The position numbers were made by a program, and so were the translations under genes. A stretch of DNA of 37,809 bases from an uncultured Pedobacter sp. (lineage in GTDB: Bacteria; Bacteroidota; Bacteroidia; Sphingobacteriales; Sphingobacteriaceae): assembly GCF_946479715.1 (NCBI RefSeq), contig NZ_CAMLHF010000027.1, positions 1 to 37,809 on the forward strand, read 5' to 3'. The notes below the pieces were generated by a model. The model had not been told where the DNA came from, ran no database searches, and saw nothing but the letters and a program-made list of their open reading frames with translations. Positions 1 to 37,809 of the stretch are shown here, in pieces (the first letter of the stretch is position 1; every line of letters begins with the position of its first letter).

Positions 1-1944
1 ACAAGTCTTTACCGACCTGATGGAACACTTGCAGGTTTTACAGAATCAAAAAGAAACCCTGTAGCTTTTGCCTTGTTAGATAAGAATATCGACAACGACT
101 ATCTGGCCCAGTTTAATACCCAGGCTAAGTATAAGATTTATAAAGATTTGAGCATTACTACCATGTTCAATGCCCAGCTTGATAACCAAAACAGCAGAAA
201 TGTAACTCCGGCTATTATAAACAACGCTGCATTTTCTACAGGAACAGGATCAACAGAAAGAAAGGTTTATTGGGAAAGTCAGACTTATATGAACTATAAC
301 AAAACCTTTGGCAAAGATCATACGGTAACCGGTGTAGCTGGTTTTACTGCTGATAGAAGACGCAGAGATGAGTACAGAATCAGGGTAGAGGAGTTGTTAA
401 GTGACGATATCTTTACTTCAAATGTGGGGATAATTGACCCAACAAATACAGGAACATTTGCTACTGCAAATTCAAATGTATCGTTGCTGGCAAGGGGTTC
501 ATACAGCTATAAAGGAAGATATATTGTTCAGGGAACTATTCGTAGAGATGGATCTTCAAGATTTGGAGAAAACAACAAATGGGGAAATTTCATATCTATG
601 TCGGCCGCATGGCGATTCTCTGACGAAAAATTTATGGATTGGAGCAAAAGCTTTCTTGATGATGCAAAGTTAAGATATAGCTATGGTTCCGCAGGAAATG
701 ATGCAATCGGTGATTATCAATCGTACACTACTATAAACTTTGGCGGCAACTATTACAACGGATTAAGCGGTGCAGCTGAGAATGTGGTTTTAGGGAACTC
801 ACTTATTCAATGGGAGACTGCTACGTCAGCAAATTACGGGATAGATCTTACCATGATCAAAGGAAGATTGACTTTTACGGCAGAGTATTATAACAAAACC
901 ACTAAAGATTTGCTTTATCAAAGTGAGCTGGCTAAAGAAACAGGAAAAACTCAGGTTGCGGTAAATTTAGGGAACATAGAAAATACCGGTTTAGAGTTTA
1001 CCGTTGTGGGTACGCCAATTAAAACAGAGAAATTTGGCTGGGATGTAAATGCAAACATCACCTTCCCGAAAGCAAGAGTGAAAAAACTGGCCGATGGTAC
1101 AGCATTTTTATCGGGGAACAAATGGCTGATACAGGAAGGTGGTAAAATTGGCGACTTCTTTATTTTTAAAAACCTTGGTGTTTACCAATACGATGTATCA
1201 AATGCATATACTCCAGAGGGTAAAAGACTTACTCCTATAAACGTAGTGGTTAGTGAAGACGGAAACACAGTGACCAGTTTTGGAGGATACACATTAGACG
1301 GACAACCATACACCGGCACTGTTAAAAGCAAATACTATAACAATGTAAAACTGCAGGGTGGCGATACTGAATGGCTTGATGCCAATAATGATGGAAATAT
1401 TGATGACAACGATAAGATCATAGCCGGAAATGGTTTGCCAACCTATTATTTCGGACTAAGCAATACCTTCAGATATAAGAGGTTTTCATTGAGCTTCTTA
1501 TTTAATGGCCAGTTCGGTAATAAAATCTATAACAGGGTAGCTGCTGATCAGAACAGATTTAACTCTACTTATTCTCCACCAACACCAGATGCCGCACTCA
1601 CCTCATGGTATAAACAAGGTGATGTAACCAAGTATCCTTTGGCATCACGCAAGGATACAAGAGGAAACATGCGTTATGAACAAAACAGCCTTTATCTGGA
1701 AGATGGTGCATTTATCAGGTTAAGCAGTGCCAGATTGGCTTTTACGCTTGATCCTAAAATAGCTGCAAAGGCTAAAATGAAATCGGCAACAGTTTATGTT
1801 TTTGGACAGAACCTTTTAACCTGGACAAATTACAGTCTGTTCGATCCGGAGTTCAGTACCTCAAATCAGCTACAACCGGGTAACGATTCTGGTCGATACC
1901 CTAAAATAAGAGAGTTCGGTTTGGGCGTTAACCTTACATTTTAA
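1..1944 (+). CDS. SusC-family TonB-dependent outer-membrane receptor, 3' part only
   Basis: The reading frame is open from base 1, so the N-terminal signal peptide, carboxypeptidase-like domain and plug lie left of the window; the TTG at 73 is an internal codon. What remains (about 647 codons) is the beta-barrel of a large SusC/RagA transporter: repeated aromatic, amphipathic strands, a calcium-like acidic loop (DANNDGNIDDNDK, about 1378-1413), and a final strand ending in Leu-Thr-Phe, typical of BamA-recognised barrels. SusC proteins pair with SusD to import oligosaccharides across the outer membrane using TonB energy. The susD gene follows after 11 bp, which supports the assignment. The glycan specificity cannot be read from the barrel; it is inferred from the downstream enzymes. 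Confidence 0.95.
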   Translation, partial: TSLYRPDGTLAGFTESKRNPVAFALLDKNIDNDYLAQFNTQAKYKIYKDLSITTMFNAQLDNQNSRNVTPAIINNAAFSTGTGSTERKVYWESQTYMNYNKTFGKDHTVTGVAGFTADRRRRDEYRIRVEELLSDDIFTSNVGIIDPTNTGTFATANSNVSLLARGSYSYKGRYIVQGTIRRDGSSRFGENNKWGNFISMSAAWRFSDEKFMDWSKSFLDDAKLRYSYGSAGNDAIGDYQSYTTINFGGNYYNGLSGAAENVVLGNSLIQWETATSANYGIDLTMIKGRLTFTAEYYNKTTKDLLYQSELAKETGKTQVAVNLGNIENTGLEFTVVGTPIKTEKFGWDVNANITFPKARVKKLADGTAFLSGNKWLIQEGGKIGDFFIFKNLGVYQYDVSNAYTPEGKRLTPINVVVSEDGNTVTSFGGYTLDGQPYTGTVKSKYYNNVKLQGGDTEWLDANNDGNIDDNDKIIAGNGLPTYYFGLSNTFRYKRFSLSFLFNGQFGNKIYNRVAADQNRFNSTYSPPTPDAALTSWYKQGDVTKYPLASRKDTRGNMRYEQNSLYLEDGAFIRLSSARLAFTLDPKIAAKAKMKSATVYVFGQNLLTWTNYSLFDPEFSTSNQLQPGNDSGRYPKIREFGLGVNLTF

Positions 1945-1955
1945 AATCAGAAATC

Positions 1956-3503
1956 ATGAAGAAAATATTATATATAAGCGCGGTTTTTAGTGTTGTTCTT
2001 TTCTTAGGTAGCTGCAAAAAGTTCCTAACCGAAGAACCATTAACGCAGGTGTCTGCTAAGAATTATTTTAAGTCGTTAAAAGATGTAAATGCTGCAATGG
2101 CCGGTGTTTACGGATCCTTTCAGCAGGTAATGACAGGTACAGGGGCAAATTTTAGTGGTAAGTACCATTATTGGGGAGAGGCCCGCTCAGATAATTTTGA
2201 TTTGCACCCTGGTTATAACAACATTACTATGCAGGAACTTTCATTAAACAACCTTACCTCGGGAAATGCACAATCGTCGTGGGCCGAGTTGTACAGAACT
2301 ATTGGAAGAGCTAATACCGCAATTAAATACATTCCACAAGCGGCCTCTTTGGATAATCAGATCACTCCGATGATCAGAGATAAGAATTTGGCAGAATGTT
2401 ATGCAATGAGAGCAATGTGCTATTTCTATATCATCAGACTTTGGGGTGATGCGCCAATATGGACTGAACCATATGAGGATTTCACTCAGGAAGATGAAAG
2501 GCCAAGGGAGTCTAAAGATAAGATCATGAAAGAAATCATTCTTGCTGATCTGGAAAAGGCATATTCGTTAACACAGAAACTTCAAACGCCTAATGTATGG
2601 TTAATTGGAGAAGCAGGTATAGCTGCAATTGCCGCAGATGTTTACATGTGGAATGCGGGTGCAAATAGCCAGCCGCAGGATTATGAGAATGCAAAAACAT
2701 GGATCAAGAGGGTTTTTGCTGCAAAAGCACCTTCGGGCAAAGTATATGGTGGAAATGAAATCACAGATCTTGAGAGCCAGGCAGATTGGAAACCGAAGTT
2801 GTTTCTTGATCCTACGGGGTCTAAAGAGGCGATCTGGAGTATCTACTGGGATAATGTAAATAATGGCTGTGCATGTATTCCTGTTTCAATTGGAGAGTCT
2901 AATACTACCATCCGACTAGATTCTGTAATTCACAACGATTGGAAATTAAATAAAGCTGATACCAGGGTAACCAAAACACTTGATACTTTGAAAACGCTTG
3001 CGCATTTCGACAGGCTGCTTAAATATTATGATGTTCCTGGTTCTGGGTTCCCGGGAGGTGGCAAGCCTGCCAAAGAATACAATGTTTACCTGGTGATGTA
3101 CCGTTTAGGTGATGTTTACCTTTCTTATGCTGAAGCACTAAATAAAACAGGCGACCGTGCAGGTGCTTTAAAATACCTGAATTTTATTAGGGTGCGTGCG
3201 GGTTTGGCCGCGCTGGCTGCTGATGATCCTTCGGTTGCTAATGAAACTGCGATGGAAGATACCATCCTTCAGGAAAGAAGATATGAGCTTTTTGGAGAGG
3301 GTAAAAGATGGTTTGACCTGGTTCGTACAAACCATGTGAACAAAATAATGGATCCTGTAATTAACAGAAGGCTAACCAGGCTGCAAGGTGGAATACCTGC
3401 TACCGGTGGCTTCGGACCGTTAAAAGAAAAGCTATTGTGGCCAATAAACCGCTTTGTTCTGGAAGATAACAGGCAATTAGTTCAAAATCCAACTTACAAT
3501 TAA
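1956..3503 (+). CDS. SusD/RagB-family glycan-binding lipoprotein
   Basis: This 515-residue protein has a lipoprotein signal peptide with the lipid-modified Cys at residue 20 (FLGSC), followed by the FLTEEP-type start seen in many SusD proteins. The central part carries the TPR-like helical region (for example CYAMRAMCYFYIIRLWG) and the C-terminal part has the typical motifs RLGDVYLSYAEALN, YLNFIRVRAGL, LQERRYELFGEGKRWFDLVR and LLWPINRF. SusD proteins sit on the cell surface, cap the SusC barrel and bind the oligosaccharide ligand. The gene follows susC by 11 bp and its stop codon overlaps the next start by one base (TAATG), so it is almost certainly co-transcribed with both. Ligand specificity is not visible in the sequence. 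Confidence 0.96.
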   Translation: MKKILYISAVFSVVLFLGSCKKFLTEEPLTQVSAKNYFKSLKDVNAAMAGVYGSFQQVMTGTGANFSGKYHYWGEARSDNFDLHPGYNNITMQELSLNNLTSGNAQSSWAELYRTIGRANTAIKYIPQAASLDNQITPMIRDKNLAECYAMRAMCYFYIIRLWGDAPIWTEPYEDFTQEDERPRESKDKIMKEIILADLEKAYSLTQKLQTPNVWLIGEAGIAAIAADVYMWNAGANSQPQDYENAKTWIKRVFAAKAPSGKVYGGNEITDLESQADWKPKLFLDPTGSKEAIWSIYWDNVNNGCACIPVSIGESNTTIRLDSVIHNDWKLNKADTRVTKTLDTLKTLAHFDRLLKYYDVPGSGFPGGGKPAKEYNVYLVMYRLGDVYLSYAEALNKTGDRAGALKYLNFIRVRAGLAALAADDPSVANETAMEDTILQERRYELFGEGKRWFDLVRTNHVNKIMDPVINRRLTRLQGGIPATGGFGPLKEKLLWPINRFVLEDNRQLVQNPTYN

Positions 3504-4207
3504 TGATCAGGAAAATGAAGAATTTATTTAGAAACATATTAACGGTAGCCACTATTGCTACTTTAATTTCCGGATGTTCTCTTGCAGGTCTGGACTTGCA
3601 GGAAAACTACGATAGGGTTCCGCATACTGTAGACCCAAAGATCTATAAAAGCACATGGCAGTACCTAAAGGATAGATCCAGAGGAACCAATAGCGAGGCA
3701 AGGATATTTGACAGGATGATGGAAGCTATTGAGTATTCCGAAATAGATACAAACGAGTACAAAAAACCTAACCGAACATTTATACTACTAAATAACGGAG
3801 CTGTTACCGGTGCAAACTTTTGGGGTACTTATAAAATAAATGGCAAGGTTGCCACCAAGTGGGATGATTATCCTAAAGAGTTCGTGAAAAATTACCTTTT
3901 GTACCTTATAGTTGAGGGACAGCATGATCATTTTACTATTCCCGCACTTCAAACAATAGAAGGTAGTACACTGGCACCTAAAGGTTACTGGAATCAGTTA
4001 CCGGCAGGTATTACTTCAACCAGTGTTTTTATACCTAACCCTAATTCTATTATGACCATTAAGGTGCTTAATTCATCTCCATCCAATACCTCAGATTATC
4101 CAATTGTATTGAATGAGATATTGAATGTTAGAACCAGTAGTATACAAGCTACAAATGGCTCTGTGCATGTAATTGGGGGAGTATTAACCACAAGTATTCC
4201 TGAGTAG
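3503..4207 (+). CDS. PUL-associated lipoprotein, possible FAS1-like (fasciclin) fold
   Basis: A 234-residue protein with a lipoprotein signal (lipidated Cys at residue 25, LISGC). The body contains YKSTWQYLKDRS, then FDRMMEAIEYSEIDT, then RTFILLNNGAV, then a helix KEFVKNYLLYLIVEGQH. This order (helix, an 'aptotic' hydrophobic strand with TFxLLNNxA, then a second helix with a leucine-rich stretch) resembles fasciclin/FAS1 domains found in some Bacteroidota PULs, but the match is weak. Its position directly after susD is where surface glycan-binding proteins (SusE/SusF analogues) are usually encoded, so a surface binding role is inferred. ATG at 3503 overlaps the susD stop; a second Met at residue 5 could also serve as start. 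No catalytic motif is recognised. Confidence 0.75.
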   Translation: MIRKMKNLFRNILTVATIATLISGCSLAGLDLQENYDRVPHTVDPKIYKSTWQYLKDRSRGTNSEARIFDRMMEAIEYSEIDTNEYKKPNRTFILLNNGAVTGANFWGTYKINGKVATKWDDYPKEFVKNYLLYLIVEGQHDHFTIPALQTIEGSTLAPKGYWNQLPAGITSTSVFIPNPNSIMTIKVLNSSPSNTSDYPIVLNEILNVRTSSIQATNGSVHVIGGVLTTSIPE

Positions 4208-4239
4208 TTCTTAAAGACCGATTATACCTATAAATTATA

Positions 4240-6708
4240 TTGATAAAAGTGAAAAAATACAGACTGATACTTTTTTTAGGATTGCTGATTTGCAACCAAT
4301 ACTTATTTGCACAACAAAAACAACGTTTAACTGGAAACTGGGAATATTTAAAAGGCGACCTGGGAGGCGTTTGGGAGGCAGTAAGGCCTGTTAAGGAAGG
4401 CAATCCGGAAAGTGTTCCGTTTTGGCAAAAGGTTACGCTACCACATTGCTTTAATGCTACTGATGCGGTAGATCCTGATGTGAATTACTATCAGGGGCCA
4501 GGTTGGTATCGTACGCAGCTAACAATTGCGAACCCGTACCAAAAGGGGAGAACTTTGCTTCACTTTGAGGGAGCCGGACAAAAAACGCAGGTTTACATCT
4601 ACAACAAAAAGGTAGGTGAGCATGTTGGCGGCTACGATGAATTCACTATTGATATAACCGATGAGGTGGAGGCCTTCAAAAAAAATGAAGTCTTTCAAAA
4701 GGAATTTAAAGGTAAAATTCCTGTAGAAATACGCTGCGACAATTCAAGGGATCTGGAAATGATCCCTTCAAGCCTATCCGATTTTAATGTATATGGTGGT
4801 TTGTACCGCTATGTAAACCTGGTTTATACCCCACAAGTATCTTTAGATAAGGTATTTGCTAATGCAAGTGTTGATGCAAAAGGTAATGCTGGTAAATTAA
4901 CTTTAGCGGCCAGGTTATTAAATCCGGATGGGATTGATACGATTTCTGTAAAGATTGACCTTAAAGATCCGCAGGGCAATGTAATCTCGAGCTGGAAAAA
5001 GGAGATCAAGGCTTTTACAGGCGATAAGATGCTTTGGGATACTGTGGTTAAAAATCCAAAGCTCTGGTCTACCGATCAACCCAACCTCTACACCATTGAA
5101 ACTACAGTGAGCGCTAAGAATGATATAAGTGTTCACCAGGAAAAGATCGGCTTCAGAAATTTCGAATTCGTAAAAAAAGGCCCCTTTATGCTTAATGGTA
5201 AAAGATTGCTGTTAAGAGGAACACACCGGCACGAGGATCATGCTGGTGTAGCACAGGCTATGACCGAGGACATGATAAAGCAGGAAATGTTGATGATGAA
5301 AGATATGGGGGTAAACTTTATCCGCCTTGGGCATTATCAGCAGTCGAGGATTGTGCTTGATCTGTGTGACAGCCTTGGAATATTGGTGTGGGAAGAGATT
5401 CCGTGGTGCCGTGGTGGTTTAGGCGGCGATACTTATAAAGATCAGGCACGTAGAATGCTTACCAATATGATTGAGCAGCATTATAATCATGCCTCAGTAA
5501 TTATATGGGGGCTTGGCAACGAAAACGACTGGCCAGGCGATTTTAATGAATTTGATAAGGACAAGATCAGGGCTTTTATGAAAGAGTTAAACGACCTTTC
5601 GCATAAGCTTGACCCATCACGGAAAACGGCGATCAGAAGATGCGATTTCTGTAAAGACATTGTTGATGTTTATTCACCTTCTATATGGGCAGGCTGGTAC
5701 CGTGGTATTTACACCGAGTATAAGGAAGCTTCCAGAAAGGAATTTGAAAGTGTAGATCAATTTTTACATCTAGAATGTAATGATAATAGTCACGCAGGCC
5801 GTCATTCTGAGAGTCCGGATAAAGCGTTAAGCTTGGTTAAAACTGGAGTAGGAGCAGATGAAAGAGAGGGCGATGCTTCATTATATGGAGGAAGTGCAAG
5901 GGTATCTAAGGATGGCGATTGGAGCGAAAGCTATATTGTGAACCTGATAGACTGGCATTTAAAAGAGCAGGAATCTATGCCTTGGTTAACAGGTACAGCG
6001 TACTGGCCATTTAAAGATTTTTCTACACCAATTCGTCCGGATAATCCGGTTCCTTATGTAAATCAAAAAGGGGTTGTAGAGAGAGACTTTACCAAAAAGG
6101 AATCTTATTATGTTTTTCAGGCCTATTGGACAAAAACGCCGATGGTACATATCTACGGACATTCATGGCCGGTAAGATGGGGAGATGCAGGAGAGGAAAA
6201 AATGGTTAAAGTATATTCTAATTGCGATGAAGCCGAGCTTTTTGTGAATGGTAAAAGTGTGGGAAAGAAAAAACGAAACATTAAAAGTTTCCCTGCGCTG
6301 GGTTTAAGGTGGATGGTGAAATTAAATGAAGGAACCAATAACTTTAAAGTAGTGGCCACTAAGGATGGTAAGACTGTGACAGATGAGATCAGTCAGCAAT
6401 ACCAAACTGCAAAATGGACTAAACCGGCCAAAATGGTATTAGAAAAAGTGTCAGAAAAAGAAGGGGTTGCAACAATTCAGGTAAAACTGACTGATGATAA
6501 AGGTATATTGTGTCTGGATGCAGCAAATTACATCACCTTTGGCTTAACAGGAGATGGAAGTCTGGTAGACAACCAGGGAACTTCCAGTGGATCAAGAAAA
6601 GTGCAGCTAAGTAACGGGCATGCAATTATTAGTGTAAAACTAAATGGCGGAAAAAGCGTAGTCAGTGTTAAGGCAACTGGAATACCTTCTGCATTTATAG
6701 AACTTTAA
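4240..6708 (+). CDS. Secreted glycoside hydrolase family 2 (beta-galactosidase-type) with C-terminal DUF4982-like domain
   Basis: About 820 residues with a signal peptide ending around FAQQ. The layout is GH2 jelly-roll sugar-binding domain (roughly residues 30-205), Ig-like domain (to about 310), TIM barrel (about 310-630), then an Ig-like domain with the DUF4982 signature (NCDEAELFVNGKS) and a further C-terminal beta domain. The acid/base is Glu428 in IIWGLGNEND; the likely nucleophile is Glu512 in LHLECND. Both are intact. GH2 enzymes remove terminal beta-linked galactose, glucuronic acid or similar sugars; the exact sugar cannot be told. Neither start option is ATG: TTG at 4240 or GTG at 4249. 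GTG gives the more typical MKKYRLILFLG signal peptide and is preferred. The gene abuts GH95 with no gap. Confidence 0.93.
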   Translation: MIKVKKYRLILFLGLLICNQYLFAQQKQRLTGNWEYLKGDLGGVWEAVRPVKEGNPESVPFWQKVTLPHCFNATDAVDPDVNYYQGPGWYRTQLTIANPYQKGRTLLHFEGAGQKTQVYIYNKKVGEHVGGYDEFTIDITDEVEAFKKNEVFQKEFKGKIPVEIRCDNSRDLEMIPSSLSDFNVYGGLYRYVNLVYTPQVSLDKVFANASVDAKGNAGKLTLAARLLNPDGIDTISVKIDLKDPQGNVISSWKKEIKAFTGDKMLWDTVVKNPKLWSTDQPNLYTIETTVSAKNDISVHQEKIGFRNFEFVKKGPFMLNGKRLLLRGTHRHEDHAGVAQAMTEDMIKQEMLMMKDMGVNFIRLGHYQQSRIVLDLCDSLGILVWEEIPWCRGGLGGDTYKDQARRMLTNMIEQHYNHASVIIWGLGNENDWPGDFNEFDKDKIRAFMKELNDLSHKLDPSRKTAIRRCDFCKDIVDVYSPSIWAGWYRGIYTEYKEASRKEFESVDQFLHLECNDNSHAGRHSESPDKALSLVKTGVGADEREGDASLYGGSARVSKDGDWSESYIVNLIDWHLKEQESMPWLTGTAYWPFKDFSTPIRPDNPVPYVNQKGVVERDFTKKESYYVFQAYWTKTPMVHIYGHSWPVRWGDAGEEKMVKVYSNCDEAELFVNGKSVGKKKRNIKSFPALGLRWMVKLNEGTNNFKVVATKDGKTVTDEISQQYQTAKWTKPAKMVLEKVSEKEGVATIQVKLTDDKGILCLDAANYITFGLTGDGSLVDNQGTSSGSRKVQLSNGHAIISVKLNGGKSVVSVKATGIPSAFIEL

Positions 6709-9270
6709 ATGAGTATAATGAAATTAAAGCAGGCTTTATTATCAGGCGTTATCTTAATGAGTATTGGTGCAGAGGCACAAACAAATAACCTTAAACTGTG
6801 GTATAATAAACCGGCAAAGGCGTGGGAAGAGGCATTGCCTTTGGGCAATGGTAAAACCGGTGCAATGGTTTACGGTCGTGTAAACCGCGAGCGCATCCAG
6901 TTAAACGACAATACACTTTGGTCTGGTTTTCCAGATGCTGGCAACAACGCTAACGGACCGCAGGTTTTGCCTCAGGTTCGTAAAGCAATTTTTGAAGGCA
7001 ACTACGATCAGGCTGCTCTACTTTGGAAAAAGATGCAGGGCCCATATTCAGCAAGGTACCTGCCATTAGGTGAACTTTACATTCTTGATAACCGTAAGGA
7101 TAGTGTGACCACATCGTATAAAAGAGAACTGGATATCAATACCGCCATTTCTGCAGTAAATTATACCATCGATGGTGTAACTTACAAAAGAGAAGTTTTT
7201 ACCAGCTATCCGGATAAAGCATTGCTGGTTAGGATAACCTCCAGCAAGCCCGGTGCTTTAAACTTTAAAGCCGGATTGGCAAGTAAGCTGCGGTTTAATG
7301 TGAATGGCGCAGATCAGAACGGGCTTATCCTTACAGGTAAGGCACCAAAATATGTAGCTAACAGAGATTACGATCCAAAACAAATAGAATACGATAAGCA
7401 ATCAGGAGAGGGAATGAACTTTGAGATTCGTATTAAAGTTAAAAATGAGGGAGGTACCGTAAAAATCAATAACCAGCAGGTAGAGGTAGTTAATGCAAAT
7501 GCAGTAACGATATACCTGTCAGAGGCCACCAGTTTTAATGGTTTTGATAAATCGCCCGGTTTAAATGGTAAGGATCCTGCCGTTGAAGCTAAAGGAAATC
7601 TGGATAAGGTTTATACCAAAGCATATAATGATTTAAAAGCTAAGCACGTTGCAGATTATCAGCAGCTGTTTAAAAGAGTTGGGTTTCAGCTAAAAGCAAA
7701 TCAAGAGGCAGAACAACAACCTACAGATGAGCGTTTGCTGCAATATGCTAAAAACAAAAACGATCAGGGATTACAAACATTGTATTATCAGTTTGGCAGG
7801 TATTTAATGATTGCAGCATCCAGACCAGGTTCACGACCTTCCAATTTACAGGGAATATGGAATGATATGGTCCAACCGCCATGGGGCAGTAATTATACCA
7901 CGAATATTAATACGGAGATGAATTACTGGCTGGCAGAAAACACAAATCTTTCTGAATGTCACGAGCCGTTGTTTAATTTTATGAAGGAGCTGGCGGTAAA
8001 TGGAGCTAAAACAGCCAGGATTAACTATAATATAAACAAAGGATGGGTGGTACACCACAACTCTGATCTTTGGGCTAAGAGTTCCCCTCCGGGCGGTTAC
8101 GATTCAGACCCCAAGGGGATGCCAAGATGGTCTGCATGGCCTATGAGTGGAGCCTGGTTTAGTACCCATTTATATGAGCATTATCAGTTTACGGGCGACA
8201 AAGTTTTCTTAAAAAATACGGCCTATCCATTAATGAAAGGAGCTGCCGAGTTTATGCTGCAGTGGCTGATTAAAGACCCTAACAGCAATTATTTAATCAC
8301 AAACCCATCTACCTCTCCGGAAAATACTGTTAAAATAAAAGGTAAAGAATACCAGCTCTCTATGGCCTCAACCATGGATATGTCTATTCTGCGACAGCTT
8401 TTTACAGATATTATTGCAAGTTCAGAAGCTTTAAATGAGGATGCAGATTTTAGAGCAGAGTTGATCGCTGCGCGCGAGAAGCTTTATCCATTTCATATTG
8501 GTCAATATGGTCAGTTACAGGAATGGTTTCAGGACTGGGATGATCCCAAAGATACCCACCGTCACATCTCTCATTTGTTCAGTTTATATCCCGGGAATCA
8601 GATTTCTGTATTTGAAACACCTGAACTGGCAAGCGCTGCAAAACAATCTATGATATACAGAGGTGATGTAAGCACAGGATGGTCTATGGCCTGGAAAATA
8701 AACTGGTGGGCCAGGTTACAAGATGGCAATCATGCTTATAAAATACTGGAAGATGCTTTTGCCTATATAGACCCAACAAAAGAAAAGGAACAAATGAGCG
8801 GAGGTGGAACTTATCCTAATCTATTCGATGCACATCCTCCATTTCAGATTGATGGGAACTTTGGTGCAACGGCAGGCATGACCGAAATGCTTTTGCAAAG
8901 CCAGGATGGTATGTTAAGCTTATTACCCGCCTTACCAGATGCCTGGAAAGAGGGGAGCATAAAAGGAATTAAAGCCAGGGGCAATTTTGTTGTAAACCTG
9001 GACTGGAAGAACGGAAAGCTTGCACAAGCACTTATAAAATCAGAAATTGGTGGTAACTGCAGGCTAAGAACCCTGCAAAAAATAAAGGTGGTGGAAGCAG
9101 ATGCAATGCCTGTAAACGGATCAAACCCAAATCCACTTACACAACTGCCGTACAAACCTCAATATAAAAACAATGCTAAATCTACTCTGCAATCTGTTCC
9201 AATGCAGCAAGGCTATGTAGTAGACTTTAAAACAGAAAAAGGAAAAACCTATAAAATTATTACCCTATAA
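6709..9270 (+). CDS. Secreted GH95 alpha-L-fucosidase (or alpha-L-galactosidase)
   Basis: An 853-residue exported enzyme. The N-terminal beta domain begins [27 protein letters not shown], the classic GH95 opening. The (alpha/alpha)6 barrel carries the residues used by this inverting family: Asn399 and Asn401 in NINTEMNYW, the general acid Glu538 in STSPEN, and Asp715 in [10 protein letters not shown]. Length is normal for the family. GH95 enzymes cleave alpha-1,2-linked L-fucose, and some prefer L-galactose; the sequence alone does not decide. ATG at 6709 follows the GH2 stop directly; a second Met (residue 4) gives an equally good signal peptide, [10 protein letters not shown]...EAQ. The gene lies inside the PUL operon and works with the two GH29 enzymes on fucosyl caps. 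Confidence 0.95.
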
Positions 9271-9280
9271 AATTGCCTTC

Positions 9281-11428
9281 ATGAACAAAATATTTAAATA
9301 CCCAATATATCTGTTGCTCTTACTTTTAACAACTGATTTAGCTGCACAGGATATTAAATGGGAAGTAGTAGCTCCAGGTGTATGGAAAGGCAGTGTTGGG
9401 AGACCAGAAGCTTATAACTTATTAACCGCTTCAGGTGCTACACCATCTGCTGATGGACTAAAAAATATGGGTGATGCTCCATTCCCATTTGAAAAAAGTG
9501 AAATCACCGGAAAACTATCAGATGGTAAAACCTATCTGCGTTTTCCATTAGATAAAAAAGAGCAGCTTTATGGTTTTGGACTAAACTTCCAAACGGTACA
9601 CCAGCGCGGTAAAATCCTTGAACTCCACGTAGATCATTATGGAGGTAAAGATAATGGACGCACCCATGCGCCAACGCCATTTTACGTTTCATCTAATGGA
9701 TATGGCGTTTTTGTAAATTCAGCACGTTATTTAAAAGTATTTGCAGGTTCCTCTGTTAAAAGAGATGGAGCCAACGTGCCGGAAGCCAAAGATCGTAATA
9801 CCGATAAAAGCTGGTCGGCCCGTCCTTATTCTGATGGTGTGGAGATCCTTGTGCCAGCTGAAGGTGTAGAGTTTTATGTATTTGCAGGCCCAAAACCATT
9901 AGATGCTGTTCGCAGATATAATTTGCTTAATGGAGGTGGAGTATTGCCTCCGCGCTGGGGTTTAGGTTTTACACAGCGTGTTAAAACCCTTTTTACTTCT
10001 AAGGATGTAGAAGACGAAGCCAAAGCGTTCCAGGATAAAGGCTTCCCGTTAGATTTTATCGGACTGGAACCGGGATGGCAAAGCAGAGCCTACCCATGCA
10101 CATTTGAGTGGGATACCAGGCGTTATCCTGAACCTGCTGCTTTTGTAAAAGAGATGCTGGGCAGGGGCATCAGGCTTAACTTGTGGACTAACCCTTATGT
10201 GTCGCCAGAAGCATCAATTTATAAGGCTATTAAGCCCTACACTGCCGATCACACGGTTTGGGTAGGTGCAGTTCCAGATCTAACCATGCCTGAAGCCCGT
10301 GATATTTTCTTCGGACAGCTTAAAAAGAGCCAGGTAGACATTGGTATAAGTGGATATAAATTTGATGAGGTTGATGGTTATGACCATTATTTATGGCCTG
10401 ATGTAACGATATTCCCATCAGGTAAAAGTGCAGAGCAGCTGCGCCAAACTTATGGTTTACTTATTCAGCGTTACAGCGCTGCCCTATATCACGAGCGTAA
10501 CCAACGTACTTACGGATTGGTAAGGGCTTCTAATGGTGGCGGCAGTTCACTGCCTTACGTAATTTACAACGACTACTATAATCATGAAGATTTTATTACA
10601 GCCTTAATAAACAGCAGTTTTGCAGGGGTATTGTGGAGTCCTGAAGCGAGGGCATCTAAAACCGGAGAGGAGTGGTTGCGCCGTATGCAGTCTGTAGTTT
10701 TCTCGCCAATGGCAATGATCAATGCGTGGTCTAGCGGTACAAAACCCTGGTCGTACCCGGAAGTAGAACAGCAGGTAAAAGACATGGCAATTTTGCGTAT
10801 GCAAATGATGCCTTACTGGTACAGCGAATTTGCGAAATACCACTTTCAAGGGATCCCTCCGTTTAGGGCAATGAATCTGGAGGAAGGCTATCAATCTGAT
10901 GTTAAAAAAGAAGTAAAAAGTACCAATCTTGAAGATAATCCTTATGTAGAAGCAGTGAGTAAAGAGGTTAAAGATCAGTACATGGCAGGTGAGTATCTGT
11001 TAGTCGCTCCCATGTTTACCGGAAAACAAACACGCACAATAATACTTCCTAAAGGCAAATGGTTCGATTTCTATACCGGTAAATATGCGGGTGACGGAGA
11101 GGTGATCACTGTAACACCGGGATTAGATAAAATACCTGTATATGTTAAAGACGGTGGCATTATCCCAATGGGACCGGCATTAATGCATGCACCAAAACCT
11201 AATGAAAAAGTAAGTCTCGAAATCAGGTATTATGGTAGCAAGCCTGCAAAATATCAGCTTTATGATGATGACGGCGAGACCTTTAACTATGAAAAAGGAG
11301 CGTATAGTTTTAGAGAGATCAGTATTTCTAAAACGGCAGGTGGTAAATTGAAAACCAGCATATCTAAAGCTGAAAACGGAAAGCCAAATACTATTGATAA
11401 GGTTACATTTAAAGCAATGACCAATTAA
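9281..11428 (+). CDS. Secreted GH31 alpha-glycosidase (alpha-galactosidase/alpha-xylosidase-like)
   Basis: A 715-residue exported protein (signal peptide to about residue 22, LAAQ). An N-terminal beta-sandwich is followed by the GH31 TIM barrel: PPRWGLGFTQR, LDFIGLEPGW, the nucleophile region GYKFDEVDG with Asp362, and a probable acid/base Asp431 in VIYNDYY. The C-terminal part has the usual beta domains (LVAPMF, KWFDFYTGKYAGDGEVITV, YVKDGGIIPM, YDDDGETF). The Asp362 and Asp431 contexts differ from common alpha-glucosidases (WxGD) and are closer to the branch that includes bacterial GH31 alpha-galactosidases and related exo-enzymes, so the sugar removed may be alpha-galactose. This is inference; alpha-xylosidase and alpha-glucosidase remain possible. 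It is 10 bp after GH95 and 5 bp before the next gene. Confidence 0.9.
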   Translation: MNKIFKYPIYLLLLLLTTDLAAQDIKWEVVAPGVWKGSVGRPEAYNLLTASGATPSADGLKNMGDAPFPFEKSEITGKLSDGKTYLRFPLDKKEQLYGFGLNFQTVHQRGKILELHVDHYGGKDNGRTHAPTPFYVSSNGYGVFVNSARYLKVFAGSSVKRDGANVPEAKDRNTDKSWSARPYSDGVEILVPAEGVEFYVFAGPKPLDAVRRYNLLNGGGVLPPRWGLGFTQRVKTLFTSKDVEDEAKAFQDKGFPLDFIGLEPGWQSRAYPCTFEWDTRRYPEPAAFVKEMLGRGIRLNLWTNPYVSPEASIYKAIKPYTADHTVWVGAVPDLTMPEARDIFFGQLKKSQVDIGISGYKFDEVDGYDHYLWPDVTIFPSGKSAEQLRQTYGLLIQRYSAALYHERNQRTYGLVRASNGGGSSLPYVIYNDYYNHEDFITALINSSFAGVLWSPEARASKTGEEWLRRMQSVVFSPMAMINAWSSGTKPWSYPEVEQQVKDMAILRMQMMPYWYSEFAKYHFQGIPPFRAMNLEEGYQSDVKKEVKSTNLEDNPYVEAVSKEVKDQYMAGEYLLVAPMFTGKQTRTIILPKGKWFDFYTGKYAGDGEVITVTPGLDKIPVYVKDGGIIPMGPALMHAPKPNEKVSLEIRYYGSKPAKYQLYDDDGETFNYEKGAYSFREISISKTAGGKLKTSISKAENGKPNTIDKVTFKAMTN

Positions 11429-11433
11429 CAATA

Positions 11434-12597
11434 ATGACTAGAAAACACATATTTACTTTTTTTACGGCCATTGTAGTAATGATGGTGCAGCAATCCTGTT
11501 CTTCTTTAAAAAAGACCTCTGTTAATGCATTAAAAAAACAGGTAATGGAGCAGGCCGACTGGGCTATGCAGCAACAACCAGTTACCGTTACAGCAGAAAC
11601 TTCTTCAAGAAGTGCGGGTGGTAAGCACGACTTCTATTCGGAGGGTGACTACTGGTGGCCTGATCCTAAAGATGCAAATGCACCTTATATTCAAAAAGAT
11701 GGAATGACCAATCCAGATAATTTTGTTGCCCATAGGTTGGCGATGATCAGGTTCAGCAAAATCATTGGAGCACTTGCATCTGCTTATAAAATAACCGGAG
11801 ATGAGAAATATGTAAAGCAGGCAATGGTTCATTTAGAAGCCTGGTTTATAAATCCTGCTACTTTAATGAATGCAAACCTGCAATATGCACAGGCAATTAA
11901 AGGCAGGTTTACTGGTAGGGGGATAGGAATTATAGATACCATACAGCTATTAGAGGTTGCACAGGGAGTTTTTGTGATGCAAGAGGTATTAGATCCAAAG
12001 GTGTTGTCTGGAACCAAAAAATGGTTTACAGAATACCTTGGCTGGTTAATGAGCCATCCTTATGGCAAAGCAGAAATGAATGCCCAGAACAATCATGGAA
12101 CCTGCTTTACCATGCAGGTGGCATCCTTTGCTAAACTTACCGGAGATGAAAAATTGCTTAATTTTTGCAGAGAAAGGTATAAAACGGTGTTGTTGCCAGA
12201 TCAAATGGGGGTAGATGGAAGCTTTCCAAGAGAGCTGTCGAGAACAAAACCTTATGGCTATTCCATTTTTAATTTAGATGCCATGACTACGCTTTGCCAG
12301 ATACTTTCTACTAAAGCCGACAATTTATGGGAGTTTAAAACTGCCGACGGCAAATCTATTGAGAAGGGGATTGGTTATCTTTATCCTTATCTGGCTGATA
12401 AGAGTAAGTGGACTTTAAAACCTGATGTGATGTATTGGGAAAACTGGCCGGTTGCACAGCCTGCTTTGATATTCGGGGCACAGGCATTTCATAAAACAGA
12501 GTGGTTAAACACCTGGTTAAAGCTGGAGCATGACCCAAAAGTAGAAGAAGTAATCAGAAACCTACCTGTAAGAAACCCTTTGATATGGCTAAACTAA
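11434..12597 (+). CDS. Alginate-lyase-superfamily polysaccharide lyase (PL5/PL38-like), probable lipoprotein
   Basis: A 387-residue protein with an export signal and a possible lipid-modified Cys at residue 22 (VQQSC, a loose lipobox). The mature part begins with GDYWWPDPKDANAPY and is an all-helical (alpha/alpha) toroid of the alginate_lyase type (Pfam alginate_lyase). Candidate catalytic residues match the arrangement known for PL5-type enzymes: Asn219/Asn220-His221 in QNNHGT, then Arg270 with Tyr274/Tyr276 in SRTKPYGYS. Related PL38 enzymes act on glucuronan or alginate, so the substrate is probably a beta-linked uronic acid stretch. The companion GH88 downstream would process the unsaturated products. 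The stop lies 13 bp inside the next gene, showing translational coupling. Confidence 0.85.
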   Translation: MTRKHIFTFFTAIVVMMVQQSCSSLKKTSVNALKKQVMEQADWAMQQQPVTVTAETSSRSAGGKHDFYSEGDYWWPDPKDANAPYIQKDGMTNPDNFVAHRLAMIRFSKIIGALASAYKITGDEKYVKQAMVHLEAWFINPATLMNANLQYAQAIKGRFTGRGIGIIDTIQLLEVAQGVFVMQEVLDPKVLSGTKKWFTEYLGWLMSHPYGKAEMNAQNNHGTCFTMQVASFAKLTGDEKLLNFCRERYKTVLLPDQMGVDGSFPRELSRTKPYGYSIFNLDAMTTLCQILSTKADNLWEFKTADGKSIEKGIGYLYPYLADKSKWTLKPDVMYWENWPVAQPALIFGAQAFHKTEWLNTWLKLEHDPKVEEVIRNLPVRNPLIWLN

Positions 12598-14465
12598 ACT
12601 ATAAAAGCATTTCTTTATTTCTCTTACTTCTGCTGTGGTGTAGCACCGCACAGAGCCAGGTTTCGGGAGATGAGGATGTAAATATGTTTAATCAGGCGTT
12701 GCAAAGAGATCAGAAAGCCATAGATGCGGCAACGGCAGGATGGTGGCGTAAATCAATGAAAACGCATAATCAGCGCATTGCATGGTGGCGCGAGGCACGC
12801 TTTGGAATGTTCATCCATTGGGGGCTTTATTCAAACCCTGCGGGAGAGTGGAAAGGTAAAAAAGTAAACGGGTATTCGGAACATTTAATGCGGAAGGAAA
12901 AGATCACAAGGGCTGCATATCTTGATCTGGCTCATGAGTTTAACCCATTAAAATTCAATGCCGAAGAATGGATTTTGAAAGCAAAGAATGCTGGTGTGGG
13001 GTATTTTATCATTACCGCTAAACATCATGATGGCTTTGCAATGTACGACAGCAAGGTATCAGATTTCAATATCATGCAGCAAACCCCCTTTAAGCGAGAT
13101 CCAATGGCAGAACTGGCAGCAGCAGCGAAAAAGCACAATATGAAGTTTGGATTTTACTATTCTCATGCTTTTGACTGGGAACATCCCGATGCACCCGGAA
13201 ACGACTGGGAATATCAAAATCCAGGAGGTGATAAACTATTGGGTGGTGCAAACTGGTTCGATAGTCACCCGGAATGGCTTCCTAAAGCTGTGAAATATGT
13301 AAATCAAAAGGCCATTCCTCAAATAAAAGAGTTAATTAACAAGTATCATCCCGATATACTTTGGTTTGATACCCCACATAAACTACCGCTTTCAGAAAAT
13401 CTGAGGATATTGGAAGCCATCCGCGAAACAGATCCGAATATCGTTGTTAACGGCAGACTTGCCAGAAGTAACTATGGCAGCTTTGGTGATTACCTAAACA
13501 CTGGCGACAGGCCAGCTGAATTGCGCACGGTAGAGGGCGACTCAGAAGCAATTCCTACTACGAATGAGTCGTATGGTTACTCTAAACATGACAACAGCCA
13601 TAAATCTCCCAAATTCTTTATACAACTTTTGGCAAATAGTGCTTCAAGGGGTGGTAACCTTTTAATGAATATTGGTCCAAAAGGGGATGGTAGTTTTGAT
13701 GAAAAGGATACCAGGATTCTGGATGAAATAGGGGTATGGATGAAAACCAATTCAGCCAGTATTAAAGGTACAAAACGTTCAGCCCTGCCTATCCCTGCAT
13801 GGGGTGTTATTACTCAAAAAGCTAACCTGCTTTATCTGCATGTTTTTAACTGGCCTGCCGATGGGAACCTACTTGTTGGTGGCTTAAAGAGCAATGTAAC
13901 GAGTGCTTATCTTTTAGCAGATAATTCAAAAAAGAAATTGACAACCAAACGTTTAACGCCTGAAGATGTTGCAATCACTTTACCTCAAAAAACACCAGAT
14001 GCTACTGATGCTGTTATTTTACTGGAAGTAAAAGGTAATGTACTTGCTGATACGGTAAGGCGCTTAACTAAAAACACAACTAACAGACTGCTGGCTTTTG
14101 ATGCCCAGTTGCATGGTAAGAAATTTACTTTTGGCGATGGAAAAACAGATCGCTATTATGTAGATGGGTGGAAATTAAAGGACCAATACTTATCGTGGAC
14201 ATTAAAATCACTTCAAGCAGCAAAATATAAAGTAGTGGTCAAATATATTGCAGGCTCAACTTCTGGAGCTGCTTATGAAATCCAATTGGGAACTGCTAAA
14301 ATTAACGCATCAGTAGTTCCTCCGGCCGATGGAATGGTAACTACCCAGGATGCAGGTGTTATTTCGGCACCGGCAGGTATACAAATGCTTACCATTAAAC
14401 CAACACAAATTAAAGGAGCTGAACTAATGAAACTATTAGAGATACAGCTAATTTCTGTTCCATAA
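12585..14465 (+). CDS. Secreted GH29 alpha-L-fucosidase with C-terminal beta-sandwich extension
   Basis: A 626-residue exported protein (signal peptide ending SQ near residue 25). GH29 motifs are clear: RIAWWREARFGMFIHWGLYS, FIITAKHHDGFAMYDS, KFGFYYSHAFDW, and the nucleophile Asp262 in ILWFDTP. The position matching the acid/base glutamate of its paralogue is Glu321 (GDSEAIPTTNESYGY), but the context differs from the usual WETC motif, so its linkage preference may differ. After the barrel and a short beta domain, residues about 495-626 form an extra beta-rich module that could bind carbohydrate (GWKLKDQYLSW through LLEIQLI). The start ATG overlaps the preceding lyase by 13 bp; no later in-frame Met leaves a signal peptide. 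Confidence 0.94.
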   Translation: MAKLNYKSISLFLLLLLWCSTAQSQVSGDEDVNMFNQALQRDQKAIDAATAGWWRKSMKTHNQRIAWWREARFGMFIHWGLYSNPAGEWKGKKVNGYSEHLMRKEKITRAAYLDLAHEFNPLKFNAEEWILKAKNAGVGYFIITAKHHDGFAMYDSKVSDFNIMQQTPFKRDPMAELAAAAKKHNMKFGFYYSHAFDWEHPDAPGNDWEYQNPGGDKLLGGANWFDSHPEWLPKAVKYVNQKAIPQIKELINKYHPDILWFDTPHKLPLSENLRILEAIRETDPNIVVNGRLARSNYGSFGDYLNTGDRPAELRTVEGDSEAIPTTNESYGYSKHDNSHKSPKFFIQLLANSASRGGNLLMNIGPKGDGSFDEKDTRILDEIGVWMKTNSASIKGTKRSALPIPAWGVITQKANLLYLHVFNWPADGNLLVGGLKSNVTSAYLLADNSKKKLTTKRLTPEDVAITLPQKTPDATDAVILLEVKGNVLADTVRRLTKNTTNRLLAFDAQLHGKKFTFGDGKTDRYYVDGWKLKDQYLSWTLKSLQAAKYKVVVKYIAGSTSGAAYEIQLGTAKINASVVPPADGMVTTQDAGVISAPAGIQMLTIKPTQIKGAELMKLLEIQLISVP

Positions 14466-14488
14466 AACCTATAAAGCATTAACCAAAT

Positions 14489-15676
14489 ATGAATAAATAT
14501 ATTTCTACAGTACTTATTTTATCTGCATTTCAATTACCATCCTTTGCGCAAAAGATCAATGTCAAAAAGGCATTTGAGCAGGCATCACAACAAACAGAGT
14601 TGATGCTTAAAGAGGTAGATCAGGCAAAGACAGCTTCCGGTAAACCAGAATTGGTTTCGCCAAGAACTTTAGACCACGGTAATTTAAAACTGGTAGCCTC
14701 CAAAGACTGGACAAGTGGTTTTTTCCCGGGAGAATTATGGTTTTTGTACGAATATACCGGTAAAGAAAACTGGCTAATACAGGCAAAGAAATTCTCTGCA
14801 GACATAGAAAAGGAAAAGCAAAATGGTGTAACCCATGATATGGGTTTTAAAGTTTACTGCAGCATTGGGACGGGTTACAGGCTTACCAAAGACCCACACT
14901 ATAAAGAAGTGATCATCGAATCTGCACAGACATTGAGTAAAAGATTTAACCCTAAAACAGGAGTAATCCGATCATGGGATCACAGTACCGATAAGTGGGT
15001 AAATCCGGTAATTATAGACAATATGATGAATCTGGAATTGCTTTTTGAAGCTACTACGCTTACAGGCGATTCATCATTCTATAAAATTGCGGTAAGCCAT
15101 GCCAATACTACTATGAAAAATCATTTCCGTGCAGATTATAGTTCTTATCACGTAATCGATTATGACCCAAACACCGGGGCGGTTTTAAAAAAGAATACGC
15201 ATCAGGGCTTTAGTCATGAATCAGCTTGGGCAAGAGGACAGGCATGGGCGCTTTATGGTTATACCATATGTTATCGCTATACCAAAGATCCTGCGTATTT
15301 AAATCAGGCAGAGCATGTTGCAGCCTTTATTCTTAATCACAAAAACATGCCAAAAGACTTGGTGCCTTATTGGGATTTTGATGCGCCTGGTATTCCTAAT
15401 GAGCCTCGGGATGCATCTGCTGCAGCAGTAATTGCGTCTGGTCTTTATGAACTAACCGGATACAGCAGCAACAAGGACCTGTATAAAAGTAAGGCCGACC
15501 TGATGCTGCAGAGTTTAAGTACAAAATATATTTCACCGAAAGGAGAAAATAAGGGTTTTATTTTATTGCACAGCACAGGTTCAAAGCCATCAAACAGCGA
15601 AGTAGATGTGCCAATTTCTTATGCCGATTATTATTATCTCGAAGCACTTTTAAGATATAAAGCATTAAGTAAATAG
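14489..15676 (+). CDS. Secreted GH88 unsaturated glucuronyl hydrolase
   Basis: A 395-residue exported (alpha/alpha)6-barrel enzyme (signal peptide ending SFAQ near residue 21). Key positions match the family: Asp117 in THDMGFKVYCSIG and Asp177 in IIDNMMNLELLF, the pair known as nucleophile/acid in GH88, plus the substrate-groove motifs HQGFSHESAWARGQAWALYGY and PYWDFDAPG. GH88 hydrates the 4,5-unsaturated uronic acid that polysaccharide lyases leave at the non-reducing end, releasing monosaccharide and letting exo-enzymes continue. Its presence with two lyases in the same operon is strong support for a uronic-acid-containing target. It starts 23 bp after the first GH29 gene and is followed by the only sizeable gap (99 bp) in the PUL. 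Confidence 0.95.
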   Translation: MNKYISTVLILSAFQLPSFAQKINVKKAFEQASQQTELMLKEVDQAKTASGKPELVSPRTLDHGNLKLVASKDWTSGFFPGELWFLYEYTGKENWLIQAKKFSADIEKEKQNGVTHDMGFKVYCSIGTGYRLTKDPHYKEVIIESAQTLSKRFNPKTGVIRSWDHSTDKWVNPVIIDNMMNLELLFEATTLTGDSSFYKIAVSHANTTMKNHFRADYSSYHVIDYDPNTGAVLKKNTHQGFSHESAWARGQAWALYGYTICYRYTKDPAYLNQAEHVAAFILNHKNMPKDLVPYWDFDAPGIPNEPRDASAAAVIASGLYELTGYSSNKDLYKSKADLMLQSLSTKYISPKGENKGFILLHSTGSKPSNSEVDVPISYADYYYLEALLRYKALSK

Positions 15677-15687
15677 GCCAATTAGGC

Positions 15688-15751
15688 TGAGTGATAAGCC
15701 AAAAGCAAAGAGCATTTGCCAGTTATTACTTCCTAATTTAGGTATCACTCA
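15688..15751. promoter_or_regulatory. 9-bp inverted repeat in the 99-bp gap inside the PUL
   Basis: TGAGTGATA at 15688-15696 is matched exactly by TATCACTCA at 15743-15751. A smaller hairpin (GGCT/AGCC, 15685-15700) competes with it. This is the only gap of note between PUL genes and lies just before the second GH29. It may be an mRNA processing or stabilising hairpin or part of an internal promoter. No T-run follows, so it is not a normal terminator, and no convincing TAnnTTTG promoter with a -33 element was found. Confidence 0.35.
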
Positions 15752-15775
15752 ATTACATTTATCAAGAAACACAAC

Positions 15776-17212
15776 ATGCGTAAAGTACTATTTTCAATAT
15801 CATTAGCGCTTCTCTTTCTGGTTCAAACCGGCTACAGTCAAAAACAATTGTCTAAAGATGAACGCATGAAATGGTGGCGAGAGGCTAAGTTTGGAATGTT
15901 CATTCACTGGGGTGTTTATGCGCAGTTTGCAGGGGTTTATAAAGGTCATGAGCAACGCAGGGGTGGGGCCGAATGGATCATGAACCGCTCTAAAATCCCG
16001 GTAGCTGAATATCAGGAAATGGCCAAGAGTTTTAACCCTGTAAAATACGATCCGGATGCCTGGGTAAAGATGGCCAAAGATGCAGGTATGAAATATATCA
16101 TCATCACAGCAAAACATCATGATGGATTTGCCTTGTTTAACTCAAAAGCCAGCAAGTGGGACATAACTGATGCCACACCATACGGTAAAGATCTGTTAAA
16201 ACCTTTAGCTGAAGCGTGTAAAAAGCAAGGAATGAAACTTGGCTTTTACTACTCGCAGGCTCAGGATTGGAATAACCCAGGAGGATCTGCAGCAAGAAAA
16301 GTAATGACAGAAGGCTGGCTAAATCCGGACTCAGCAAAGGTTGATGCCTATACTGAAGCCCATCATGGACATTGGGATCCTGCACAGGAAACCAAATCCT
16401 TTGCTCAGTATATTGATGAGGTATCGGTACCTCAGGTTAAAGAACTGATGACCAACTATGGCGATATAGCGGTACTTTGGTGGGATACGCCAACAAACAT
16501 GACAGATGAAGCAGCGTTGAAATTACAGGATGCCTTAAAAACACAACCTCAGATTATTACCAATGACCGTTTAAAACGTCCTAATTTTCCAGGAGATACT
16601 AAAACCCCGGAACAAAAAATACCCAATCAGGCAGAGTTGGACGGAATGGATTGGGAAACCTGTATGACCATGAACGGTACCTGGGGCTTTAGAACTTCAG
16701 ATAACAAATGGAAGTCGACAGAAACATTAATCAGAAATCTTGCTGATATTGCATCTAAAGGTGGCAACTATCTGTTAAATATTGGCCCTAAACCCGATGG
16801 AACATTTCCGCAGGAAAGTATAGACAGGTTAAAAGCCATTGGTGATTGGATGAAGGTAAATAGCGAAGCAATTTACGGGACCAAAGCCAGTCCGATACCA
16901 CCAGTAGAATGGGGACGCTGCACCAGAAAAGAAACAGCCAAAGGTACTACACTTTATTTTTCTGTATTTAACTGGCCATCAGCTGGTAAACTGGTTATTC
17001 CTAATCTTAAAAATAAAGTGCTTTCAGCTACAATATTGGCCACAAAAGCTAAGTTGAAAACTACAACAGAAAACGGTGCTTTAACCATAACATTACCTTC
17101 GGCAGCACCAGATGCAATTGCAAGTGTAATAAGAGTTGAGTTTGAAGGACTGGTTGAAAATCAGATGCAGGCTAAACCTAAAGAGGCGATGAAAACAGGA
17201 GCATTAGATTAA
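15776..17212 (+). CDS. Second secreted GH29 alpha-L-fucosidase
   Basis: A 478-residue exported protein (signal peptide ending YSQ near residue 21). It has the same opening motifs as its paralogue (MKWWREAKFGMFIHWGVY, IIITAKHHDGFALFNS, KLGFYYSQAQDW). The nucleophile is Asp237 in VLWWDTP, and the acid/base candidate is Glu294 in the classical GH29 motif WETCMTMNGTWGF. It then has the short C-terminal beta domain (residues about 390-460) but lacks the extra module of the first enzyme, so its length is standard. Two GH29 copies plus GH95 in one operon suggest fucose in several linkages. The ending KEAMKTGALD is a short hydrophilic tail. It begins after a 99-bp gap and is followed after 5 bp by the PL6-type gene. 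Confidence 0.95.
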   Translation: MRKVLFSISLALLFLVQTGYSQKQLSKDERMKWWREAKFGMFIHWGVYAQFAGVYKGHEQRRGGAEWIMNRSKIPVAEYQEMAKSFNPVKYDPDAWVKMAKDAGMKYIIITAKHHDGFALFNSKASKWDITDATPYGKDLLKPLAEACKKQGMKLGFYYSQAQDWNNPGGSAARKVMTEGWLNPDSAKVDAYTEAHHGHWDPAQETKSFAQYIDEVSVPQVKELMTNYGDIAVLWWDTPTNMTDEAALKLQDALKTQPQIITNDRLKRPNFPGDTKTPEQKIPNQAELDGMDWETCMTMNGTWGFRTSDNKWKSTETLIRNLADIASKGGNYLLNIGPKPDGTFPQESIDRLKAIGDWMKVNSEAIYGTKASPIPPVEWGRCTRKETAKGTTLYFSVFNWPSAGKLVIPNLKNKVLSATILATKAKLKTTTENGALTITLPSAAPDAIASVIRVEFEGLVENQMQAKPKEAMKTGALD

Positions 17213-17217
17213 TTGTA

Positions 17218-18546
17218 ATGAAGAAAACCATAGTTTTAGGACTGATTCTTTTTTTTGGGATTAACTCCTCTTTAATAGCAAAAGAATACAAGATACAATC
17301 GGCCAAAGATCTGGCAGTATTGAATTTAAAGCCCGGCGATAAGGTAATTATGCAAGCGGGGGAATGGAAAGATCAGCAACTGGTATTTAAAGGAACGGGC
17401 ACAAAAAATAAGCCTATTACACTTATCAGCGCAAAACCAGGCGGCATTGTGTTAAGTGGAAATTCTACACTTAAAATTGATGGTACATGGCTGGTTGTTG
17501 ATGGTCTTTCTTTTGCCAATGGATACATTGACAAGGGTGATGTAGTATTATTCTCGACCAAATCAACCTGGTGCAGGTTAACAAAGACTGCTATTGTTGA
17601 GTATAACAACCCCGATAAAACAGCTGATTACCGATGGATATCTATGAATGGTTTTAACAACAGGGTAGATCACTGCTTTATCAAAGGTAAAAGCCATCAG
17701 GGCGTTACCCTTACGGTATGGCTGTCGGACAAGCCTAATTACCACAGAATAGACCACAACTATTTTGGGGAACGACCTGAATTGGGAGGCAATGGTGGGG
17801 AGACTTTAAGGATAGGAAATAGCACCTGGTCGCTTCATGATTCAAAAACTACTATTGAAAACAACATATTTGAACATTGTGATGGAGAATTGGAAGCTGT
17901 ATCTATAAAATCTTGCAAAAATATTATCCGCAACAACCTGTTTTACGAATGTAAAGCAACACTTACCTTGCGTCACGGCAATAACTCAGAAGTATACGGA
18001 AACTACTTTATAGGCAATAATAAACCAGGTACAGGCGGAATAAGGATAATTGCGGAAGGACATAACGTGCATGACAATTACCTGCAAGGTATTACCGGTA
18101 AAAGTGTTAGCGCAGCAATTTCTATTATGGCGGGCTTACCAAATCCAGAACTTAAAAGCCATTGGCAGGTTAAAAACGCAAGTATTATTAACAACCTGAT
18201 CATTAATTCTGTTGAGCCTTTTTCTATAAGTGCTGGTTATAATCCAGGCAGATACTTGCCGCCGTTAAATACCATCTTCTCCAAAAATGTTATTGTAACC
18301 GATCATGAGCCTTTAAAATGGAATGACGATAAAGTTGAAATTGAATTTAAAGACAACCTGATTGCTGGTAATGGTACTTTTGGTAAGCTTCCAAGAGGCT
18401 TTACAGTTAAAGACATTAAGCTAAAAAAGGACCAAAATGGATTATACTTAAAGCCTGATGAACTAGCGCATGAACCTTTCTGGAAAACAGAAGCTATTGG
18501 CCCATCTTGGATAAAAGGTATGACCAAAGTATTTAAAATAGAGTAA
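17218..18546 (+). CDS. Secreted PL6-family polysaccharide lyase (alginate lyase/chondroitinase B-like)
   Basis: A 442-residue exported right-handed beta-helix protein. It opens with IQSAKDLAVLNLKPGDKVIMQAGEW, standard for PL6. The catalytic region is intact: Glu224 and Glu226 (DGELEAVSIKS) at the calcium site, Lys231 as probable base, and Arg252 in TLRHGN as probable acid, with NYFIG and GGIRIIAEGHNV following. PL6 enzymes split alginate or dermatan/chondroitin by beta-elimination at uronic acids; members in non-alginate PULs may act on other uronates. No alginate-specific partners (PL17, KdgF-like) are in the window, so the substrate stays open. It is the last gene of the PUL operon, 5 bp after GH29, and a long hairpin follows its stop. 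Confidence 0.92.
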   Translation: MKKTIVLGLILFFGINSSLIAKEYKIQSAKDLAVLNLKPGDKVIMQAGEWKDQQLVFKGTGTKNKPITLISAKPGGIVLSGNSTLKIDGTWLVVDGLSFANGYIDKGDVVLFSTKSTWCRLTKTAIVEYNNPDKTADYRWISMNGFNNRVDHCFIKGKSHQGVTLTVWLSDKPNYHRIDHNYFGERPELGGNGGETLRIGNSTWSLHDSKTTIENNIFEHCDGELEAVSIKSCKNIIRNNLFYECKATLTLRHGNNSEVYGNYFIGNNKPGTGGIRIIAEGHNVHDNYLQGITGKSVSAAISIMAGLPNPELKSHWQVKNASIINNLIINSVEPFSISAGYNPGRYLPPLNTIFSKNVIVTDHEPLKWNDDKVEIEFKDNLIAGNGTFGKLPRGFTVKDIKLKKDQNGLYLKPDELAHEPFWKTEAIGPSWIKGMTKVFKIE

Positions 18547-18569
18547 AGGCAAAAATAACCGTTCTTTTC

Positions 18570-18624
18570 GGAGTCTGGAAACTTTTGCCCGCTTCGCTAA
18601 AAGGGCAAAAGTTCCTAGGTCTCC
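18570..18624. terminator. Long stem-loop between convergent genes, probable bidirectional terminator
   Basis: The left arm 18577-18590 (GGAAACTTTTGCCC) pairs with 18603-18615 (GGGCAAAAGTTCC), with one bulged A and a 12-nt loop. GGAG at 18570-18573 pairs with CTCC at 18621-18624 as an outer stem. The element follows the PUL stop at 18546 and lies before the end of the convergent gene at 18691. It lacks an immediate T-run; a TTTTTT stretch occurs about 15 bp further right. A role as terminator or 3' mRNA stabiliser fits its position. Confidence 0.55.
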
Positions 18625-18655
18625 TCTAAGAAGGTGATTTTTTAGGAAAGCAGGG

Positions 18656-18672
18656 TGTACTAGCATAGTACA
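18656..18672. repeat. Short perfect palindrome near the 3' end of the convergent gene
   Basis: TGTACTA at 18656-18662 and TAGTACA at 18666-18672 form a perfect 7-bp stem with a 3-nt loop. It is 18 bp beyond the stop of the minus-strand gene and about 110 bp past the PUL stop. It could be a weak terminator hairpin for either strand; on the plus strand the following bases are T-rich (ATTTAACTTGTTTAATTC). It is short enough to be fortuitous. Confidence 0.3.
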
Positions 18673-18690
18673 ATTTAACTTGTTTAATTC

Positions 18691-20229
18691 TTACTTTACA
18701 CTTCTTGCTTTTAACTGTGCTTTAAACAAAGAAGAAGGCTCTAAACCGGATTGGTTTAAACCTTCCCATTCTCCGCTTTCTTTACCTTCTAAACGACCTT
18801 TTAACTTTTTGCCTCGTAAACCTATTGCGTAGTTCTTTCCTGAAACCCATGGGTTTTGTACGGCTGCGCCTGATACCTGGCAGTTCCATAATACTTGAGT
18901 TACACCCGACCAACCATGTCCGCTGCCCCAATTGCCACGATCTTGTACGTTAATTTCTCCATCGGTATCTATATTGTCGTATAATGTTCCCGAAGCCCAC
19001 CTATGGTGAGGTCCAATATCAGCATGTGTTTTTCTGGATTTGCAGTTGTAAAAAACGTTAGGTCCGTTAACGCGAGCTCCCGTTACATAATCATGGCGCC
19101 CTTCAGTAGTTTCCAGATTCTGGAAAAGGTTTTGCTGACCTTCATTATTAAAAGAATACCTTCTGCCACCTGTAATGATGGATTTTGCATCAAAGCACTT
19201 AGAATTGGTTACAGTTATGTTTTTAGCGCCTGATCTAAGGCTTACACAAGAGTTGCCAAAATAATAAGAACTCACATTCCTTACCCATCCATTTTCAATA
19301 TGATCAAATTCAACTGCAACCCAGGCATGGTCTTCATCAGTATCACCCACAAATTCCGATTCAAAACGTATGTTTTCTATACCGTTTTCGGCTAATCTGC
19401 CTGCGTATTGATATTTGAATACTTCACCACCACCGTATTTTTTATCCATAGACATCACAATCGGGTTGTCCACAGAAATCTTATTTCCGTCAATGGCTGT
19501 TATTTGTCGCTCATAACTAAGGTTGTATTCTTGTGCTGTCCATTGTTTCGTGCCATCTCTGGCAATAATCTGATCCATCTTTAAATCATGAATCCATGCT
19601 TCGGTTCCAGGCCTGAAAACTATTATTCGATCGCCCTTTTTTAAGCCTTCTGATGATACTATATTGAAAGACTTTGCACCTGTAGGTACGTAATCGTCTG
19701 CAATTTTTATCCTGGTGTTTTTTACTTCTGTAACCTTTCCTTTTCCACCTACTTTAATTAAAGATCTTTGACCTTTTCCGGTTGCAATAAGCTTTGTGGC
19801 ATCTCCCTCTCCACGTAAAACGATGCCACTTGTTTGTATAGAAATGGTTCCGGCAATAGAGTAGGTGCCCTTTTTTAGTAAGATGGCGCCTCGGTATCCG
19901 TCTTTATCAGGAGCTAGAGCCGCGACTTCATCTATCACCTGTTGAATTATTTTGCCAGCATCACCTTGAACAGGATTAAGCGTTTTGACTATTCTTATAT
20001 TGGGTATTTCTATTAATCCATGATGATATCCAACATTACTGAAATCGGGGATGGTATTTCCTTTTTCATCAGGGATATAAGTAATGCTGCCATCCTTGTT
20101 TATGGTAAGGAATTTTGACTTCCAAAAAGCGTGGTCATTTTTAAAAGAAATAATAATGGGGTAGATAAACAGACAAGAGCTTATCAGAATAAGATAGAAT
20201 GCGTTTAGTATGTTTTTGTTGCTGCTCAT
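18691..20229 (-). CDS. Secreted right-handed beta-helix protein, candidate polysaccharide lyase or hydrolase of unassigned family
   Basis: A 512-residue protein with an N-terminal hydrophobic segment (residues about 9-27) acting as signal peptide or anchor. A pectate-lyase-superfamily opening follows (DAGKIIQQVIDEVAAL, GYRGAILLKKGTYSIAGTISIQTSGIVLRGEG), then beta-helix coils with repeated aromatic, Asn and Gly positions (WVAVEFDHIENGWVRNVSSYYFG, CVSLRSGAKNITVTNSKCFD). A conserved-looking polar cluster, TEGRHDYVTGARVNGPNVFYNC and IGPHHRWASGTLYDNI, could be an active site. I cannot place it in a named CAZy family. It is convergent with the PUL and presumably has its own promoter; it may supply another activity on the same glycan. 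Substrate and catalysis are unproven. Confidence 0.82.
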   Translation of the reverse strand: MSSNKNILNAFYLILISSCLFIYPIIISFKNDHAFWKSKFLTINKDGSITYIPDEKGNTIPDFSNVGYHHGLIEIPNIRIVKTLNPVQGDAGKIIQQVIDEVAALAPDKDGYRGAILLKKGTYSIAGTISIQTSGIVLRGEGDATKLIATGKGQRSLIKVGGKGKVTEVKNTRIKIADDYVPTGAKSFNIVSSEGLKKGDRIIVFRPGTEAWIHDLKMDQIIARDGTKQWTAQEYNLSYERQITAIDGNKISVDNPIVMSMDKKYGGGEVFKYQYAGRLAENGIENIRFESEFVGDTDEDHAWVAVEFDHIENGWVRNVSSYYFGNSCVSLRSGAKNITVTNSKCFDAKSIITGGRRYSFNNEGQQNLFQNLETTEGRHDYVTGARVNGPNVFYNCKSRKTHADIGPHHRWASGTLYDNIDTDGEINVQDRGNWGSGHGWSGVTQVLWNCQVSGAAVQNPWVSGKNYAIGLRGKKLKGRLEGKESGEWEGLNQSGLEPSSLFKAQLKARSVK

Positions 20230-20259
20230 TTTTTAATATTGCTGGTGCTTATTGTTAAT

Positions 20260-20308
20260 AGTACACATGCAATTGAGCAATAATTGAGGGTTTTTTACTC
20301 TGTGTACT
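20260..20308. repeat. Spaced 8-bp inverted repeat upstream of the beta-helix gene
   Basis: AGTACACA at 20260-20267 is mirrored by TGTGTACT at 20301-20308, 31-79 bp upstream of the start codon at 20229. The 33-bp spacer makes it either a leader hairpin or two half-sites for a regulator. No clear promoter elements could be fixed in this gap (20230-20343), so its role is uncertain. Confidence 0.3.
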
Positions 20309-20343
20309 TAGCACAATAATCAACCGAATTAGCATGTTGAAAC

Positions 20344-20379
20344 AAAAAAGGCTCTGAACCATCCGGTTCAAAGCCTTTT
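20344..20379 (-). terminator. Rho-independent terminator after the Tyr/Arg-rich protein gene
   Basis: On the minus strand the stem GGCTTTGAACC (from 20375) pairs with GGTTCAGAGCC (to 20350), with a GGAT loop and one mismatch, and is followed directly by six T residues. AAAA precedes the stem, so it could also work in the other direction. It lies 18 bp past the stop at 20397 and closes the DUF4382/Tyr-rich transcription unit, separating it from the beta-helix gene. Confidence 0.9.
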
Positions 20380-20396
20380 AACTAAAAAATGGAACT

Positions 20397-20918
20397 CTAA
20401 TGTTTTCCGTGTCCATGACCATTGCCATGACCGTTTCCGTGTCCTCTTCCACGATCACCTTTCCAGCCTCTGTCATTGCCTTTGTATTTTTTATACTTGT
20501 AAGAATCGTGTCTGTCATAACCTCTTTCTACATAACGTACCTGACGGCTGTAACGAACCGGTTGAGAATGATATGATCTGTATCTGGCATATCTTACCCT
20601 GTGGTCTCTATAATAGCGATATGGCTCAGGTGAGTTAATAACCACCTTATATCCATGGTATAAATCATAGTCTCTGTATCTTGGAGGTAAACCTGCAGAG
20701 AAAGTCCAGTTCCCATTGCTTAAGTAAATAAACTGTCTGGTAGGAACATAATAGTAACTTTCAATATCTGGCATATAATAATAATCGGCATGATCATAAC
20801 CAGATGGCCCCCAGGCAGGCTGAGAACCGATGTTTACGCTAAGGCTAACCTGAGCCTTTGATTTGTTAGGCAAAAACCCGATTGCCGCAAATAATGTTAA
20901 AAATAGTAACTTTTTCAT
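20397..20918 (-). CDS. Secreted Tyr/Arg-rich protein with Gly/His/Asn-rich tail, unknown function
   Basis: The preferred start is ATG at 20918 (MKKLLFLTLFAAIGF), giving 173 residues; a TTG two codons upstream is less likely. The signal peptide ends near SKAQ. The mature protein opens with NIGSQPAWGPSGYDHADYYYMPDIESYYYVP, then RQFIYLSNGNW and a Tyr/Arg-rich section (RYYRDHRVRYARYRSYHSQ). It ends in repeats of Gly-His-Gly-Asn that could bind metal or interact with the cell surface. I recognise this as a type of secreted protein common in Sphingobacteriaceae but know no function. It lies 42 bp after the DUF4382 gene on the same strand and is followed by a terminator, so the two likely form one transcript under the divergent promoter near 21790. 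Confidence 0.82.
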   Translation of the reverse strand: MKKLLFLTLFAAIGFLPNKSKAQVSLSVNIGSQPAWGPSGYDHADYYYMPDIESYYYVPTRQFIYLSNGNWTFSAGLPPRYRDYDLYHGYKVVINSPEPYRYYRDHRVRYARYRSYHSQPVRYSRQVRYVERGYDRHDSYKYKKYKGNDRGWKGDRGRGHGNGHGNGHGHGKH

Positions 20919-20960
20919 AACCAAATGTTTTAAGTGTGTGTTAAAAAATGGTAATAATAA

Positions 20961-21746
20961 TTATTGTAAAGTAACGGTACCTATACTGGTATTCTGACCA
21001 GCTGTGACAGCAACATTAGGAATAGTAGTTTCTGCAAAACCCTCAACAGGTAATATTTTTACAGTATAGTTTCCTGTGGCTAACCCTCCAACAGTAAACA
21101 TCCCTGTAGCATCTGTTACAGTTCCAACGGTATCAGTTCCGGCAATAACCAAAACTTCAGGGTGACTTGTTAATGGTAATACTACTCCAGAAATTAAACC
21201 AGATGTTGCAACGGTAACACCTCTGACAACAGGTTTAAGTATATATTTTCCATTTCCTGTTTCAACAATAGATTTAGCAGCATCAAAGTCAAGAAGCAGA
21301 GAATAAGTAACCCCTGGTACCAATTCAGGATTTTCTGTAAGTTTTACTTTCCATCCAGAGCTTTGTGCACTAGGCGTTTTTAAATCCTGTACCTGACCAT
21401 CAACGACAATGGTGTTATTATCATAAAGTACAAGTCTGATCTCAGTGATTTCACCTGATGGCATCTCGCCAGAGGCAACTAAAATATCTGGTTTACTGGT
21501 TCCAATGCGGAAATCAAGGATATTGAATATTCCATGATCTACATCAAAGGTGTAAGGTTTACCACCCGAAAGCAGAATTACCTGTTTTACATTTAAATTG
21601 ATAGCGTCAAAATCTCCCGGAGCATCAGTCATCCTGATCTCTACCTTAGTAGTGCCAGAAGCCTGACTGTCTTTTTTACAACCTATAAATGATGCTATTG
21701 CAATAACCAATACCATCAGGGTTGTGTAAATTGTTTTGTTTTTCAT
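20961..21746 (-). CDS. DUF4382 lipoprotein with C-terminal carboxypeptidase-regulatory-like beta domain
   Basis: A 261-residue lipoprotein with lipid-modified Cys at residue 23 (FIGC). Residues about 33-175 match the DUF4382 layout: VEIRMTDAPGDFDAINLNVKQVIL, then IFNILDFR, then LPSGEI-type (EMPSGEITEIRLVL), then LKLTEN-type and LLLDFDAAKSI, ending ILKPVVR. Residues about 180-261 form an Ig-like carboxypeptidase-regulatory domain (ATGMFTVGGLATGNYTVKILPV). The function of DUF4382 is unknown; its location is the cell envelope. It starts about 30 bp downstream of a candidate promoter with TTTCAT direct repeats and diverges from a locus that ends in a two-component system, so regulation by that system is inferred. 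Confidence 0.88.
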   Translation of the reverse strand: MKNKTIYTTLMVLVIAIASFIGCKKDSQASGTTKVEIRMTDAPGDFDAINLNVKQVILLSGGKPYTFDVDHGIFNILDFRIGTSKPDILVASGEMPSGEITEIRLVLYDNNTIVVDGQVQDLKTPSAQSSGWKVKLTENPELVPGVTYSLLLDFDAAKSIVETGNGKYILKPVVRGVTVATSGLISGVVLPLTSHPEVLVIAGTDTVGTVTDATGMFTVGGLATGNYTVKILPVEGFAETTIPNVAVTAGQNTSIGTVTLQ

Positions 21747-21780
21747 AGTAGTAGAGTTTTAAATTCTTCAATTAATAACT

Positions 21781-21815
21781 CAAAGCTCAATTCTGAACAT
21801 GAAAACAACATGAAA
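21781..21815 (-). promoter_or_regulatory. Candidate response-regulator operator and promoter for the DUF4382 unit
   Basis: Read on the minus strand, TTTCAT (21815-21810), GTTGT, TTTCAT (21804-21799) make a direct repeat with an 11-bp period, as expected for OmpR-family regulators. Fourteen bases later comes TTTG (21784-21781) inside GAGCTTTG, close to the Bacteroidota -7 motif TAnnTTTG. The transcript start would lie near 21775, leaving a leader of about 30 nt. There is no good -33 element, which suits an activated promoter. The mirror arrangement on the other strand has the same spacing. Confidence 0.6.
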
Positions 21816-21843
21816 TTCAAAAAATAATTTAATTCTTTTCAAA

Positions 21844-21878
21844 TTTCATCTGAATTTCATGTTAGCTAACAACCTTTG
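21844..21878 (+). promoter_or_regulatory. Mirror candidate response-regulator operator and promoter for the plus-strand unit
   Basis: TTTCAT (21844-21849), CTGAA, TTTCAT (21855-21860), then 14 bases, then TTTG (21875-21878) inside AACCTTTG. Repeat period and distance to the -7-like motif are identical to the minus-strand site. The two sites also form a perfect 13-bp inverted repeat (21807-21819 with 21851-21863). The transcript would carry a leader of about 115 nt before the ATG at 22001. A second possible promoter (TTTG 21935-21938, 23 bp, TATATTTA 21962-21969) lies closer to the gene. Confidence 0.6.
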
Positions 21879-22000
21879 TTATAGATATTGAGTGGCGCAG
21901 ATGAACATGAATATGTTTTAGGAGGGGTTGAAAGTTTGCCTCGAAAGAGGTAAACTTTCTTTATATTTACATGATGAGCATTTCAATATATTTACAAACA

Positions 22001-22276
22001 ATGGTCAGACGCTTATTAACTGTAACAGTAGCCATCTGTTTACTTGTCTCGCCCGCATTATCAAATACTTTGGGAACCTCATCTCTGAAATCTTATTATC
22101 AGAAAAAGAAAGGTAAATCTGAACAGGCAGATCGTTCCAAAGGAGACAGGCAAAGACAAGAGGTTAAGGAAGTGCCAAAATCAAGAAAACAACCAAAACC
22201 TGAGGTTGTTAAGCCCAAGGGGAGGCCAGATGTTAAACCCATCAAAGTAAACCGCCCCAAAATTAAAAAGCACTAG
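22001..22276 (+). CDS. Small secreted basic (Lys/Arg/Pro-rich) protein, unknown function
   Basis: ATG at 22001 gives 91 residues: MVRRLLTVTVAICLLVSPALS is a good signal peptide. An upstream in-frame ATG at 21971 would add ten residues (MMSISIYLQT) ahead of the positive start and is less likely; it also overlaps the proximal promoter candidate. The mature part is hydrophilic and strongly basic (QKKKGKSEQADRSKGDRQR, then KQPKPEVVKPKGRPDVKPIK), probably disordered, with no Cys and no known domain. It lies 5 bp before the beta-barrel gene, so the two are probably one unit with the two-component genes. It might contact acidic surface polymers or peptidoglycan; this is speculation. Confidence 0.65.
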   Translation: MVRRLLTVTVAICLLVSPALSNTLGTSSLKSYYQKKKGKSEQADRSKGDRQRQEVKEVPKSRKQPKPEVVKPKGRPDVKPIKVNRPKIKKH

Positions 22277-22281
22277 CCTGT

Positions 22282-23151
22282 ATGAGATTACTATCCCTTA
22301 GTATAATGATTTGCTTGCTAAGTATAAAAGTTAAGGCTCAAAAAGATACCGACTCTACCGAAACAAAGAAAACTACAGTGACTCTAGCCGCTTTATATAG
22401 CAATAATGTTAGTTATTATGGACAAACAACGGCCGAAAAGCTGCCTTATGTACTGGCAAATGCAACGGTAAGATTGCCTGTTGGACTATACTTTTCTGCG
22501 GGTACATATAAACTTTTAAATGTTGGATCAGGCGTTTCCGAAACAGATTTAGGAGTTGGTTATGATCATGATTTTAACGAAAGATTTACAGCCGGAATAG
22601 GTTATAGCCGATCATTCTACCCAAAAAGTTCTCCATTATTACAAGCATCTAATGAGAATAATCTGAATGTAACAGCGGATTATCATTGGCCATGGTTTAA
22701 GAGTTCTTTATCTGTTGATTATGCTTTTGGACAAGAAAGTGATGTGTTTGCAGGTTTAATAAATTCAAAACTAATAGAACTAGGTACGCTATTTAATAAG
22801 GAAGATCTCTTATCCATAGAACCTTCCATAGAAATAGTGGCGGGTACACAGCACTTTCTAAAAACGTATACAGAACAGAAGAACAAAAAGAACAAAGGTA
22901 ATGGCAACAGCAACGGTAATGGCAACAGCAACGGTAATGGGAACGGAAATGGCAATACTACAATAACCACTACTTTGCCGGCAACAAATTTTGAACTTTT
23001 GTCGTACAATTTTAAAATACCATTGAGTTATAGTAGAGCTAGTTACATGGCTGAGGTTAGCTATCAGTTTTCTATTTTAGGTGCAAATGCCATTACTGAA
23101 GCTAAAAGGCAACAATCTTTTATTAGTCTTGGTTTTTATTATCAATTTTAA
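22282..23151 (+). CDS. Outer-membrane beta-barrel-like protein with Gly-Asn repeat loop
   Basis: A 289-residue exported protein (signal peptide ending VKAQ near residue 19). Alternating hydrophobic strands (LYFSAGTYKLLNVG, TDLGVGYDHDF, FTAGIGYSRSF, LNVTADYHW, SSLSVDYAFG, YMAEVSYQFS) and a last strand ending in Phe (FISLGFYYQF) indicate a small outer-membrane barrel. Between strands, residues about 196-228 hold a charged KNKKNKG stretch and then repeated Gly-Asn/Ser-Asn residues (206-225), probably a long loop. The loop is encoded by an 18-bp tandem repeat. Function is not recognised. The gene sits 8 bp upstream of the response regulator gene, so it is probably either sensed or controlled by that system. 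Confidence 0.8.
   Translation: MRLLSLSIMICLLSIKVKAQKDTDSTETKKTTVTLAALYSNNVSYYGQTTAEKLPYVLANATVRLPVGLYFSAGTYKLLNVGSGVSETDLGVGYDHDFNERFTAGIGYSRSFYPKSSPLLQASNENNLNVTADYHWPWFKSSLSVDYAFGQESDVFAGLINSKLIELGTLFNKEDLLSIEPSIEIVAGTQHFLKTYTEQKNKKNKGNGNSNGNGNSNGNGNGNGNTTITTTLPATNFELLSYNFKIPLSYSRASYMAEVSYQFSILGANAITEAKRQQSFISLGFYYQF
22897..22956 (+). repeat. Tandem 18-bp repeat encoding Gly-Asn-Gly-Asn-Ser-Asn
   Basis: Two perfect tandem copies of an 18-bp unit (GGTAATGGCAACAGCAAC) lie at 22897-22914 and 22915-22932, followed by a degenerate third stretch to 22956. The repeat is in frame and changes only the length of a predicted loop in the beta-barrel protein. Copy number could vary by slippage or recombination without breaking the frame. 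Confidence 0.9.
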
Positions 23152-23159
23152 TTGCATAA

Positions 23160-23834
23160 ATGAAAGTACTCATAGTTGAAGATGAAAAAACACTTGCCTA
23201 CGAAATGGAAACCTTTTTAAAGAAGGCATTTTACTTGTGCGACCTGGCACATACCGTAGCACAAGGATTAGAAAAAATTGAAATAAACAGTTACGACTTT
23301 ATTCTGCTTGATCTTGGTTTGCCAGATGGCGATGGACTATCACTGCTGCCAAAAGCAAAAAAACACAATCCAGAAGCTGCATATATTATTTTAACTGCCC
23401 GGGGCAATTTGGAGGATAGGATAACAGGATTAGATCTTGGGGCTGATGATTACCTTGCCAAACCTTTTTCGTTGCTGGAACTCCAATCAAGAATGCAGGC
23501 AATTGCCCGTCGTAAGTTTAATGTTAAGGAAGAAGCAGTCCCGCTTGGAGAATTTAGCATTGATCTTCAAAAGCGCCTTGTTCAATACAAAGAAGAACAA
23601 ATTGAACTGTCGCGTAAGGAATACGATTTGTTAAGCTACCTGTTTCTGCACAAAAACCGTGTTTTAACAAGAATGCAGCTAAGTGAGCACATCTGGGGTA
23701 CTTTTGCTGACGATGACTATGACTCGAACTACATTGATGCACACATAAAAAACATCAGAAAAAAATTAAATTTATGGGGCCCTACTGAGTGGCTCGAGAC
23801 AGTGCGCGGTGTGGGCTATAGAATAAAGAAATAA
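23160..23834 (+). CDS. OmpR/PhoB-family response regulator
   Basis: A 224-residue two-domain regulator. The receiver domain has the acidic pocket Glu7-Asp8, the phosphoacceptor Asp51 (ILLDLGLPDGDG), Thr79 and Lys101 (LAKPFS). The C-terminal winged helix (about 128-224) has the standard motifs LSRKEYDLLSYLFLHKNRVLTRMQL, YIDAHIKNIRKKL and the wing ETVRGVGYRI. OmpR-family regulators bind direct repeats with about 11-bp spacing; exactly such repeats lie in the divergent intergenic region 1.3 kb upstream. The gene begins 8 bp after the beta-barrel gene and is followed 2 bp later by its kinase, forming a typical pair. Confidence 0.96.
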   Translation: MKVLIVEDEKTLAYEMETFLKKAFYLCDLAHTVAQGLEKIEINSYDFILLDLGLPDGDGLSLLPKAKKHNPEAAYIILTARGNLEDRITGLDLGADDYLAKPFSLLELQSRMQAIARRKFNVKEEAVPLGEFSIDLQKRLVQYKEEQIELSRKEYDLLSYLFLHKNRVLTRMQLSEHIWGTFADDDYDSNYIDAHIKNIRKKLNLWGPTEWLETVRGVGYRIKK

Positions 23835-23836
23835 AC

Positions 23837-25162
23837 GTGAAACTATCTGCAAAGCTCATTTACTTCATTACCGGATCTAAACTTGCAATAGTTCTGTTGT
23901 TTATACTTTCTATGCCTTTTTTGGTAGCAAGTATTGCTTCAGAATATACCAATTATTCATTAAGAGATCAGCAGAGGAAGGCGTTAGATAAAGTGCATAA
24001 AGCTGGTATAGACTATTACCTGCAGGGCGATGATAGCTATGGTAGTTATACCATGCTTAAAGAAGAATACGTTGCCATTGAGCCCGCTGCACCGGAGCTA
24101 CTTATTGACACCATAAAAACAGTAGAACGTATTGTGGAGGGGGATACATTGAGTTACCGCGTACTTAACCATACTTTTAAGGCCAAAGACAAAAACTACC
24201 TGCTGGAGATAGGAAAAACTGTAGGTAGTATCAATCAATATAACAAGCCTTTGCAGCGCATAGCCTTATATGTTCTGATGGGGCTAATCGCGTTAACTAT
24301 TGTAATAGACCTTATTTTTACCCGGGTATTGATAAGGCCGCTTGGCAAAATCATAGAAAGCAAACTGCTAAACCGAAAATTTCCTTTTAAAGATCAAAGT
24401 GAGCCTGTAAAAACCACCACCCAGGATTTTAAATATTTAGATGAGTCGCTCATAAGTTTGATGGATCAGATCAATGTTGACTTTGAAAAAGAGCGAGAGT
24501 TTACGGCGAATGCTTCGCATGAGCTAATGACACCGATAAGCATCCTCCAAAACAAGATGGAAAATCTGCTTGCTGATGACCAGATCACCGAAGATGTGGC
24601 AATGCGCATTGTGGGAATGATGAAAACGCTGGACCGGTTAAAGAAAATCTCTTCTTCATTGCTGTTCATTTCCAGAATTGAGAACGATCAGTTTGTAAAA
24701 TTGGCATCTGTAAAACTTGCTGATTTACTGGAAGACATAAAAGAAGAGATTAGTCACAGGTTAGAAGATAAAGACCTTACTTTTATCATTGATATTAAAG
24801 ATAAGGTTACCCTAAAAAATGTGAATCATGATCTTCTTTTTCAATTGTTTTACAACCTGATAAATAATGCAATTAAATACAATATTGAGGGGGGGAGCGT
24901 AACAGTTACTGATGCTGTTAACAAGCAGGGCGACTATCAGGTTTTCATTAAAGATACTGGTATTGGCATTGCCAGTGAAGATATCGACTTTATTTTCGAT
25001 CGGTTTAGAAAAGCCAATTTATCTGAAAACGTGGGTTATGGGCTTGGCCTTTCAATAGTTAAAAGTATTGCAGTATATCATAATATTGATATTCAGGTTA
25101 CATCCATAGTTAAGCAGGGTTCAACCTTTACAATTACTTTTCCAAGGGTAATGTTGGGATAG
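23837..25162 (+). CDS. Sensor histidine kinase, partner of the OmpR-type regulator
   Basis: A 441-residue membrane kinase starting at GTG, 2 bp after the regulator stop. TM1 is about residues 13-34 and TM2 about 144-165, enclosing a periplasmic sensor of about 110 residues with no recognised fold. The dimerisation domain carries the phospho-accepting His228 in NASHELMTPIS. The ATPase domain shows the N box (NLINNAIKYN), G1 (DTGIGIA), F box (FDRF) and G2 (GLGLS). A short linker without an obvious HAMP domain follows TM2. No receiver domain is fused, so it is a simple kinase. Its likely signal is an envelope state, given the neighbouring surface proteins. The ligand is unknown. Confidence 0.95.
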   Translation: MKLSAKLIYFITGSKLAIVLLFILSMPFLVASIASEYTNYSLRDQQRKALDKVHKAGIDYYLQGDDSYGSYTMLKEEYVAIEPAAPELLIDTIKTVERIVEGDTLSYRVLNHTFKAKDKNYLLEIGKTVGSINQYNKPLQRIALYVLMGLIALTIVIDLIFTRVLIRPLGKIIESKLLNRKFPFKDQSEPVKTTTQDFKYLDESLISLMDQINVDFEKEREFTANASHELMTPISILQNKMENLLADDQITEDVAMRIVGMMKTLDRLKKISSSLLFISRIENDQFVKLASVKLADLLEDIKEEISHRLEDKDLTFIIDIKDKVTLKNVNHDLLFQLFYNLINNAIKYNIEGGSVTVTDAVNKQGDYQVFIKDTGIGIASEDIDFIFDRFRKANLSENVGYGLGLSIVKSIAVYHNIDIQVTSIVKQGSTFTITFPRVMLG

Positions 25163-25191
25163 TTTTCATATATTCATGGTTTTTAAATGCC

Positions 25192-26010
25192 ATGAAATTT
25201 TCTTCTATAATACAGCCGCAGGAATTGATTTTACTAGGTAAAAGCGATTTTATTTTATTTGATGTTAGTGCCGGATCGAAAGCCAGATATGATGAACAGC
25301 ACTTAGATAGGGCCTTTTATCTTGATTTAAATACAGATCTGGCCGATATTAAGGATTTTGCTGTTGGAGGCAGGCACCCTTTACCCACGTTTGAGCATTT
25401 TTCTGAAGTTTTAACAAAGTATGGAGTTACAAAAGATAGCCATGTAATTGTTTACGACGATAAGAATGGCTCTAATGCTGCTGCCAGATTCTGGTGGATG
25501 TTAAAGTCAATAGGACATCAAAAGGTTCAGGTTTTAAATGGTGGTTATGATGCTGCTATTAAAGCTGGGTTTGCAGTAAGTTCAGAGATTCCAAATTCCA
25601 AAACTGCCGAACCATACCAAATTAATGAATGGCAGTTACCATTAGCAGATATAAATGAAGTTGAAGTTGCTGGCAATAGTGATCATCATGTGGTTATTGA
25701 TGTTCGCGACGCTAATCGTTATGCAGGGTTAACTGAACCAATTGATTTAATTGCGGGCCATATTCCTGGTGCAATAAATATTCCTTTTACTGAAAATCTG
25801 GATGCTAACGGAGCTTTTTTAGCTCCTGAAATACTAAAGGAGAAATATTCAAAAGCGTTAGCCGATTATAAAACTGAAAATGTGATTGTGCATTGTGGTT
25901 CTGGCGTAACAGCTTGTCATACGCTTTTGGCAATAGATTATGCCGGCTTAGAAATCCCGAAATTGTATGTTGGGAGCTGGAGCGAATGGAGCAGAAATAA
26001 AATCAAATGA
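25192..26010 (+). CDS. Rhodanese-type sulfurtransferase (thiosulfate/3-mercaptopyruvate type)
   Basis: A 272-residue two-domain rhodanese. The N-terminal inactive domain has FDVSAGSKARYDEQHLDRAFYLDL and VIVYDDKNGSNAAARFWWMLKSIGH. The C-terminal domain has VIDVRDANRYAG and DLIAGHIPGAINIPF, then the active loop with Cys235 in VHCGSGVTACHTL. The CGSGVTA loop is the form usually seen in 3-mercaptopyruvate sulfurtransferases, while classical thiosulfate enzymes have CRKGVTA, so the former is more likely. It is cytoplasmic, with no signal peptide. The last codons overlap the following AraC-type gene by 4 bp (ATGA), suggesting co-transcription. Confidence 0.92.
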   Translation: MKFSSIIQPQELILLGKSDFILFDVSAGSKARYDEQHLDRAFYLDLNTDLADIKDFAVGGRHPLPTFEHFSEVLTKYGVTKDSHVIVYDDKNGSNAAARFWWMLKSIGHQKVQVLNGGYDAAIKAGFAVSSEIPNSKTAEPYQINEWQLPLADINEVEVAGNSDHHVVIDVRDANRYAGLTEPIDLIAGHIPGAINIPFTENLDANGAFLAPEILKEKYSKALADYKTENVIVHCGSGVTACHTLLAIDYAGLEIPKLYVGSWSEWSRNKIK

Positions 26011-26459
26011 CAACCGAGCAATATCCGAAGGTTTATTTATATAGAAGAATAGTTCAGGCAAAACTATTCATCGATAACAACTATGCCGACAAAATAGACC
26101 TCAATAATATTTCTAACGAGGCTTATTTTTCGAAGTTTCATTTTATTCGACTGTTCAAATCTGCTTACGGAAAAACGCCCCACCAGTATTTAAAATACGT
26201 GAGAATTGAAAAGGCAAAGGAGCTGCTCAAAAGTGATATTCCTGTTTCTGAGGCTTGTTTTCTAGTGGGTTTCGACAGCCTTTCATCATTCAGCGGACTA
26301 TTTTCAAAGGTAGTTGGCAAATCTCCGTCAGCTTTCCTGAAACACTATCAGGAAATCCAAAAGAAGATCAGTTTAACACCTCTTGCCTTTGTGCCAGGCT
26401 GTTATGCCTACCAACATGGTTGGCTCGAAAATAGCAATTTTGAAGAAACCGATATTTGA
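26007..26459 (+). CDS. Small AraC-family transcriptional regulator (DNA-binding domain only)
   Basis: A 150-residue protein that is nearly all DNA-binding domain. The first helix-turn-helix is around residues 27-52 (KIDLNNISNEAYFSKFHFIRLFKSAYGKTPHQYLKYVRIEKAKELL) and the second around 78-100 (VSEACFLVGFDSLSSFSGLFSKVVGKSPSAFLKHY), with the family's typical G-x-P-x-x-Y motif. No ligand-binding domain is present, so it is shorter than the usual 250-300 residues. Its start overlaps the sulfurtransferase stop by 4 bp. Downstream, 47 bp away, come a VOC protein and a DUF1569 protein on the same strand, which it may regulate. Confidence 0.93.
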   Translation: MTTEQYPKVYLYRRIVQAKLFIDNNYADKIDLNNISNEAYFSKFHFIRLFKSAYGKTPHQYLKYVRIEKAKELLKSDIPVSEACFLVGFDSLSSFSGLFSKVVGKSPSAFLKHYQEIQKKISLTPLAFVPGCYAYQHGWLENSNFEETDI

Positions 26460-26506
26460 TTTATTGCTCAAGTTTGTAGTGAGTTTAACATCTAAAGTAA
26501 ATAGCT

Positions 26507-26941
26507 ATGATCACAAAAATGACCATTACAAACATTCACGTTATAGACCAGGACAGTGCCTATGACTTCTATGTAAACAAATTAGGATTCAAACTGGTTG
26601 ACGATTTCCCAATGGGGCCTGGAACCCGCTGGCTTACCGTTTCACCTCCCGAACAACCCGACTTGCAACTTGTTTTGTTTCCGGTTACGGTGAGCAAAAT
26701 GTTTCCTAAAGAAATAGCGGAAAACCTAATAGACCTTATCAAAAAAGGGATATTTGGCTGTGGGGTTTTAACCTGTAAAGATATTCATGCTACTTACGAA
26801 GAGCTTAAAGCCAAGGGCGTTGAATTTATAAAACCGCCAACCAAGGAGTTTTACGGAACAGATGCTTTATTTAAAGATGATTCTGGTAATTATTTTTCAT
26901 TGCAACCTATAAACAATTTTGACAATGAAAACAATATTTGA
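26507..26941 (+). CDS. VOC-superfamily (glyoxalase/bleomycin-resistance-like) protein
   Basis: A 144-residue cytoplasmic protein with the paired beta-alpha-beta-beta-beta layout of the vicinal oxygen chelate fold. The N-terminal module reads ITNIHVIDQDSAYDFYVNKLGFKLVDDFPM...RWLTVSPP and the C-terminal module GVLTCKDIHATYEELKAKGVEFIKPPTKEFYGTDALFKDDSGNYFSLQ. Members bind metal and act in lactoylglutathione metabolism, antibiotic binding or dioxygenation; the substrate cannot be deduced. Candidate metal ligands are His11 and the glutamates/aspartates of the second module. The 3' end overlaps the next gene by 17 bp if that gene starts at its ATG at 26925. Confidence 0.88.
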   Translation: MITKMTITNIHVIDQDSAYDFYVNKLGFKLVDDFPMGPGTRWLTVSPPEQPDLQLVLFPVTVSKMFPKEIAENLIDLIKKGIFGCGVLTCKDIHATYEELKAKGVEFIKPPTKEFYGTDALFKDDSGNYFSLQPINNFDNENNI

Positions 26942-27377
26942 CAAGTCAACAATAGATGAATTGACAGTAAGGGTTAATGCACTGGATGAAAACAGCAAGC
27001 CACTTTGGGGTAAGATGAACGTTTATCAAATGACTATGCATTGTACAAAATGGAACGAATGGGTTTTAGGAATCACCAATCCTGTTAATGGGCAAGAATT
27101 TTTGGGTAAAATCTTCGGTAAAATGGCACTCAAAAGCAATACTAAAAACGATAAGCCAATCGGTAAAAATATGCCAGCAGGAAAAGCATTCACCATAAAA
27201 CAAAAAGAATGTGATCTGGAAGCTCAAAAGAAAACCCTGATGAACCTATTAGCTGATTTCGAACACTTTTCAAACGATGGGTTCATTCATGATTTCTTTG
27301 GTAAAATGACAAGAGAGCAGATTGGCATATTTGTTTATAAGCATTCAGATCATCACTTAAGGCAGTTCAACGTTTAA
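26925..27377 (+). CDS. DUF1569/DinB-like helical protein
   Basis: ATG at 26925 is the likely start (MKTIFDKSTIDELTVRVNAL), giving 150 residues; a TTG two codons upstream is less likely. The protein is predicted all-helical, with histidines placed as in DinB/YfiT-like four-helix bundles: MNVYQMTMHCTKWNEW and a C-terminal YKHSDHHLRQF. These would bind a metal ion. Proteins of this family are thought to be metal-dependent thiol or glycosidic transferases, but no reaction is known for this branch. The gene overlaps the VOC gene by 17 bp, so they are co-translated. Its 3' end overlaps the convergent DUF2306 gene by 11 bp. Confidence 0.85.
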   Translation: MKTIFDKSTIDELTVRVNALDENSKPLWGKMNVYQMTMHCTKWNEWVLGITNPVNGQEFLGKIFGKMALKSNTKNDKPIGKNMPAGKAFTIKQKECDLEAQKKTLMNLLADFEHFSNDGFIHDFFGKMTREQIGIFVYKHSDHHLRQFNV

Positions 27378-28020
27378 GTTTCTTAATGGCATAGGTACTG
27401 CGAATCACTTCATAAGTATAAAGTGGTAAAGCCCAACCCATCCAGAAAAGCGGAACAGTAACTTCTTCAAAACTGCCCAACTGCTGCACAAATGGGATCT
27501 TGTAGATAAAACCTGAGATCAGGAAGGCTACTGTGACCAGGTAACTTCTGATCATCCATTCTTTGTGAAGTTTAAATTGTTTCTTCATAGCAGTATAGAA
27601 CGCAATAAAAGTAGTACTGATCCAAACACTGGCCCAGATCTGCAATGTGAATGCGTAAGCCCAATTCACTGCATGGGCCGTTGTTGAAGCAAGCACAAGG
27701 GCGCTGATACTGCTTACCAGGATCGATAACAGGTATAAATAACCAATCGCACGGTGTATTTTCCAGCTATAGGTGCGTAGTTTAGGCCAGAATTGAACAA
27801 TACCGGAAATTAATGCTCCACCACCAGCTGTAATATGCGCTATGAGGAACCACCGTTGAGGGAAATATCTGCCTAATGCTTCTGGTGTCATTTGCAGGTA
27901 ATGATCTGCCCCATGCATGAATAACCAGGTCATAAAAAAAACAGTTACCCATATCAGTAAGGGCAGGATGTCTATCCAGTTAAGTTTAAATTGACCCTTT
28001 ACATTAAGTTCTTTTTGCAT
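27367..28020 (-). CDS. DUF2306 integral membrane protein
   Basis: A 217-residue inner-membrane protein with about five to six hydrophobic segments: ILPLLIWVTVFFMTWLF, FLIAHITAGGGALISGIV, AIGYLYLLSILVSSISALVLA, WASVWISTTFIAFYT, IRSYLVTVAFLISGFIY and PLFWMGWALPLYTY. Histidines in WFLIAHI and WKIHRAIGYLY lie at membrane-facing places and could bind heme or a quinone-like partner, as in cytochrome b561-type folds; this is inference. DUF2306 members are of unknown function. The gene is transcribed divergently from an HxlR-type regulator at 28176, which probably controls it. Its stop overlaps the convergent DUF1569 gene. Confidence 0.87.
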   Translation of the reverse strand: MQKELNVKGQFKLNWIDILPLLIWVTVFFMTWLFMHGADHYLQMTPEALGRYFPQRWFLIAHITAGGGALISGIVQFWPKLRTYSWKIHRAIGYLYLLSILVSSISALVLASTTAHAVNWAYAFTLQIWASVWISTTFIAFYTAMKKQFKLHKEWMIRSYLVTVAFLISGFIYKIPFVQQLGSFEEVTVPLFWMGWALPLYTYEVIRSTYAIKKLKR

Positions 28021-28092
28021 TTCCGATTCCTTTTTGATTTTAATTAAGTACTATAAACGATAACACAAAGTTCCCTGAAAGATATCAGGTGA

Positions 28093-28129
28093 ACAATAAC
28101 CGATAAAAGATTCGGTATGGGGTTATTGT
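28093..28129. promoter_or_regulatory. Inverted repeat between DUF2306 and HxlR genes, candidate operator
   Basis: ACAATAACC at 28093-28101 is mirrored exactly by GGTTATTGT at 28121-28129. A smaller pair ACCGA/TCGGT is nested inside. The element lies 73 bp upstream of the DUF2306 start and 47 bp upstream of the HxlR start, so a dimeric HxlR regulator bound here could act on both. HxlR proteins usually bind imperfect palindromes in divergent promoters. The 19-bp spacer is rather long for one site. Confidence 0.5.
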
Positions 28130-28175
28130 GAGCTTTGGGATGTATTGAGTAATTTTAACCAGCAATAATAAAAGC

Positions 28176-28550
28176 ATGTATACAAGAAAAATACAAGAAG
28201 ATCCAGATTGTGGTATCTATTTAGCGATGAAAGTATTAGGTGGTAAATGGAAATGTTGTATCCTGGATGCGATCAGCAGGGGTATTTCGAGGCCCAGTGA
28301 AATTGCCAGATACATCACTGAGGCATCCACACGTGTTATCGAAATGCAATTGGCAGAACTACTTTTTTACGGGATGGTTGAAAAATGCGCTGAAGATGTT
28401 TATCCTAAAAGAACTGAGTATAAACTCACCATCCTGGGAGAAACCTTATTGCCCATTCTTTCCAAAATAGATCAGTGGGGAATGGAACATGCAGAGGTGA
28501 TCAAAGATCGAATCAACGAGCTGCAAGAGGGTGAACTGGAATCAAAATAG
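28176..28550 (+). CDS. HxlR-family winged-helix transcriptional regulator
   Basis: A 124-residue regulator. The family signature is clear: a cysteine near the start (Cys12 in PDCGIYLAMKVLGGKWK), the helix-turn-helix (SRPSEIARYITEASTRVIEMQLAEL), the wing (GMVEKCAEDVYPKRTEYKLTILGETLLP) and a dimerising C-terminal helix (KIDQWGMEH). Cys12 matches the redox-sensing position of HypR-type members, and Cys27, Cys28 and a later Cys add further thiols, so it may sense disulfide or aldehyde stress. It diverges from the DUF2306 gene, with a perfect inverted repeat between them. Confidence 0.94.
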   Translation: MYTRKIQEDPDCGIYLAMKVLGGKWKCCILDAISRGISRPSEIARYITEASTRVIEMQLAELLFYGMVEKCAEDVYPKRTEYKLTILGETLLPILSKIDQWGMEHAEVIKDRINELQEGELESK

Positions 28551-28606
28551 AGATGCTCTTCACGAAAAAATCCCGTACATTTCTCTATGATGCCACAAAA
28601 AAGTAA

Positions 28607-28614
28607 TACTTTTG
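28607..28614 (+). promoter_or_regulatory. Bacteroidota-type -7 promoter element ahead of the iron-uptake operon
   Basis: TACTTTTG matches the TAnnTTTG consensus exactly. It lies 19 bp before the TTG start at 28634, so the leader would be very short. No clear TTG -33 element is seen at the usual distance, which leaves room for an activator. It is the best-matching promoter core recognised in this part of the window. Confidence 0.6.
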
Positions 28615-28633
28615 CAACTGTAAAAATCAATAA

Positions 28634-29017
28634 TTGAAAAGATCAGTTTGTCTTTTATTACTATTCATGATTGTCATGCAGTCCTTCAATAAGTTGGGGA
28701 TAATCCTCGCTTTTAAGATTAATCAGGACTACATTGCTTCTGCCTTTTGTGAAAATAAGGATAAACCAGAAATGCATTGTAATGGACGATGTGTGCTGGC
28801 AAAAAAACTCAAACAAGCGGAACAGAATGAAGAAAAGCAAAGAGCAGAAAATCTGGAAAAAGCTAATGTGCTCTTCTTTTGCAAATTGAACAGACTTGAG
28901 GTTAATGAATCATCTGGCGTCTCAAAAACCGCTGACATTAATGCCTTCTACTTAAAGTTTAAACCTTCTTCTTTTACCAACGACATCTTCAAACCACCTC
29001 AGTACCTGGCTGCCTAA
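28634..29017 (+). CDS. Small exported or membrane-anchored Cys protein (CNGRC motif), metal-uptake associated
   Basis: A 127-residue protein starting at TTG (no ATG in frame gives a better N terminus). Residues about 5-27 form a hydrophobic segment, either signal or anchor. Then follow YIASAFCENKDKPEMHCNGRCVLAKKLKQAEQNEEKQ, with Cys39, Cys49 and Cys53, and a charged helix. Small proteins with this CENxxxPxMxCNGxC pattern are common in Bacteroidota next to TonB-dependent metal receptors; their function is not known to me. The cysteine spacing suggests binding of a metal ion or a redox role. It is followed after 121 bp by a TonB-dependent siderophore-type receptor on the same strand. Confidence 0.72.
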   Translation: MKRSVCLLLLFMIVMQSFNKLGIILAFKINQDYIASAFCENKDKPEMHCNGRCVLAKKLKQAEQNEEKQRAENLEKANVLFFCKLNRLEVNESSGVSKTADINAFYLKFKPSSFTNDIFKPPQYLAA

Positions 29018-29049
29018 TCTATCTTATTTTTTAATCACAATTATAGAGT

Positions 29050-29106
29050 AGCCTGAGGTTGCTCATATGCCATTTTTATGGTCGAAATCGTGATGTGTCT
29101 CAGGCT
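29050..29106. repeat. Spaced 8-bp inverted repeat between the Cys protein and receptor genes
   Basis: AGCCTGAG at 29050-29057 pairs with CTCAGGCT at 29099-29106, with a small nested hairpin CCAT-TTTT-ATGG at 29070-29081. It sits in the 121-bp gap before the receptor gene. It could be an attenuating or mRNA-processing structure, or a metal-regulator site. No T-run follows directly. Confidence 0.35.
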
Positions 29107-29138
29107 GGTTTCTTATTAACATATTTTTATACTTTCAA

Positions 29139-31505
29139 ATGAAAATCACTATTTTCAGCATACTATTACTATTGTTTACCGGTAGTAAATCCTTTGCGCA
29201 ATCTGGCTTAGGGAATTTAAAAGGTCGTATTGTAACTGCTAAAGATGAAGCTGTTAGCGGTGCGACAGTTCAATTCCAGAATACGCGAATTAGCACCCAA
29301 ACAGATTCAGATGGAAACTTCAATTTTATCGCAATTCCTTCCGGTACATATGTATTGGTCGTTTCAAATATAGGATATACCGCTCTTAAGCAAAATCTGA
29401 TCATCACTGCAGGCAAAAATGCCTTTCTCAATTTACAGCTTTCGGAAAGCAGACAGGAATTGAGGGAAGTAGCCATCATTACTAACCCGAAGCGTTACCA
29501 GGTAAAACAATCCAGTAGTGCTACCAGAATGGATATTCCGCTACTCGAAACCCCACAATCCGTACAAGCTGTTTCGTCGGAGGTAATGCACGACAAGCAA
29601 GCTTTTACGCTGAATGAACTTGCAAGCAGTTTTACTGGTATGAAAGCGAATAATGGAAATGGTTCATTCAATATGCGTGGATTTACTGCATATTCTCCTA
29701 ATGATGCAAGTTTCCTGCTTTACAATGGCATTAGAGGTAATCTCTTCCTATGGAGTCAGCAACCTTTGTTGTACAATGTGGAATCTGTAGAGCTACTAAG
29801 GGGGCCCTCTGGCGCCTTGTTTAGTGAGGGTGCTCCCGGCGGTGTAATAAACTTTGTTACAAAAAAACCGCTTGCAGAAAGCCGATACAACATCGACTTG
29901 TCTCTGGGAAGCTGGAACTTCCGCCGGGCCTCGGCAGATCTTGCCGGACCATTAACTAAAAATAAAAAACTATTGTATCGTGCTATCATAGGCTACGACA
30001 GATCGGAAAGTTTTCGCAACGACCAGAATAAAGAGAATATTTTCCTGGCACCATCATTAACTTATCTTTTCTCAGATAAAACAAGCCTAAACCTGGAACT
30101 TAACTATGCTCGTCAAAAAGCTGTTCACCAATATGATAATGGATCTTTTATCCGCACCAGGGCCGATGGTACTTTTGATTTCAACTATTATCCAAACAAT
30201 CTGACCATCCAAAGTCCAACTGACTATGGGAAAACCAATAACTCGTCGGCCACGCTTTCATTCAACCATAGCTTTAACGAAAAACTGAAACTAACGGTGG
30301 TACAGCGTGCGGTAAGAAATGTACTGGATTATACCGATCATATACCTGTAGGAAAGATCAGAAATGATTCTATTAGCAGAGGATATCAGGACTGGGAAAC
30401 CGATCGATTTAGTCTGCAAACCACTGCTTATGCAAGTTATGACATTAAGACCGGCCCCTTAAAACATCAGATCTTAGTTGGTGCCGATTACAATCGTTAT
30501 GGCTGGACTAAAAACGATTACCAATATAAACCTTCAACCCGTATTTCTATTTTTAATCCTGATTATAGCAATGATATCCCAGGATCTGCTGTTCCTGCTG
30601 AAGAATCAGATGACAACAAGCGCATTACCAATTTGACAGGTTTCTATATTCAGGATCAGGTTAGTTTTGGGCGACAACTTAAGGCGCTGGTTTCTTTAAG
30701 ATATGATAACTATGATGGAAAGGAAACTCCGCTGTCTGACAGAGATAATAAACAAGGTGATGAATTACAAGCATCTGGATGGATTCCACGGGTTGGATTA
30801 GTCTACTTACCTGTAGAGAATTTAGCTTTTTACGGTACTTACCTCAAGTCTTTTAATCCTCAAACCTCTAATAATGTTCTCTCTGGTGGACCATTTCCTA
30901 CCCGCAAGGCAACTCAATATGAACTAGGTACTAAAGCAGATTTCTTTAATCAGCAATTGTCAACTACAGTGTCTATTTATGAAATTAAATATGCAAATAT
31001 CCTGACTGCCGCTCCAACAGAAGAAAATTCTCATCGCCAGGCGGCAATTGATGGTACCCGAAGCAGGGGAATTGAATTCTCTGCCAGCGGCACAATTCAA
31101 AACTTTAATATCATTGCCGGATATGCATATAATGAACATATTATCTTAAGTACAAGTGCCTATGGGAAAAAAGGCGATCGCTTTGCAAATGCGCCAAAAC
31201 ACATTGCCAACCTTTGGTTAAAGTATAACTTGTATAGTACTGCGTTGAAAGGATTGGGATTAGCGGGAGGGGTTCGGTATGTGAGCGATCAGGTTGGCCT
31301 TATCAGTAATCAAAACTTTGTGTTTCCTGAATATACCGTATTAGATGCAGCCATTAATTACCAAAGGGGGCGTTATAACATTCAGTTTAATGCTTATAAC
31401 CTTACTGATAAACACTATTTTACTGGCAGCAGATCCAGCACAGTTTCTGGCGGTTTAGGTGATCCGTTTAATTATAGAATTGGAATAAGCTATCAAATCC
31501 GATGA
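29139..31505 (+). CDS. TonB-dependent siderophore-type receptor with N-terminal carboxypeptidase-regulatory domain
   Basis: A 788-residue outer-membrane receptor. Signal peptide ends SFAQ near residue 21. Residues about 27-105 form a carboxypeptidase-regulatory-like domain (GRIVTAKDEAVSGATVQFQNT). The plug (about 120-235) has ETPQSVQAVSSEVM, FNMRGFTAYSPNDASFLLYNG and VELLRGPSGALFSEGAPGGVINFVTKKP, hallmarks of FhuA/FpvA-like siderophore receptors. The rest is the 22-strand barrel, ending in YRIGISYQIR. It imports ferric siderophores or similar complexes with TonB energy. The following PepSY-TM gene overlaps by 4 bp (ATGA), supporting an iron-uptake operon. The siderophore is not identifiable. 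Confidence 0.95.
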   Translation: MKITIFSILLLLFTGSKSFAQSGLGNLKGRIVTAKDEAVSGATVQFQNTRISTQTDSDGNFNFIAIPSGTYVLVVSNIGYTALKQNLIITAGKNAFLNLQLSESRQELREVAIITNPKRYQVKQSSSATRMDIPLLETPQSVQAVSSEVMHDKQAFTLNELASSFTGMKANNGNGSFNMRGFTAYSPNDASFLLYNGIRGNLFLWSQQPLLYNVESVELLRGPSGALFSEGAPGGVINFVTKKPLAESRYNIDLSLGSWNFRRASADLAGPLTKNKKLLYRAIIGYDRSESFRNDQNKENIFLAPSLTYLFSDKTSLNLELNYARQKAVHQYDNGSFIRTRADGTFDFNYYPNNLTIQSPTDYGKTNNSSATLSFNHSFNEKLKLTVVQRAVRNVLDYTDHIPVGKIRNDSISRGYQDWETDRFSLQTTAYASYDIKTGPLKHQILVGADYNRYGWTKNDYQYKPSTRISIFNPDYSNDIPGSAVPAEESDDNKRITNLTGFYIQDQVSFGRQLKALVSLRYDNYDGKETPLSDRDNKQGDELQASGWIPRVGLVYLPVENLAFYGTYLKSFNPQTSNNVLSGGPFPTRKATQYELGTKADFFNQQLSTTVSIYEIKYANILTAAPTEENSHRQAAIDGTRSRGIEFSASGTIQNFNIIAGYAYNEHIILSTSAYGKKGDRFANAPKHIANLWLKYNLYSTALKGLGLAGGVRYVSDQVGLISNQNFVFPEYTVLDAAINYQRGRYNIQFNAYNLTDKHYFTGSRSSTVSGGLGDPFNYRIGISYQIR

Positions 31506-32605
31506 ACAGATCAAAATCAATAACCAAACTGGCATTCTCCTTTCATAGCTGGCTAGGTCTTATCAGTGGTGTTTTTTTACTATTGCTTGGGCTAAGTGGC
31601 TCGGTATTGGTCTTTTTAGAAGAGATCGATCATGCGATCAATGCTGAATTACTTAGGGTGAAACCCGTAGGCCGGGTATTATCTCTAGATACTCTGTACA
31701 GGAAGATAGGGCAGGAGCATCCAAACGTTGCAGGTATTGCCTGGTTAAATCCTGATGCTGTCCCAGATGAAGCATATGAATTCAGACTTTATCAAAATGA
31801 CGGGAAGATCAGTACTTATGACCTGGGTATGGTCAGCATCAATCCTTACTCAGGTAAGACCTTACGCCAAGGAAATCTAAAAGATCTAAATCCAAGTTTC
31901 ATACACTGGATGGTTCAATTTCATTGGAGTTTTCAGCTTGGTATACCGGGATTGCTACTGGCTACTATTTTTGGAATTACTATGCTCTTATCTACCATAA
32001 CAGGGCTGATCATTTATCGAAAGCACGTATGGAAAGTACTGTTCTTTAAAGAGAAGATGAAATGGGATAATTGGAGAACCATATCCTCCGGTTTACATAG
32101 AATTGTTGGAGTATGGGCATTGGTTTTTAATGTGGTTATTTTCTTTACGGGTTTCTGGATGAACAAGTTTTCATTAGATCCTGCATACTGGAAAAAACAA
32201 ACTGTTTCAACTCCGATAAATACCTTGTCTTCCCAAAACATAGACCAGCTGCTTAATAATGCAAAGAAAAATATGCCTGACTTAGTCCTTAAAAAAGTTT
32301 ACTTACCCACCCAGCCCGGAAAGAATTTCCAGGCAAGCGGTACAGTAAAAGGCCAATCCGCATTCTTCTATAATGGAAATTCGATTGCTATTGATCCTGC
32401 AACCGGAAAAGTGATTTCTATTGAGCGATTAGCCGAACACGGATTTTGGGAAAGGGTAGAAGCCACTTTTTTTCCGCTTCACGTGGGGAATTTTGGTGGT
32501 GTCACCATCAAAATAGTATACGTGATCATAGGTTTATTACCTGGCTTACTTTCCATTACAGGCGCTATGCTATGGTGGAGAAAAGTAAGAAAAAGTTATA
32601 CCTAA
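31502..32605 (+). CDS. PepSY-TM family inner-membrane protein (PiuB-like, probable siderophore-iron reductase)
   Basis: A 367-residue protein with four main hydrophobic helices: about 13-36 (HSWLGLISGVFLLLLGLSGSVLVFLEE), 145-170 (LLATIFGITMLLSTITGLIIY), 195-220 (IVGVWALVFNVVIFFTGFWM) and 340-358 (IVYVIIGLLPGLLSITGAMLWW). Histidines in FHSWLG, HWMVQFHWSF, GLHRIVG and FPLHVGNFGG are typical of PepSY_TM proteins and may coordinate heme. Such proteins are encoded next to siderophore receptors and are thought to reduce ferric complexes in the periplasm. The 4-bp overlap with the receptor gene makes a shared transcript certain in practice. Confidence 0.92.
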   Translation: MNRSKSITKLAFSFHSWLGLISGVFLLLLGLSGSVLVFLEEIDHAINAELLRVKPVGRVLSLDTLYRKIGQEHPNVAGIAWLNPDAVPDEAYEFRLYQNDGKISTYDLGMVSINPYSGKTLRQGNLKDLNPSFIHWMVQFHWSFQLGIPGLLLATIFGITMLLSTITGLIIYRKHVWKVLFFKEKMKWDNWRTISSGLHRIVGVWALVFNVVIFFTGFWMNKFSLDPAYWKKQTVSTPINTLSSQNIDQLLNNAKKNMPDLVLKKVYLPTQPGKNFQASGTVKGQSAFFYNGNSIAIDPATGKVISIERLAEHGFWERVEATFFPLHVGNFGGVTIKIVYVIIGLLPGLLSITGAMLWWRKVRKSYT

Positions 32606-32642
32606 GCAATTAAAATGAAAAGAGGCCGTATCATAAAGAGGT

Positions 32643-32730
32643 CGTCATCTCGAACGAATGTGAGAGATCCCCTGATTATGCCGGTTTAAGAGATCTCTCA
32701 CATTCGTTCGAGATGACGAAGTGAGAGATC
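32643..32730. repeat. Long perfect palindromic repeat (27-bp arms), REP/MITE-like
   Basis: The left arm 32643-32669 and right arm 32692-32718 are exact reverse complements over 27 bp, with a 22-nt loop; each contains CGTCATCTCGAACG or its complement. A further partial direct copy, GTGAGAGATC, lies at 32721-32730. No transposase is nearby. Elements with this CGTCATCTCGAACGA core are scattered through Sphingobacteriaceae genomes. It lies between convergent operons, where it could act as a bidirectional terminator. Confidence 0.9.
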
Positions 32731-32747
32731 TAATGCCAGGCTGCAAG

Positions 32748-33365
32748 TTAAACAAGCTCAAAGGAATATTCTGAAAAACCCTCCGTTTCCAGCGGATGAT
32801 GGGTTACAACCAGACAGGTAATTTTTAACTCATCAAATAAAGCCTTCAGATCGATAATTACATCCTTTTTAAGCACATTATCTAATGCTGAAAAAGGCTC
32901 ATCCATTAGTAGTAGACTTGGTTTTGTAGATAAAGCTCTTAAAATAGCCAGGCGCTGCTGCTGTCCTCCTGAAAGATGTTTGGGCTTATGGGTTCTAAAA
33001 GCATCTAGCCTGCCTATAGCTATTAACCGATCTATAAATTGAGCATCGTTTGAACCATAATGAAGGTGCTCTATGACAGTCATATTTGGAAACAAGGCAT
33101 AATCCTGAAATACAAAGCCTACATCACGTTTCTGAGGCTCCAGATTAATGTTGGCTTTGGTATCAAACCACACATTCTCGTTCACCGTTATCTTGCCTTC
33201 TTCCGGTTTAATCAAGCCGGCAATAATTTTTAAGAGCGTTGTTTTACCCGAACCCGAAGGACCAATAATCTGGGTAATATGCTGAAGATGAAAAGAAGCC
33301 TTTATCTCAATAAGATTGGTGCCATTATAGGTCCTGACTCGTTTTTTTATATTAATTTCTATCAT
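32748..33365 (-). CDS. modC: ModC-like ABC transporter ATPase, short form
   Basis: A 205-residue ATP-binding subunit with every ABC motif: Walker A at 35-43 (GPSGSGKTT), Q loop (FVFQDYALFP), signature LSGGQQQR, Walker B LLLMDEPFSALD and the switch His (VVTHH). Proteins of the ModC/CysA type usually have about 350 residues with a C-terminal TOBE/Mop domain that senses molybdate; this one ends right after the nucleotide-binding domain, so such control is absent. It powers the ModB channel. The ATG overlaps the modB stop by 4 bp. The molybdate assignment rests on ModA and ModB; related oxyanions such as tungstate are possible. Confidence 0.88.
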   Translation of the reverse strand: MIEINIKKRVRTYNGTNLIEIKASFHLQHITQIIGPSGSGKTTLLKIIAGLIKPEEGKITVNENVWFDTKANINLEPQKRDVGFVFQDYALFPNMTVIEHLHYGSNDAQFIDRLIAIGRLDAFRTHKPKHLSGGQQQRLAILRALSTKPSLLLMDEPFSALDNVLKKDVIIDLKALFDELKITCLVVTHHPLETEGFSEYSFELV

Positions 33366-34033
33366 TCAAGAGGGCTTTTTGCAGATTTTCTATTAAAAAT
33401 GAAAACAGCCAGGACTATCACAAAGGTGATTGAAAATAAAATCAATGAGTAATAATTGGCATTGGCATAATCCATACTTTCTACCGAATCATAAATGGCA
33501 ATTGAGGCAACCTTGGTTACCCCTGGTATATTTCCACCAATCATCAAAACAACACCAAATTCTCCTAAGGTATGTGCAAAAGTAAGTACGGCGGCGGTTA
33601 ATAAAGAAGATTTGATATTGGGTAATAATATATGCCATAGGGTTTCAAATTTTGACTTACCCATGGTATAGGATGCCTCTTTAATCGAGACTGGTAAATG
33701 TATGAAAGCTGATTTCAGGGGGCTCACCATAAAGGGCAGGCTGTAAATAACTGAAGCCAGGATTAAGCCCTCAAATGAAAATACCAGGTGTATATCAAAG
33801 TGTTCCTGAAGCCATTTTCCTAAAGCATTTTTAGGGCTAAAGACCAATAACAAATAAAATCCCAGCACTGAAGGTGGCAACACCAATGGCATGGTAATTA
33901 TTGCCTCAATGATTAGCTTAGGGATGGAACTACGGCCAGATAACCAATAAGCTATAGGCAGGCCAATCACAAAAAGGATTAACGTTGTCACACAGGCAAG
34001 TTTCAGGCTAAGGAATATAGGTGTTAAATCCAT
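33362..34033 (-). CDS. modB: ModB-like molybdate/oxyanion ABC permease
   Basis: A 223-residue inner-membrane permease with about five to six helices. It has the ModB pattern: LACVTTLILFVIGLPIAYWLSGR, ITMPLVLPPSVLGFYLLLVFSP, GLILASVIYSLPFMVSPLKSAF, the EAA loop (KEASYTMGKSKFETLWHILLPNIKSSLLTAAVLTFAHTLGEFGVVLMIGGNIPG) and a last helix LILFSITFVIVLAVFIF. HTLGEFGVVLMIGGNIPG is a strong ModB signature. It pairs with ModC through the EAA loop and accepts substrate from ModA. It starts 11 bp after modA and overlaps modC by 4 bp. Confidence 0.95.
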   Translation of the reverse strand: MDLTPIFLSLKLACVTTLILFVIGLPIAYWLSGRSSIPKLIIEAIITMPLVLPPSVLGFYLLLVFSPKNALGKWLQEHFDIHLVFSFEGLILASVIYSLPFMVSPLKSAFIHLPVSIKEASYTMGKSKFETLWHILLPNIKSSLLTAAVLTFAHTLGEFGVVLMIGGNIPGVTKVASIAIYDSVESMDYANANYYSLILFSITFVIVLAVFIFNRKSAKSPLE

Positions 34034-34044
34034 TCTTTTTAAAC

Positions 34045-34791
34045 TTACGGAATTCTATATCCATTCTTCTTAAAAAGTTGTTTAGCAGCAGGCGATTGAA
34101 GGTAATTGAAAAACTTCAAGGCTTTATCGTAATTGCGCTTTTTAGCGTAAGTCAGAATGAGCATTCCTTGTTTTATTTCGTCATAAACTTTATGATCAAC
34201 CTTCACCCATTTGAGTTTTGCAGCATCAGGACTTTCGTATATCAATGCTTCCGTTGTAAAACCTAGACTAGCCACTCCAGTTGAAATGTAGGTGTTTACC
34301 TGCGAGATACTTTCGCCCAATACCATTTTAGAATTGATTTTGTCCCATAACCCATAATGACGCAAAGCCTGTTCTGCTGCCTTTCCGTATGGTGCTAGTA
34401 AAGGATTGGCCACGGCTATCTTGTTTACTTTGTTGGTAGTTAGTAGGTTTCGCCAGTTTTTCAGTTCAAAGTCAGAAGTGCTACATACAATCAAACTGCC
34501 CAAGGCATATACTTTCGGCGGGCTAATTCCAAAACCTTCCTTATAAAGTGCATTTGGGAAATCCATATCAGCAGAAAGAAAAACATCATAAGGAGCGCCG
34601 TTCTTTATTTGAGTAGTTAGTTTTCCAGAAGAACCTGTAATAATCTCTATTTCAATATCTGTTCTCCTTTTAAAATCTGCCTGCAGGGCTTTTATAACAA
34701 ATTGTGCATTAGCAGCAACCGCCACCCTGAGAGGTTGCGCATGTGTAGCTAAAGACAATACTAAAAGCAGAAATAGGAATAGCTTTTTCAT
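34045..34791 (-). CDS. modA: ModA-like periplasmic molybdate/tungstate-binding protein
   Basis: The preferred start is ATG at 34791 (MKKLFLFLLLVLSLATHAQ), 248 residues; the TTG further upstream would overlap the previous gene. After the signal peptide it has the ModA motifs: LRVAVAANAQFVIKAL, GSSGKLTTQIKNGAPYDVFLSADMDFP and ANPLLAPYGKAAEQAL, then LGESISQVNTYISTGVASLGF and a C-terminal QSPAAKQLFKKNGY. Backbone amides and Ser residues near GSSG and AANA would hold the oxyanion. Bacterial ModA proteins bind molybdate and tungstate alike. It delivers substrate to ModB. It follows the Cys-less periplasmic protein by 4 bp. Confidence 0.94.
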   Translation of the reverse strand: MKKLFLFLLLVLSLATHAQPLRVAVAANAQFVIKALQADFKRRTDIEIEIITGSSGKLTTQIKNGAPYDVFLSADMDFPNALYKEGFGISPPKVYALGSLIVCSTSDFELKNWRNLLTTNKVNKIAVANPLLAPYGKAAEQALRHYGLWDKINSKMVLGESISQVNTYISTGVASLGFTTEALIYESPDAAKLKWVKVDHKVYDEIKQGMLILTYAKKRNYDKALKFFNYLQSPAAKQLFKKNGYRIP

Positions 34792-34795
34792 TTCT

Positions 34796-35305
34796 TTAAT
34801 TGGCAAATTTAACCTTTATTGAAATAACCTGTCTCGCGTTTCTCGGTTTCCTTTTTTCGCCTTCAATGATGATATGGAACGGACCCTCATCGGCTGATAA
34901 TAAGGCGCCGTCCTTTCTGTTGGCCAGAATAATTTTACGCGAAGAGAATGCAGGATCAACTTCAGGTAATGAAAAAAGTACCTGATAACCATCACTGGCT
35001 TCTATTAGCAGATATTTGGTCAGGTTTTCACCTTTTAATTCTTCTGCTAAAGTTACCCCTGCATTTTTAAGTACCAGGCCAAGTTCAACACCAGTATAGG
35101 TATGTTCTTTTTCTGCCCGGTCTTTCTGCGTAATAGTGGTTTTAGGTAGTTTGTCCACATCAGCGGGGGTTAATACCAGCTTGGTTTTGACCTCACCTTC
35201 GATGACTGCCGAGGCCTGCTTTGCATCAGTTTGAGCAAATAACTCATTTGCCCCCAGTGAGGCAATAAATAGGGAAGTAAGGAATACTAATTTATAGGAT
35301 TTCAT
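34796..35305 (-). CDS. Periplasmic molybdopterin-oxidoreductase-domain-like protein lacking cysteine
   Basis: A 169-residue exported protein (signal peptide ending LFAQ near residue 25). The body follows the pattern of the sulfite-oxidase-type molybdopterin-binding fold, small form: VIEGEVKTKLVLTPADVDKLPKTTITQKDRAEKEHTYTGVELGLVLKNAGV, then LIEASDGYQVLFSLPEVDPAF and GPFHIIIEGEKRKPRNARQVISIKV. It has no cysteine, so it lacks the Mo ligand of true sulfite-oxidase-type enzymes and is too short for a full enzyme. It may bind molybdate or a cofactor in the periplasm, or be an accessory to transport. It lies between a TonB-dependent receptor (1 bp gap) and modA (4 bp), which suggests a molybdenum role. 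Confidence 0.8.
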   Translation of the reverse strand: MKSYKLVFLTSLFIASLGANELFAQTDAKQASAVIEGEVKTKLVLTPADVDKLPKTTITQKDRAEKEHTYTGVELGLVLKNAGVTLAEELKGENLTKYLLIEASDGYQVLFSLPEVDPAFSSRKIILANRKDGALLSADEGPFHIIIEGEKRKPRNARQVISIKVKFAN

Positions 35306-35306
35306 A

Positions 35307-37295
35307 TTATAGATTATTGAATACTAAATTTACAAAGTAATTTCTGCCTGCTTCCGGAAAGCCTTCGCTAATTGCATAGTTTTTATCAAAAGCGTTGTTC
35401 ACGCCTGCCTCAATAGAAATCCAGCGGTATCCTTTAACGCGTGCACTAAAATTTGCAACTGCAAATTCACCTGCTTTAGTACCATAGCTTGTGCTATAGC
35501 GCGATGAATTGTATTCCATGCTGGCCAGCACCGAAGCTATATTTTTGAACTGGTAACCCGAAGAAACCAAAACTTTGTGATCGGGTGCATCTGTAAATTT
35601 CAGATCCTTGTTACTCAGATTTGCACGCTTCAAATAGCTGTATTGTGCTCCGGCATTCCAACCTTTAAGGATCATGTAGTTAGCCGAGAACTCTGAACCG
35701 TAGAACTCTGCTTTGCCTGTATTTTGGAGTTGAGATACATTAGGTTGTACATTACTTACCTGCATAATGGCATCTGTGATACGGCTATAGAACAAACTAG
35801 CTCCAACCTGAATTTTATTAATGAAGGTTCCCGAATAGCCGGTTTCGTAATGCAAAGCTGCTTCCGATTTCAGGTCCGGATTAGGAATGGCAGTTCCCAT
35901 ACGGTACGAATAACGGTCTTTTATGGTTGCGAAACGCGTTTTTCGTGCAATAGATGCATTCAATTTATGCTGATCGTTTAACTGGTAAACTGCACCCAGC
36001 TGAGCATTAAAAGCATAGTTGTCATTTTTAGGATGGTTGGTGATTTCTTTTGTAGCCGAATTGTAATTCTGAGCCTCAAGGCTGCTGCGCAGATTAACAC
36101 CTATACCTGGTAGCAATACTAGCTGCTCGTTTACCTGATAGGAATCTTCCAATCCTACAGAAGCTGTATAGTCTCTGGTAGTACGAATAGGCTCACCTAT
36201 ATTGTATTCCTTATGACGGTCATTCTTGAATTGTGCCGATGCGCTTAAAAAATGTGCGGTACTTAATTGATTATTATATTCTACTGATCCACCATAGGTA
36301 TCATCCTTGTAAATACTCTGAAATGAAGAGCCTTTCTTTTGAGTAGTGTAAGTATTGTCGTCAAAAGCACTCAACAGGTTGCCAAATTTATCATAGTACA
36401 AACGTGTTTTTATTGTGCTGTTTTTAGTAATACCCGTGGTTGATAAAAAGTAGTAACTTTCTTTATTCCAGTAAGGCCACTGCCAGAAGCGGGGAGTAAT
36501 TTTTGCATCATTACCAACGTAAGGTGGATTGCCTTTCTGGCCATCTTGTTTCACATAATTGAATGCATACTCATCACCTGCTTTTGGCGTAAACCCGACC
36601 TTAACAGAATACTTCACATCTTCGCGATATGCATTTTCTCTTTTGCCTCCGTCTTCATTTGGTTTGGCAACGAAGTCTTTAGAAACGGGGAAGCTCTGTT
36701 GCTTTAACTGTGAAATGCTTCCCTGAAAATAGAACTTACCAAAATTTGATCCTGCATTCAGATTCAAACGATGCCCATCGCCACTCATAAATCCAGAACG
36801 CGCATCAATTTCAAGTTTATTTACCGGTTTCCTGGATACAATATTGATTGCACCACCAAGTGTGTTTGCACCATAGGTAACTGATGAAAAACCTTTGGAG
36901 ACACTGATTTGCGAAACATCAAAAGTAGTAAAGCGGCCCAGATCTACATATCCATCATAAGGTACATATACAGGAATCCCATCAATAAAAACAGGAACCT
37001 GCCTTAAATCAAAACCGCGAACCAGCACAACAGATTCATTTCTGGCTCCAACCTTGGTTAAATGAACTCCGGGCAATAGGTTCAAAGCACCTGAAACATC
37101 AAGTTTATTATTTGCTTCAATTTTTTCACTGTTTACCGTATTGGTTTCATTTTCGGTTTTCCCCTTGATCTGCACTTCCCCCAATTTGAATACCCTTTTG
37201 GTGATGGGCAATGTGTCGGTTGGTTTAGTGTCTGATTGGGCTGCGGCACTCAAGGAGAGTGCTAAAAAGAGTAAGGATAAGTAAGTTTTAGGCAT
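35307..37295 (-). CDS. TonB-dependent outer-membrane receptor, probable molybdate/metal receptor
   Basis: A 662-residue receptor, shorter than the siderophore-type one and without a carboxypeptidase-regulatory N terminus. The signal peptide ends AAAQ near residue 20; the TonB-box region is about 30-45 (KRVFKLGEVQIKGK). The plug (about 55-160) has LDVSGALNLLPGVHLTKVG, VLVRGFDLRQVPVFIDGIPVYVPYDGYVDL and GANTLGGAINIVSRKP. The barrel ends with NYFVNLVFNNL. Receptors of this FepA/CirA-like type carry metals and metal chelates. Because it is encoded 1 bp before a molybdopterin-like protein and modABC, molybdate or tungstate import is inferred. A MauG-like gene 25 bp upstream also allows a copper role. 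Confidence 0.93.
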   Translation of the reverse strand: MPKTYLSLLFLALSLSAAAQSDTKPTDTLPITKRVFKLGEVQIKGKTENETNTVNSEKIEANNKLDVSGALNLLPGVHLTKVGARNESVVLVRGFDLRQVPVFIDGIPVYVPYDGYVDLGRFTTFDVSQISVSKGFSSVTYGANTLGGAINIVSRKPVNKLEIDARSGFMSGDGHRLNLNAGSNFGKFYFQGSISQLKQQSFPVSKDFVAKPNEDGGKRENAYREDVKYSVKVGFTPKAGDEYAFNYVKQDGQKGNPPYVGNDAKITPRFWQWPYWNKESYYFLSTTGITKNSTIKTRLYYDKFGNLLSAFDDNTYTTQKKGSSFQSIYKDDTYGGSVEYNNQLSTAHFLSASAQFKNDRHKEYNIGEPIRTTRDYTASVGLEDSYQVNEQLVLLPGIGVNLRSSLEAQNYNSATKEITNHPKNDNYAFNAQLGAVYQLNDQHKLNASIARKTRFATIKDRYSYRMGTAIPNPDLKSEAALHYETGYSGTFINKIQVGASLFYSRITDAIMQVSNVQPNVSQLQNTGKAEFYGSEFSANYMILKGWNAGAQYSYLKRANLSNKDLKFTDAPDHKVLVSSGYQFKNIASVLASMEYNSSRYSTSYGTKAGEFAVANFSARVKGYRWISIEAGVNNAFDKNYAISEGFPEAGRNYFVNLVFNNL

Positions 37296-37320
37296 TTAGT
37301 TTGATGGTTAATTGGTTGGT

Positions 37321-37809
37321 TTATAAATTCGGATTTGAAAATTCGGGGTTGTTTACAAATGATGAGTCGGTAAGCATATTTAAAAAAGCAATAACAGCCT
37401 TCTTTTCCTGTATAGTAAGCTGAAGACCTGTTCCGTTTTTTCTATTTGATACACCTTTTAAGAAGGGACTGAGGTGTTTGGTTTCCAGGTGGTCGCTGTA
37501 ATGATCAAGAACCTGCTCCAATGAAATAAAACGACCGTCGTGCATGTAAGGGGCGGTCAGAGCTATATTCCTTAACGTTGGGATTTTAAATCGGCCATGA
37601 TCAGAGTCCAACCCGGTAATGGCTTGTATGCCCTTATCTTTAGAGACGTTATCTAATCCATTGTTATGGAACAATTCCATATAGGTTTTTACCCCGCCAT
37701 GGCAATGGGCACAATCTGCACCTCGTGTTTTTCGGTCAGGTTGGGGTGTGGTCATAAACAAATTCATTCCCTCTAATTCAATGGGAGAGGGTTGGTATTC
37801 CTTTTTCAG
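37321..37809 (-). CDS. Cytochrome c peroxidase/MauG-family diheme protein, 5' end cut off by window edge
   Basis: The frame is open to base 37809, so the ATG at 37767 is internal and the signal peptide and first heme domain lie outside. What remains has a heme c site CAHCH (codons at 37713-37699), preceded by SPIELEGMNLFM, and followed by RFKIPTLRNIALTAPYMHDGRFISLEQVLDHYSDH, the typical C-terminal heme domain of diheme cytochrome c peroxidases and MauG/MbnH-like proteins. The Met in APYMHDGRF is the usual distal heme ligand. Acting in the periplasm, such proteins reduce peroxide or oxidise protein residues. The stop is 25 bp before the TonB-dependent receptor, so it heads the same operon within this window. 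Confidence 0.92.
   Translation of the reverse strand: MKKEYQPSPIELEGMNLFMTTPQPDRKTRGADCAHCHGGVKTYMELFHNNGLDNVSKDKGIQAITGLDSDHGRFKIPTLRNIALTAPYMHDGRFISLEQVLDHYSDHLETKHLSPFLKGVSNRKNGTGLQLTIQEKKAVIAFLNMLTDSSFVNNPEFSNPNL

Follow-up and report, generated by a model that had tools for sequence, protein, structure and literature searches.

Which protein acts on the gap between the minus-strand DUF4382 gene and the plus-strand regulator unit (21747-21970) of the window, i.e. the whole stretch of 37,809 nucleotides analysed here, and what does it do there? Both strands of this gap carry the same arrangement of short repeats. Our preferred reading, to which we assign a probability of about 0.8, is that these are independent operators of the PhoB/PmrA type, which the response regulator encoded at 23160-23834 would use to activate both its own operon and the divergent unit headed by DUF4382.

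Genes on both sides of the gap

The divergent unit starts with the gene of a DUF4382 protein (20961-21746, minus strand), which has a carboxypeptidase-regulatory-like domain and a cysteine after a signal-like segment. Its second gene (20397-20918, minus strand) encodes a secreted-looking Gly/His-rich protein ending in the tail HGNGHGNGHGHGKH, which had no Pfam or NCBIfam match and possibly binds metal. Adjoining this unit, the protein encoded at 18691-20229 (minus strand) gave a sub-threshold match to DUF4955 (19.9 of 25 bits); among 20 stretches compared, a homologue was present in the nearest relative only.

The first gene on the plus strand (21971-22276) encodes a small basic, secreted-looking protein with the motif VKEVPKSRKQPKPEVVKP, for which no Pfam or NCBIfam family was found. 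Of 102 loci scanned by regular expression, 59 have a motif like IKEVPKxRxQxKPxxVKP ahead of the regulator (the window was skipped in this count). It is followed by a predicted beta-barrel protein of the outer-membrane type (22282-23151, plus strand), whose structural model (pLDDT 82.6) resembles a wide range of unrelated porins and channels; identity was 5-12% in the 50 matches listed, which name no function. The response regulator (23160-23834) and a sensor histidine kinase (23837-25162) come next, both on the plus strand.

With a receiver domain (PF00072, 81.1 bits) and a Trans_reg_C winged helix (PF00486, 80.3 bits), both above the cut-off, the regulator belongs to the OmpR/PhoB family. Against the NCBIfam models it scored 188 bits for PmrA (cut-off 330), 137 bits for PhoB of Bacteroidota (cut-off 270) and 132 bits for RprY (cut-off 370), the last being a regulator from the same phylum. 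As all scores are below the cut-offs, an assignment as PmrA, PhoB or RprY equivalog was rejected. The kinase matched best the family model of PorY. PorX/PorY come from the same phylum as well, but the score of the kinase, 222 bits, is below the PorY cut-off of 350.

Two separate sites in the gap

Direct reading and a script both found TTTCAT-N5-TTTCAT-N14-TTTG on either strand of the gap, as the sequence-only reading had described. The putative operator on the DUF4382 side (TTTCAT GTTGT TTTCAT, 21799-21815, minus strand) consists of half-sites at 21815-21810 and 21804-21799, with TTTG at 21784-21781. The one on the side of the regulator operon (TTTCAT CTGAA TTTCAT, 21844-21860, plus strand) has its half-sites at 21844-21849 and 21855-21860 and TTTG at 21875-21878. 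In both sites the repeat period is 11 bp and exactly 14 bases separate TTTCAT from TTTG, and both are conserved in relatives.

The two sites had also been described as a perfect 13-bp inverted repeat. The repeat itself is real, the shared 13-mer being TGAATTTCATGTT, yet it does not make the region a single mirror site. The 13-mer joins the distal half-site of one operator to the proximal half-site of the other and is thus a by-product of the repeated half-sites. One palindromic operator was ruled out, since the start-to-start gap between the mirrored sites ranges from 16 to 204 bp across relatives; these are two separate operators. A possible helical phasing of the two (gaps of 16 and 25-29) is confounded by relatedness of the genomes.

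Could such an arrangement arise by chance? Allowing two mismatches, the full pattern has two matches in the whole window, both exact, where 0.06 are expected, and none of 100 shuffled windows gave two. This bears out the earlier view that the paired geometry is unlikely to be accidental. The repeats without TTTG behave differently: with one mismatch allowed there are three matches in the window where 0.98 would be expected, and three were also reached in 7 of 100 shuffles. In its exact form the bare repeat is present in 37 of 38 genomes, most of which contain the reversed control as well. Hence the repeats by themselves, which would fit chance repeats or common descent without function, are unremarkable; what is remarkable is their fixed link to TTTG and their conservation.

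Conservation at orthologous loci

When 59 genomes near that of the window were searched for the regulator, close orthologues turned up within its genus. In total 105 loci were examined: the window, 19 from a first round, 5 named ones and 80 from a second round, in which the 78 regulator loci are a subset of the listed regulator matches. The regulator is present in 103 of them. Three loci of genus g37 (L214-L216) had been chosen because of a strict site. A site was counted when it had at most two mismatches over 16 letters (two hexamers and TTTG), with at most one in TTTG.

The sequence-only reading had set conservation of the repeats upstream of orthologues as its own test beforehand, and conservation was found. 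Where a divergent DUF4382 or Gly/His-rich gene is present, 66 of 68 loci have sites on both strands, and where such a partner is missing, 29 of 35 loci have one site, counts which, like every other given here, are inflated by relatedness among the genomes. The exceptions in the first group are L206, with one site and another of three mismatches, and L070, with none. Among the six loci without a site in the second group, L200, L203 and L204 carry a three-mismatch site upstream of the regulator genes. No convincing site was seen in L212, L233 and L070 among the 103 regulator loci, nor in L068, the short contig of which begins 345 bases before the regulator. Likewise, the more distant locus L073 (regulator 62% identical), which stands outside the 103 and outside the 105-locus screen, has no site, and L018 and L019, also outside the 103, have no exact repeat.

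The sites stay with the transcription units even when the gene order differs. All four loci of genus g28 have DUF4382 pointing in the direction of the operon and a single site ahead of it, and the 14 loci examined from genus g37 have one site each. Thus the sites precede the units whatever gene leads. In the g37 locus L214, checked with Pfam, the site precedes an ApbE (flavin transferase) gene at 1571-2515, after which come the genes of the small protein, the barrel, the regulator and the kinase. In L055-L057, L156, L158-L164, L166-L168 and L170 the locus takes a second form that lacks DUF4382 and the barrel, and Gly/His-rich and small proteins surround the same mirrored operators. As six genomes (G012, G026, G326, G341, G385, G391) carry both forms, cross-talk between them is possible.

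The g28 arrangement is one of the points against chance or mere common descent. The others are that the same site criterion, applied to 447,201 bp of these loci away from the upstream zone, gave no site, and that the bases between and around the half-sites vary whereas the hexamers, the gap and the core stay constant: 58 of 64 minus-side and 62 of 65 plus-side 35-mers are distinct. We regard the probability of this explanation as negligible. The sites in the window are a real, conserved and well-defined pair of sequences with the features of OmpR/PhoB-type operators.

Spacing and promoter cores

For the counts of period, offset and columns, L054, L074 and L075, which are near or suspected duplicates, were left aside; they remain within the 103. 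In 100 loci, 131 exact same-strand TTTCAT pairs have a period of 11, compared with 25 for the remaining periods between 6 and 30 combined. These are direct repeats of about 6 bp in head-to-tail orientation with an 11-bp period, as is typical of PhoB/PmrA-type sites. Sites found without requiring TTTG number 157; in 124 of them TTTG follows at offset 14, while any other offset occurs at most five times; the repeats therefore keep the fixed distance to the core promoter, at the -35 position, that characterizes this type. When exact hexamers recurring after 10 or 11 bp were counted de novo, TTTCAT at 11 bp ranked first (14 of 17 orthologue loci; the next best reached 5), and for the nearest paralogous regulator no hexamer repeat was common to two of its 11 loci.

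The aligned operator copies number 129, of which 64 are minus-side and 65 plus-side; one of the latter (L187, -1317) is probably a spurious extra. Because the hexamers and TTTG had been used for site selection, their columns are biased and only the other columns count as free evidence. Among these unselected columns, that of the A in nAnnTTTG is unchanged in 127 of 129 sites, and a TT one base after each TTTCAT is conserved, so that the fuller half-site reads TTTCAT-S-TT. The reading of the cores as putative -7 elements of the TAnnTTTG type thereby gains independent support. The first T of TAnnTTTG is missing in both window sites and present in 21 of 129 sites.

In the window the -7-like elements, of the form nAnnTTTG, are GAGCTTTG for the DUF4382 promoter (21781-21788, minus strand) and AACCTTTG for the promoter of the regulator operon (21871-21878, plus strand), both from reading and column conservation. 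According to PMC9723704, TAnnTTTG of Bacteroidota promoters sits at -12 to -5. This places the predicted transcription starts at about 21776 (minus strand) and about 21883 (plus strand) and each operator at approximately -39 to -20.

The sequence-only reading had proposed that a -33 element is missing at both promoters. For the regulator operon this holds, with A at the corresponding column in 62 of 65 sites. It does not hold for the DUF4382 side, where a TTG (21808-21806, minus strand) lies within the distal repeat unit 17 bases before nAnnTTTG and G is found at the column in 41 of 64 sites. The distal TTTCAT is mostly followed by GTT[G/C] on the DUF4382 side and by CTTA on the regulator side, and it is the GTTG variant that creates the TTG at this distance. 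Judged against what we take to be the -33 consensus, the TTG could be a weak -33 element, and owing to the difference between the sides the two promoters may not have the same basal level.

A promoter with its own upstream contact might fire alone, and the TTG thus also speaks for an alternative in which the regulator binds but mainly represses: a dimer over -39 to -20 would exclude the polymerase, and basal transcription would depend on a sigma factor that needs the upstream contact. In PMC10294691, PhoB is moreover called a dual regulator depending on the position of its site. However, the position found here is that of the PhoB-activated phoA and phoB promoters, the nearly fixed gap to TTTG is needed for contact with the polymerase and not for blocking it, and the regulator side has no TTG. 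We therefore consider repression quite improbable and keep to activation.

The regulator gene accompanies the sites

A first strict pattern matched 23 times, in 13 of 38 genomes and always at this locus, and the reversed-pattern control had no match. With a slightly looser pattern, 99 strict sites were found in 60 of 399 genomes of the family, and the reversed control had two matches. Ninety of the 99 are within 4.5 kb of the gene of a regulator orthologue. The nine others comprise one each in G081, G287, G266, G214, G121, G159 and G147 and a pair in G233; three sites in two places (G147 and G233) are away from any detected regulator. Since the strict sites cluster at this locus, a large genome-wide regulon was rejected.

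The regulator is present in 57 of the 60 genomes with a strict site and in 78 of the 339 genomes without; the corresponding Fisher value of 1.4e-27 is no true probability, as the genomes are related. The three site-bearing genomes without regulator all belong to genus g37. Conversely, 78 of 135 regulator-bearing genomes lack a strict site, and several of those that were fetched have diverged sites. That the adjacent regulator is the candidate binder, as had been suggested, finds strong support in this linkage and in the geometry shared with PhoB-activated promoters.

In two stretches without a detected regulator (L192, about 4017-4033, and L193, about 4421-4437), mirrored operators are flanked by a Gly/His-rich gene and, by eye, a gene of AraC-type appearance, near a gene that looks by eye like RND efflux. 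These sites possibly act in trans.

Could another regulator bind instead, either a paralogous OmpR-type protein with a near-identical recognition helix or a PhoB of the phosphate type? None of the recognition-helix residues S189, N190, I192, D193, K197, N198 and R200 varies among the 103 regulators, but in the sole paralogue aligned (L029, about 53% identical) the helix is nearly the same, so that the helix alone cannot single out this regulator. The L029 locus itself holds one site with two mismatches, which passes the site criterion, and TTTCAT is one base away from the pho-box half TGTCAT; in the phoB box of E. coli, one of the two halves even reads TTTCAT. Against this, the 90 strict sites mentioned above follow the gene of this regulator, the 11 paralogue loci contain no exact repeat (a laxer test found only L029 and L030, the latter with three mismatches), and a phosphate regulon would be expected to scatter its sites widely, whereas just 9 of 99 are away from the locus. 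Binding by another regulator thus has only a small chance, and the 23160-23834 protein is the preferred binder of both operators. The DUF4382 protein, the Gly/His-rich protein, the small basic secreted protein and the barrel can be grouped as a probable envelope regulon, and the operator pair most likely controls a dedicated envelope two-component locus.

Proposed mechanism and comparison with known systems

From the arrangement of sites and genes we infer binding of the regulator, dependence on phosphorylation, activation and positive autoregulation. The histidine kinase encoded at 23837 would phosphorylate the regulator, and each operator would bind a head-to-tail dimer of it at about -39 to -20 of one of two divergent promoters of the housekeeping type. 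The dimer would occupy the place of sigma's upstream (-33) contact and recruit RNA polymerase to the nAnnTTTG core. Expression of the regulator's own operon (small basic secreted protein, beta-barrel, regulator and kinase) would thereby be raised, together with that of the divergent DUF4382 and Gly/His-rich envelope proteins.

The closest parallel in spacing is the pho box. The sites here read TTTCAT-N5-TTTCAT-N10-nAnnTTTG, at the -35 position, and share N5 and N10 with E. coli phoA (TGTCAT-N5-TGTCAC-N10-TATAGT) and phoB (TTTCAT-N5-TGTCAT-N10-CATAAT). Strict spacing to the core elements is expected at PhoB-activated promoters according to PMC10294691. Unlike the E. coli pho box, the sites precede a core of the Bacteroidota type, and two operators stand back to back. 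The regulator is also nearer to PmrA than to the PhoB of Bacteroidota, both being far below the cut-off.

PmrA not only gave the best NCBIfam score; BasR was also the second-best chain in a PDB comparison. PMC3973317 describes the PmrA box as hexamer-N5-hexamer bound by a head-to-tail dimer. The PmrA (BasR) box, CTTAAG-N5-NTTAAT, has the same form as the sites here, the half-site being TTTCAT instead. At the position of Arg201 in PhoB, both PmrA and the regulator have Asn by our reading of the alignment. None of the ten neighbouring genes scanned is a phosphate gene, and genes for lipid A or polymyxin are absent among them as well.

PMC3764172 reports binding of HaeR to its own promoter, and a response regulator of Bacteroidota on its own promoter is therefore not new. 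The HaeSR paper gave no hit for a direct repeat, a consensus or a tandem. In a literature search, with most subscription papers and the 2007 RprY work outside its scope, no Bacteroidota operator of the OmpR family mapped to single bases came up, nor any description of OmpR-family activation at TAnnTTTG cores. Searches for DUF4382, TTTCAT repeats with response regulators, and two-component systems of Pedobacter or Mucilaginibacter found nothing on this system. The operator is thus new within the searched literature, albeit ordinary in kind. Given 129 aligned operator copies of constant spacing, one named gene for the regulator and a pair of target units, activation by a response regulator that replaces the -33 contact becomes directly testable.

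A hairpin in the leader of the regulator operon

The leader of the regulator operon contains a hairpin with a 13-bp stem and a GAAA loop (21930-21959, plus strand). Its core, AGTTTGCCTC-NNNN-GAGGCAAACT, is followed by a T-rich stretch and then by the start codon. It is possibly an attenuator or an mRNA-stability element. A more extended reading, which we find rather doubtful, would be a self-wired envelope-sensing module, in which the kinase reads the secreted KEVPK-motif protein and the beta-barrel of its own operon, the regulator fires the mirrored operators that replace the -33 element, and the hairpin adds a brake after initiation.

An Rfam scan of 20900-22400 gave no match, and the hairpin is conserved in a subset of relatives and absent in several others. 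In 18 aligned leaders, selected for the presence of the hairpin, 98.3% of the cells pair, and two-sided changes are found in three of ten pairs.
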